A stretch of DNA of 49,541 nucleotides, from NCBI GenBank assembly GCA_025656505.1, contig JAHXHR010000008.1:1-49541 (forward strand), read 5' to 3'. Shown here piece by piece: positions 1 to 49,541 of this stretch. Positions within the stretch are counted from its first letter, which is position 1; every line of letters begins with the position of its first letter. The translations under genes and the position numbers were made by a program. This DNA is from Candidatus Thiodiazotropha sp. (ex Epidulcina cf. delphinae). Lineage in GTDB: Bacteria > Pseudomonadota > Gammaproteobacteria > Chromatiales > Chromatiaceae. A model generated the notes under the pieces. It did not search any database and was not told the DNA's origin. It saw only the letters and a list, made by a program, of their open reading frames with translations.

Positions 1-91
1 GGCCGGGGCATAATAGGCTGTCGTGACAAGCGAGGGCGAAAGGGGGACTGGGATGTCCCGTTTCGCATCCTGAGCGTCACGACACTCTTGT
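1..91. repeat. Structured repeat, copy 1 (cut by window edge)
   Basis: This segment aligns with 978-1066. Both begin GGCCGGGGC, share AGGCTGTCG, GCGAG, CTGGGATGTCC and end ACTCTTGT. The copies differ in sequence but keep the same fold. An outer stem pairs 19-27 with 76-84 (TGTCGTGAC/GTCACGACA). An inner stem pairs 36-41 with 61-66 (GCGAAA/TTTCGC) around a GGAC-TGGGAT-GTCC hairpin. Compensatory changes between the copies point to a functional RNA or single-stranded DNA structure rather than simple sequence duplication. The 5' part lies outside the window. The family was not identified. Confidence 0.6.
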
Positions 92-257
92 TTTCAAGTG
101 AATACTTTACAAAGCCAGTGTGCGGTTGTCCCTCTCTTTCGACAAGCCGTTGTAGGAGACTATTCCCTAACACGTGCCGCGCACGGTTGCCGAAACGGTG
201 CGTGTTATGAGGGGCTGGGTGACAGCCCGGCCAGTCATGCTTTAAATATTATGTTAT
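92..257. other. Non-coding, hairpin-rich leader upstream of orphan gene
   Basis: No convincing ORF is present. Two strong hairpins are visible. In the first, 123-130 pairs with 141-149 (CGGTTGTC/GACAAGCCG, one bulge). In the second, 168-179 pairs with 196-207 (12 bp including G-U pairs, TAACACG.../...CGTGTTA). A third short one is GGGCT...AGCCC around 215-231. The segment follows the structured repeat and precedes the ribosome binding site of the next gene, so it may be part of a longer structured element. Confidence 0.4.
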
Positions 258-299
258 ATGGGGATATGTAGGGTCGCTCAAATGAAGGAGGTGTTAGGA

Positions 300-800
300 A
301 TGGAAAAGAATGATAAAACCCTTTGCAATACCACGGCTGAAGTCACCGAAACATCATCTAAGGATGGAACGGCAACTCGGACTTGTTCAGGAAAATGTGG
401 AGATACAAAGGTTGACCCGATAGATTGCCCGCCTGGGCACTCTCCAATTTTGGATTGCACCAGTAATCCACCTACGATTAGCTGCTATGATCATCGAAAA
501 ATTGAATTCTCAAAGGAACAGCTTCGATTCTTGACTGAAGAAATTTCTGCGTCAATTCGTGGTGGCCAAGCAGCGGCACGAAATACAGTACGTGGCGCGG
601 CTGGGATTTTGGGAGATGACTGTTCAAAATTCAGTTTTGAGGTCAATGGAAATCAATATAGCTTTAGCAAAGCTGGGCATGAATCTTGGGTTGAAACAGT
701 CAAGTATTCCAAACGCCACAATACAGATGTTAATGTGGTTGACAATGGGATCAAGAATTCTGATGGGAAATTCAAACCTCTTGAAATTTATGATGCTTAA
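300..800 (+). CDS. Orphan cysteine-containing protein, 166 aa
   Basis: I do not recognise this protein. An ATG at 258 is in frame, but the ATG at 300 has an excellent AGGAGG at 286-291 with 8-nt spacing, so I start there. The N-terminal third is Thr/Ser/Asp-rich and carries scattered cysteines (TLCNTT, RTCSGKCGD, IDCPPGHSP, LDCTSN, ISCYDH). A CSGKC and a nearby DCPPGH pair could bind metal or form disulfides. There is no signal peptide or membrane segment. The C-terminal part contains NGNQYSFSKAGHESW, then ends EIYDA. The gene is visibly more AT-rich than the genes after 3781 and lies between two copies of a structured repeat, which suggests acquired DNA. Function unknown. Confidence 0.6.
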   Translation: MEKNDKTLCNTTAEVTETSSKDGTATRTCSGKCGDTKVDPIDCPPGHSPILDCTSNPPTISCYDHRKIEFSKEQLRFLTEEISASIRGGQAAARNTVRGAAGILGDDCSKFSFEVNGNQYSFSKAGHESWVETVKYSKRHNTDVNVVDNGIKNSDGKFKPLEIYDA

Positions 801-808
801 CTCTCTCG

Positions 809-1066
809 CTAACCGCCATGGAGAGCGAAGCGAAGGCGGTTAGTCCCCGGTAGGCGTAGGCGCGGGCGTATGATCGAAGGTGAGAGCGTAAGCGAACGCC
901 GTAGATCATATGCAAGCGCATCCGACACGCCGTCTAGCCATTTGAGGGAGTGCTGCGAAGCGGCACGGACGCAGGGCGGCCGGGGCCTTAAAGGCTGTCG
1001 CGTTGGCGAGTCGATTTTGGGGGCTGGGATGTCCCAAAATCTATCACGAGGTAGCGATACTCTTGT
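809..1066. ncRNA. Multi-stem structured RNA-like element (contains repeat copy 2)
   Basis: The segment folds as a nested series of stems. A 9-bp stem pairs 809-817 with 835-843 (CTAACCGCC/GGCGGTTAG). CCCCGG at 845-850 can pair long-range with CCGGGG at 980-985. Inside that lie TATGATC/GATCATA and GTGCTGC-GAA-GCGGCAC hairpins. The last part (978-1066) is the second copy of the repeat at 1-91, with stems 996-1001/1054-1059 and 1013-1019/1035-1041. The ORFs that can be read through it on either strand have no protein character. Strand of transcription is not certain; the order of stems and the downstream intron suggest plus. Size and layout recall transposon-associated structured RNAs such as HEARO/omega RNA, but no IscB-like gene is nearby and I cannot confirm the family. 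Confidence 0.5.
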
Positions 1067-1136
1067 GCTTACGGTCTTAGCTTGATACCCACTCAAAATG
1101 AGATCTTGTAATGAGTATCGTGAACCCAGACATCCA

Positions 1137-1600
1137 GTGCGCCGAGCTAAATCGGCAAAAGATTGGAGGTGAAAGCCCTCTACCCGGAAAGGTGTAGCGA
1201 GCCGCCGGGGCCCCGAGTCATGGGCCGCATTCCGTAAGGGCTGGGGTTAAGCGTTGACAGGGGAAAGCATAGGCTCAGTATTGAGTTCCGAAAACAAGAT
1301 CGAGAGTGCCGACCTCGTTGGGTGATAGGGAAGGCAACACAGCTTTATCGCGTAACCGTGAGCGATAAGGCTGACTCTCCGGAGTCGTAGACCTGGTGCA
1401 TGTGCAGATGTCTTTTGAGCGGAACCCGGGAGATCCCGTCTATCACAGGAGCACTGTCTATCACTGAGGACAGTGCCGATAGAGGAAAGCGAACAGCATA
1501 AGTTCTAGCGAGCACTAGAGAGAGGAGCAAGGGGCCAGTTCTCGCATTGTAACCTCCGCCAGGAGGCGGGAGACTCAGAACATGGCTAGACCACTACACG
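1137..1600 (+). mobile_element. Group II intron, 5' fragment without intron-encoded protein
   Basis: The segment begins GTGCG, the canonical group II intron 5' end. It contains the domain I signature GGAGGTGAAAGCCCTC and the conserved stretches GAGTTCCGAAAACAAG, GTAGACCTGGTGCATGTGC and GAGCGGAACCCGGGAGATCC, which I associate with proteobacterial group II introns upstream of the reverse-transcriptase ORF. After about 1600 the sequence switches to a vapC remnant. No reverse transcriptase/maturase ORF and no domain V hairpin (GAGC...GTTC type) follow. The element is therefore a decayed 5' fragment covering roughly domains I to early IV and is not expected to splice or move by itself. The exact 3' limit is uncertain. 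Confidence 0.75.
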
Positions 1601-1617
1601 GATAGAGTTTGCTGGAG

Positions 1618-1809
1618 CCTTGTACCACACCGGCAGATCGTCGTTATGGCGAATTACGAACCCACCTGGAGCTGCGGGGGGGGATAGCTATAGGGCCTAA
1701 TGATATGCTCATCGCTGCCCATGCCCTGGATTATGTCGTGATTACTGCCAATGTTGGTGAGTCCTCCCGTGTGCCTGGGCTAAAAGTGGAGAACTGGCTG
1801 GAAGTATAA
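1618..1809 (+). pseudogene. vapC: VapC-type PIN-domain toxin, C-terminal remnant
   Basis: About 63 residues match the C-terminal half of VapC ribonuclease toxins: RYGELRTHLELRG, IGPNDMLIAAHAL and SRVPGLKVENW are typical family blocks, with the late PIN acidic position in PNDMLIAAHA. The N-terminal half with the first catalytic aspartate and the VapB antitoxin gene are absent; group II intron sequence abuts the break. Intact VapC cleaves RNA (often initiator tRNA) as half of a toxin-antitoxin pair. This copy cannot form a complete active site and is best read as debris left by insertion and deletion at the intron boundary. Confidence 0.8.
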
Positions 1810-1881
1810 TTAAGGATGGATCAGCGAGCCTGGTGTGTCCAATACTCTCATAGCGCTAGGAATTCAGGCCTTGATCAAGTG

Positions 1882-2358
1882 TCATTGCTGCTTCATGACC
1901 TGATCCCAAAAACGATTCCAGAAACCCCGTTGCTCTTCTATCCGGTCAAGTCGCTGTTCGATGGTGTGCAAGGCGTTGGAGAGTTGCTCGTCAGTTGGTT
2001 GGGAAGAGGGACGCTGATTATCCATGATCAATTGCTCCAGCCATTCGCTGATCGTAATCCCCTGCAGATCCGCCGCCGCCTGGGTGATCCGTTTGGCTTC
2101 GGCTGAAACCTTTTCCAAGCTCCACTGCTGGGCCGGTCTTGTTTTATTCGTTTTCGTCGCCTTGGGTGGAGGTTTCTTGTGGGTTGCGGTGGGTTTGGTC
2201 TTGACCGTCTGGCTGGGATGGGCTTGAGCATTTTTTCTCTTCTTCTTGCCTTTCAGGGTAATAGGCCGCTGCGGCATGGTTGAGTAGTCGCGGGTTGGCC
2301 TTTTGGGCGGTTTTTTCGGGATGGGCGCAGGCCGCTTGTCGCTGGTATCATCTGCCAT
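1882..2358 (-). CDS. Lys/Pro-rich hypothetical protein, 158 aa
   Basis: Not assigned to a family. Roughly the first 85 residues are low-complexity and strongly basic (KKPPKRPTRD, KGKKKRKNAQ, KKPPPKATKT), which suggests a disordered nucleic-acid-binding tail. The C-terminal half is helical: SAEAKRITQAAADLQGITIS followed by EWLEQLI resembles the short helix-turn-helix-like block found near the N-terminus of some polar-organising and ribbon-helix-helix-like proteins. A predicted coiled coil follows (NALHTIEQRLDRIEEQRG). There is no signal peptide or membrane segment. It converges with the vapC remnant. The ribosome binding site is weak, so an internal start is possible, but the long uninterrupted frame and biased composition support a real gene. 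Confidence 0.6.
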   Translation of the reverse strand: MADDTSDKRPAPIPKKPPKRPTRDYSTMPQRPITLKGKKKRKNAQAHPSQTVKTKPTATHKKPPPKATKTNKTRPAQQWSLEKVSAEAKRITQAAADLQGITISEWLEQLIMDNQRPSSQPTDEQLSNALHTIEQRLDRIEEQRGFWNRFWDQVMKQQ

Positions 2359-2579
2359 GAGATTGAAATGTATGGTTAGTGGTCATTCGGCGCTGGAAAC
2401 GCTGCTATTCGCAGTAGTGTAGCGGAAATAGCTCTTGGCAGGGAAAGCCGGCGTCTTCAATGGAGAAAGGGTAGGGTGGCGGGAGCGTTGAAGCGTGGAT
2501 GCCGAAGCGGGCAGGCACGGGTCGATGGCCAACCTCCCCCTGGGTGAAGGAGGAGGCCGACGCTCAGGTGAAATCCGCT

Positions 2580-2678
2580 TTAGCTAAACAGGCTGACGAG
2601 GACGGAAACGATCCAGATTCCTGCTGCGGCAAGGATTAAGGTGTCCATGGAGACAAAGGTTTGGTTTGGCGCTTTCAT
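2580..2678 (-). CDS. Small membrane peptide, 32 aa
   Basis: A short frame on the minus strand encodes 32 residues: a polar N-terminus (MKAPNQTFVSMD) and one hydrophobic helix (TLILAAAGIWIVSVLVSLF) ending at Ser-TAA. The start is preceded by GGGAGG (complement of 2687-2692) at ideal spacing, the strongest argument for translation. The layout of a short hydrophilic head and a single transmembrane segment is that of small inner-membrane proteins. It lies in its own intergenic space upstream of rnpB with no overlapping gene. Beyond its stop, GGCC-CCTCC/GGAGG-GGCC symmetry near 2539-2572 could form a hairpin. Function unknown; a chance ORF is possible. Confidence 0.5.
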   Translation of the reverse strand: MKAPNQTFVSMDTLILAAAGIWIVSVLVSLFS

Positions 2679-3080
2679 GGTTTTACCTCCCAACTACTCT
2701 CGGTAGACCGATACTGCTATGTGCCAAAGCCCCGATCCAAACTACTGACGACAACTGGGGCGAACGTTCAAAGTCGGTTCCATGAGCCTGATCTCTCAGT
2801 TGGCCATCCTTGTTATCGGGAAGTGACCGCCTTTGGGTGCCGATAAGCAGGAACTTCTCTCTATATTGCGGCAAAATAGGCGGATAATTCACCCTTGGCA
2901 TTGAGAATTCGCAATTCAACACCTGTTATGCGCAAAAAGGAGGCAAATCTCACATATTTTAGTGAAGTGTGCGATTGCGGTTCCAATGTCCCCCGATTAA
3001 AAACAGTGTGGCATTGGGCCTCACCGGGTTACGCCGCTCATCCGGGCTTTGAGCGCTTGGCGATGGATTGATCGTGAGAC
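2679..3080. other. Intergenic stretch without a supported gene
   Basis: About 400 nt between the small membrane peptide gene and the rnpB promoter. Short frames on both strands (up to about 79 codons) have no ribosome binding sites or recognisable composition. I see no clear repeat or transposase motif. The promoter of the minus-strand small gene should lie in its left part, but no convincing -35/-10 pair was found. Confidence 0.4.
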
Positions 3081-3109
3081 TTGCCAGAGGCCGGACAAAG
3101 CCCTAGAGT
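3081..3109 (+). promoter_or_regulatory. Sigma70-type promoter of rnpB
   Basis: TTGCCA at 3081-3086 and TAGAGT at 3104-3109 are separated by exactly 17 nt. The predicted start, 7-8 nt beyond the -10, coincides with the first base of the RNase P RNA P1 stem at 3117. This positional agreement is the main support. Confidence 0.65.
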
Positions 3110-3116
3110 GGAGTCA

Positions 3117-3484
3117 GGGAGTCGGCCGGGCAGTCGCTGCACCGTTCAGCGGTGCGGAGGAAAGTCCGGGCTCCGGCGGGCAGGGTGCCAGGTAACGCCT
3201 GGGAGGCGCAAGCCTACGGAAAGTGCCACAGAAAATATACCGCCAGTGGTTTTTGACGACTGGTAAGGGTGAAAAGGTGCGGTAAGAGCGCACCGCACCG
3301 CTGGCAACAGCGGTGGCAGGGCAAACCCCACCTGGAGCAAGACCGAATAGAGGAACATACATACCTTCGGGTGAGTAGCGTGCGGCCCGCACGGTTCCCG
3401 GGTAGGTTGCTTGAGGTGTGCGGCGACGTACATCCCAGATGAATGACTGTCCTTGACAGAACCCGGCTTACAGGCCGACTCCCG
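3117..3484 (+). ncRNA. rnpB: RNase P RNA (type A)
   Basis: This is the catalytic RNA of ribonuclease P, which removes the 5' leader from precursor tRNAs. Conserved blocks match bacterial type A RNase P RNA: GAGGAAAGTCCGGGCTCC (CR-I), GGCAGGGTGCCAGGTAACGC, GGTAAGGGTGAAAAGGTGCG, GTAAGAGCGCACCG, and the 3' block GATGAATGACTGTCC...GACAGAACCCGGCTTA. P1 is closed by GGGAGTCGGCC (from 3117) pairing with GGCCGACTCCC (ending 3483). A T-run at 3492-3497 just past P1 probably serves as terminator. ORFs read across it, including one of 127 codons on the minus strand, are spurious. Length is normal for the class. Confidence 0.97.
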
Positions 3485-3633
3485 CATCCACTTTTTTCCA
3501 CTTGCCGATAGGCCCTCTGCAATCTCCATATTTTACTTTAGGTTACGGTGTCATCCCATTGTATTTCCAGTAGTAAATCTTGCCTGACATCCCTTTCGGT
3601 TATTGCGCCTAAGCTACTGAGCCATAAGACTTT

Positions 3634-3713
3634 TTACGGCATCAATCTTGACAGGTCGGTGAGTCGAGTCCTATTACGGCATCAATCTTGACAAGTCGGT
3701 GAGTCGAGTCCTA
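3634..3713 (+). repeat. Tandem 40-bp direct repeat carrying promoters
   Basis: Two adjacent 40-bp units (3634-3673 and 3674-3713) are identical except for one base (G at 3654, A at 3694). Each contains TTACGGCATC, TTGACA and GTCGGTGAGTCGAGTCC. The junction of the units completes the -10 element of the first promoter. The near-identity suggests a recent duplication. Confidence 0.9.
3648..3677 (+). promoter_or_regulatory. dcw promoter P1 (in first repeat unit)
   Basis: Consensus -35 TTGACA at 3648-3653, 18-nt spacer, -10 TATTAC at 3672-3677. It reads toward mraZ, about 95 nt upstream of the predicted translation start and upstream of the MraZ boxes. Confidence 0.6.
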
Positions 3714-3717
3714 ATAT
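3688..3717 (+). promoter_or_regulatory. dcw promoter P2 (in second repeat unit)
   Basis: Consensus -35 TTGACA at 3688-3693, 18-nt spacer, -10 TAATAT at 3712-3717, a better -10 than that of the upstream copy. The predicted transcription start near 3724 falls at the first MraZ box, so bound MraZ could block initiation here. Confidence 0.7.
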
Positions 3718-3726
3718 GGTTTAAAG

Positions 3727-3751
3727 TGGGAGAATGTGGAGAATTAGGGGA
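3727..3751 (+). promoter_or_regulatory. MraZ-box array
   Basis: TGGGA at 3727, TGGAG at 3737 and GGGGA at 3747 repeat with an exact 10-bp period. MraZ is known in other bacteria to bind TGGGN-type repeats with 10-bp periodicity upstream of its own gene and to repress the dcw operon. The array sits just downstream of the P2 -10 element. The second and third boxes are imperfect, so the assignment is inferred. Confidence 0.6.
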
Positions 3752-3780
3752 GGGGTTGGTTCATCTAGAGGGGCGCTGTT

Positions 3781-4236
3781 TTGTTTCGAGGGGTTTCATC
3801 ACTCAATCTGGATGCCAAGGGACGCATAGCGATACCGACCAGGTACCGTGATCAGCTTGCGGCAACCTGCGCCTCTGAATTGGTGATCACCGTCGATAAA
3901 GATCACTGTCTGTTGATCTATCCCAAACCCATTTGGCTCGAGATCGAAGAAAAACTCAAGGCGTTGCCGTCCTTTGATGAATCTGCGCGGAATCTGCAAC
4001 GGCTCTACATCGGTAATGCCCATGAGATCGATATGGACGGCCAGGGCCGCATTCTGTTGCCCCAGGAGTTGCGCCGGTTTGCCAAGCTCGACAAAAAGGT
4101 CGCGCTGGTTGGGCAGATCAATAAATTCGAGCTTTGGGACGAAGAGATCTGGAACGCAAGACAGGAGGCCTGGCTAGAGAAGGTGGATCTCACTAATCTC
4201 GATCTGCCGGCAGAGTTCAAGTCGCTTTCCATCTGA
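3781..4236 (+). CDS. mraZ: Transcriptional regulator MraZ
   Basis: MraZ is a DNA-binding regulator of the dcw cluster; it forms a ring of subunits built from two AbrB-like swapped-hairpin domains. Both domain signatures are visible: [15 protein letters not shown] at about residues 10-24 and [14 protein letters not shown] at about 84-97. The length of 151 aa is normal. The start is TTG, with AGAGGGG 7 nt upstream; [15 protein letters not shown] agrees with family N-termini and no nearby ATG does. It is the first gene of the cluster. The 10-bp-spaced boxes upstream are the expected autoregulatory target. Its stop overlaps the rsmH start (ATGA). Confidence 0.96.
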
Positions 4237-5165
4237 TGAAACAGAAGCATCTTTCGGTACTGCCGCAGACCTCGGTGGAGGCGCTGAGAGTCGATCCGGC
4301 GGGTGTCTATATGGACGGCACCTTCGGTCGCGGCGGACACAGTGGATTGATTCTGGAGGCGCTGGGCGAACAGGGGCGTTTGATAGCCATCGACAGGGAT
4401 CCGCAGGCTGTGGCTTATGGACGGCATCTGTTTGGGCATGATGCTCGTTTCAGCATCGTACAGGAGAGCTTTTCCATGTTGGCTGATGTGGCGGAGCAGA
4501 CGGGTGTGATGGGACGGGTCAACGGGATTCTGTTGGACCTGGGGGTGTCGTCCCCCCAACTGGACCAGGCTGAACGCGGCTTCAGTTTCAGTAAGGACGG
4601 ACCGCTGGACATGCGTATGGATCCGGGCAGCGGTGTTTCGGCGGCTGAGTGGTTGGCCGGAGCGGAGATGACGGAGATAGCCGGGGTTCTGAAGACGTAT
4701 GGCGAGGAGCGTCATGCGAAACGCATCGCACGGGCGATCGTGGAAGCCAGGTCGGTCAGGCCGATCACCACTACCGTGCAGTTGGCGGAACTGGTAAGTC
4801 GCGCCAATCCCTCTCGGGAGAAGGGTAAACATCCGGCGACCCGAAGCTTCCAGGCGATACGCATCTTCATCAATGGTGAGTTGGATGCGCTGCGGATATC
4901 GCTTCAGCGTGTGCTGGATGTGTTGGCGTCGGGCGGCAGGTTGGTAATCATCAGTTTTCACTCACTCGAGGATCGCATCGTCAAACGTTTTATGCGCGAC
5001 CAGGCGAGAGGCGACAGCTTTCCCCCCGGTGTGCCGGTGACACGGGATCAGCTACAGCCACGCTTACGCCTGGTGGGTAAGGCCTTGCGCCCCGGGGAGG
5101 CGGAGGTGGCGGCGAATCCGCGCGCTCGTAGCGCGGTTTTGCGCGTGGCGGAGCGACGCTCTTGA
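4236..5165 (+). CDS. rsmH: 16S rRNA m4C1402 methyltransferase
   Basis: RsmH (MraW) N4-methylates C1402 of 16S rRNA in the ribosomal P site using S-adenosylmethionine. Family blocks are present: [13 protein letters not shown] with the SAM-binding loop (about residues 26-38), [18 protein letters not shown] (about 101-118), the helical insertion with [17 protein letters not shown], and [15 protein letters not shown] near the C-terminus. At 309 aa the length is normal. Its ATG overlaps the mraZ stop by one base and its stop overlaps the ftsL TTG start, so the three genes are translationally coupled. Confidence 0.97.
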
Positions 5166-5434
5166 GTCGCACGGGTTACGGGTTGTTCGGCTTGCTGATC
5201 GCGGCAGTGCTGGCCTCGGCGGTAGCGGTCGTATACAGCAAGTATCTCAGTCGCAAACACTTTGCGGCCTTGCAGGAGTTGCATGCGGAACAGGAACGCA
5301 TAGCTATCGAGTGGGGGCGCTTGCAGTTGGAAGAGAGCACCTTGGCGACCCATTCGGAAGTGGAGAAAAGGGCGCGGGATGGATTGAAAATGCATCTGCC
5401 CGCTGTTAGTGAAGTCGTTGTGATCAGGCGCTGA
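5162..5434 (+). CDS. ftsL: Cell division protein FtsL
   Basis: FtsL is a small bitopic divisome protein that forms a complex with FtsB and FtsQ and helps activate FtsWI. The 90-residue product has the expected plan: short N-terminus, one transmembrane helix (about residues 6-26, [20 protein letters not shown]), then a heptad-like periplasmic coiled coil ([21 protein letters not shown]) and a short C-terminal segment. Sequence identity within the family is low, so the call rests on topology, size and position between rsmH and ftsI. The start is TTG at 5162, overlapping the rsmH stop. Confidence 0.9.
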
Positions 5435-5436
5435 AA

Positions 5437-7173
5437 ATGGTGGGTGCGAAGAAAAGAAAGGCGAATCAGGCTGAAATCGTAAGGCTACCGAGCTATCGCG
5501 CCCGGCGTTATACCGTGCTCGCGGTAATCGGCTTGGCCTACGCCTCCCTGGCCTGGCAGTCATTGGATCGCCAGGTGTTTCAGACCGCCTTTCTGCAGGA
5601 GCAGGGAGAGCGTCGTTATCTGCGCACCATGAAGGTCAGCGCCAGTCGAGGCATGATCACGGACCGGAATAGCGAACCTTTGGCGATCAGCACTCCGGTG
5701 AAGAGTGTTGCCGTCAATCCGCGCCTGATCAAGAGCGATAATCAGACCATCGGCGCCTTGGCCTCTACCCTGGACCTCGATCCGGATCGTCTGCGCCGTC
5801 TGCTCTCCAGCGATAGAAGCTTTGTCTATCTCAAACGGCGCATCAACCCCGATCTTGCGGAGCAGGTGCGGGCGCTCGATCTGGACGGTATCGATCTGCT
5901 TTCGGAGTATCGGCGTTTCTACCCAAGCGGCGAGGTGATGTCCCAGATGGTGGGGTTTACCAACATAGACGATCAGGGACAGGAAGGGATGGAGCTGGCC
6001 TACGACGAATGGTTGAGCGGCGTTCCGGGGGCTAAGCGGGTGATCAAGGACGGCAAAGGCCGGGTGGTGGAGCAGGTGGAGAATATCCGCAGCCCCTCTC
6101 CAGGCAAGGATCTGGTGTTGAGTATCGATCGCAGGTTGCAGTTCCTCGCCTATCGGGAACTCAAGGCCGCAGTCGGTAAACACAGCGCCCGTTCAGGTTC
6201 GGCGGTCATTCTGGATGCCCGTAGCGGCGAGATATTGGCGATGGTCAACAGCCCTTCCTACAATCCGAATGCCCATCGCGGCCGCCGTTCCGGCAGTCTG
6301 CGCAATCGGGTGGTGACCGATGTCTTCGAACCGGGATCTACGATTAAGCCGTTTACCGTGGCCGCGGCGCTGGAAATGGGGCGGTTCAAGCCCACCACAC
6401 CCATCGATGTTTCTCCGGGCCAGATGAAGGTGGGGCGTTATCTGGTGAGGGACAGCCGCAACTACGGCATGATCGACGTGGCTACGGTATTGCGCAAGTC
6501 GAGTAACGTGGGAGCCAGCAAGATCGCCCTGTCGATGCGCCCCGAGTCGTTATGGAAACTCTATGCCGAAATGGGCTTCGGCGAGAGTCCCTACAGTCAG
6601 TTCCCAGGGGAGTCGAGCGGAAGACTGCCGCACTATTCCGACTGGTCGTCCTTCGAACAAGCGACGCTCTCCTTCGGCTATGGTCTCTCCGTGACACCGC
6701 TACAACTTGCCCGAGCCTATGCGGTATTGGCCAATGACGGGGTGCGCCTGCCGGTATCCCTGTTGAAGTTGGAACGGCCGGCGGAGGGTGAGCGGGTGAT
6801 TCGCAAGAGCACCGCCCGGACCCTGATGAAGATGTTGGAGGCGGTGGTGAGCAGCGAGGGCACAGCGCCTCTGGCGGCGGTTCCCGGCTACCGTGTGGCG
6901 GGTAAGACCGGCACCGCCAAGAAATCGGTGGCGGGCGGCTATGCGGTGGACAAATACCTCTCTCTGTTCGTCGGCATCGCCCCAGCCAGCGATCCGCGCC
7001 TGGTCATGGCGGTGTTCATCGACGAACCGAGGGGCGAGGATTACTACGGCGGCCTGGTGGCGGGTCCTGTCTTTTCCAAGGTGATGAGCGGAGGATTGCG
7101 TCTGTTGAATATTCCCCCCGATAAACCCTGGCATGAGAATACCCTGATGGCCCGGCTGGGAGAGAAGGAATGA
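5437..7173 (+). CDS. ftsI: Septal peptidoglycan transpeptidase (PBP3)
   Basis: FtsI is the class B penicillin-binding protein that cross-links septal peptidoglycan together with FtsW. A transmembrane anchor lies near residues 25-43 (TVLAVIGLAYASLAW), then the PBP dimerisation domain (SRGMITDRNSEPLAIS; GLVGFT-like MVGFTNIDDQGQEGMELAYD). The transpeptidase motifs are intact: nucleophile Ser301 in PGSTIKPF, S355-S-N357, and K490-T-G-T. The length of 578 aa is normal. It starts 2 nt after the ftsL stop and overlaps the murE start by 4 nt. Confidence 0.97.
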   Translation: MVGAKKRKANQAEIVRLPSYRARRYTVLAVIGLAYASLAWQSLDRQVFQTAFLQEQGERRYLRTMKVSASRGMITDRNSEPLAISTPVKSVAVNPRLIKSDNQTIGALASTLDLDPDRLRRLLSSDRSFVYLKRRINPDLAEQVRALDLDGIDLLSEYRRFYPSGEVMSQMVGFTNIDDQGQEGMELAYDEWLSGVPGAKRVIKDGKGRVVEQVENIRSPSPGKDLVLSIDRRLQFLAYRELKAAVGKHSARSGSAVILDARSGEILAMVNSPSYNPNAHRGRRSGSLRNRVVTDVFEPGSTIKPFTVAAALEMGRFKPTTPIDVSPGQMKVGRYLVRDSRNYGMIDVATVLRKSSNVGASKIALSMRPESLWKLYAEMGFGESPYSQFPGESSGRLPHYSDWSSFEQATLSFGYGLSVTPLQLARAYAVLANDGVRLPVSLLKLERPAEGERVIRKSTARTLMKMLEAVVSSEGTAPLAAVPGYRVAGKTGTAKKSVAGGYAVDKYLSLFVGIAPASDPRLVMAVFIDEPRGEDYYGGLVAGPVFSKVMSGGLRLLNIPPDKPWHENTLMARLGEKE

Positions 7174-8714
7174 TGGCCGTCGAACAGATGACAGCGCCAC
7201 ACATGCTCACTTCGTTGCTGGAGGGGCTGGTTTCCATCCCTGTGACTCAGGATCGGAAGGTTGTCGGGGTCACCCTGGATAGCCGCCAAGTAGTGCCTGG
7301 TACGTTATTTCTGGCCTGTGTCGGAGGCCAAAACCATGGATTGGCCTTTGCCGAACAAGCGGTAGTATTGGGTGCTGTCGCCATTGCCTGGGAGTCTGAT
7401 GACGCTGAGGGAGATCGTATCGCGGCAGATCTATCCCATCTGCCGATACCACTGTTAGCGATCCCCGAGCTGTCACGACGGGTGAGCCTGATTGCCGGCC
7501 GCTTCTACGGTCACCCCAGTCGCGGGATGGCGGTCTACGGCATTACCGGCACCAACGGCAAGACCAGCATCAGCCAGTTGTTGGCCCAGGCGTTGGAGCG
7601 TGAAGTGCGCTGCGGCGTCATCGGCACGTTGGGGGCAGGACTGCCGGGCAGGCTCAGCGCCACCGGCTATACCACGCCGGATGCGGTGAACCTGCAACGG
7701 CTGTTGAACGAACTGCGCGAACAGGGGGCTCGGGCGGTGGCCATGGAAGTCTCTTCCCATGCGCTGGACCAGGATCGCGCCGCTGCAGTGCATTTCGATA
7801 GTGCGATCTTTACCAACCTCAGCCGCGACCACTTCGATTACCACGGCAGTCTGGAGAACTATGCGGCCGCCAAGCAGCGGCTGTTCAATATGCCGGATCT
7901 CAGCAGTGCGGTGATCAATCTGGATGACCCCTTCGGGTCAAAGCTTATCGCTGGTCTGGCCGGGGATGCGGAAGCGATGGGTTATACCCTGGATCCGGCC
8001 TGCCGGATACCGGCCGGTCTGGCGGGATGGGCGTGCGCCGAGCGGATCGAACCCAGTGTTCAGGGAATGCGGATCCAGGTCTCGACCCATCACGGATCGG
8101 GCGTAGTCGAGAGCCCGCTGCCGGGCCGGTTCAATGCGGCAAACCTGCTGGCGGTGCTGCTGGTGTTGTTGCACCGGGAATGGGATCTGCGGCAGGCATT
8201 GAAGGTGATGGCGGAATTACACATCGTTCCGGGACGCATGGAGTCGCTGGGCGGCGCAAACAGGCCCGGCGTGGTAGTGGATTACGCCCATACCCCGGAT
8301 GCCTTGGAGAAAGTGCTGCAAGCGCTGCGGATGCATACTGCCGGCCGTTTGATCCTGGTCTTCGGCTGTGGCGGAGACCGCGACCGGGGTAAGCGACCTC
8401 TGATGGGGGAAGTGGCTGAACGGCTCGCCGATCTTGCCTATGTGACGGATGACAATCCACGCACCGAACCGGGTGCTGAGATCATTGATGAAATCCTCAC
8501 CGGCATGAAAGCGCCTGAAAAAGCTTGTGTCGAGCCTGATCGGGGTCGCGCCATTCACCGGGCTGTCGCGGCTGCCTCGCCGGATGATCTGGTGCTGGTG
8601 GCGGGCAAAGGCCATGAAAGCTACCAACTGGTCGGAGACTTGGTGCTCCATTTCGACGACCGCGAACAGGTCAAAGCGGCTTTGGCCGATTGGGATGAAA
8701 AGTGTGATGAATAG
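7170..8714 (+). CDS. murE: UDP-MurNAc-tripeptide ligase (meso-DAP adding)
   Basis: MurE adds the third amino acid of the stem peptide in an ATP-dependent cytoplasmic reaction. The three Mur ligase domains are in order: an N-terminal UDP-binding region (GVTLDSRQVVPGTLFLA), the ATP loop GITGTNGKTS with Lys131, and a C-terminal domain. The DNPR motif at residues 428-431 is the known determinant for meso-diaminopimelate rather than lysine, as expected for a Gram-negative. The length of 514 aa is typical. Two consecutive ATGs start the frame; the first overlaps the ftsI stop. Its end overlaps the start of murF. Confidence 0.97.
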   Translation: MMAVEQMTAPHMLTSLLEGLVSIPVTQDRKVVGVTLDSRQVVPGTLFLACVGGQNHGLAFAEQAVVLGAVAIAWESDDAEGDRIAADLSHLPIPLLAIPELSRRVSLIAGRFYGHPSRGMAVYGITGTNGKTSISQLLAQALEREVRCGVIGTLGAGLPGRLSATGYTTPDAVNLQRLLNELREQGARAVAMEVSSHALDQDRAAAVHFDSAIFTNLSRDHFDYHGSLENYAAAKQRLFNMPDLSSAVINLDDPFGSKLIAGLAGDAEAMGYTLDPACRIPAGLAGWACAERIEPSVQGMRIQVSTHHGSGVVESPLPGRFNAANLLAVLLVLLHREWDLRQALKVMAELHIVPGRMESLGGANRPGVVVDYAHTPDALEKVLQALRMHTAGRLILVFGCGGDRDRGKRPLMGEVAERLADLAYVTDDNPRTEPGAEIIDEILTGMKAPEKACVEPDRGRAIHRAVAAASPDDLVLVAGKGHESYQLVGDLVLHFDDREQVKAALADWDEKCDE

Positions 8715-10074
8715 CCTGCGACTCTCTCAGGTGGTGGAAGGCCTCAATGCCCGGATTATCGGTGAAGACATCGATTTCAGTTCAGTCAGCAGCGATACTC
8801 GCACACTGCAGCAAGGCGATCTCTACGTGGCCCTGAGGGGTCTGAACTTTGACGGTCATCGATTCGTCGACCAGGCGATCGACAAGGGAGCCGCAGCGGT
8901 GATGGTGAGCGAATCCCTGGATAGGACAATTCCTCAAATCCAGGTGGCGAATACCCGCTTGGGTCTGGGCCGATTGGCAGGACTTTGGCGGGAGAGATTT
9001 GACGTCCCTCTGGTGGCGATCACCGGCAGCAACGGTAAGACCACGGTCAAGGAGTTGCTTGCCGCCTGTCTGCGGATGCACGGACCGGTACTCGCCACCC
9101 AGGGAAATCTGAACAACGATATCGGCCTGCCACTGACGTTGTTGGGTCTACAGGAGGAGTCCTATGCCGTGGTGGAGATGGGCGCCAATCATCCGGGTGA
9201 AATCGGCTACCTGAGCCAGATCGCCCACCCCGACGTGGCGGTGATCACGAATGCGGGGGCCGCCCATCTGGAGGGATTTGGCGATCTGCAGAGCGTGGCC
9301 CGGGCAAAAGGCGAGATCCTTAACGGCCTCAAGCCCTCGGGTATTGCGGTATTGAATGCGGACGACGACTATTTCCCCCTGTGGCGCGAGTTGTTGGGCG
9401 AACGCCGTATGCTGTCGTTCGGCGCCTCGGAGCGTGCCGCAGTGCGGAGCGATCTGACTCAGGCGGAGATGCGCTGGACAGAGGAAGGCTTCCTCAGTCA
9501 CATGACGGTGAGCTTCCGGGATGAGCGCTTCGAAGTGAAACTCTCCCTGACCGGACGTCATAACCTGATGAACGGCTTGGCTGCCATCGCCGCCGCCCTG
9601 TCAATGGGATGTTCGGTCAGCGAAATACAGCAGGGGTTCGCCTCTATGCGATCTGTTGCAGGCCGTTTGCAGTTGTTGTTCGCCCCCTCAGGCTTTTACC
9701 TGATCGATGACAGCTATAACGCCAATCCCGATTCGGTGCATGCGGCGATCGAAGTGTTGCGGAAAGCGCCTGGCGAGCAATATCTGGTGTTGGGCGATCT
9801 GGCGGAATTGGGTGATGAGTCCGTTGCGCTGCACAGCAATATCGGTACACAGGCCAGACAGGCGGGCCTGCGCCATCTCTACGCCCTGGGCAGGTTGAGC
9901 GGGCATGCGGCGGACAGTTTCGGGGATGGGGGACGGGCCTTCTCCGAACTGGATGACTTGGCGGATGCGTTACACGCCGCCGTCCGTCCCGGTGACACGC
10001 TGTTGATCAAGGGCTCCCGAGGCGCCGCTATGGAAAGGGTTGTGCATCGTTTGATGGACGATGGGAGGGGCTGA
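8707..10074 (+). CDS. murF: UDP-MurNAc-tripeptide D-Ala-D-Ala ligase
   Basis: MurF adds the D-alanyl-D-alanine dipeptide, completing UDP-MurNAc-pentapeptide. Visible blocks are [18 protein letters not shown], the ATP loop [12 protein letters not shown] (Lys111 from this start), [38 protein letters not shown] and [10 protein letters not shown]. The frame is open back to 8527, but that stretch is a shadow of murE. The true start is ATG 8707 ([10 protein letters not shown], giving 455 aa, the usual family length) or possibly ATG 8695. It overlaps the murE end by 8 nt. mraY follows 2 nt after the stop. Confidence 0.95.
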
Positions 10075-10076
10075 CG

Positions 10077-11159
10077 GTGCTGCTCTACCTGACCGATTGG
10101 CTGGTCCAGTTCGATGGCGCATTCCGGGTGTTCCAGTACCTGACCTTGCGAACCATCCTGGGGGTATTGACCGCATTGCTGATTTCGCTTGCCCTGGGGC
10201 CGATGATGATTCGCCGTCTCAGTTTCCATCAGATCGGCCAGCCGGTGCGCGACGACGGACCGGAGACCCACTTCTCCAAGGCGGGCACGCCCACCATGGG
10301 CGGGGCGCTGATCCTGGTGGCCATCGCCGTTGCCACCCTGCTCTGGGCCGATCTCGAAAACCGCTATGTATGGATCGTACTGATCGTGACCATGATTTTC
10401 GGACTGATCGGCCTGGTTGATGACTACAAGAAGCTGGTCCTGAACGACCCCAAGGGGTTGGCGGCGCGCTGGAAGTACTTTTGGCAATCGGTAGCTGGGT
10501 TGGGCGCTTCCTTGATCTTCTACTATACCGCCGGTTCAACCATGGAGACGGCCCTGCTGATCCCTTACCTGAAGGATGTCTCACTCGACTGGGGACCGAT
10601 GTTTATCCTGTTCAGCTATCTGGTGATTGTCGGCTCATCCAATGCAGTCAACTTCACCGATGGTCTGGATGGCCTGGCCATTTTGCCGACGGTGATGGTG
10701 GGAGGGGCGCTGGGAGTCATCGCCTATGTCACCGGACATGCCGATTTTGCCGCCTACCTGAAGATTCCCTACCTGCCGGGGGTAGGCGAATTGATTGTCT
10801 TCTGTGCGGCTATGGTCGGCGCCGGGTTGGGGTTTCTCTGGTTCAACACCTACCCCGCCCAGGTCTTCATGGGGGATGTGGGGGCGTTGGCCTTGGGCGC
10901 CGCTCTTGGCGTGGTGTCGGTGGCGGTGCGTCAGGAAATCGTGCTGTTCATCATGGGTGGGGTGTTTGTCTTGGAGACGGTGTCAGTCATGCTGCAAGTG
11001 GTCTCCTACAAGTTGACAGGCAAGCGCATCTTCCGCATGGCTCCACTGCATCACCATTTTGAACTCAAGGGTTGGCCTGAACCTCGGGTCATTGTGCGAT
11101 TCTGGATCATCACCGTTATTTTGGTGCTGGTCGGTCTAGCGAGTCTGAAGATACGCTGA
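10077..11159 (+). CDS. mraY: Phospho-MurNAc-pentapeptide translocase
   Basis: MraY transfers phospho-MurNAc-pentapeptide to undecaprenyl phosphate, making lipid I at the inner membrane. The 360-residue protein has about ten hydrophobic helices. The catalytic pair Asp115-Asp116 is in [31 protein letters not shown] and the histidine cluster [13 protein letters not shown] are all conserved. The length and aspartate positions match the E. coli enzyme. The start is GTG at 10077, two bases after the murF stop; [12 protein letters not shown] aligns with known N-termini. The stop overlaps the murD ATG. Confidence 0.97.
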
Positions 11160-12514
11160 TGGCGGAAAAAGAGACACAGACAGGTAAAACGCTGATTGTC
11201 GGTCTCGGTAAGACCGGGCTCTCCTGTGCGCGTCATCTGGCGGCGCAAGGCGTCTCATTGGCGGTGACCGACAGTCGGAAACAGCCACCCGGTTTGGCGG
11301 CGTTACGCAAGGATTTCCCCGATACAGCCCTGTTCCTGGGCGGTTTTCAGGCCGAGGTCTTCCGGGCAGCCCGTCAACTGGTGGTGAGTCCGGGCATACC
11401 ACTGGATGAATCCCTGATTCAGACAGCCAGGCGGCAGGGCGCTGAGATACTCGGCGATGTGGAGCTTTTCGCCAGGGCGGTGGATGCGCCGGTTGTGGCG
11501 ATCACCGGATCGAACGGGAAAAGCACCGTCACCACCCTGTTGGGGGAGATGGCGCGAATAGCGGGGGTCAATGTGGCCGTAGGCGGCAACCTGGGCGAGC
11601 CGGTGCTGGATTTGCTGGATGACCGGGTGGAACTCTATGTGTTGGAACTCTCCAGCTTCCAATTGGAGCGCACCCGTTCACTCAAGCCCAAGGCGGCGGT
11701 GGTGCTGAATGTTTCACCTGACCATATGGATCGCTACCGGGATCTGGATGAGTACGCCGCGACCAAGGCAACACTCTACGCCAATACAGAGATCATGGTG
11801 ATCAATCGGGATGATCCCAGGGTCGCGGCGATGGCCGATGAACGGGCGACGATGGTCGGTTTCACCCTGGATACCCCTTCAGGGAATGATTTCGGTTTGC
11901 ACGAGCGTGACGGGGTAAAATGGCTGAGCAAGGGGAATACCCCGATGATGCCGGTCAGTGAGTTGCGCATACCCGGACGGCACAATGTGGCGAATGCCTT
12001 GGCGGCCCTGGCATTGGGCAGCGCTGCCGGATTGTCGCAAAACGGCATGCTGGCGGCATTGCGCAGTTTTTCGGGGCTGCCGCATCGCACCCAGTGGGTG
12101 GCTGATAAACAGGGTCTGCGCTGGTACAACGATTCAAAGGGCACCAATGTGGGCGCAACCGTCGCCGCATTGGAGGGATTGCATCCTGAGGGTGGCAACA
12201 GCCGTAGCGTACTGATCGCGGGCGGTGACTGTAAGGGGGCCGATTTCACTGAACTGGCGCCGGTTGTCGAAAAGACTGCACGGGCAGTGATACTGATCGG
12301 ACGTGATGCGCCGAGATTGGCGTCCGTCCTGGCCGGACATGCGAAACTGGCGTATGCAGCAACCCTGGAGGAGGCTGTGACAAGGGCGTTGGAACTGGCC
12401 TTGCCGGGGGATCGGATCCTCCTCTCGCCGGCCTGCGCCAGCTTTGACATGTTCAGCAGTTTCGAGGCTCGGGGAGATGCCTTTGTTCAGGCGGTGGAGG
12501 CATTGCCCGCATGA
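11159..12514 (+). CDS. murD: UDP-MurNAc-L-Ala D-glutamate ligase
   Basis: MurD adds D-glutamate to UDP-MurNAc-L-alanine. An N-terminal Rossmann-like segment (LIVGLGKTGLSCARHL) binds UDP. The central domain has the ATP loop ITGSNGKSTVTT with Lys121, GGNLGEPVLDLL, LELSSFQLE and NVSPDHMDRY. The C-terminal domain has NDSKGTN and LLSPACASFDMF. At 451 aa the length is standard. The gene order murD-ftsW-murG-murC is the standard proteobacterial one. It overlaps mraY by one base and ftsW by four. Confidence 0.97.
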   Translation: MAEKETQTGKTLIVGLGKTGLSCARHLAAQGVSLAVTDSRKQPPGLAALRKDFPDTALFLGGFQAEVFRAARQLVVSPGIPLDESLIQTARRQGAEILGDVELFARAVDAPVVAITGSNGKSTVTTLLGEMARIAGVNVAVGGNLGEPVLDLLDDRVELYVLELSSFQLERTRSLKPKAAVVLNVSPDHMDRYRDLDEYAATKATLYANTEIMVINRDDPRVAAMADERATMVGFTLDTPSGNDFGLHERDGVKWLSKGNTPMMPVSELRIPGRHNVANALAALALGSAAGLSQNGMLAALRSFSGLPHRTQWVADKQGLRWYNDSKGTNVGATVAALEGLHPEGGNSRSVLIAGGDCKGADFTELAPVVEKTARAVILIGRDAPRLASVLAGHAKLAYAATLEEAVTRALELALPGDRILLSPACASFDMFSSFEARGDAFVQAVEALPA

Positions 12515-13707
12515 GCGCCCTGCAACGACCCCAGGCGCTCGACGCCCGCTCCGGCAGACCTGTTCAGCCGACCATCGATCGCTGGCTGCTCTGTGCCGCG
12601 CTACTGCTGCTTTGTTTCGGTTTGGTCATGGTCTCATCGGCCTCGATGACGGTCGGTGACCGTATGGCCGGGTCACCATTCTTCTATATCTATCGCCACC
12701 TGTTTGCCATATTGCTGGGTCTGGCCGGCGCGCTGCTGTTTTTCCGCGTACCCATGGTGCAATGGCGCGATGCAGGGCCTCTGCTGGCCTTCCTGGGCAT
12801 GCTGCTGTTGTTGATCCTGCTGGTGCCGGGGGTGGGCAAGACGGTGAACGGAGCGACCCGTTGGATTCCGCTGGGTATCTTCAACCTGCAGAGTTCCGAA
12901 TTCATGAAACTCTTCATGGTGCTCTATGTCGCCGGTTACCTGGTGCGTCGTCAGGATGAGGTTGCGCGCTCCTTCTGGGGATTCGCCAAGCCGATGCTGT
13001 TGCTGATAGTCACCAGCGCCCTGATTCTGTTACAGCCTGATTTCGGCGCCACCGTGGTGTTGTTCGCCACGGCGTTGGGGATGCTGTTTCTGGGTGGGGT
13101 GGTGCTCTATCAATTCGCCATCCTGATCGTCTTCGCCGGGGTGGCTGGGTGGGCGCTGGTCTATTTCTCCCCCTATCGATGGCAGCGCATAACCACCTAT
13201 CTGAATCCCTGGGACGACCCTTTCAATACCGACTTTCAGCTCTCCCAGGCGCTGATAGCCTTCGGACGGGGCGAGATTTCCGGGGTCGGTCTCGGCAACG
13301 GCATTCAAAAGCAGTTCTACCTGCCGGAGGCCCATACCGACTTCATCATGGCCGTGGTGGGAGAGGAGTTCGGTCTGATCGGCACCCTGGGGGTGATCCT
13401 GCTGTTCGTTTTCATCACCTGGCGGGCGTTTCAGATCGGTGTCAAGGCAGAGATGGCGGGGCAACGCTTCTCCGCCTATACCGCCTACGGCCTGGGGTTG
13501 TGGGTCGGGATGCAGGCCTTTATCAATATCGGCGTCAACGTCGGCATGCTGCCCACCAAGGGCTTGACCCTGCCGTTCATGAGCTACGGCGGCAACAGCA
13601 TCATTGTCGCCTGCTTGATGATCACGCTGTTGCTGCGGATCGATTTCGAATCGCGACAGAAGGCAGGCAGGCCCACTATCGGGAGGCGGTCATGGCGCCT
13701 CATATAA
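12511..13707 (+). CDS. ftsW: Septal peptidoglycan glycosyltransferase FtsW
   Basis: FtsW is the SEDS-family polymerase that uses lipid II to make septal glycan strands together with FtsI. The 398-residue protein carries about ten transmembrane helices after a short cytoplasmic N-terminus (residues 1-25). Family blocks include the extracytoplasmic loop NGATRWIPLG with FNLQSSEFMKL, the YRWQRITTYLNPWDDPF segment, and GNGIQKQFYLPEAHTDFIMA with GEEFGLIG. The C-terminal motif GLTLPFMSYGGNS is also intact. Its stop lies inside the start region of murG. Confidence 0.97.
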   Translation: MSALQRPQALDARSGRPVQPTIDRWLLCAALLLLCFGLVMVSSASMTVGDRMAGSPFFYIYRHLFAILLGLAGALLFFRVPMVQWRDAGPLLAFLGMLLLLILLVPGVGKTVNGATRWIPLGIFNLQSSEFMKLFMVLYVAGYLVRRQDEVARSFWGFAKPMLLLIVTSALILLQPDFGATVVLFATALGMLFLGGVVLYQFAILIVFAGVAGWALVYFSPYRWQRITTYLNPWDDPFNTDFQLSQALIAFGRGEISGVGLGNGIQKQFYLPEAHTDFIMAVVGEEFGLIGTLGVILLFVFITWRAFQIGVKAEMAGQRFSAYTAYGLGLWVGMQAFINIGVNVGMLPTKGLTLPFMSYGGNSIIVACLMITLLLRIDFESRQKAGRPTIGRRSWRLI

Positions 13708-14771
13708 TGGTCATGGCGGGGGGGACCGGCGGACATCTGTTTCCTGCCCTTGCGGTGGCTGATTGGTTGAAACACCAGGGTTGCCGCATCACTTGGCTGG
13801 GCAGCACGGCGGGGATGGAGAGGCGTCTGATCCCCGAATATGGCTACCCGTTAGAAACCCTCGAAGTCAAAGGCGTGCGTGGAAGATGCCTCAAGCAGCG
13901 TCTGGCTGCGCCTTTTGTGGTATCGAGATCGCTATGGCAGGCGTATAAGGTGTTTCGCCGCATCCGCCCGAACCTGGTGCTCGGGATGGGGGGGTTCGTC
14001 ACCGGACCCGGAGGCGTTGCGGCCAGATTGATGCGCGTACCCTTGGTGATTCAGGAGCAGAATGCTGTTCCGGGACTGACCAACCGTATCCTGGCGCGTT
14101 TCGCCAGCAAGGTATTCGAGGCTTTTTCCGGCAGTTTCGGCGCCGAAGCGCAGGCAGAGACCGTGGGGAATCCGGTGCGCAGGGAAATCGTTGCCTTGCA
14201 GACGCCGGAACAGCGCTTCACCGGGCGTCAAGGGGCGGTGAGATTGCTTGTGCTTGGCGGTTCGCTAGGGGCTCAGGCGCTGAACCGGATTATACCCGAA
14301 GCGCTGGCATTACTGGCAGAGGAGCAGCGTCCCCTAGTGCGCCACCAAGCCGGTGAGAAGCTGTTTGATGAAACCCTGGCCATCTATCGGGAGAGGGGTG
14401 TGACAGCGGAGATCAAGGCCTTCGAAAAAGAGATGGCCGAGGCCTACGGTTGGGCCGATCTGGTGATTTGTCGCGCCGGCGCCTTGACCGTTTCCGAACT
14501 GGCGGTGGCCGGATTGGGTGCGGTGCTGGTTCCCTATCCCTATGCGGTGGATGATCACCAGACCCATAACGCCGATTTTCTGGTCAAGGCGGGTGCGGCC
14601 GAACTGCTGCCGCAGCCGAGCCTGGATGCGCGGAATCTGGCGCGGCTGCTGAGCAGTCTGTGCGCCGACAGAGACAAACTGCTGAGGATGGCAAAGGCCG
14701 CGCGAAACCTGGCTAGGCCCGATGCGGCTGCGCAGGTGGGACGCTACTGTCTGGAGATGGTCAAGTCATGA
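13692..14771 (+). CDS. murG: UDP-GlcNAc transferase making lipid II
   Basis: MurG transfers GlcNAc from UDP-GlcNAc to lipid I on the inner face of the inner membrane, giving lipid II. Two Rossmann-type lobes of the GT28 fold are visible: [17 protein letters not shown] near the N-terminus, [28 protein letters not shown], then [13 protein letters not shown] and the nucleotide-binding [12 protein letters not shown]. The reading frame is open far upstream inside ftsW, but ATG 13692 has GGGAGG at 13681-13686 and yields 359 aa, normal for the family. It overlaps the end of ftsW by 16 nt and murC by 4 nt. Confidence 0.96.
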
Positions 14772-16204
14772 GTGAGCAACTGCGCCGCCGCTATGCCCCG
14801 AACAGCATGGGTCGCATGCGCCGTATCCATTTCGTGGGTATCGGCGGGGCGGGGATGAGCGGTATCGCCGAGGTAATGATCAACCTCGGTTATCAAGTCT
14901 CCGGCTCGGATCAGCGAGAGAGTGGTGTGACCCTGCGACTTACCCGATTGGGTGCGGAGATCAGTCTGGGTCACAAGGCGGAGCATGTGAACCATGTGGA
15001 TGCGGTGGTGATATCCAGTGCCGTGAAAGAGGATAACCAGGAGGTCGAAGCAGCCCGTGATGCGCGCATACCGGTAGTGCCCAGGGCCGAGATGTTGGCC
15101 GAGATCATGCGCTTTCACTACGGTATCGCCGTTGCCGGTACGCATGGAAAGACCACCACGACAAGCCTGGTGACCAGTATCTTGGCCGAGGCCGGTCTGG
15201 ATCCGACCTTCGTCATCGGTGGCCTGCTTAACAGCGCCGGGGCGAATGCCCGGCTGGGGGGGGGCGAATACCTGGTGGCGGAGGCGGACGAGAGTGATGC
15301 CTCCTTCCTCTATCTACAGCCGATGCTGGCGGTGGTGACCAACATCGATGCGGATCATCTGGCTACTTACGGCGGTGACTTCAACCGCCTGCGCGGCGCC
15401 TTTCTCGAGTTTCTGCATCACCTGCCTTTTTACGGTCAGGCGGTGATGTGCACCGATGATGCCGTGGTGCGCGATCTGTTGCCTGAGATCACAAGGCCGG
15501 TCATCACCTACGGATTCGGCAAAGATGCCGACGTGAGGGCGGCAGGGATACGTAGCGAAGGCCTGAAGACCCATTTCACCCTGCATGCCAAGACGCTCGG
15601 GAAGCCTTTCCAGATCACCCTCAATCTGCCGGGAAGGCACAATGTGCTGAATGCCTTGGCGGCTATCTGCGTAGCGATGGAGTTGAATCTGGATAGCGGC
15701 AGTATTCAGGCCGCGTTACACGACTTTGCCGGTATCGGCCGACGTTTCCAGACCCGGAACGGCTGTCTGACGGGTGGCGGTCAGGTGATGTTGGTGGATG
15801 ACTATGCCCACCATCCGCGGGAGATCGCCGCCACCCTGGAGGCGGTGCGTGACGGTTGGCCCGAGCGCCGTTTGGTGCTGGCCTTTCAACCCCATCGCTA
15901 TACCCGCACCCAGGAACGGTTCGAGGATTTCGTACAGGTGTTGTCGAAGGCGGACCTGTTGATTCTGAGCGAGGTCTATGCGGCCGGAGAAGAGCCGATC
16001 CAGGGTGCGACAGGGCGCGATCTGAGTCGCGCTATCCGTATTCGCGGACAGGTCGACCCAATTTTCGTGGAACCGGTGGAGGAACTGCCGGATCTGTTGC
16101 AAGGACTGCTCAAGGATGGCGATATCGTTCTAACAGTAGGGGCAGGCAGCATCGGCGCAGTGGCGGCCGAATTGCCCAAACGATTATGTGAGGAGGTGGA
16201 CTGA
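14768..16204 (+). CDS. murC: UDP-MurNAc L-alanine ligase
   Basis: MurC adds L-alanine to UDP-MurNAc, the first stem-peptide step. The sequence shows [18 protein letters not shown] (UDP-binding, about residues 18-35), the ATP loop [10 protein letters not shown] with Lys128, [36 protein letters not shown] and [11 protein letters not shown]. At 478 aa the length is usual. The stop (16202-16204) overlaps the start of a small unidentified ORF rather than murB directly; GAGGAGG at the murC end could serve as its ribosome binding site. Confidence 0.97.
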
Positions 16205-16389
16205 TGACACAGGCATTCGATATGAAACGACTGCATCAGGGCTGTGGCGAGTCCCTGCGGTCGAACCTGCCCGGCCTGACCCTGATAAGACGATTCCCGA
16301 TATCTCTTCTGCGGATCAAGCCCGGTCAAATGGAGGGCAAGGTGAGACGTGAAGAACCTAACCGGCGGGATGAGAGCCACTGCGGATGA
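16204..16389 (+). CDS. Small basic ORF between murC and murB, 61 aa
   Basis: This frame fills the 181-nt space between murC and murB. Its ATG overlaps the murC stop (TGATG) and its end overlaps the murB start. GAGGAGG a few bases upstream is an excellent ribosome binding site. The predicted peptide is basic and polar (FDMKRLHQGCGESLRSN, then RREEPNRRDESHCG) with no membrane segment and no family I recognise. The perfect coupling to both neighbours argues for translation. The lack of recognisable homology means it may simply be a coupling ORF or decayed sequence. Confidence 0.4.
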   Translation: MTQAFDMKRLHQGCGESLRSNLPGLTLIRRFPISLLRIKPGQMEGKVRREEPNRRDESHCG

Positions 16390-17285
16390 TGCCGGCACTG
16401 AATCAACAGAATCTGCGAGGTGAGATGCGCCTCGACGAGCCCCTCTCCCGGCACACCACTTGGCGGGTCGGCGGGCCTGCGCGCTGCTTCTACCGCCCGG
16501 CGGACCGGCAGGATCTGTTGCGGTTTCTGGGGCGGCTGGATCCGGACGAGCCCCTGTTCTGGCTCGGGTTGGGCAGTAATCTGTTGGTCAGGGACGGCGG
16601 TTTCAACGGCACGGTGATCGCCATCCAGGGGTGTCTGGGGGTTAGCGACTGGCGGGGAGATAACCGGCTCTATGCCGAGGCGGGAGTCTCCTGCGCAAAG
16701 ATCGCCCGCACGGCGGCCAGGGCGGGCCTTTGCGGTGTTGAGTTTCTCGCCGGGATTCCCGGCACATTGGGCGGCGCGCTTGCGATGAACGCCGGCGCGT
16801 TTGGTGGCGAGACCTGGGAAAGGGTGATTCGGGTGGAGACGGTGGATCGTTACGGCGCAGTACACAGCCGCGTTCCAGGGGATTTCGATATCGGTTATCG
16901 GCATCTGGCCGGTCCCGCCGGTGAGTGGTTCCTGTCGGCGGATCTGGCCCTGGAGAGCGGCGACGCCGCCGCCGCGCAATTGCAGATCAAGCGGCTGTTG
17001 GAGCGACGTGCCGAGACCCAACCGACGAGATGGCCCAGTTGTGGATCGGTGTTCCGAAATCCGCCGGGCGATCATGCCGCCCGACTGATCGAGGCGGCAG
17101 GATTGAAAGGCAGGCGAATGGGCGGTGCTCAGGTATCGGAGAAGCACGCCAATTTCATCATCAATGCCGGGAACGCCACCGCGGCCGATATCGAGGCGCT
17201 CATCGAAGCGGTGCAGCGAGAGGTGGAGGAGCATAGTGGAGTGGTATTGGTGATGGAAGTACGGCGTATCGGAGATCGTAGTTGA
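16386..17285 (+). CDS. murB: UDP-N-acetylenolpyruvoylglucosamine reductase
   Basis: MurB is the FAD enzyme that reduces UDP-GlcNAc-enolpyruvate to UDP-MurNAc with NADPH. Conserved elements are HTTWRVGGPA, the FAD-binding FWLGLGSNLLVRDGG, GIPGTLGGALAMNAGAFGGE, and CGSVFRNP, whose serine is the expected proton donor. The C-terminal KHANFIINAGNATAAD block is present. At 299 aa it is the shorter type II form that lacks the extra loop of the E. coli enzyme. The stop overlaps the TTG start of ddl. Confidence 0.96.
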   Translation: MMPALNQQNLRGEMRLDEPLSRHTTWRVGGPARCFYRPADRQDLLRFLGRLDPDEPLFWLGLGSNLLVRDGGFNGTVIAIQGCLGVSDWRGDNRLYAEAGVSCAKIARTAARAGLCGVEFLAGIPGTLGGALAMNAGAFGGETWERVIRVETVDRYGAVHSRVPGDFDIGYRHLAGPAGEWFLSADLALESGDAAAAQLQIKRLLERRAETQPTRWPSCGSVFRNPPGDHAARLIEAAGLKGRRMGGAQVSEKHANFIINAGNATAADIEALIEAVQREVEEHSGVVLVMEVRRIGDRS

Positions 17286-18220
17286 GCAACATCGCAACAG
17301 ATGAGGCGTTCGGCAAAGTGGCTGTGTTGATGGGCGGCGGCTCGGCAGAGCGGGAGATATCCCTCAACAGCGGCGGAGCCGTTCTGGCTGCTCTGCGGGG
17401 TCATGGAGTGGATGCCTATGGCCTGGATGTCGGGGAAGACCTGCTGGAGCGACTGAATGACGGAGGATACGAGCGGGCCTTCATCATGTTGCACGGTCGC
17501 GGCGGCGAGGATGGTGTGATTCAAGGCGCCCTCGAACGTATCGGTCTGCCCTATACGGGTAGCGGAGTGCTCGGCTCCGCCCTAGGTATGGACAAATACC
17601 GCACCAAGGCCTTGTGGCGGGGATTGGGATTGCCCACCCCGGCATCCGTGCTGATCAGCGAATTGTCCGATCTGGATAAGGCCGAGGCGCTGGGTTATCC
17701 CCTGATCATAAAGCCGAATTGCGAGGGTTCGAGCATCGGCATGAATAAGGTCGGGAATCGGGATCAGTTGCGCCAGGCCTGGCAAGAGGCAGCAGGATAT
17801 GACGCCATGGTATTGGCGGAAAGCTGGATTACCGGCGAAGAGTATACCGCCACGATTCTGCATCAAGAGGTGCTGCCGCTGATCCGACTGGAGACGCCCC
17901 ATCTTTTTTACGATTACCAGGCCAAGTATTCCTCAACCACCACCCGCTATCACTGTCCTTGTGAACTGGCGGCGGAGCAGGACGCCGGACTCAAGACCCT
18001 CTGTCTGCAGGCCTTTGAAGCGGTCGGGGCCAGTGGTTGGGGCCGGGTCGATCTGATGCTCGACCAACGACGACAACCCTGGCTGATCGAGGTCAACACC
18101 GTGCCGGGGATGACCGATCACAGCCTGGTTCCCATGTCGGCCGAAGTGGCCGGTATCGGCTTCCCTGAACTGGTGCTGCGTATCCTGGCCACCAGTCGGC
18201 AACGGAGGGGAGCGCTATGA
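17282..18220 (+). CDS. ddlB: D-alanine-D-alanine ligase
   Basis: Ddl makes the D-Ala-D-Ala dipeptide used by MurF, through an ATP-grasp mechanism with an acyl-phosphate intermediate. Visible blocks are VLMGGGSAEREISLNSG (N-terminal substrate site, Glu in AERE), LHGRGGEDGVIQGALE, GSGVLGSALGMDKYRTK, KPNCEGSSIGMNKV, and the C-terminal metal-binding EVNTVPGMTDHSLVP. At 312 aa the length is normal. The start is TTG at 17282 within the murB stop; the next downstream ATG would cut into the conserved N-terminus. It overlaps ftsQ by 4 nt. Confidence 0.96.
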   Translation: MSNIATDEAFGKVAVLMGGGSAEREISLNSGGAVLAALRGHGVDAYGLDVGEDLLERLNDGGYERAFIMLHGRGGEDGVIQGALERIGLPYTGSGVLGSALGMDKYRTKALWRGLGLPTPASVLISELSDLDKAEALGYPLIIKPNCEGSSIGMNKVGNRDQLRQAWQEAAGYDAMVLAESWITGEEYTATILHQEVLPLIRLETPHLFYDYQAKYSSTTTRYHCPCELAAEQDAGLKTLCLQAFEAVGASGWGRVDLMLDQRRQPWLIEVNTVPGMTDHSLVPMSAEVAGIGFPELVLRILATSRQRRGAL

Positions 18221-19038
18221 GACGTTCCGTGACGCAGGCCCCGCAGCAGGCCGATCGCCTGATGCTGTTTGCAAGAATCCAGACCCTTCCCTTGCTGTTG
18301 ACGGTGCTGACGGCCGGTCTGCTCGGTTGGGGTGTGCTGATGCTACAGGATGCGGCAGTGATGCCGGTGCGGGTGGTCGGTGTAGACGGCGAAATCCGGT
18401 TCCTACAGCGGGATCGCTTGGAAAAGGCGGTGGCGCAGGCGGTAAACGGCAGTTTCTTCAGTCTGGACCTGAAGCGGATGCGGCAACGGATCGAACAGTT
18501 GCCCTGGGTCGAGAGCGTCAGTATCCGCCGGGTCTGGCCCGACACCTTGCGGGTCAAGGTTGTGGAGCAGGAGCCCCTCGCCTATTGGGGCGAGGACGCC
18601 ATGGTGAGTCAGCGGGGCGAGGTGTTCACACCGGAGGTTCTGCCGCAGCTACCGGGTCTGGTGACCTTATCGGGAAAGACGGGGAGCGCCGGGAACATCT
18701 CCCGGGACTATCTACGCATGCGCACCCTGCTGGGTACGGTGGGACTTGGTCTGACCCATGTCTGGGTGGATGCGCGGCAGGCGTGGCGGCTCAAAACAGG
18801 CGATGGACTGTTGCTGCAGCTTGGACGCCGGGAAGTGATGCCGAGGCTGACCCGTTTCGTGCAGCTCTACCCCTATCTGATCACTCAGACGGGGCGTAAA
18901 CCGGAGCGTGTGGATTTGCGATACACCAATGGTTTTACCGTGCGTTGGCAGAGTGGGGCCGAACAGGCAATGCGAATCAACAGTCGATCGATGCGGATGG
19001 ATAGGGGTAGTGCTCCGCCCCGGGCATTCCATGCTTAA
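18217..19038 (+). CDS. ftsQ: Cell division protein FtsQ
   Basis: FtsQ is the bitopic divisome hub that binds FtsL and FtsB. The 273-residue product has a cytoplasmic tail, one transmembrane helix (about residues 24-44, LPLLLTVLTAGLLGWGVLML) and a periplasmic POTRA domain (VRVVGVDGEIRFLQRDRLEKAV). The family signature LPWVESVSIRRVWPDTLRVKVVE-type block follows, split here around LPWVESVSIRR and WPDTLRVKV. The C-terminal beta domain includes YTNGFTVRW. Position between ddl and ftsA fits. About 40 nt separate it from ftsA. Confidence 0.95.
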   Translation: MRRSVTQAPQQADRLMLFARIQTLPLLLTVLTAGLLGWGVLMLQDAAVMPVRVVGVDGEIRFLQRDRLEKAVAQAVNGSFFSLDLKRMRQRIEQLPWVESVSIRRVWPDTLRVKVVEQEPLAYWGEDAMVSQRGEVFTPEVLPQLPGLVTLSGKTGSAGNISRDYLRMRTLLGTVGLGLTHVWVDARQAWRLKTGDGLLLQLGRREVMPRLTRFVQLYPYLITQTGRKPERVDLRYTNGFTVRWQSGAEQAMRINSRSMRMDRGSAPPRAFHA

Positions 19039-19078
19039 CAGCGTGCTTGGGAATGACACGGCAATCGCAGGTAAATGA

Positions 19079-20314
19079 ATGACAAAACGAAGTGAGAAAA
19101 ACCTGATCATCGGACTCGATATCGGCACCTCCAAAGTGGTGGCGATCGTCGGCGAGATCAAAGCCGACGGCGGGATAGAGATCATCGGTATCGGCTCCCA
19201 TCCCTCACGAGGACTGAAAAAGGGTGTGGTGGTGAATATCGAGTCCACCGTGCAGTCGATTCAGCGCGCGGTGGAAGAGGCGGAACTGATGGCGGGCTGT
19301 GAGATCCATTCGGTCTATGCCGGGATCGCCGGGAGCCATATCCGCAGCCTCAATTCCCACGGCATCGTCGCCATCAAGGACAAAGAGGTGACCCAGGGGG
19401 ATGTGGAGCGGGTGATCGACGCCGCTCGGGCGGTTGCGATTCCGGCGGATCAGAAGATCCTGCATATCCTGCCCCAGGAGTTCATCATCGACGAGCAGGA
19501 GGGTATTCACGATCCCATCGGCATGTCAGGGGTTCGGCTCGAGGCGAGAGTGCATATGGTCACCGGGGCGGTCAGCGCAGCGCAGAATATCGTCAAGTGC
19601 ATCCGCCGCTGCGGCCTGGAGGTGGATGATCTGATCCTGGAACAGCTTGCCTCCAGCCATTCGGTGCTGAGCGAAGACGAGAAAGAATTGGGTGTCTGCC
19701 TAGTGGATATCGGCGGCGGCACCACTGATATCGCTGTTTTCACCGGCGGCGCGATCCGCCACACCGCAGTGATCCCCATCGCCGGAGATCAGGTCACCAA
19801 TGATATCGCCGTGGCCTTGCGCACCCCGACCCAGCATGCCGAGGAGATCAAGATTAAATATGCCTGCGCGCTCACCCAACTGGCTACCAGCGACGAGACC
19901 ATCGAGGTGCCCAGCATAGGTGAACGTCCGCCGCGCAGGCTCTCGCGCCAGACACTGGCGGAGGTCGTGGAACCCAGATATGAAGAGTTGATGACCCTGA
20001 TTCAGGCCGAACTGCGCCGTAGCGGATTCGAGGATGTCGTCGCCGGCGGCGTGGTGCTGACAGGCGGTAGTTCGAAAATGGAAGGGGTGATCGATTTGGC
20101 GGAAGAGGTTTTTCACATGCCGGTGCGGTTGGGTGTGCCGCGGTATGTCAGCGGACTGGCTGACGTAGTACGCAATCCTATCTATTCCACCGGCGTGGGG
20201 CTGTTGTTGTTCGGTCAGCGGAACCGTTCTCAGGGAGGTCGGGAACTGGCCAATGAAGGTGGCGTGAAGGCGATTTGGGAACGTATGAAGCACTGGTTTC
20301 AAGGCAATTTTTAA
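19079..20314 (+). CDS. ftsA: Cell division protein FtsA
   Basis: FtsA is the actin-like ATPase that tethers FtsZ to the inner membrane and recruits later divisome proteins. ATP-site blocks are intact: GLDIGTSKVVAIVGE near the N-terminus, DIGGGTTDIAVFTGG in the middle, and VLTGGSSKMEGV later. The 1C subdomain typical of FtsA lies around residues 80-160. The C-terminus ends in an amphipathic helix (VKAIWERMKHWFQGNF), the membrane-targeting sequence. At 411 aa the length is normal. ftsZ follows 48 nt downstream. Confidence 0.97.
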   Translation: MTKRSEKNLIIGLDIGTSKVVAIVGEIKADGGIEIIGIGSHPSRGLKKGVVVNIESTVQSIQRAVEEAELMAGCEIHSVYAGIAGSHIRSLNSHGIVAIKDKEVTQGDVERVIDAARAVAIPADQKILHILPQEFIIDEQEGIHDPIGMSGVRLEARVHMVTGAVSAAQNIVKCIRRCGLEVDDLILEQLASSHSVLSEDEKELGVCLVDIGGGTTDIAVFTGGAIRHTAVIPIAGDQVTNDIAVALRTPTQHAEEIKIKYACALTQLATSDETIEVPSIGERPPRRLSRQTLAEVVEPRYEELMTLIQAELRRSGFEDVVAGGVVLTGGSSKMEGVIDLAEEVFHMPVRLGVPRYVSGLADVVRNPIYSTGVGLLLFGQRNRSQGGRELANEGGVKAIWERMKHWFQGNF

Positions 20315-20362
20315 ATAATTCATCTGTTGGGCACGTAGGCACGACAGACGAGGAGGTGGATA

Positions 20363-21544
20363 ATGTTCGAGTTAATGGATACGCATAGCCAGAATGCGGT
20401 GATCAAGGTGATCGGAGTCGGCGGCGGCGGCGGCAATGCCGTCAACCATATGCTGACGGGAGAGATTGAGGGCGTGGATTTTATCTGCGCCAACACCGAT
20501 GCGCAGGCCCTGCGCAATAGCGGAGTGCGAACCCTGCTTCAGCTCGGTTCCGATATCACCAAGGGCCTGGGTGCGGGGGCGAACCCGGAAATCGGCAGTC
20601 AGGCAGCGGTCGACGACAAGGATCGCATCGAAGAGGTGCTCAGCGGGGCGGACATGATCTTTATCACCGCCGGTATGGGGGGAGGCACCGGGACGGGCGC
20701 CGCGCCTGTGGTGGCGCAAGTCGCCAAGGAACTCGGTATCCTCACGGTTGCGGTAGTGACCAAACCGTTTGGTTTTGAAGGCGGCAAACGGATGAAGATC
20801 GCCGAGCAGGGTATGGCCGAACTCGGCAAGCATGTGGATTCGTTGATTACCATCCCGAATGAAAAACTGTTGGCGGTATTGGGCAAGGAAATGAGCCTGT
20901 TGAATGCCTTCAAGGCGGCCAACGATGTTCTGCTGCACGCGGTTCAGGGGATCGCTGAGTTGATTACCCGCCCCGGCCTGATCAATGTGGATTTCGCCGA
21001 TGTGAAGACGGTGATGTCCGAAATGGGCGCCGCGATGATGGGGTCGGGCGAGGCCTCCGGCGATAACCGGGCCCGCGAAGCGGCGGAGCGCGCGATTCGC
21101 AGTCCGCTGCTGGAGGATGTCAACCTATCCGGCGCCAAGGGTATCCTGGTGAATATCACCGCCGGGCTTAATCTGGCGATTGGTGAGTTCGACGAGGTGG
21201 GCAATACTGTGCGCGAGTTTGCCGATGACGACGCCACCGTGGTGGTGGGTACGGTCATCGACCCGGATATGCAGAATGATATGCGGGTCACGGTGGTCGC
21301 CACCGGACTGGGTGAACGGGTCAAGGCGGAGCTGCCCAGACCGGTGCGGGTAGAGGAGGTCTCGTCGGTGAAATTGGCCGATGTGGGCGATCCCCTGGCC
21401 GCACCACCGGACGACTACCGCGAGTTGGATCGGCCGACGGTGCTGCGCAACGGCCAGGCGGGTCGTTCTGCGTCGGCCGCAACGGCTGCCGGCAATCTCG
21501 ATTATCTCGATATTCCGGCCTTTTTACGTCGTCAGGCCGATTAG
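20363..21544 (+). CDS. ftsZ: Cell division GTPase FtsZ
   Basis: FtsZ is the tubulin homologue that assembles the Z-ring. Features include [13 protein letters not shown] at the nucleotide pocket and the tubulin signature [15 protein letters not shown] around residues 103-117. The T7 loop region has [12 protein letters not shown] disordered linker runs from about residue 320 and ends in the conserved peptide [13 protein letters not shown], which binds FtsA and ZipA. The GAGGAGGTGG sequence 5 nt before ATG is one of the strongest ribosome binding sites in the cluster, in line with the need for high FtsZ output. At 393 aa it is typical and closes the dcw cluster. Confidence 0.98.
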
Positions 21545-21696
21545 TGTAGAATCGGCCGGGTTATAGATAGGCGGCAGGCGATAAATAGCGGGGGATCGGA
21601 TTGGTGCGTTAACTGTTTCAACAGGCGCTCCGCTTGTGTTAGCATGCGCGCCTTTTGGGCCTTAACGGTTAGTCTCAGCTCGGGAGCTGCAAGTCG

Positions 21697-22614
21697 ATGA
21701 TTTGGCAACGTACGTTGAAGAACGTGATACGCGCCACGGGAGTGGGGCTGCACACGGGGGAGAAGGTCTATCTTACCCTGCGACCGGCAGCCCCGGACAC
21801 CGGGATTGTTTTCAGACGCGTCGACCTCGATCCACCGGTTGAAATACGCGCATGCGCCGAGAACGTCGGGGATACGCGACTCTCGAGTACCCTGGTGCAG
21901 CAAGGCGTCAGGGTCTCCACCGTGGAACATCTCCTCTCCGCGCTTGCCGGGCTCGGTATCGACAACGCCTATGTCGATGTGAGTGCGGCAGAGGTGCCGA
22001 TCATGGACGGTAGCGCCGGTCCTTTCGTCTTTCTGCTGCAATCCGCAGGCGTGGAAGAGCAGAACCAGGCCAAGCGGTTCATTCGGATCAAGCGTAAGGT
22101 CGAGGTCCTGGAGGGTGACAAGCGCGCCAGTTTCGAGCCCTTTGACGGATTCAAGGTCTCCTTCTCCATCGATTTCGACCATCCGGCCTTCAAGGAACGT
22201 CCCCAATACGCAAAGATCGACTTCTCTTCCACCTCCTTCGTCAGGGAGGTCAGCCGGGCGCGCACCTTCGGTTTTCTGCGTGACATCGAGATGCTGAGGC
22301 AGAAAGAGCTGGCGTTGGGCGGCAGTCCGGATAATGCCGTGGTGCTGGATGACTACCGGATCATGAATGACGACGGCTTACGTTATGAAGACGAGTTCGT
22401 GAAGCATAAAATCCTTGATGCGATCGGTGACCTCTATCTGCTCGGGCACAGTCTGATCGGCGCTTTCAGCGGGCATAAGTCGGGGCATGCCCTGAACAAC
22501 CGCCTGCTGCGTGAACTGATCAGTCAGCAGGATGCCTGGGAAGAGATTACCTTTGATGAACCGGCCGATGCCCCGATCTCATATATGAAGCCCGTTCACC
22601 TCACCATCTCCTGA
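21697..22614 (+). CDS. lpxC: UDP-3-O-acyl-GlcNAc deacetylase
   Basis: LpxC is the zinc enzyme for the committed step of lipid A synthesis. Zinc ligands are in place: His in [16 protein letters not shown] (about residue 79), and His and Asp in [17 protein letters not shown] (about 237 and 241). The catalytic His of [15 protein letters not shown] is near 264. At 305 aa it matches the E. coli enzyme in size and position directly after ftsZ. The 150-nt space to ftsZ includes a weak promoter candidate (TAGCAT at 21640-21645 with TTCAAC 17 nt upstream). Confidence 0.97.
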
Positions 22615-22620
22615 GCCGGT

Positions 22621-23055
22621 TCAATCGCCGTCACCGTGGCTGCTGAGTCTGAGCATGGCGTCCCGTAGCTGTCGGTCATCGATGGATGCCGCAGTTTGGC
22701 GTAGTAGATCACCGCTCTTGCGGCTCAGTTTCAATCGGCGTTTCAGTTTGGGCTTGGCGGGCTCGGCCGCGCCGCCGGGCAGTATCCGGGTGCGTAACCG
22801 ATCGACGCTCAGACCGTTTTCCCGCAACTGTCGCTGCAATTGAGGTATCAGGTAGCGCAGGCGACTGGCCCAAACCGGGGAGGTGACGAACAGGCTGAGG
22901 GTCTGTTCTTGCAATACGGCCGCTTTGAGTTGTGAGTCCAACGGTGGAGGGAGGTATTGCCTGACCCGCTGAAAGAGGGCTTTCTGGGCGGATAATTTTT
23001 CCCCGAGCCTGGCCGGTGCGGCGTGGGATGCGAGTATTTTGGTGACTGGGTCCAT
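22621..23055 (-). CDS. dciA: DciA-type (DUF721) DNA helicase loader
   Basis: The 144-residue protein is a DUF721/DciA member, the ancestral loader of the replicative helicase DnaB in bacteria that lack DnaC or DnaI. The N-terminal half has the family pattern (DPVTKILASHAAPARLG, then VLQEQTLSLFVTSPVWASRLRYL with the conserved SPVWASRL block). The C-terminal tail is basic (KPKLKRRLKLSRKSGDLLRQ). It converges with lpxC, whose stop lies 6 nt away, and diverges from the M23 peptidase gene, the usual gammaproteobacterial arrangement between lpxC and secA. Confidence 0.9.
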   Translation of the reverse strand: MDPVTKILASHAAPARLGEKLSAQKALFQRVRQYLPPPLDSQLKAAVLQEQTLSLFVTSPVWASRLRYLIPQLQRQLRENGLSVDRLRTRILPGGAAEPAKPKLKRRLKLSRKSGDLLRQTAASIDDRQLRDAMLRLSSHGDGD

Positions 23056-23176
23056 CGGTTGAGCTTAGAGGAGATATTGACAAAAAACATCACATTTCCG
23101 GTGGAAAGTGATAAAGTTCAAAAGTTTTCGACCGACAAAAGGCTTAGGTAGAGCGCGGGGATATCCGGTTTTGGCA

Positions 23177-24109
23177 ATGAAAATCATCTATTTACGTGGA
23201 ATTGGGCAGACCTGCGGTAGGGCAATGCGGTGCCTTCATGCAGCGATTGTGTTGGGTCTGGTGACCGTTTTCGGTCTGAGTATGATGTGGTTCGGCTATC
23301 AGATGGGCGTCGGGGACACGGAGTTTCCAGAACATCAGTTGGTAGCTGGTTTGAAAAAGACCTTTGATCGGGAGCGTCAACTGCTGGAGGACGCCGAGTC
23401 AGATACCCATGGCGGAATCGACGCCCTGGCCATCCGTGTCGGACAACTCCAATCGCAACTGCTGCGCCTGGATGCCTTGGGAGAACGGTTGGTGGATATG
23501 GGCGGTCTCGATAAGGGCGAATTCAGTTTCGACATACCGCCTGCCCTGGGTGGTCCCGAAGCCGTGCAATCCCTCAATCAGCCATCGGCACTGCCGGATC
23601 TCCTGGTGGGGATGGAGCATCTCGAACAAATGATCGAACACCGCCGGCAGCAACTCGCCTTGGTGGAGGATCTGATCATGAATTCCAACCTGGAGGATGC
23701 CGTCCATCCGGCCGGAAGACCGATACGGAAGGGATGGATTTCCTCCTATTTCGGCATGCGCAACGACCCCTTTACCGGTAAGCGTGCGATGCACAAAGGC
23801 ATGGACTTCGCCGGAAAAGCGGGTTCGATGGTTGTGGCGGTCGCTGCCGGCGTGGTTACCTGGGCCGGAGAGCGCTATGGCTACGGCAAATTGGTCGAAA
23901 TCAATCACGGCAAGGGTTACATCACCCGCTATGGACATAACAGCGAGATCAAGGTGAAGGTTGGAGACCGCATCAAACAGGGGCAGGCCATCGCCGGCAT
24001 GGGTTCCACCGGCCGCTCCACCGGGCCCCATGTCCACTTCGAAGTGGTACGCAACGGTAAGACAGTTGATCCCACCAAATATATCCTCAATAAACGCAAT
24101 CAGGGATGA
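23177..24109 (+). CDS. M23 (LytM-type) peptidoglycan endopeptidase, membrane-anchored
   Basis: The protein has a short cytoplasmic tail, one transmembrane helix (CLHAAIVLGLVTVFGLSMMW), a periplasmic coiled-coil region and a C-terminal M23 domain. The zinc site looks complete: HKGMDFAG supplies H-x3-D and PHVHFEVV supplies H-x-H, with RYGHNSEI between them. Active M23 enzymes cut peptide cross-links in peptidoglycan. ATG 23177 (MKIIYLRGIG) gives 310 aa; the frame is also open to a GTG at 23108, so an N-terminus longer by 23 residues is possible. A gene of this type directly before secA is common in Pseudomonas-like genomes. Confidence 0.88.
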   Translation: MKIIYLRGIGQTCGRAMRCLHAAIVLGLVTVFGLSMMWFGYQMGVGDTEFPEHQLVAGLKKTFDRERQLLEDAESDTHGGIDALAIRVGQLQSQLLRLDALGERLVDMGGLDKGEFSFDIPPALGGPEAVQSLNQPSALPDLLVGMEHLEQMIEHRRQQLALVEDLIMNSNLEDAVHPAGRPIRKGWISSYFGMRNDPFTGKRAMHKGMDFAGKAGSMVVAVAAGVVTWAGERYGYGKLVEINHGKGYITRYGHNSEIKVKVGDRIKQGQAIAGMGSTGRSTGPHVHFEVVRNGKTVDPTKYILNKRNQG

Positions 24110-24386
24110 TTTTTCTCCCTCGATGCAATCCATGGCGGAAACAGGGTGGTCGGGAATAACGATCAATAAAACGGAGTAATCAATCACTTTAACGGCCGTT
24201 GATTCCATGGCGCTGATCGGTGCTCCTTCGGGACGCTGTTCCTCTCGGAAAAAAGAGGGTGGTAAACAGCGATAAAATAGGCTGAAATAGTTGCCCGATT
24301 CTTTACATGCCAAGCCCATCCTTCAGCAATCCTGCGGCTTGCTGTATGATTCCGAAATTTCGCATCTCCGACGGAAACACCGATTC

Positions 24387-27200
24387 ATGGTTAGCAATAT
24401 CTTCAAGAAGATCTTCGGCAGCCGAAACGAGCGCCTGATCAAGCGGATGGCAAAGACGGTCTCTCAGATCAGTCGATTGGAAGCCGATATCGAAAAACTC
24501 TCTGATGAGGCATTGAGGAGCAAAACCGCTGAGTTTCGTTCTCGTCTGGAAGAGGGTGCGGCACTGGATGATTTGATGCAGGAGGCCTTCGCTATTGTCA
24601 GGGAGAGCGGTCGTCGGGTGATGCAGATGCGCCATTTCGATGTCCAGATGATCGGCGGCATGGTGCTGCATCAGGGTAAGATCGCCGAGATGAGGACCGG
24701 TGAGGGCAAGACCCTGGTGGCGACCCTTGCAGCCTATCTGAATGCCCTGCCGGGCAAGGGCGTGCATGTGGTGACGGTGAACGACTACCTGGCCCGCCGC
24801 GATGCCGCCTGGATGGGACGGTTGTACGATTTTCTCGGTCTCAGCGTCGGTGTGATCAACTCTTCAGGTGGGATGGGGCCGGACAGCGCCTCCTATCTCT
24901 ATGATCCGGGGTATGACGGGAAGGCCGGCGGCTATCCCCATCTGAAGCCGGTGGCCCGCCAGGATGCCTATGCTGCGGATATCACCTATGGGACCAACAA
25001 TGAATACGGCTTCGACTATCTGCGCGACAATATGGCCTTCGGCGCCGATCAGCGGGTGCAGCGCCCGCCGTTTTTCGCCATTGTCGATGAGGTGGACTCG
25101 ATCCTGATCGACGAGGCGCGCACGCCGTTGATCATCTCCGGGCCGACGGACGACTCTTCGGATCTCTACAAGGCGGTCAACAAGATCATCCCTCGCCTTA
25201 CCCGCCAGTCCCCGATCACCAACGAGGAGGGCAAGCCCGACTTCGGCCCCGGTGATTTCTCGGTGGATGAAAAGGCGCGCCAAGTCTACTTCAGCGAAGA
25301 GGGACACCAGCATGTCGAGGAGATGCTCACCGAGGCCGGTCTGTTGGAGGAGGGGGCCAGTCTCTACGATTCCGCCAATATTATCCTGATGCATCATGCG
25401 AATGCCGCGTTGCGGGCCCATGCCCTGTTTCAGCGCAATGTGGATTACATTGTCAAGGATGGTCAGATCATCATCGTCGATGAGTTCACCGGTCGCACCA
25501 TGCCCGGTCGCCGCTGGTCGGACGGTCAGCACCAGGCGGTGGAGGCGAAGGAAGGGGTCGAGATTCAGAACGAGAATCAGACCCTGGCTTCAATCACCTT
25601 TCAGAACTATTTCCGCCTCTATGAAAAACTGGCCGGCATGACCGGCACCGCAGATACCGAGGCCTTCGAGTTTCAACAGATCTACGGTCTGGAGGTAGTG
25701 GTCATCCCGACCAACCAGCCGATGATTCGCAAGGATATGGGTGATCTGGTCTACCTGACGCCCGATGAGAAGTACCAGGCGATCCTGGAAGACGTCCGGG
25801 ACTGCGTGCAGCGAGGACAACCGGCGTTGGTGGGCACTGCGTCTATCGAGACCTCAGAACTGCTCTCCGGGTTGCTGGAAAAGGCCGGGGTGGAGCATAA
25901 GGTGCTGAATGCCAAACATCATGAGCAGGAGGCGGGCATCGTCGCTCAGGCCGGTCGTCCCGGGTCCATCACCATCGCCACCAACATGGCGGGACGCGGC
26001 ACCGATATCGTGCTTGGCGGCAATCTGGAGACTGAGTTGGAAGCGTTGGGGGAAAAATCAGCTCCGACAGTCGTAGACGAACACAAAGAGGCTTGGAAAG
26101 AAAGGCATCAACACGTACTGGATGCCGGCGGTTTGCATGTCATCGGCACTGAACGTCATGAATCCCGACGTATCGATAATCAGTTGCGCGGCCGGTCAGG
26201 TCGGCAGGGCGACCCGGGTTCGAGCCGCTTCTACCTCTCGTTGCAGGACAATCTGATGAGGATTTTTGCCTCCGACAAGGTCGGCGGATTGATGCAGAAG
26301 CTCGGCATGGAGAAGGGCGAGGCGATCGAACACCCCTGGGTCTCCCGGGCCATCGAAAACGCTCAGCGCAAGGTGGAAGGGCGCAACTTCGATATCCGCA
26401 AACAGTTGCTGGAGTACGATGATGTAGCGAACGACCAGCGTCGGGTGGTCTATGAGCAGCGAAACGAACTGATGGAGACATCGGATATATCCGACTCCAT
26501 AACCATGTTGCGGGAGGATGTGCTGAATGAGATCTTCCACAGCCATATTCCCCGGGAGAGCATCGAAGAGCAGTGGGACGTTCCCGGTCTGAGCGAGTCG
26601 CTGAGCGAATTGTTTGGCGATAAATGGCCGATCCGGCAATGGTTGGATGAGGACAAGGAGCTGCACGAGGAGACCCTGAAGCAGAAAATCGTTCAATCCT
26701 TGCTCGATGTCTATAGGGAGAAAGAGGTGCTGGTCGGTGCGGAGAATATGCGTCAGTTCGAAAAGGCGATGATGTTGCAGACGGTGGACGGCCACTGGAA
26801 GGAACACCTTGCGGCCATGGACTACCTGCGCCAGGGCATTCATCTGCGCGGTTATGCGCAGAAGAACCCGAAACAGGAGTACAAGCGTGAGGCCTTTGCC
26901 ATGTTTTCCGACATGCTCGACAGTATCAAGCGGGAGGTGATCGGCCTGCTCTCCAAGGTCAAGGTGCAGCTTCCGGAAGAGATGGCGATGCACGAGCCGC
27001 AACCCCGTGTGAACGAATTCGAGTTCAAGCACGATACCTTCGAAGGCCTGCCGGAGGAGGCCCCTGCCGCAACCGGCGAAGAAGACCATGCGCCTCAGCA
27101 GCAGCCGTTTGTGCGTGATGGGCGAAAGATCGGGCGTAACGAGCCCTGCCCTTGCGGTTCAGGTAAGAAATTCAAACAGTGCCATGGCAGTCTGAACTGA
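24387..27200 (+). CDS. secA: Preprotein translocase ATPase SecA
   Basis: SecA drives protein export through SecYEG by ATP hydrolysis. The 937-residue product has Walker [14 protein letters not shown], the Walker B/DEAD region [20 protein letters not shown], the preprotein-binding domain between them and the second ATPase lobe with [15 protein letters not shown] and [14 protein letters not shown] helical scaffold and wing follow. The C-terminus has the zinc-binding SecB-interaction motif [14 protein letters not shown]. The frame is open to 24291, but [16 protein letters not shown] at 24387 matches known N-termini. No SecM-like regulator is present; a 277-nt gap precedes the gene. Confidence 0.98.
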
Positions 27201-27202
27201 GT

Positions 27203-28393
27203 ATGCATGCCGTTCCGGGCGTCAGGCTGGGATCTGCGGCGGCGGGCATCAAGGCGCCCGGCAGGGACGACCTGGTCGTAATCGAGCTGGCGGAGGGGGC
27301 CGAGTGCGCGGCTGTATTCACCCGCAACGCCTTTTGCGCCGCACCGGTAGCGTTGGCCAGGAGCCATCTGCGGCAGGGGAGTCCGCGCCTGTTGCTGGTC
27401 AATTCCGGCAACGCCAATGCGGGCACCGGCAGGCAGGGTCGGCAGGATGCCTTGAACATTTGTCAAGACCTGGCGCGGACGGCAGGATGCGGCGTGGAGC
27501 AGGTCTTGCCCTTTTCCACCGGAGTGATCGGTGAAGACCTCCCGGTGGAGCGACTGCGCCAAGCCATCCCCGAGGCACTGGCCGATCTCGAGCCAGGGGG
27601 TTGGGAACGCGCCTCCCGCGCCATCATGACCACTGACACCCACCCCAAACTCGCCTCGCGCCGTTTCGAGATTGACGGCGCACCCGTCATCGTCACCGGG
27701 ATGGCAAAAGGGTCGGGCATGATTCGTCCCGACATGGCGACCATGCTGGCCTATCTGGCCACCGATCTGGCGGTGGAGTCTAGCTTGTTGCAGGCGTGTT
27801 TGGCCGCGGCGGTCAAGCCATCGTTCAACAGTATTACGGTGGACGGCGATACGTCCACCAACGATGCCTGTGTCTTGATCGCCAGCGGGGTTTCGTCTCT
27901 GCCGCCTGTCACGGATGCCGATGCCCCCGTCTACACGCGGTTTGCGCAGGCCGTCCGGGATGTCTGCATGGAGCTGGCCCGTGACATCGTACGTGATGGG
28001 GAAGGCGCCACCAAACTGGTGGAGGTTGTGGTTGAGCAAGCGGCTGATGAAGAGGAGGCGCGGGATGTGGCTTATACCATTGCCCACTCTCCCCTGGTCA
28101 AGACAGCACTCTTCGCTTCCGATCCCAACTGGGGACGAATCCTTGCCGCGGTCGGGCGGGCGGGGCTTGAGGAGCTGGCCATCGATCGCGTTGAGATCTG
28201 GCTGGACGATGTCTGTATCGTGCATAACGGTGGGCGAGCCCCCGACTATACGGAACAGGCGGGGGCGTTAGTGATGAGTCGTCGGGAGTTCACGATTCGG
28301 GTCAGTCTGGATCGTGGCAGTGCGAATGCCCGGGTTCTGACCTGTGACCTTTCCTATGATTACGTCAGGATCAATGCCGAGTATCGCACCTAA
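27203..28393 (+). CDS. argJ: Glutamate N-acetyltransferase / ornithine acetyltransferase
   Basis: ArgJ moves the acetyl group from N-acetylornithine to glutamate in the cyclic arginine pathway. It is made as a precursor that cleaves itself before a threonine; here that is Thr180 in RPDMATMLAYLATD. Other blocks are GIKAPGRDDLVV, FTRNAFCAAPV, LLVNSGNANAGTG, FNSITVDGDTSTNDA and DPNWGRILAAVGRAG. The frame is open to 27179 inside secA; I start at ATG 27203, 2 nt after the secA stop, giving 396 aa. Whether it is mono- or bifunctional cannot be read from sequence. Confidence 0.93.
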   Translation: MHAVPGVRLGSAAAGIKAPGRDDLVVIELAEGAECAAVFTRNAFCAAPVALARSHLRQGSPRLLLVNSGNANAGTGRQGRQDALNICQDLARTAGCGVEQVLPFSTGVIGEDLPVERLRQAIPEALADLEPGGWERASRAIMTTDTHPKLASRRFEIDGAPVIVTGMAKGSGMIRPDMATMLAYLATDLAVESSLLQACLAAAVKPSFNSITVDGDTSTNDACVLIASGVSSLPPVTDADAPVYTRFAQAVRDVCMELARDIVRDGEGATKLVEVVVEQAADEEEARDVAYTIAHSPLVKTALFASDPNWGRILAAVGRAGLEELAIDRVEIWLDDVCIVHNGGRAPDYTEQAGALVMSRREFTIRVSLDRGSANARVLTCDLSYDYVRINAEYRT

Positions 28394-28442
28394 GGGGAAT
28401 AAATGGATTTCCATTGTTTGGTCACTGCCATATCCTATCGAC

Positions 28443-29381
28443 ATGACGACCCATGTAGCCGCTGCAGCGATCCTTGATTCCACAGGCCGGGTGCTGGTGG
28501 CCAAGCGTCCGGATCACCTCCATCAGGGAGGACTCTGGGAATTTCCCGGGGGCAAACTCGAGCGAGCTGAGTCCGTCGAACAGGCCTTGGCCCGTGAACT
28601 GAAAGAAGAGCTGGGCATCCAGCCACTCCGCAGCGAACCCCTGATTCGGATCAGGCATGACTACGGTGATCGCAGGGTGCTGCTCGATGTCTATCGGGTG
28701 ACGGCCTATCAGGGTGTGCCGAAGGGTCTGGAAGGGCAACCTCTTCGCTGGCTGTTGCCGGCGGAGATGGAGCCGGATGATTTCCCGGCGGCCGATCGCC
28801 CGGTGATCAGTGCCTTGCGGCTGCCCCGGCGCTATCTGATAAGCGGCGAAGATGCGACACAGCCGGCGCAGTTTTTGCGGAGGTTGCATAAGGCCTTGGA
28901 AGCGGGGCCGAGCCTGGTGCAGTTGCGCGCCCATCGATTGACGGATCCGAGCTACCGGGACCTACTCTTGAACAGCCTGGAAATCTGTCGTTCCAGGGGG
29001 GTGGGGCTGCTCGTCAATCGGCCGCAGGGAGTGCTGGATTGGGCTGGAGAGGCTGATGGCGTCCACCTGACGGCCCGACAGTTGAGGGCTCTCTCCGAAC
29101 GACCCGGAATAGACGGGTTGCTGGGAGCATCCTGTCATAATCCGTCTGAGCTCCGGCTGGCCGGGCAACTGCAGTTGGATTATGCGCTACTCTCTCCTGT
29201 GCTGCCCACCGCCTCTCATCCTCATGCCCCTTGCCTCGGCTGGGATCGTTTCAGTGACTGGGTTGAGCGGGTCAATTTACCGGTTTACGCCTTGGGCGGT
29301 ATGCGCTTAGAGTATCTACCGAAAGCTGCGGGGTCAGGCGCTCAGGGCATTGCGGCAATCAGCGCCTTCTGGGGTTGCTGA
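28443..29381 (+). CDS. Nudix hydrolase fused to ThiE-like domain
   Basis: This is a two-domain protein. Residues about 1-130 are a MutT-type Nudix domain. The GGLWEFPGGKLE entry leads into a full Nudix box (Gx5Ex7REUxEExGU) ending RELKEELGI, consistent with 8-oxo-dGTP hydrolysis. Residues about 150-312 resemble thiamine-phosphate synthase (LVQLRAHRLTD, ADGVHLTARQL, LLGASCHNPSEL, ALLSPVLPTASHP, VYALGGM) with altered substrate residues, so TMP synthase activity is doubtful. Such fusions are widespread in Gammaproteobacteria next to argJ and secA. The frame extends to 28344 inside argJ; ATG 28443 is preferred. Confidence 0.9.
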   Translation: MTTHVAAAAILDSTGRVLVAKRPDHLHQGGLWEFPGGKLERAESVEQALARELKEELGIQPLRSEPLIRIRHDYGDRRVLLDVYRVTAYQGVPKGLEGQPLRWLLPAEMEPDDFPAADRPVISALRLPRRYLISGEDATQPAQFLRRLHKALEAGPSLVQLRAHRLTDPSYRDLLLNSLEICRSRGVGLLVNRPQGVLDWAGEADGVHLTARQLRALSERPGIDGLLGASCHNPSELRLAGQLQLDYALLSPVLPTASHPHAPCLGWDRFSDWVERVNLPVYALGGMRLEYLPKAAGSGAQGIAAISAFWGC

Positions 29382-29401
29382 ACCTAAAAATCGCAGTTGA
29401 C

Positions 29402-29473
29402 CGCGCCAGTCTCTGCGCTACGCGCCTAGCCCGGATATTTGACCCGGCCACTTAGTATGAGGCAGTACACTAG
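29402..29473. repeat. Truncated copy of inverted-repeat element (one terminus)
   Basis: The last 21 bases (29453-29473, TAGTATGAGGCAGTACACTAG) are nearly identical to the right terminus of the element at 49271-49461. The inner part (CGCGCC...TGCGC.A.GCGCCTAGC) aligns with 49356-49385. The left terminus is missing, so this is a solo or deleted copy between the Nudix-ThiE and PilZ genes. It also contains a reversed copy of the TAGCCCGGAT-type hairpin motif at 29427-29445. Confidence 0.7.
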
Positions 29474-29529
29474 TAACTTCGATTTGCCTATTCACCGGTT
29501 GGGTGAACCACGCTACGGGGCGAAGCGAC

Positions 29530-29922
29530 TTAATCGTTGAAGCCGTATTCTTCGATCATCTGCTGTAAGTTTTCGATTTTTTCCGGCGTCTTTTCCACAA
29601 ACGCTAAACCCGAGTCATAAAAAGCGGTATTGATGTCTTTGTCGCTCCAGCGACAGACGGCCCTGAAACTGAGCGGTGTCAGCGCGCCTTCGGTATCGGG
29701 AAGGCGTATCTCAAGGCTAAGCGCCTCTCCCATGGGGATCGGTTTATCGCTGATCAGCATCATACCTTCGGTGGTGATATCGACCACATGTCCAAGCGGA
29801 ACATTCTTGTCGACCTCCCAGACGCGCAGATAGTAGATCAGATGTCGGCGCTTGATGGTGCGGCGATCCTCAGGTCTCAGGCTGTTTTCCCGATTGTGCT
29901 GGCTGGGTCTCTTGATATACAT
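29530..29922 (-). CDS. PilZ-domain protein (c-di-GMP binding candidate)
   Basis: This 130-residue, single-domain protein carries the two PilZ signatures: the arginine motif at the start of the domain (DRRTIKRRHLIYYL, about residues 19-32) and D-I-T-T-E-G-M, the (D/N)xSxxG-type motif with Thr in place of Ser. PilZ domains bind cyclic di-GMP and relay it to motility, adhesion or exopolysaccharide machinery. There is no signal peptide or membrane segment. It is transcribed away from the hybrid kinase gene that starts about 300 nt away. The Ser-to-Thr change may weaken ligand binding. Confidence 0.88.
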   Translation of the reverse strand: MYIKRPSQHNRENSLRPEDRRTIKRRHLIYYLRVWEVDKNVPLGHVVDITTEGMMLISDKPIPMGEALSLEIRLPDTEGALTPLSFRAVCRWSDKDINTAFYDSGLAFVEKTPEKIENLQQMIEEYGFND

Positions 29923-30225
29923 GCTTTTCGGCCTTCACTGATATTGCTTGGCGGGCAGGTCTTTGAAATCGTCGGACAATGTGTTACATCTTATCAGTTA
30001 AGAGCATAGTGTCTGCCATGGAATTCGCAACCGATGCTGATGTTTAGTCTCCCGGTTCGAATGGATTATATTTGTTCATCAATAGGTTGAATAGCGGATA
30101 AATTGGGGCGTTACCTGCCGTGGCATTTTCTCTATAATAGACACCCCGTTGCCCTTGCTGAAGCGCTAGGGTGGTGTTTTACACGGAATTTCAGACCTGA
30201 ATCCGAGGGGGGCAGGTCATAGATA
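29923..30225. promoter_or_regulatory. Divergent promoter region between PilZ and kinase genes
   Basis: No gene is visible. It should contain promoters for both flanking genes. On the plus strand TATAAT at 30133-30138 is a perfect -10 element, with TTACCT at 30111-30116 as a poor -35 (16-nt spacer), about 90 nt before the kinase start. The promoter of the PilZ gene was not resolved. Confidence 0.4.
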
Positions 30226-32328
30226 ATGGACGATGCCATGGTGAATAAACTCTTCAGCCGTGATTTGCGCGCTAATTCGGAGTATCAGCAGGCCTTGTTG
30301 CGTCTGCTGATCTGGTTGTTCTGTACCGTGTTCGTATGGCTCGGTACTCGAACAGGATACTATCCCGTCGATGTCCCTCTTACTATTGCTTTGTTCGGGG
30401 GGTACTTCGTCTTCTTCCTCTTGATGCTGATCAGCATCGTTATCAAGCCTGCTCTGGCTCATCGGACACTCATCAGTCTGGTCGTCGACATCAGCTCCGT
30501 CAGCCTGATCATCGTCCTGGCCGGAGATGCCATCAGCCCGTTCTATCTGCTCTACCACTGGATATATATCTCTTACGGCACGCGCTACGGTAAGCGATTA
30601 TTGACGACCGCATCGATACTCAGCTTTAGCGCCTATAATCTGGTGTTGCTTCACCTGCATCAGTGGCAGACGCACTCGTTCGATGCCTTCTTTTTCGTAT
30701 TCCTGCTGGTGATACTGCCACTCTATCAATACAGTCTGTTGCGCAGGCTGCACCATGCCAGACAGGAGGCGGAGCGCGCCAAAAAGGCCCGAGGCGATTT
30801 TCTCGCCACCATGACCCATGAACTGCGTACGCCGCTGATCGGCGTGATGGGCATGGCGAGGTTGCTACAGGCCACCCCGTTGGATGCCGAACAGAAAGAG
30901 TATCTTCACTCCATCCGCTCCTCTGCACAGCTTTTGCGGTCACTGATCAGCGATGTGCTTGATGTTTCCAAGATCGACGCCAATAAACTCGAGTTGGCGT
31001 CGGAGCTCTTTGATATTCGTGAGCTGGTGAAAAACGTGACATCGAGTCTGGCCGCGGGAGCGCAGGAGAAGCAGCTCGAGATCTATTGTTGGGTCGATCC
31101 GGGAATTCAAAGCAGGTTGTACGGCGATAAACTCAGGATCTCGCAGATATTGTTCAATCTGCTGGGCAATGCCATCAAATTCACCGATTCAGGCCATGTC
31201 TCCCTACGGGTGTGCCATGTCCTGGTTTGTGAGGATTTCAACCAGCCTCATATCCTGATCGAGATCGAGGATAGCGGTATCGGCATACCGCAGGAGGAGC
31301 AGAAGAGGATTTTCGAATTCTTCTGGCAGGCGGATCCGTCCAACAGCCGGCGTTTTGAAGGGGCCGGTCTCGGCACAACCGTTGTCCGTGACTTCACCCG
31401 ATTGATGGGAGGGCGGATAGAGGTCTCCAGTGAGGTCGGCGAGGGATCCCTGTTCAGTGTCCGATTGCCGCTACGGATGGAGAATGATGGGGAGTGCAGG
31501 TCCGTTGAGCCTCCCCTCCTCAGGGGTAAGCGCATTCTCATCTTCGAGTGCGATCCTTTAGCTATGCAGATGCACCTGAATGTCGCGCATGAACTCGGGA
31601 TGCAGGTCTTTGCGGCAACCGATTTAAGCGAATTTAGCGCAAAACTGAAACGCTCCATGGATGTCGTGTTGGTATGCGACTCACTGGTCGATGCTTTGAT
31701 CAGGCAGGCCGTACGCTGCCTGGATGCGCTGGATGGATCGCCACCGGTTCTTTTGGCGGGCTATCGGGGACGTACGCCGGGTGCGATGACGGTAAAGAGC
31801 AAAATGCTGGTAAAACCCTTTCTTGCCGATGATCTGTCTCAGGTGATTATCGATACCCTGAGTCCGTGCAAGACACGGGAGGAAGAGTGCAAGGAGGGTT
31901 CAGAGTCCAATGACATAAAAATCGCTGGGATTAACGTACTCCTGGCAGAAGACAATGCGATAGCGGCGAAAGTGCTGTCGACCCTGCTGAGGCAGCGAGG
32001 GCATCAGGTAAGGGTAACCAAAAACGGCAGTGAGGCCCTACAGGCTGTCGCGGAAGATGAGTATGAGTTGGCCTTTATCGATCTGCGCATGCCGCATGTC
32101 GACGGTATCGAATTCACCCGGCAATATCGGAGCAGCGAAGCGAAGAATCGTTACATGCCGATCTATGCGCTGACGGCGAATACCGTAGAGGATATGATGG
32201 ACCACTGCCTCCAGGCGGGTATGGACGGTTTTCTGACCAAGCCCGTGGAGCCTGAAATCCTGGATGTCATCATCAATCGATATTCGTTAAAGGGCGTACA
32301 GGAACAGCCGTTGATTGCGCCTGTCTAG
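30226..32328 (+). CDS. RpfC-like hybrid sensor histidine kinase, 700 aa
   Basis: The N-terminal third holds about five membrane helices (residues about 25-170) in a short-loop sensor region resembling RpfC, the receptor for diffusible fatty-acid signals; FYLLYHWIYISYGTRYGKR is RpfC-like. A HisKA domain follows with phospho-acceptor His198 in TMTHELRTPLIG, then an HATPase domain (NLLGNAIKFT, EDSGIGIPQEEQ, GAGLGTTVVRDF). Next is a degenerate receiver-like segment (KRILIFECDPLAMQ, no phosphorylatable Asp at the usual place). A canonical receiver has Asp619 in FIDLRMPHVDG and a distal Lys in FLTKPVEPE. Unlike RpfC there is no C-terminal HPt domain, so phosphate must pass to a separate protein. 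The partner response regulator is not in the window. Confidence 0.88.
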   Translation: MDDAMVNKLFSRDLRANSEYQQALLRLLIWLFCTVFVWLGTRTGYYPVDVPLTIALFGGYFVFFLLMLISIVIKPALAHRTLISLVVDISSVSLIIVLAGDAISPFYLLYHWIYISYGTRYGKRLLTTASILSFSAYNLVLLHLHQWQTHSFDAFFFVFLLVILPLYQYSLLRRLHHARQEAERAKKARGDFLATMTHELRTPLIGVMGMARLLQATPLDAEQKEYLHSIRSSAQLLRSLISDVLDVSKIDANKLELASELFDIRELVKNVTSSLAAGAQEKQLEIYCWVDPGIQSRLYGDKLRISQILFNLLGNAIKFTDSGHVSLRVCHVLVCEDFNQPHILIEIEDSGIGIPQEEQKRIFEFFWQADPSNSRRFEGAGLGTTVVRDFTRLMGGRIEVSSEVGEGSLFSVRLPLRMENDGECRSVEPPLLRGKRILIFECDPLAMQMHLNVAHELGMQVFAATDLSEFSAKLKRSMDVVLVCDSLVDALIRQAVRCLDALDGSPPVLLAGYRGRTPGAMTVKSKMLVKPFLADDLSQVIIDTLSPCKTREEECKEGSESNDIKIAGINVLLAEDNAIAAKVLSTLLRQRGHQVRVTKNGSEALQAVAEDEYELAFIDLRMPHVDGIEFTRQYRSSEAKNRYMPIYALTANTVEDMMDHCLQAGMDGFLTKPVEPEILDVIINRYSLKGVQEQPLIAPV

Positions 32329-32357
32329 AGATATCACCTACGAATTTTCGTAGTGGT

Positions 32358-32433
32358 CGTAGGTCAGGTTGGCGCGAAGCGACTACCTGACATAACGGTG
32401 ATGTCACGTAGTTGCGCAACGTGACCTACGGGC
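32358..32433. repeat. Bipartite palindromic intergenic repeat, copy 1
   Basis: The copy runs from CGTAGGTCAGGTTGGCGCG to CGTGACCTACGGGC. It matches the reverse complement of 46445-46531, apart from a short spacer present only in the second copy. Each half is a palindrome: GTCAGGTTGGCGC...CTACCTGAC and GTCACGTAG-TTGCGCAA-CGTGAC. It follows the kinase stop and precedes convergent metF, a typical position for REP-like repeats that end transcripts or stabilise 3' ends. Confidence 0.75.
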
Positions 32434-32450
32434 CTGCGCCTGTCTAGCCC

Positions 32451-32470
32451 GGGTGAAATATCCGGGTTAG
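32451..32470. repeat. TAGCCCGG/CCGGGTTA hairpin motif overlapping metF stop
   Basis: GGGTGAAATATCCGGGTTAG matches GGGTGAAACATCCGGGCTAG at 44489-44508 and, reversed, 29427-29445. With the preceding TAGCCC it forms an 8-bp stem. The complement of TTA at 32467-32469 is the metF stop codon. Confidence 0.65.
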
Positions 32471-33315
32471 AGTCCCAGTGTTTGCCAGATGTCCAGGCTG
32501 GGCGTAGCCTGGTTCATGGTATAGAAGTGCAAACCCGGCGCGCCGCCTTCCAACAGGCGCTCGCAGAGAGCGGTTACCGTATCTGCGCCGTAGCTGCGGA
32601 TGGCTGGCAGATCATCTCCGAACCCTTCAAGGCGCTTTCTCAACCAGCGAGGGAGTTCAGCGCCGCAGGCATCGGAAAACCGCGCTAGCTGGATGAAGTT
32701 GGTGATCGGCATGATCCCGGGCACAATGGGGATATCGATCCGCAGTCGTTGACAGTCGTCGATGAAACGAAAGTAGGCGTCGGCATTATAGAAGTACTGG
32801 GTGATGGCGCTGTTTGCCCCGGCCTCAACCTTGCGCTTGAAATGGATAAGATCCCGTTCGGGGCTGTCGGCCTGGGGGTGAAACTCCGGATAGGCCGCGA
32901 CTTCGATATGAAAGTGATCACCGAACGAGTCGCGGATCAACGCCACCAACTGATTGGCATGATCCAGTTCACCCGGGCCGCCGAGTCCGGCGCCTGAGGG
33001 CAGGTCGCCACGCAACGCCACCAATCGACGTATACCTTGTGATCGGTAGCGTTCAAGTATCTCAATGATCTCATTGCGGACGGCGCCGATACAGGAGAGA
33101 TGCGGTGCGACAGTGATCTCTTCGCCACTCAGCCAGCCGACGGTGTCGAAAGTACGCTGCTGTGTGGAGCCCCCTGCGCCATAAGTGACGGAGAAAAACG
33201 CCGGTTGCAGGTTTTGCAGTTCTTGTACTGTCTTTTTTAAGTTCCCGAACCCCTTTTCCGTCTTGGGCGGGAAGAGTTCGAAGCTGAATGTTTGTCGATG
33301 ATGTTGTGTTTGCAT
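32467..33315 (-). CDS. metF: Methylenetetrahydrofolate reductase
   Basis: MetF reduces 5,10-methylene-THF to 5-methyl-THF with FAD and NADH, supplying the methyl group for methionine synthesis. It is a TIM-barrel protein of 282 aa. Family blocks are SFELFPPKTEKG with the catalytic Glu, SVTYGAGGSTQQRT, LVALRGDLP, EVAAYPEFHP, ITQYFYNADAYFRF and PGIMPI. It is on the same strand as, and 155 nt downstream of, ahcY. The two probably form a transcription unit under the SAH riboswitch, though GC-rich hairpins (GGTGCGG...CCGCACC) in the gap could attenuate readthrough. Confidence 0.97.
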   Translation of the reverse strand: MQTQHHRQTFSFELFPPKTEKGFGNLKKTVQELQNLQPAFFSVTYGAGGSTQQRTFDTVGWLSGEEITVAPHLSCIGAVRNEIIEILERYRSQGIRRLVALRGDLPSGAGLGGPGELDHANQLVALIRDSFGDHFHIEVAAYPEFHPQADSPERDLIHFKRKVEAGANSAITQYFYNADAYFRFIDDCQRLRIDIPIVPGIMPITNFIQLARFSDACGAELPRWLRKRLEGFGDDLPAIRSYGADTVTALCERLLEGGAPGLHFYTMNQATPSLDIWQTLGL

Positions 33316-33470
33316 GGGTAAGTGAATCTTGTGTTGTATTGGATGTCTCTTGCTGGACGATTTGCTACTGAAGGTAAATCATACAAGGGTGCGGTCTTGC
33401 CGCACCATGCCGATCGGTCAGCGTTCGGTGCGGCAGGGCCGCACCGAACTACAACCAGTATCGGAGATCA

Positions 33471-34877
33471 TCAATAGCGATAGCGATCGGGCTTATAGGG
33501 TCCTTCAACCGGTACACCGATATAGTCCGCCTGCTCCTCACTGAGGGTGGTCAAGTGGGCGCCGATTTTTGTGAGATGGAGTCCGGCAACCTCTTCGTCG
33601 AGTTTTTTCGGTAGCACGTAGACCTTGTTTTGATACTGCTCTGATCGGGTAAAGAACTCGATCTGCGCCAACACCTGATTTGAAAAGGAGTTGGACATGA
33701 CGAAACTCGGATGTCCCGTGGCGCAACCCAGATTGACCAATCGTCCTTCAGCCAACAGGATAATGCGTTTTCCATCAGGAAAGATGACATGATGAACCTG
33801 GGGCTTGATCTCTTCCCATTGATACTGGTGGATGCCGGCGATGTCGATCTCATTGTCGAAGTGACCGATATTGCAGACAATCGCCTGATCTTTCATCGCG
33901 GCCATGTGATCATGGGTAATGATCTTGAAGTTGCCGGTGGTGGTGACAAAGATATCACCGATGGGCGCCGCCTCTTCCATGGTGACCACCCGATAACCCT
34001 CCATCGCCGCCTGCAAAGCGCAGATCGGGTCGATTTCCGTGACCCAGACGGTGGCGCCGAGGCCGCGCAGGGATTGCGCGCAGCCCTTGCCCACGTCGCC
34101 GTAACCGGCGACCAAGGCGATTTTTCCGGCGATCATCACGTCGGTAGCGCGCTTGATGCCGTCCACCAGTGACTCGCGGCAGCCATACAGGTTGTCGAAC
34201 TTGGATTTGGTGACGGAATCGTTGACATTCATGGCTGGGAACAGCAGCGTGCCCTGCTCCATCATCTGATAGAGGCGATGAACACCGGTGGTGGTCTCCT
34301 CGGTTACCCCTTTGATCGACTCCGCCATGCGATGGTAGCGTTGCGGATCTTCATCGAGGCTGCGTTTCAGCACGCCCAGGATGACCTGCCACTCTTCCGG
34401 GTCATCAGCCTGGGGTTCCGGCACGGCGCCCGCGTCGGCGTATTCCACCCCTTTGTGCACCAGCAGGGTGGCGTCTCCGCCGTCGTCAAGGATCATGTTC
34501 GGCGCCCCGCCGCCGGGCCAGTTGAGCACCTGTTCGGTGCACCACCAGTACTCCTCCAGGGATTCACCCTTCCAGGCATAGACCGGAATGCCCTCGGCGG
34601 CAATCGTTGCGGCGGCATGGTCCTGGGTGGAGAAGATGTTGCATGAGCACCAACGGACTTCAGCGCCGAGCGCCACCAGGGTCTCGATAAGCACCGCGGT
34701 CTGGATGGTCATGTGCAGTGAGCCGGTGATGCGCGCGCCCTTGAGGGGCTGTTGTGCGGCATATTTTCCCCGGATCGCCATGAGTCCGGGCATCTCGGTT
34801 TCGGCGATCGCAATCTCGCGGCGGCCGAACTCGGCCAGTGAAATATCGGCAACCTTATAATCGTTAAACTCACTCAT
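33471..34877 (-). CDS. ahcY: S-adenosylhomocysteine hydrolase
   Basis: AhcY splits S-adenosylhomocysteine into adenosine and homocysteine, relieving product inhibition of methyltransferases. The 468-residue protein has the NAD-binding [15 protein letters not shown], substrate blocks [15 protein letters not shown] and [14 protein letters not shown], and the C-terminal [10 protein letters not shown]. The long form with the extra segment near the middle is typical of proteobacteria. Two in-frame ATGs exist: 34886 overlaps the ribosome binding site itself, whereas 34877 ([11 protein letters not shown]) has GGAG 9 nt upstream and is preferred. The leader carries an SAH riboswitch. Confidence 0.97.
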
Positions 34878-34897
34878 GGTAGTCATCTCCTGATGAT

Positions 34898-34977
34898 CGT
34901 GAGTGAGCGCGGTTTTCGTTAAGTCATGCCCTTTTCCGAGCCTGGCGGATGATCGATCCGTTGCAGCGCTCCTCGGA
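34898..34977 (-). promoter_or_regulatory. SAH riboswitch in the ahcY leader
   Basis: Read on the minus strand, the leader starts CCGAGGAGCGCTGCAACGG, the highly conserved 5' half of the S-adenosylhomocysteine riboswitch. It continues with CCAGGCTCGG, which closes P1/P2 with CCGAG, and ends CGCGCTCACTCACG, which can pair with GAGCGC for the pseudoknot. The ahcY ribosome binding site (GGAG, 34890-34887) lies directly after it. SAH riboswitches are ON switches: SAH binding promotes expression of ahcY, and here probably metF. A TAAAAT -10 (complement of 34986-34991) would start transcription right at the element. Confidence 0.93.
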
Positions 34978-35085
34978 AGAGAGGGATTTTACTGAGTTTT
35001 GAGCTATAAGTTTTGAGTTGAATGAGTGCGCGAGGCGCACGCCTTTACTCGGAAGCTCAATAACTCAGAATTGCCCTGTAAGGGC

Positions 35086-36270
35086 CTAAAGACCGGCGTC
35101 CTCCCGCAGGGCGTCGGCCTTGTCGGTCACCTCCCAGGTAAAGCCCGCATCCTCGCGGCCGAAGTGGCCGTACGCCGCCGTCTTACGGTATTGGATCCGC
35201 TCAATGTTCAAAAGGTCGAGCATCTTCAGAATGCCGTAGGGGCGGAGGTCGAAGTGTCTTTTCACCAAGTCGGCGATCTTCCCGTCGGCTATCTTTCCCG
35301 TGCCGAAGGTCTCTATCATGATCGAGGTGGGCTCCGCTACGCCGATGGCGTAGGAGACCTGGATTTCGCAGCGCTCCGCGAGACCGGCGGCAACGATGTT
35401 CTTCGCCACGTAGCGGCCGGCATAGGCGGCGGAGCGGTCGACTTTGGAAGGGTCCTTCCCGGAGAATGCGCCACCCCCGTGACGCGCCGAACCGCCATAG
35501 GTATCGACGATGATCTTGCGTCCCGTGAGGCCGCAGTCACCCACCGGACCGCCGATGACGAAGCTGCCGGTAGGATTGATGTGGATCTTTTCTTGCGGGC
35601 ATTTGTCGAGCCACTGCTTGGGTAGAACGGGCTGAATGATATTTTCCATCACCGCCTCGCGCAGATGGTCGTAATCGATATCCGGGTCGTGTTGGGTGGA
35701 GAGCACCACGGCGCCGATGCCGGTGACCTCGTCGTCTTCATAGTTCAGGGTCACTTGACTCTTGGCATCCGGGCGCAGCCAGGGTAATACCCTCGACTTA
35801 CGTATTTCCGACTGACGTTGCACCAAACGGTGCGCATAGGTGATCGGGGCCGGCATCAGCACATCGGTCTCACTGGTGGCGTAACCGAACATCATACCCT
35901 GATCACCGGCTCCCTGTTCTTCCGGATTGGCGCGGTCTACGCCTTGGGCAATGTTGCTTGATTGCTTGCCGATCAGGGACATGACGGCGCAGGTGGAACC
36001 GTCAAAGCCGACATCCGAACTGGTGTAGCCGATGTCGCAGACCACGCCCCTGACCAGTTCGTCCAGGTTGATCCAAGCCTCGGTGCTAATTTCGCCGGCG
36101 ACGATCACCGCACCTGTTTTGATCAGGGTCTCACAGGCCACGCGGGCTCTATCCGGTTGCGGATCCTTGGCCAGGATGGCATCCAGCATAGCGTCCGAGA
36201 TCTGATCTGCGACTTTGTCAGGGTGTCCCTCAGAAACCGACTCAGAGGTGAAAATATATTCTTTAGCCAT
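35086..36270 (-). CDS. metK: S-adenosylmethionine synthetase
   Basis: MetK makes S-adenosylmethionine from methionine and ATP. The 394-residue protein has three repeated domains with the motifs [15 protein letters not shown] (N-terminal, catalytic His), [12 protein letters not shown] and the P-loop-like [16 protein letters not shown]. Metal ligands in EGHPDK and later acidic residues are present. It is on the same strand as ahcY and metF, about 109 nt upstream of the ahcY riboswitch. The gap contains a perfect GTGCGC-GAG-GCGCAC hairpin and TTTTGAG heptads. No SAM riboswitch is visible upstream. Confidence 0.98.
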
Positions 36271-36443
36271 TGTCTTCCTAAATTAAAGCAGTTGTTTGTC
36301 TGATTGCCGGTAGATCCCGGCAAAAAAACCTTGGTTGTGCAATCGAGCGGTCAACCGTCGGTGAAAACGGGATTTTACACATCAGTCCTCTTTTTGCATA
36401 ATGCCCCACCGCTAATCAATTTTATCTATTGAATGGACCAATA

Positions 36444-37010
36444 ATGGTTTCTTTACAGACCCCCATTTGCGATTTCGGCGCCATCGCTCCTGATTTTACC
36501 CTCCCTGGTGTGGATGGCAGGGACTGGTCCCTGCAGCAGTGCGCGGGGGAGAAGGGGTTGCTGGTGATGTTTATCTGTAATCACTGTCCCTATGTCAAGG
36601 CCGTACTGGATCGAATTGTCAGGGATGCCGGGGAGTTGGCCGGTCTTGGCGTTAATTCAGTGGCGATCCTGTCCAATGACCCTGCCGAGTATCCGGAGGA
36701 TTCCTTCGACAACATGCGTCTGGTCGCGGAGCGACAGCAGTTTCCCTTCCCTTACCTCTATGACGAGAGCCAGGAGGTGGCGAAGCGTTATGGGGCGGTC
36801 TGCACACCCGATTTCTTCGGTTACAACGCTCAATTGAAGCTGCAGTACCGAGGGCGCTTGGATGAGAGCCGGAAAGAGGCGGCCGCCAGGGATGTTCGTC
36901 GGGATCTCTTCGAGGCGATGAAGCAGGTGGCCGAGACAGGCGACGGCCCGCAGGAACAGATTCCCAGCATGGGCTGCTCCATTAAGTGGCGGGAAACGCC
37001 GGCTAACTGA
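36444..37010 (+). CDS. Thioredoxin-fold peroxiredoxin-like protein
   Basis: This is a cytoplasmic thioredoxin-fold protein of 188 aa with an AhpC/TSA-like N-terminus (APDFTLPGVDGRDWSL). It has a single-Cys motif, CNHCPYVKAV, where a second Cys lies three positions before it. Related redoxin proteins with an NHCPYV motif are widespread in bacteria but poorly characterised. Further conserved parts are ILSNDPAEYPEDSFDNM, PFPYLYDESQEVAKRYGAVCTPDFF and a C-terminal PSMGCSIKW. The frame opens at a TTG at 36429; ATG 36444 is preferred. Divergent from metK, it has its own promoter region. The physiological substrate is unknown. Confidence 0.85.
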   Translation: MVSLQTPICDFGAIAPDFTLPGVDGRDWSLQQCAGEKGLLVMFICNHCPYVKAVLDRIVRDAGELAGLGVNSVAILSNDPAEYPEDSFDNMRLVAERQQFPFPYLYDESQEVAKRYGAVCTPDFFGYNAQLKLQYRGRLDESRKEAAARDVRRDLFEAMKQVAETGDGPQEQIPSMGCSIKWRETPAN

Positions 37011-37293
37011 AAGCATATTGTTTATTTGGGATATTATGATTTTTCATCAAGCCGGCCTATCGCTTCGTAAAGTTATCAACCTTGCCCTGGCGCATGCCTT
37101 GGTTCAAAATATCGGGCTTTTGCCTGATCCGGTCTTCCGTGCGCTATCCGGGTCATCCGTCTATGCGGCGGCGATGGGGAGCGGATGTCGGCAAAGGGGT
37201 GTGTGCTGAAAAACGAATCCGGCGGTCTTACGCCACTAACATATTGTCTGATGTATGCAGATTAATTAGTCATTATCAAATCAGGAGGGGTCA

Positions 37294-39282
37294 ATGTCCT
37301 CACGAAGAGAACTCGCCAATGCCATTCGCGCCCTGAGTATGGATGCGGTGCAGAAAGCCAATTCAGGTCATCCGGGTGCGCCCATGGGTATGGCCGATAT
37401 CGCAGAAGTGCTGTGGAACAGCCACATGAAGCACAATCCGGCAAACCCGGAATGGGCCGATCGTGACCGCTTCGTGCTCTCAAACGGTCACGGCTCGATG
37501 CTGATCTACTCGCTGCTGCATCTGACCGGCTATGCGCTGAGCATCGACGATCTGAAAGCGTTCCGCCAGTTGCACTCCAAGACCCCAGGTCATCCGGAGT
37601 ACGGCTATGCCCCCGGTGTGGAGACAACCACCGGTCCGTTGGGCCAGGGCATCAGCAACGCTGCCGGTATGGCCTTGGCGGAGAGGACGTTGGCAGCCCA
37701 GTTCAATAAGCCGGGACACGAGATTGTCGACCACTACAGTTTTACCTTTTTGGGTGACGGCTGCATGATGGAGGGTATCTCCCATGAGGCCTGCTCCCTT
37801 GCCGGCACCCTGGGTCTGGGTAAGTTGATCGCCTTTTGGGACGACAACGGCATCAGTATCGATGGCGAGACCGAGGGCTGGTTTACCGATGACACACCGA
37901 GTCGCTTCGAAGCCTATGGCTGGCAGGTTATCCGTGATGTCGACGGACACGATGCCGATGCCGTCAATCAGGCTGTCGCAGCCGCCAAGGCTGATACCGG
38001 CAAGCCGAGCCTGATCTGCTGCAAGACCACCATCGGCTTCGGATCGCCGAACCTGGCCGGCAGTCACGACTGTCACGGCGCTCCCTTGGGCGCCGACGAA
38101 ATTACTGCGACCCGCGAGCAGTTGGGTTGGACGCATGAGCCTTTCGTGGTGCCGGACGAGGTCTATGCCGGTTGGGACGCCAAATCCGCCGGTGCCGAGG
38201 CTGAAAGCGCCTGGAATGATAAGTTTGCCGCCTACGAGGCGGCATTTCCCGAACCGGCCGGTGAATTCAAGCGCCGCATGGCAGGTGACCTGCCCGCCGA
38301 CTGGGAGACGCAAACGGCCAAGTTCATTGCCGAGGTGAATGGCAAGGGCGAGTCTCCGGCAACCCGTAAAGCATCGCAGAACGCCCTCAACGGCTTTGGC
38401 CCGCATCTGCCGGAGTTCCTGGGCGGGTCGGCCGATCTGTCACCTTCCAATCTGACTGCCTGGTCCGGCTCCAAGTCGATCACGGACGGGAATTCGGATG
38501 GCAACTACCTCTCCTACGGGGTGCGTGAATTCGGCATGTCCGCGATCATGAACGGTGTTGCCCTGCATGGTGGTTTCATTCCCTATGGCGGCACCTTCCT
38601 GATGTTCTCCGAGTATGCACGCAATGCGTTGCGCATGGCCGCGTTGATGAAGATCCAGTCAATCTTCGTCTATACCCACGACTCCATCGGTTTGGGCGAG
38701 GACGGTCCCACCCACCAGCCCATCGAGCAGATTCCGACCCTGCGCATGATCCCCAATATGGATCTGTGGCGCCCATGTGACGCAGTTGAAACCGCAGTCG
38801 CCTGGAAAGCGGCAATCGAGAAACGGGACGGTCCCAGCAGTCTGATCTTTTCCCGTCAGGGGCTTGCCCACCAGGCACGAACCGACGAGCAGATCGCCGA
38901 TATCGCCAAGGGCGGTTATGTCATCACCGATTGCGACGGCGCGCCGGAAGCGATTGTCATCGCCACCGGCTCCGAAGTGGCGATTGCCGTGCAGGCCGCT
39001 GCTGACTCGGCTAAGCGCGTGCGTGTGGTCTCCATGCCCAACACAAAGATCTTCGATGAGCAGGACGCGGCCTATAAAGAATCGGTGTTGCCTTTGAATG
39101 TGACCGCCCGGGTAGCGGTGGAAGCCGCCGTCACCGATGGTTGGTACAAGTATGTCGGCCTCAACGGCAAGGTAATCGGCATCGACCGTTTCGGTGAGTC
39201 CGCTCCGGCCGGTGATCTGTTCAAGGAGTTCGGCTTCACCGCGGAGAATGTGCTGGCAGCCATCAATGAGGTATCCGCCTGA
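37294..39282 (+). CDS. tkt: Transketolase
   Basis: Transketolase moves two-carbon ketol units between sugar phosphates in the Calvin and pentose phosphate cycles, using thiamine diphosphate. The 662-residue protein shows [18 protein letters not shown] at the N-terminus, the TPP-binding [18 protein letters not shown] with the G-D-G...N pattern extending to DDNGISIDG, the pyrimidine-domain [17 protein letters not shown], and [24 protein letters not shown] 5 nt upstream of ATG is a strong ribosome binding site. It heads the tkt-gap-pgk-pyk-fba block, a layout typical of cbb clusters in autotrophic proteobacteria. Confidence 0.97.
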
Positions 39283-39355
39283 GATTGGATAAGGGGCGTC
39301 GCCGCAGGCGCCCTCTAGGACGATCCAACCAGATTACAACTCAAATTATCGTTAA

Positions 39356-40369
<1,014 letters not shown>

Positions 40370-40372
<3 letters not shown>

Positions 40373-40421
40373 TCGGGCATTCGCCCGAAGCGGAAAGACC
40401 GTTTCGGGTGAAACCCGATTA
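40370..40421 (+). terminator. Long stem-loop after gap (attenuator or mRNA stabiliser)
   Basis: TAATCGGG (40370-40377, including the gap stop) pairs with CCCGATTA (40414-40421). The inner TTCGCCCGAAGCGG pairs with CCGTTTCGGGTGAA over 14 bp with G-U pairs, around a short AAAGA loop. No T-run follows, so it is more likely a processing/stability element or partial attenuator than a classical terminator. Confidence 0.6.
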
Positions 40422-40423
40422 CA

Positions 40424-40451
40424 GTTTTGAGTTTTGAGTTTTGAGTTTTGA
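40424..40451 (+). repeat. Four tandem GTTTTGA heptads
   Basis: GTTTTGA is repeated four times without interruption between gap and pgk. An inverted TCAAAAC lies at 40497-40503, so the heptads can form alternative hairpins in the pgk leader. Two related copies (AGTTTTGAG) lie near 34994-35017 between ahcY and metK. Confidence 0.8.
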
Positions 40452-40546
40452 GTCGAAGTGAACGGGATACTTAAGAGCCTGTCATCGACACAAAATTCAA
40501 AACTCAACATTCAACGTTTAAAACTCGAACGACGAAGGAGTTCGTT

Positions 40547-41728
40547 ATGTCTTTTATCAAGCTGACCGATCTTGACCTTGCCGGGAAGCGCATTTTGATT
40601 CGCGCCGATCTTAATGTGCCTGTCAAAGACGGCAAAGTGACCTCGGATGCGCGGATCAGCGCCTCCATGCCAACGATCGAGCATTGCATCAACGCAGGGG
40701 CCAAGGTGATGGTGATGTCACACCGCGGCAGGCCGGAAGAGGGTGTCTATTCGGAAGAGAATTCGATGGCGCCGATTGCCGAGGATATGTCCTCCAAGCT
40801 GGGTAAAACCGTACGTTTGATCAAGGACTACCTGGCGGGTGGTTTTGAAGTCGCCGAGGGCGAAGCGGTGCTGTTGGAGAATGTCCGTTTCAATGCCGGT
40901 GAAAAGAAGGATAACGAAGAACTGGCAAAAAATTACGCGGCATTGTGCGATGTCTATGTGATGGATGCCTTCGGTACGGCTCATCGTGCGCAGGCATCCA
41001 CCCATGGAGCAGGCAAGTTCGCACCGATCGCTTGTGCCGGAATCCTGCTTGCCAGCGAGTTAGACAATTTGGCAAAGGCGCTGGCCGATCCGGCGTGTCC
41101 GATGGTGGCCATCGTAGGCGGTTCCAAGGTATCGACCAAACTGACGGTGCTGGAAGCCCTTTCGGAGAAGGTTGATCAGTTGGTCGTCGGCGGCGGTATC
41201 GCCAATACCTTTCTCAAGGCTACCGGAAACAATGTCGGTAAGTCACTCTGCGAAGACGATCTGGTTCCCACCGCACAGGCACTGATCGAAAAGATGAAGA
41301 CTCGCGGAGCCAATATTCCGATTGCCACCGATGTGGTGGTCGGAAAGAACTTCGCCGAAGATGAGCCCGCAGTGCTGAAGGGGGCCGGTGATGTCGCCGA
41401 TGATGAGATGATTCTCGATATCGGTCCCGATAGCGCCAATGAGTTGGCGGATATCATCAAGCAGGCGGGTACGATTATCTGGAACGGACCGGTCGGTGTG
41501 TTTGAATTCGATCAGTTCGGAGAGGGCACAAAAATAGTTTCGATGGCGATCGCCGAATCCGCTGGTTTTTCATTGGCCGGCGGCGGGGACACCATCGCCG
41601 CGATCCAGAAATACGATATCTATGACAAGGTCTCCTACATCTCAACGGCCGGCGGCGCCTTCCTGGAATATCTGGAAGGCAAGACCCTGCCGGCGGTGGC
41701 GATGCTGGAAGCCCGCGCTGCGGAGTAG
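40547..41728 (+). CDS. pgk: Phosphoglycerate kinase
   Basis: Pgk transfers phosphate between 1,3-bisphosphoglycerate and ADP; in carbon fixation it runs in the ATP-consuming direction. The 393-residue protein shows [53 protein letters not shown], the nucleotide-binding [10 protein letters not shown] and C-terminal [12 protein letters not shown] with [14 protein letters not shown]. The ribosome binding site AAGGAG lies in a small CGAAC/GTTCG stem that could limit access. The 174-nt leader after gap contains a long hairpin and heptad repeats. Confidence 0.98.
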
Positions 41729-41812
41729 TAAGAGGCAGGGATCAATCTCATTTGGCTGGGCAACGGCCCGGCCGGATTTTATCATGCATGTTAAGCATGT
41801 AACTGGAGCTGT

Positions 41813-43264
41813 ATGCCAAGACGAACAAAAATTGTTGCAACCCTGGGACCTGCTACGGACGATCCCAAGATTCTCGATAAACTGATTCACTCCGGGGTGG
41901 ACGTGGTTCGCCTCAATCTCTCTCATGACGCCCATGAGCCACAACGCCAGCGCGCCGACCGTATTCGCAACCGGGCGCGCGCCTGTGGCAGACAGATAGG
42001 CGTTCTAGCCGATTTACAAGGGCCGAAGATTCGTATCGGGCGTTTCAAAAAGGGCACCGTCGACCTTCAAGAGGACGAGACGTTTATCCTGGATGCGAAC
42101 TGCGCGCAGGATGCCGGCGATGCCGCACATGTAGGATTGACTTATCCGGAGCTTGTGCATGATGTTAGCCGTGGTGATACACTGCTGTTGGATGACGGCG
42201 CGGTTGTGCTTTGGGTCTCCGAAGTGGATGGCAGCGAGGTTCGCTGCAAGGTCGTTGTGGGTGGTAAACTCTCCAATAATAAAGGCATCAACAAGCAGGG
42301 TGGGGGTCTTTCAGCACCGGCGCTGACCGACAAGGATCGGGCGGATATCAAGTTTGCCGCGGAAATCGATGTCGACTACATTGCCGTCTCCTTCGTACGC
42401 AATGCTGAGGATGTCAAAGAAGCGCGCCGACTCCTGGAGGCGTCCGGCGGAAAGGGTGGCGTCATAGCCAAGATCGAGCGTGCCGAAGCGCTTGATTGCA
42501 TTGCAGAGGTCATCCTGGCTTCCGATGCCATTATGGTGGCGCGCGGGGATCTGGGTGTCGAGATCGGCGATGCGGAATTGCCCGCAGTACAGAAGGAGCT
42601 GATCAAGACTGCGCGGGAGCTGAACTGTGTCGTGATTACCGCAACACAGATGATGCAGTCGATGATCGAGAGCCCGATACCGACTCGTGCAGAGGTCTTC
42701 GATGTGGCGAATGCCGTCATGGACGGCACCGATGCGGTGATGCTTTCTGCCGAGACTTCGGTGGGAAAGTACCCCCATAAGGTGATCAAGGCGATGGATC
42801 GCGTCTGTCTCGAAGCGGAGAAGCATCAAACAGCCCGGCGCTCCCACCACAGAATCGATACCATATTCGACCGGGTGGACGAAGCGATCGCCATGGCCAC
42901 TATGTATACCGCCAATCATTTAGGCGTGAAAGCGATTGCAGCGCTGACCGAGTCGGGTTCCACCGTGAAATGGATGTCGCGTATCAGTTCGGATATTCCG
43001 ATCTATGCATTGACACGGCATGTACAGACGCGGCGCAAGGTCACCCTCTACCGTGGCGTCTACCCGGTGAGTTTTGACGTGGCCGGCACCGATACCGATC
43101 AGGTCAATGCGGAGGTGATCGATGAACTGCTGCGCCGCGGCGAGGTGCGCGAAAGTGACTTGGTGCTTATCACCAAGGGTGACCGTTCCGGTGTGGAGGG
43201 TCAGACCAATATCATGAAAGTGATGCGTGTCGGTGAACATGTGCTTGCCGACAAATTGGAATAA
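41813..43264 (+). CDS. pyk: Pyruvate kinase
   Basis: Pyruvate kinase makes pyruvate and ATP from phosphoenolpyruvate. The 483-residue protein has the TIM-barrel blocks KIVATLGPATDDPK, VVRLNLSHD, LADLQGPKIRIGRFK, the B domain (about residues 70-165) and the catalytic IAKIERAEALD. VARGDLGVEIG and VITATQMMQSMIESPIPTRAEV follow, then a C-terminal regulatory domain. Its placement within the tkt-gap-pgk-fba block couples lower glycolysis to the Calvin-type genes, a layout seen in several autotrophic proteobacteria. Confidence 0.97.
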   Translation: MPRRTKIVATLGPATDDPKILDKLIHSGVDVVRLNLSHDAHEPQRQRADRIRNRARACGRQIGVLADLQGPKIRIGRFKKGTVDLQEDETFILDANCAQDAGDAAHVGLTYPELVHDVSRGDTLLLDDGAVVLWVSEVDGSEVRCKVVVGGKLSNNKGINKQGGGLSAPALTDKDRADIKFAAEIDVDYIAVSFVRNAEDVKEARRLLEASGGKGGVIAKIERAEALDCIAEVILASDAIMVARGDLGVEIGDAELPAVQKELIKTARELNCVVITATQMMQSMIESPIPTRAEVFDVANAVMDGTDAVMLSAETSVGKYPHKVIKAMDRVCLEAEKHQTARRSHHRIDTIFDRVDEAIAMATMYTANHLGVKAIAALTESGSTVKWMSRISSDIPIYALTRHVQTRRKVTLYRGVYPVSFDVAGTDTDQVNAEVIDELLRRGEVRESDLVLITKGDRSGVEGQTNIMKVMRVGEHVLADKLE

Positions 43265-43301
43265 TTGTAATGAGTAATGACAATAAACCGAGGAGGCTAT
43301 C

Positions 43302-44366
43302 ATGGCTTTGATTTCCTTGCGCCAACTACTGGATCATGCCGCGGAACACGGCTACGGTCTACCGGCGTTCAATGTCAACAACATGGAGCAGGTGCATGCC
43401 ATCATGCAGGCTGCGGATGCGGTCAACAGCCCGGTGGTCCTGCAGGGATCAGCCGGCGCCCGCTCTTACGCCGGTGAACCCTTTCTGCGTCACCTGATTA
43501 TTGCCGCTACCGAAATGTATCCGCACATTCCGGTCTGCATGCACCAGGATCACGGCACATCGCCTGCCATCTGCCTGCGTTCCATTCAGTCCGGGTTCTC
43601 ATCGGTGATGATGGACGGCTCGCTGATGACGGACGGTAAGACCCCGTCATCCTATGAGTACAATGTGGATGTGACCGCCAAAGTGGTGGAGATGGCCCAT
43701 GCGGGTGGTGTCTCGGTCGAGGGTGAGTTGGGTTGCCTGGGCTCGTTGGAGACCGGTCAGGCGGGTGAAGAGGACGGCGTCGGCGCCGAAGGCACCCTGG
43801 ATCACAGCCAACTGCTGACTGATCCCGATGAGGCGGCCGATTTCGTCAAGAAGACGGGTGCGGATGCCCTGGCGATCGCTATCGGAACCTCTCATGGCGC
43901 GTATAAATTCACTCGTCCGCCGACAGGCGATATCCTTGCCATTCAGCGCGTGAAGGAGATTCATGCCCGTATCCCGGATACCCACCTGGTTATGCACGGC
44001 TCCTCTTCCGTGCCCCAGGACTGGTTGGCGATTATCAATGAGTACGGCGGTGACATGGGCGAGACCTATGGCGTGCCGGTGGAAGAGATTGTCGAGGGCA
44101 TCAAACACGGTGTGCGTAAAGTCAACATCGATACCGACCTGCGCATGGCCTCCACCGGTTCCATCCGTAAGCATCTGAACGACAACAAGTCCAACTTCGA
44201 TCCGCGCAAGTTCCTCAAAGAGGCGACCAAGGGGATGTCCGACATCTGTAAGTCCCGCTATGAGGCTTTTGGCTCGGCGGGGATGGCCGATAAGATCACG
44301 CCGATCTCTTTGGAAGACATGCAGAAGCGCTATGACAGCGGTGAGCTGGATCCAAAGATCAACTGA
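43302..44366 (+). CDS. fba: Fructose-bisphosphate aldolase, class II (Calvin-cycle type)
   Basis: This zinc-dependent class II aldolase joins dihydroxyacetone phosphate with glyceraldehyde 3-phosphate (or erythrose 4-phosphate in the Calvin cycle). The 354-residue protein has [12 protein letters not shown] with the catalytic Asp-His pair, [28 protein letters not shown] (zinc His), [14 protein letters not shown] and [15 protein letters not shown]. The length and [17 protein letters not shown] insertion match the CbbA subtype. It follows pyk by 37 nt with GAGGAGGC as ribosome binding site and ends the block before a strong terminator. Confidence 0.97.
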
Positions 44367-44383
44367 TCAGAGCGGATGCTCGA

Positions 44384-44417
44384 CCTAAAAAGGGGGCTAA
44401 ACGCCTCCTTTTTGTGG
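44384..44417 (+). terminator. Rho-independent terminator of the tkt-fba block
   Basis: AAAAAGGGGGC-TAAAC-GCCTCCTTTTT forms a GC-rich stem with a short loop followed by a T-run, 20 nt after the fba stop. This is the clearest intrinsic terminator in the window. Confidence 0.85.
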
Positions 44418-44488
44418 GTTATTTCCCTTATTCGAGTGACTAACGAACGGGGGCGTAGCTAAGCGTTCGGCACGATCATCACGTTCAC

Positions 44489-44508
44489 GGGTGAAACATC
44501 CGGGCTAG
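44489..44508. repeat. TAGCCCGGATGTTTCACCC motif overlapping glutaredoxin stop
   Basis: GGGTGAAACATCCGGGCTAG is the same motif as at 32451 (two differences) and 29427 (reversed). The glutaredoxin TAG stop codon (complement of CTA at 44505-44507) lies within it, just as the metF stop lies within the 32451 copy. Confidence 0.65.
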
Positions 44509-44768
44509 ATCAGACCTTCCTGTTGTAAAATCCGCTTTATCAGATTGGGATTGAACCCAACAAACTGTTGCTCACCGATAACAATCAAAGGCACGCTTTG
44601 CCCGCCGATTTCGAAGAATTTCTTCTGAATCTTGCCCGGTTTGCCGACGTTGAAGTCTAAAAATGGAACCTTGTTCCTCTTCAGCCACCTCTTGAGGTGT
44701 TGGCAGTGGGGACATCTTAACGTTGTGTAGATGACTACCCGGGCTGTTTTTATATTTAATTGTGGCAT
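44505..44768 (-). CDS. Glutaredoxin-family protein
   Basis: A small thioredoxin-fold protein of 87 aa. The N-terminal beta strand VVIYTTLRCPHCQHLKRWL carries a C-P-H-C redox pair, unlike the CPYC of classical glutaredoxins. VPLIVIGEQQFVGFNP matches the cis-Pro and glutathione-binding GF region of the family. It probably acts as a dithiol reductant or NrdH-like electron carrier in the cytoplasm. It stands alone on the minus strand between the fba terminator and purC. The last coding bases overlap a dispersed repeat motif. Confidence 0.85.
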   Translation of the reverse strand: MPQLNIKTARVVIYTTLRCPHCQHLKRWLKRNKVPFLDFNVGKPGKIQKKFFEIGGQSVPLIVIGEQQFVGFNPNLIKRILQQEGLI

Positions 44769-44933
44769 ATCGAATCAAAGCATGTTGCGTCATGTACTTC
44801 TGCAAATCGGTAGCGCTGTGTGTGAAGGCGGAATAATTAGCCGGATACATTGAATAGAGCGGCAAGTTAACGAATTAATTGAACTTCAAGGTGTTGCGAA
44901 TTGTTGAATTTTTTCAGCTTGCTTTCTCGCGCT

Positions 44934-45827
44934 CTACAGTCTTGTAAGGCGGATTTCGGCCTCTCTGTATTTTTCCGCCGTTCTGTCTATGACCTCTTGG
45001 GGCAGTATAGGGCCTGGAGGTGTTTTATCCCAGGTCAGTGTCTCCAGGTAGTCACGTACAAACTGCTTATCGAAACTGGGAGGGCTGATACCTGGGCGAT
45101 AACTGTCCACCGGCCAGAAACGAGACGAATCCGGCGTGAGTACTTCATCAATGAGGTGGATAGAGCCGTTGCCATCCAAACCGAACTCGAACTTGGTGTC
45201 CGCTATGATAATACCTCGCCTAAGGGCATAGCTTGCCGCCTTGGTATAGATTTCGAGACTTAGATCCCGTACCTGTGCGGCTATCTTATTGCCCAATAAT
45301 TCCACGGCTTGATGGTAGTCGATATTCTCGTCATGGTCACCGATCCCAGCCTTGGTCGAAGGGGTGAAGATCGGTTGGGGCAGTTTGTCGGCCTGCTGTA
45401 GGCCTTCGGGTAGCCGGATGCCGCAAACTCCGCCGGTTCGCCAGTAGTCTTTCCAACCCGATCCGATCAGGTAGCCTCTGACTATAGCCTCCACGGGCAG
45501 CGGCTTGAGTTTTCGCACCAGCATGCAACGGTCTCCCAATATGGCGCGTTGTCCGGGGTCTGTGACGACTTTTTCAAGCGGGGTGTCCGTGAGGTGATTG
45601 GGCACCGACTCCCTGGTGTGCTTGAACCAGAAATTCGCCACCCGTGTCAGCACCTCTCCCTTCCCGGGAATCGGCTGGGGGAGCACCACATCGAATGCGG
45701 ATAATCGGTCAGTAGTGACAATTAGCAGAAGCTTCTCGTCCACTTCGTAGATGTCGCGCACCTTACCCCGATTGAGACGTTTCAGATCCAGATCGGATTC
45801 GAAAAGGGAGTTGGTGGCTTTATTCAT
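44934..45827 (-). CDS. purC: SAICAR synthetase
   Basis: PurC condenses CAIR with aspartate in purine biosynthesis, using ATP. The 297-residue protein shows [29 protein letters not shown]-type N-terminal blocks ([25 protein letters not shown]), the signature [21 protein letters not shown] (split: [16 protein letters not shown]), and [15 protein letters not shown]. This is the longer form (about 297 aa) found in many proteobacteria and fungi rather than the 237-aa E. coli type. It is a single gene with about 190 nt separating it from the divergent Xre-like gene. Confidence 0.96.
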
Positions 45828-46017
45828 GTCGTTGATCGCCTAGAGAAAAAACTCATTATACCCGGAACCGTCAATATGAACGAGCAAGACGACTAGGGTG
45901 GTGGGCTCTGTGGAATGGTTGATCCCAGGTTGGATAACCCTGATTTCCTGCGGGGAATCGAGCAATGAATCATGCTATGCTTAATAACCTAGTTGTTTTG
46001 TAGGGAATTACTGGGAC

Positions 46018-46437
46018 ATGAGTGAAAATAGTGACGGCGGTGCAGCTCGCTCGATGAACGATCGTCTGGACATTACCCGAGGTGTGATGAAGCTGTTCGC
46101 AAGCTGGGGCCTTCATTCGGATGAGATGATGACCCTGCTGGACATGCCGGGCAAGGCGCGTCATTTCGCCAAGTACCGCGATAATAAGCCGCTGCCTGAT
46201 AGTCCTGATATCATGAAACGCATCGAGTATCTTGTGCGCATTGATGATGCGCTTCGCACCAGCTATCCCACCAACCCCGCCATGGGTAAGCGCTGGTTGC
46301 GTCAGCGCAGCCATAAATTCGATAAGCACAGTCCGCTCTCTATGATGATGGGTGACGGGGAACAGGGGATGATCTATGTGCTCTCTCGATTGGATTGCAC
46401 CTTTGCGTGGGACCAGAGCGGTTCAATGCCCTGTTGA
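46018..46437 (+). CDS. Solo Xre/MbcA/ParS-type (DUF2384) protein, 139 aa
   Basis: The middle of the protein resembles antitoxins of the Xre/MbcA/ParS group: an N-terminal helical region (ITRGVMKLFASWGLHSDEMMTLLDMP) precedes the toxin-binding-like segment (MKRIEYLVRIDDALRTSYPT, then AMGKRWLRQRSHKFDKHSPLSMM). In typical systems the partner is an adjacent RES-domain NAD-degrading toxin. No such gene is present on either side; a repeat follows directly. The protein may therefore be an orphan regulator or a toxin-free relic. The start ATG 46018 lacks a strong ribosome binding site. Confidence 0.75.
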   Translation: MSENSDGGAARSMNDRLDITRGVMKLFASWGLHSDEMMTLLDMPGKARHFAKYRDNKPLPDSPDIMKRIEYLVRIDDALRTSYPTNPAMGKRWLRQRSHKFDKHSPLSMMMGDGEQGMIYVLSRLDCTFAWDQSGSMPC

Positions 46438-46444
46438 GTAGATA

Positions 46445-46531
46445 GCCCGTAGGTCATGTTGCGCAGCTACGTGACATCACCCTTCGGGCTAGTAAGTCAG
46501 GTAGCCGCTCCGCGCCAACCTGACCTACGGC
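46445..46531. repeat. Bipartite palindromic intergenic repeat, copy 2 (inverted)
   Basis: The reverse complement of 32358-32433, with a short insertion (ACTAGCCCGAAGG) between the two palindromic halves. It lies 8 nt after the stop of the Xre-like gene and before the convergent MBL-fold gene, the same type of 3'-end position as copy 1. Confidence 0.75.
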
Positions 46532-46582
46532 CTGAGTAGATAGGGTGCGTAAAATCCATTCCACTTCTGCATTGAATGCAGG

Positions 46583-47560
46583 CTAACCCGTGGCCTTTGC
46601 CTCCTCCTGACGCGCCAACCAAACCTCGAGTCCCTGGGCATCCAGTTCCAGATCCATCGACATCCGTTGCTCAATGGTCCGGGTGCTGTGTCGGCAGCCG
46701 TGTGTCCGCAGCTCTTGCGCCAGCCATTGCATAAGCCTGTTGCGTATGACGGCAACACGATTCGGGCCGGGTTCGGCATCTGCCTCCCTGGCGATGGTTG
46801 CGAAATCATCGAGGTAGTGGTGAAGTCTTTCAGCCAATACGGTTAGTTCGGTGACTTCACCATAGTGGGTTAAAAAAATCCGCTCCGGCTCAAGCGCCAT
46901 CAGTCTGTATAGGGTGGTGTGCCACGCATCCGGGTCGAACTGAATCGGTGTGGTGGTCGGCATGATGAAAGGACCTTTATCGGTATCGAATTCCCGATAG
47001 GAGAGGCCGAAGGTGTCGCCGCTGAAGATGCCGCCGCTTAACTTGTCATAGATGCAGATATGGTGACGCGCATGTCCGGGGGTGTCCAGGCAAAGCAACT
47101 CTCTGTCACCGAAACTCACCCGTACGCCGTCCGTCGCCTCAATGACACGCTCTTCCGGCACCGCTGCCAGTTCTCCGAAATCCGCCTTGAATTTCTCCTC
47201 TCCGTAGACCGCCGTTGCACCGGCGATCAATTTTGAGGGATCGATCAAGTGCTTGGCCCCGTAGGGGTGAATCAGCAGCGATGCGTTGGGGAGATGCTGC
47301 ATCAACGTCCCGGCTCCGCCGGCATGGTCCAGATGCACATGGGTCGGAATGACGTACTTGACCTGTGATGGCGGGATGCCTCGGGAAGCCAGTGCGGCCA
47401 TCGAATGCGGGACGGTATGGCTGGTGCCGGTATCGATGAACACCGCCTCGCCCGCCGATTCCAGTAGATAGCAAGCGGCGAGGGCGGGCCGCTGATAACG
47501 GGTATCGATACAAGTAATGTCGTGTGAGTAGCCGATAGTGGGGATATCCGGCATTGTCAT
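46583..47560 (-). CDS. Metallo-beta-lactamase-fold hydrolase (glyoxalase II-like)
   Basis: The 325-residue protein has a full MBL metal site: THVHLDH (His74, His76, Asp78, His79), then TPGHARHH, FSGDTFG and LTHYG. Its core resembles glyoxalase II-like and quorum-quenching hydrolases. Residues about 240-325 form an additional helical C-terminal domain (IRNRLMQWLAQELRTHGC, DLELDAQGLEVWLAR). Substrate cannot be inferred from sequence. It starts 3 nt after the plsY stop and is probably co-transcribed with it. No signal peptide is visible, so it should be cytoplasmic. Confidence 0.88.
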   Translation of the reverse strand: MTMPDIPTIGYSHDITCIDTRYQRPALAACYLLESAGEAVFIDTGTSHTVPHSMAALASRGIPPSQVKYVIPTHVHLDHAGGAGTLMQHLPNASLLIHPYGAKHLIDPSKLIAGATAVYGEEKFKADFGELAAVPEERVIEATDGVRVSFGDRELLCLDTPGHARHHICIYDKLSGGIFSGDTFGLSYREFDTDKGPFIMPTTTPIQFDPDAWHTTLYRLMALEPERIFLTHYGEVTELTVLAERLHHYLDDFATIAREADAEPGPNRVAVIRNRLMQWLAQELRTHGCRHSTRTIEQRMSMDLELDAQGLEVWLARQEEAKATG

Positions 47561-47563
47561 TAG

Positions 47564-48169
47564 CTAATTTTCCTCTTTTTCGCCTTCGCCGATCGCCTCT
47601 TCGGATCCCTTGATCAGGTTGGCGATATTGGAGCGGTGACGCCAGAACAGAAGGGTCGACATGGCAATCTGCATCGCCACCAACTCTGCCTTGGGCCAGA
47701 TCGCCCACACGATCAGTGGCGCCAAGGCCATCGAGATCAGTGCGGAGAGTGAGGAGATATTGACGACTTTGGCAATGAACAGCCAAACCAGTCCGACTGC
47801 TCCGCCTATACCCCAGTGCAGACCAAACTGCACGCCTAAGGCAGTGGCGACCCCTTTGCCGCCTTTGAAACCGAAGAAAACCGGATACAGATGGCCGAGG
47901 AAGGCGGCCATGCCGGTGAGGGCGAGGATCAGCGGTGTTGCACCGAACAGATGGGCCGTGAGCATGGGAATCAGTCCTTTGATCGAATCTCCCAACAGGG
48001 TGATGGCGGCGGCCTTTTTTCCGCCGATACGCAGCACATTGGTGGCGCCGGGATTGTTCGAGCCTTGGCTGCGAGGGTCGGGTAGCCCCATCAGGCGGCA
48101 TACGATGATGGCGCTGGAGATGGAGCCCATGAGGTAGGCGCCGAAGACGAGTGCGAAATCGGTAATCAT
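47564..48169 (-). CDS. plsY: Glycerol-3-phosphate acyltransferase PlsY
   Basis: PlsY acylates glycerol 3-phosphate with acyl-phosphate, the first step of phospholipid synthesis in most bacteria. The 201-residue protein has about five membrane helices. The three conserved cytoplasmic motifs are visible: GSISSA near residue 15, GSNNPGATNVLR near 36-47 and GFKGGKGVATALG near 100. The gene diverges from folB across about 215 nt. In many relatives it also neighbours tsaD and folB; here tsaD is absent from the window. The MBL-fold gene follows immediately. Confidence 0.95.
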   Translation of the reverse strand: MITDFALVFGAYLMGSISSAIIVCRLMGLPDPRSQGSNNPGATNVLRIGGKKAAAITLLGDSIKGLIPMLTAHLFGATPLILALTGMAAFLGHLYPVFFGFKGGKGVATALGVQFGLHWGIGGAVGLVWLFIAKVVNISSLSALISMALAPLIVWAIWPKAELVAMQIAMSTLLFWRHRSNIANLIKGSEEAIGEGEKEEN

Positions 48170-48384
48170 GCTTCAATTGGAACCCTATGCGCCATGCAGG
48201 TCAAGCCGGGCGGAGAAGATGCCTGGGATTTCAGGCGCCCGGCACTCCTTGCAGGCAGCTCCCAATCCGCATAATCATCGTTTGATGAGCGACAGGTTTC
48301 TGCTCTTTTTGCATACTTCCCTGAGATAATCCAGAATCCGTAGCTTCATCAACAATATTTTTCAATCACACACGGCTTATCGAT

Positions 48385-48741
48385 ATGGATATAGTTTTCA
48401 TCCGGGATCTGCGCATCGATACGGTCATCGGCATCTATGACTGGGAACGGGAGATCAGGCAGACAGTGGTTTTAGATCTTGAGATGGGGGCCGACATCGC
48501 CAAGGCGGCAGAGAGTGACGCCATCCAGGATACCCTGGACTATAAAGCGGTGGCTAAGCGACTTATCGAGTTCGTGAGGGAGAGTGAGTTCCAGTTGGTG
48601 GAGACCCTCGCGGAGCGTTGCGCCGAGATTGTGCTGAGGGAATTCAGCGTACCCTGGGTCAGGATGACCCTCAACAAGGTTGGAGCGGTCAGTGCGGCCC
48701 GCGATGTGGGTGTGATTATTGAAAGGGGGCGGCATGACTGA
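48385..48741 (+). CDS. folB: Dihydroneopterin aldolase
   Basis: FolB converts 7,8-dihydroneopterin to 6-hydroxymethyl-dihydropterin and glycolaldehyde in folate synthesis. The 118-residue protein has the substrate-binding Glu21 in GIYDWEREIRQ, LDYKAVAKRLIEFV, QLVETLAERCAEIVL and the catalytic Lys98 in TLNKVGAV. It lies directly before folK, the next enzyme of the pathway, with an 8-nt overlap, so the pair is translationally coupled. The folB-plsY divergent order is frequent in proteobacteria. Confidence 0.95.
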   Translation: MDIVFIRDLRIDTVIGIYDWEREIRQTVVLDLEMGADIAKAAESDAIQDTLDYKAVAKRLIEFVRESEFQLVETLAERCAEIVLREFSVPWVRMTLNKVGAVSAARDVGVIIERGRHD

Positions 48742-49246
48742 GGATCCGGGGGTGCGTGTTTGGCTCGGCCTGGGAAGCAATATGGCGCCGACGAGACATC
48801 TCCCAGAGGCGTTGCGCGATCTGGGCGATCTGTTCGGCGAACTGTCGGTCTCCCCGGTCTACGAGAGCGAGGCGGTCGGTTTTGCCGGCGACAACTTTTT
48901 CAATCTGGTCGTGGGCATCCGAACCACCCTCACGCCTCGTGAATTGGTGGCGAGTCTGAAGCAGGTCGAGGAGCGGCATGGTCGGCATCGATCCGATAAG
49001 AAATATGTTTCGCGGACCCTCGATATCGATCTACTCACTTATGGTGATCAGGTCATCAACGACGGCTCCATTCAACTGCCGAGGGATGAAATACTCCATT
49101 ATGCCTTCGTGCTGCTGCCTCTTTCAGAAGTGGCGGGCAGTGAAGTGCATCCCCGGACAGGTCGCACCTACGATCAGTTGTGGGAGGTGTTTGATAAACA
49201 GGGCCGGTCTCTCCGGCGAGTCGATAGGGGGTTGGGTTTGTTGTGA
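48734..49246 (+). CDS. folK: HPPK, 6-hydroxymethyl-dihydropterin pyrophosphokinase
   Basis: FolK pyrophosphorylates the FolB product with ATP. The 170-residue protein has WLGLGSNMAPTRHLPEAL at the N-terminus, SPVYESEAVGFAGDNFFNLV, the positive loop HGRHRSDKKYVSR and the metal-binding RTLDIDLLTYGD. The C-terminal PRDEILHYAFVLLPLSEVA is typical. The frame opens at a TTG at 48719, but ATG 48734 (MTEDPGVRVWLG) inside the folB end is the more likely start, with AAAGGGGG just upstream. Confidence 0.95.
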   Translation: MTEDPGVRVWLGLGSNMAPTRHLPEALRDLGDLFGELSVSPVYESEAVGFAGDNFFNLVVGIRTTLTPRELVASLKQVEERHGRHRSDKKYVSRTLDIDLLTYGDQVINDGSIQLPRDEILHYAFVLLPLSEVAGSEVHPRTGRTYDQLWEVFDKQGRSLRRVDRGLGLL

Positions 49247-49270
49247 CTCTTTAGGGTCTGCCGACAGGCC

Positions 49271-49461
49271 CTAGTGTACTGTCTCATACTAATGCGTGCC
49301 TCCCTCCGGGTGTGACGCCGGGCCGTCGTCCGCGTTGTTGCGTGGCTTGGAAAGGGCGCGCCATTCCCTGCGCCATGCGCCTAGCACCCCAAGGGCGCTT
49401 CCTGCGGGGCGCGGCCAATGGCCCGGTGTCACGCTGATATTACTATGAGGCAGTACACTAG
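49271..49461. mobile_element. Short element with 21-bp terminal inverted repeats
   Basis: CTAGTGTACTGTCTCATACTA at 49271-49291 is the inverse of TACTATGAGGCAGTACACTAG at 49441-49461 with two mismatches. The interior (about 150 nt, GC-rich) has no credible gene. A truncated relative sits at 29402-29473. Small size, terminal inverted repeats and a second solo copy fit a MITE-like non-autonomous element mobilised by a transposase encoded elsewhere. A CTAG tetramer at each outer end could be part of the termini or a target duplication. Confidence 0.6.
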
Positions 49462-49541
49462 GGGGTGTTCTCAATCATCGTTCGCGGCGTGATTCCGGCC
49501 CTTTTCCGCGCCGGCGGCGTTGCGATTCGTTGCAATAGAAT
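49462..49541. other. Window end, no supported gene
   Basis: The remaining 80 nt after the inverted-repeat element contain no recognisable start of a gene or structural element. Confidence 0.4.

Follow-up and report, generated by a model that had tools for sequence, protein, structure and literature searches.

A large, apparently unlisted family of short, strongly folded and protein-free mobile elements, seen from a contig of Candidatus Thiodiazotropha

Among described systems, the IS200/IS605 insertion sequences share with the element family reported here the lack of terminal inverted repeats and of target duplications, a target in the left flank, subterminal hairpins and a preference for the lagging-strand template; IS608 and ISDra2 are described in parts of PMC6006769 as targeting the lagging-strand template and recognising subterminal secondary structures. 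Unlike these insertion sequences, the element copies seen come without tnpA or tnpB, their target has one fixed base, a C at position -4, and their interior is a conserved, covarying fold. REP sequences mobilised by TnpA-REP (RAYT) likewise fold and do not encode their own transposase, and a very short C-first cleavage motif is shared as well, TnpA-REP cleaving at only CT or CA according to portions of PMC8266576, so that Y1 enzymes can use very short C-first motifs. REPs appear as 20-40 bp palindromes tagged GTAG or CGTC in excerpts of PMC3733652. The element, in contrast, is much longer, has a multibranched fold and shows no regular linkage to a RAYT gene. The REP tag is unpaired and outside the stem, whereas the GTAG-like letters after the 5' hairpin (P1) of the element lie within a stem. 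The HEARO/IscB omega-RNA (RF02033) is also a structured multi-copy unit of similar size (model of 211 positions), but its covariance model does not match the element, and most of the carriers tested yielded neither IscB nor TnpB. ERIC, QMITE and other bacterial MITEs resemble the element in being foldable and in occurring in dozens to hundreds of intergenic and intragenic copies, but ERIC and QMITE have terminal inverted or direct repeats, as parts of PMC10969869 and PMC5896051 report, and the element does not. The MRSC-65-2 mobile/repeat motif has, in passages of PMC11109978, a covarying structure, dozens of copies per genome and a possible action as DNA; it differs in being a single long stem with UYCCGG repeats, and we set it apart by that description only. 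Section 14 of that paper describes the “Soda Lake RNA” of Thioalkalivibrio, a large structured RNA that was discovered at the smtA locus.

The window analysed here is a stretch of 49,541 nt that comprises the entire contig C8 of the 3.43-Mb genome of Candidatus Thiodiazotropha sp. (ex Epidulcina cf. delphinae), with position 1 at the contig end. A first-pass annotation had proposed two copies of a structured, RNA-like repeat (1-91 and 978-1066) flanking an orphan gene. This two-copy unit is real, but it is larger than had been seen, and copy A has lost its remainder to the contig end; copy B stops at 1065 and not at 1066.

1..90, forward strand: copy A, the 3' part of one element, truncated by the contig end, with the terminus GACACTCTTG
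300-800: orphan open reading frame of 166 aa between copies A and B
803..806, forward strand: CTCT, the tetranucleotide left of copy B, whose conserved C (-4) is position 803
807..1065, forward strand: copy B, a complete element of 259 nt, CGCTAACCGCC...GATACTCTTG
809-817 with 835-843 (809..843), forward strand: P1, the 5' hairpin, with a conserved 17-nt loop
845-850 with 980-985 (845..985), forward strand: P2, which closes the inner multibranch
853-857 with 927-931 (853..931), forward strand: P3, 97.5% paired, 4 of 5 pairs changed on both sides
866-875 with 904-913 (866..913), forward strand: P4, 85.7% paired, 7 of 10 pairs changed on both sides
981..1065, forward strand: 3' domain (model R1) with P7, P8, a conserved GAG-rich internal loop and the terminal CTTG
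996-1001 with 1054-1059, forward strand: P7, within the 3' domain
about 1013-1024 and 1031-1041, forward strand: arms of P8, with the loop TGGGAT

The annotated repeat sequences were all located at the positions given, with CTAACCGCC at 809-817 pairing with GGCGGTTAG at 835-843, and CCCCGG at 845-850 pairing with CCGGGG at 980-985. By eye, the two copies differ in their stems with pairing kept, TGTCGTGAC/GTCACGACA against TGTCGC/GCGATA in one stem and GCGAAA/TTTCGC against GATTTTG/CAAAATC in a second. Chance does not account for the repetition: in the whole window only two places match a covariance model built on the 3' domain, with E-values (1.8e-22 and 2.3e-20) that arise partly by construction, since the model seed includes copy B and L005, the copy on contig C27 that is 99% identical to copy A over 92 nt. 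Copies A and B represent different subfamilies. The sequence to the left of position 1, which the annotation had suggested inspecting, ends with the contig, and full relatives were found on other contigs of the same genome: four complete relatives of copy A lie on C89, C99, C27 and C79 (97-100% identity to the C89 copy), copy A belonging to their subfamily and being 99-100% identical to these four over 91-94 nt, and partial or diverged copies lie on C63, C34, C80, C95 and C11.

Helices were named by eye first and then counted, the variation in P2, P5 and P6 being judged by eye only. P1 has 97.2% of its cells paired and 3 of 9 pairs changed on both sides. Across the 5' domain (16 sequences), 92.6% of cells are paired against 74.2% in shuffles, 14 of 24 pairs have changed on both sides, and covariation reaches 0.50 against 0.18 in shuffles and 0.05-0.11 in slid controls. 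The corresponding values for 31 distinct rows of the 3' domain are 91.5% against 75.0% shuffled, 12 of 17 pairs, and a covariation of 0.42, where shuffles gave 0.16 and slid controls 0.06-0.18, in an alignment made to the covariance model, which leans towards structure. A seed of 10 rows that was not fitted to structure exceeded all 500 shuffles in paired cells, double-changed cells and score; two of its five measures were not clearly above shuffles, double-changed pairs being reached by 40 and pair types by 435 of the 500. The compensatory base changes reported in the annotation are thus borne out by counts over both domains. RNAalifold gave a poor consensus on the plain alignment, in which P5-P7 are not correctly aligned between subfamilies. 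Folded as RNA by itself, copy B formed P1-P4, P7 and P8 (z -2.6), and P2 forms in the RNA minimum-energy fold but not in the DNA one; with DNA parameters, the top strand scored z -2.2 and the bottom strand z -1.3. On the top strand, G-U stood to A-C mismatches as 24 to 9 in A4 (half from one pair) and as 3 to 6 in A3, and wobble pairs do not decide between RNA and single-stranded DNA.

Near-full copies mostly measure 240-319 nt and typically read CGCT...CTTG. The fetched loci hold 231 matches to the 5' end, 157 of which pair with a 3' end and 74 of which do not, 64 of the latter lying within 600 nt of a locus edge. Paired ends, searched within 5 kb, were always less than 320 nt apart (one pair at 160-179 nt, the remainder at 240-319 nt), and therefore no copy has room for a transposase. 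Profile searches yielded 157 near-full matches and 6 3' ends without a 5' end. Both end and profile counts include places fetched repeatedly, and the near-full matches comprise 48 distinct sequences, with 26 representatives that share less than 95% identity, two of which (L027, containing Ns, and L143, cut) were omitted from alignment A1. An open reading frame of 89 codons can be read inside the element of Candidatus Sedimenticola endophacoides. Copies with GGAAT before P7 (L335, L336, L337 and L338) seem to end in ATCG, ATCT or TTCA and not in CTTG; guide and cleavage site might here covary in their pairing, as in IS608.

A 22-base piece of the 5' hairpin occurs in at least 120 stretches of GTDB representative genomes, most of them from few genomes, and hosts among the matches listed are Candidatus S. 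endophacoides, tubeworm endosymbionts, S. hydrogenitrophicus, Thiocapsa, Thiorhodococcus and Chromatiales MAGs. A full copy in the cultured S. hydrogenitrophicus SB48 lies at L088:5259-5559. DNA matches were obtained in 11 of 56 relatives of the window's genome, that genome counted. The clam symbiont S. endophacoides (G057) carries at least 53 matches, at least 41 of them full-length, with 40 of 451 first-look candidates scored, and it provides 74 distinct flank pairs, some with shared flanks. In a survey of 369 genomes of the class, model R1 had matches at E <= 0.001 in 42, the own genome among them, spread over 32 genera and 27 families and including two single-contig genomes. The 369 genomes were drawn evenly from the class and searched under strict filters, no more than 12 candidates being scored in each; E-values are rough, some of the 42 genome matches being near 1e-4. 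Thirty loci came from this survey and 23 of them were read in sequence, many keeping ends and hairpins with little sequence shared, as judged by eye. Rfam gave no match to the element in the window and eight other loci, a keyword search of the literature found no published description of the family, and searches of plasmids, phages and E. coli returned no element match; IMG/VR held one full copy, one partial copy and three weak matches among 8 loci. Copies in S. endophacoides (L077, L124 and L139) stand in direct or inverted arrays with other repeated DNA, and several MAGs have many copies at contig ends.

Direct evidence of insertion comes from empty sites. We tested 131 flank pairs, and for five insertions, located in three genomes, another genome has a counterpart that continues across the junction without interruption, at 72.7-94.7% identity.

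L059 (tubeworm symbiont G059) against L284 (G058): 94.7%, no gap
L393 (G059) against L116 (G058): 94.4%, a 2-base gap off the junction
L097 against L376 (G059): 89.2%, a single gap that is the last base of a diverged CTTC end
L133 (G057) against L375 (G059): 80.8%, no gap
L140 (G057) against L375 (G059): 72.7%, no gap

A sixth flank match was a repeated domain within L109, and a seventh (L023 against L277) had too many gaps for use. None of the five empty sites has a target duplication, and the element has no terminal inverted repeats (CGCT... against ...CTTG). In the left flank, C occupies position -4 at 174 of 178 distinct sites with a CGCT start and at 6 of 9 with other starts, i.e. at 180 of 187 overall, counting matches that start at profile position 4 or earlier and come with a 20-nt flank; 118 of these 187 sites belong to just two subfamilies. 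C is uncommon at -5 (8 of 178, non-C in 170), and of the left-flank tetranucleotide only the C at -4 is fixed, its other three positions being biased at most. The same base was found at -4 in 14 of 14 distant copies from 14 genomes, after L320, L324 and L331 had been dropped as already counted, and it is already present in four of the five empty sites, one being without it. The right flank has no strong bias or motif in the 74 flank pairs of G057, some of which share flanks. When the flanks are joined, 38 of 85 sites (20 sense, 18 antisense) yield an open frame of 600 nt or more, and joins shifted by -1, -2, +1 and +2 gave 18, 30, 31 and 17 open frames; taken alone this test is only suggestive, and the empty sites are the stronger evidence of mobility. 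At the sites examined, the element family is shown to be mobile, inserting precisely and without target duplication three bases after a C. Descent from a DDE insertion sequence as an ordinary MITE would fit the size, the copy number and the absence of a gene, which agree with MITEs generally (parts of PMC10969869), but it is contradicted by the junctions, by the lack of terminal inverted repeats and by the lack of target duplication, and no longer parent with the same ends appeared among the end pairs in fetched loci; we consider it highly improbable. Integron attC sites were rejected, the GTTRRRY core being absent as judged from sequence only.

Insertions also have a preferred strand. Local GC skew is positive in element orientation at 88 of 121 copies: 40 of 55 in G057, 29 of 38 in G059, 9 of 11 in G360, 4 of 4 in G166, 4 of 5 in G064, 2 of 6 in G355 and 0 of 2 in G169. 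The sample comprised 11 of 12 listed copies in G360 (two via neighbouring stretches), 4 of 5 matches in G166, 5 of 12 in G064, 6 of 12 in G355, 2 of 5 in G169 and 38 copies in G059, the element being masked only in G057 and G059. After allowing for gene direction, the skew intercept is 0.032 in G057 (t 3.8, 52 sites) and 0.039 in G059 (t 4.6, 38 sites). In the same two genomes, antisense-to-gene insertions lean the same way, weakly (9 of 16 and 6 of 9); for noncoding flanks the figures are 27 of 42 (P 0.05) and 28 of 38 (P 0.02). Gene direction does not explain the skew bias. If leading strands are G-rich here, as they usually are in bacteria, the positive skew places the top strand on the lagging-strand template; with GC skew as no more than a proxy for replication direction, this is the template that the top strand prefers.

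Compared with described transposons, the junctions, the flank rule and the strand bias look like what single-strand transposition of the IS200/IS605 or REP-like kind would leave. In the best model, to which we give an even chance, the elements are non-autonomous and are mobilised in trans, probably by an enzyme of the Y1 (HUH) kind. The element would move as single-stranded DNA with P1 as its 5' and P7/P8 as its 3' subterminal hairpin; a Y1 transposase of the IS200/RAYT kind would cut in trans after both cleavage sites, CNNN^ in the left flank and CTTG^ at the right end, and the freed strand would be joined into single-stranded DNA at the replication fork. Because the inner fold is also conserved, the strand or an RNA copy of it probably has to fold as a whole, for recognition or for a second function as RNA. 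The model draws on junctions, flank rule and strand bias and not on linkage. Against it stand the lack of a consistently linked Y1 gene, the contrary skew of G355 and G169, the weak lean of insertions antisense to a gene and the one empty site without the C. To our knowledge, a specificity of one base is looser than that of any IS200/IS605 target, and we know of no Y1 transposition that needs a conserved multibranched interior. The family might even be an undescribed class of mobile element, in which a protein-free folded nucleic acid, spread through a large part of a bacterial class, is inserted as a single strand at forks beside one fixed C by a conserved machine acting in trans, with an extra conserved RNA function in its interior; we hold this possible, if on balance doubtful.

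Mobility might instead act at the RNA level, a folded transcript inserting into single-stranded DNA at the fork by reverse splicing or RT priming, as in group II introns, with the help of a trans-acting factor. The covarying multibranched fold recovered by RNA folding of copy B and the group II intron that lies about 71 nt downstream of this copy would fit, and group II introns are also known for a lagging-strand bias. This route is nevertheless unlikely in our judgement: RVT_1 was not found in the carriers G057, G015 and G044 (G057 being a 96.5% complete MAG in Table 1 of PMC6461927), Rfam intron models do not match the element, G-U is not clearly favoured over A-C on the top strand, and insertions within genes have no sense bias (20 sense, 18 antisense). 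The element itself was also rejected as a group II intron. Such introns have a GTGYG start, a domain V and a reverse transcriptase in the genome, whereas the element starts with CGCT and matches no Rfam intron model, and RVT_1 was not found in three carriers. The same absence in G057, G015 and G044 speaks against the retron that the annotation had offered as an option.

The preferred model of movement in trans by a Y1 enzyme asks for a mobiliser elsewhere in the genome. PF01797 (Y1) was found in 12 of 13 genomes, i.e. in 8 of 9 carriers and 4 of 4 non-carriers, and the ninth carrier, G057, has a divergent Y1-like reading frame below the Pfam cut-off (17.8 bits against 23).

L112:78-800: divergent Y1-like transposase, weak PF01797 match
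L156:2630-3487, reverse strand: divergent Y1-like transposase, weak PF01797 match

Relatives of this divergent protein in the window's genus are about 340-370 aa long, with 25 matches in G007 that include fragments and RAYT cross-hits. Some genomes in which no element was found likewise have the G057 type of Y1, and no single Y1 subtype is common to all carriers examined. Elements lie in 3 of 30 Y1 loci, none with elements on both sides and one apparently because the element interrupts the RAYT gene, and at least one element is held by 5 of 18 wider stretches around Y1 matches. A tblastn search with four Y1 queries gave no match in the 30 loci of the class-wide survey. The linkage to IscB, TnpB or reverse transcriptase genes that the annotation had proposed to check was not found either, the 3' domain (model R1) occurring in 0 of 58 IscB, TnpB and Y1 loci, a count that excluded five known element loci (L216, L227, L235, L277 and L311), and RVT_1 not being found in three carriers.

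RAYT genes were considered as a linked partner and rejected, elements being near them only irregularly. In G001 (L277), a RAYT gene is followed by two elements, at 0.7 and 2.5 kb, and in G048 (L030) the distance between a RAYT gene and a 5' piece of the element is 0.8 kb. Four RAYT loci fetched from G059 are intact (L279-L282), and only one of them has an element, 3 kb off; Y1 fragments of this genome lie 0.4 kb (L293) and 6 kb (L294) from an element. Recurrent neighbour proteins belong to common housekeeping families, apart from RAYT, which recurs in five loci; the Y1 gene was the reason for fetching three of these. In G058, the symbiont of Lamellibrachia anaximandri, an element apparently sits inside a RAYT gene, the two parts (L284:6118-6756 and L063:1-309) ending on two contigs.

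With no mobiliser found inside or regularly beside the element, dispersal by a trans-acting recombinase or host factor that is not an HUH enzyme and recognises the folded strand deserves mention, the C at -4 across distant copies suggesting one conserved machine. We have no candidate for such a factor, however, and HUH enzymes already account for the junctions and the strand bias, which makes this reading unlikely.

On top of DNA mobility, the interior could serve as an omega-RNA-like guide for a nuclease encoded elsewhere. Some IS200/IS605 relatives combine Y1 transposition with structured RNAs, and the element has a large conserved interior and carries no protein; RRXRR (IscB) genes are present in two carriers, Thiocapsa and Thiorhodococcus. 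This function is decidedly unlikely, however, given that RRXRR is absent in 14 of 16 genomes and the TnpB domain in 6 of 7 (both including G000, G057, G058, G059, G044 and G015), that none of 5 RRXRR and 2 TnpB loci holds the 3' domain, that RF02033 has no match in the window or eight other loci, and that the right flank in G057 is without a strong motif. RF02033 was likewise missing from the own genome, to which little weight attaches as control genomes gave none either. The HEARO/omega-RNA option of the annotation fares poorly on these counts, IscB and TnpB not being found in most carriers tested. What stands of its reading is a structured multi-copy unit with compensatory changes and possibly a new class, and what is not supported is the guide RNA, the retron and the partnership with the orphan protein.

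The locus thus belongs to a large, apparently unlisted family of short, strongly folded and protein-free mobile elements that interrupt genes and coincide with contig ends. It opens a sharp question to experiment, namely what protein mobilises an element in which none is ever encoded and why the fold of the whole strand must be kept, and the combination of a one-base target with traceless joining would be of interest as DNA-insertion chemistry.

The 166-aa reading frame between copies A and B had no match in Pfam (tested with the start at 258), NCBIfam or PHROGs and no homologue in any fetched locus (best other match E 0.7). It is single-copy in the genome, and copy B begins six bases past its stop codon. 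Two unrelated insertions flanking it are the simplest reading, and the protein is probably not cargo, as had been suggested, given its single copy and the lack of homologues in the fetched loci. RVT_1 has no match listed on contig C8. Other features of the window include an intron, a riboswitch and an RNase P RNA, together with two matches below the cut-off.

1172-1394 (region 1137-1394 and beyond): group II intron RF02005, E 7.8e-51, downstream of copy B, with GTGCG at 1137, apparently its 5' end
1609-1809: fragment similar to a portion of a PIN domain, at a sub-threshold E of 0.014
1882-2358, reverse strand: reading frame of 158 aa that weakly matches NikA, a mobilisation protein, at a sub-threshold E of 0.019
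3118-3486: Class A RNase P RNA (RF00010), upstream of reading frames resembling, by eye, mraZ, mraW, ftsL and ftsI
34898-34980, reverse strand: SAH riboswitch (RF01057)
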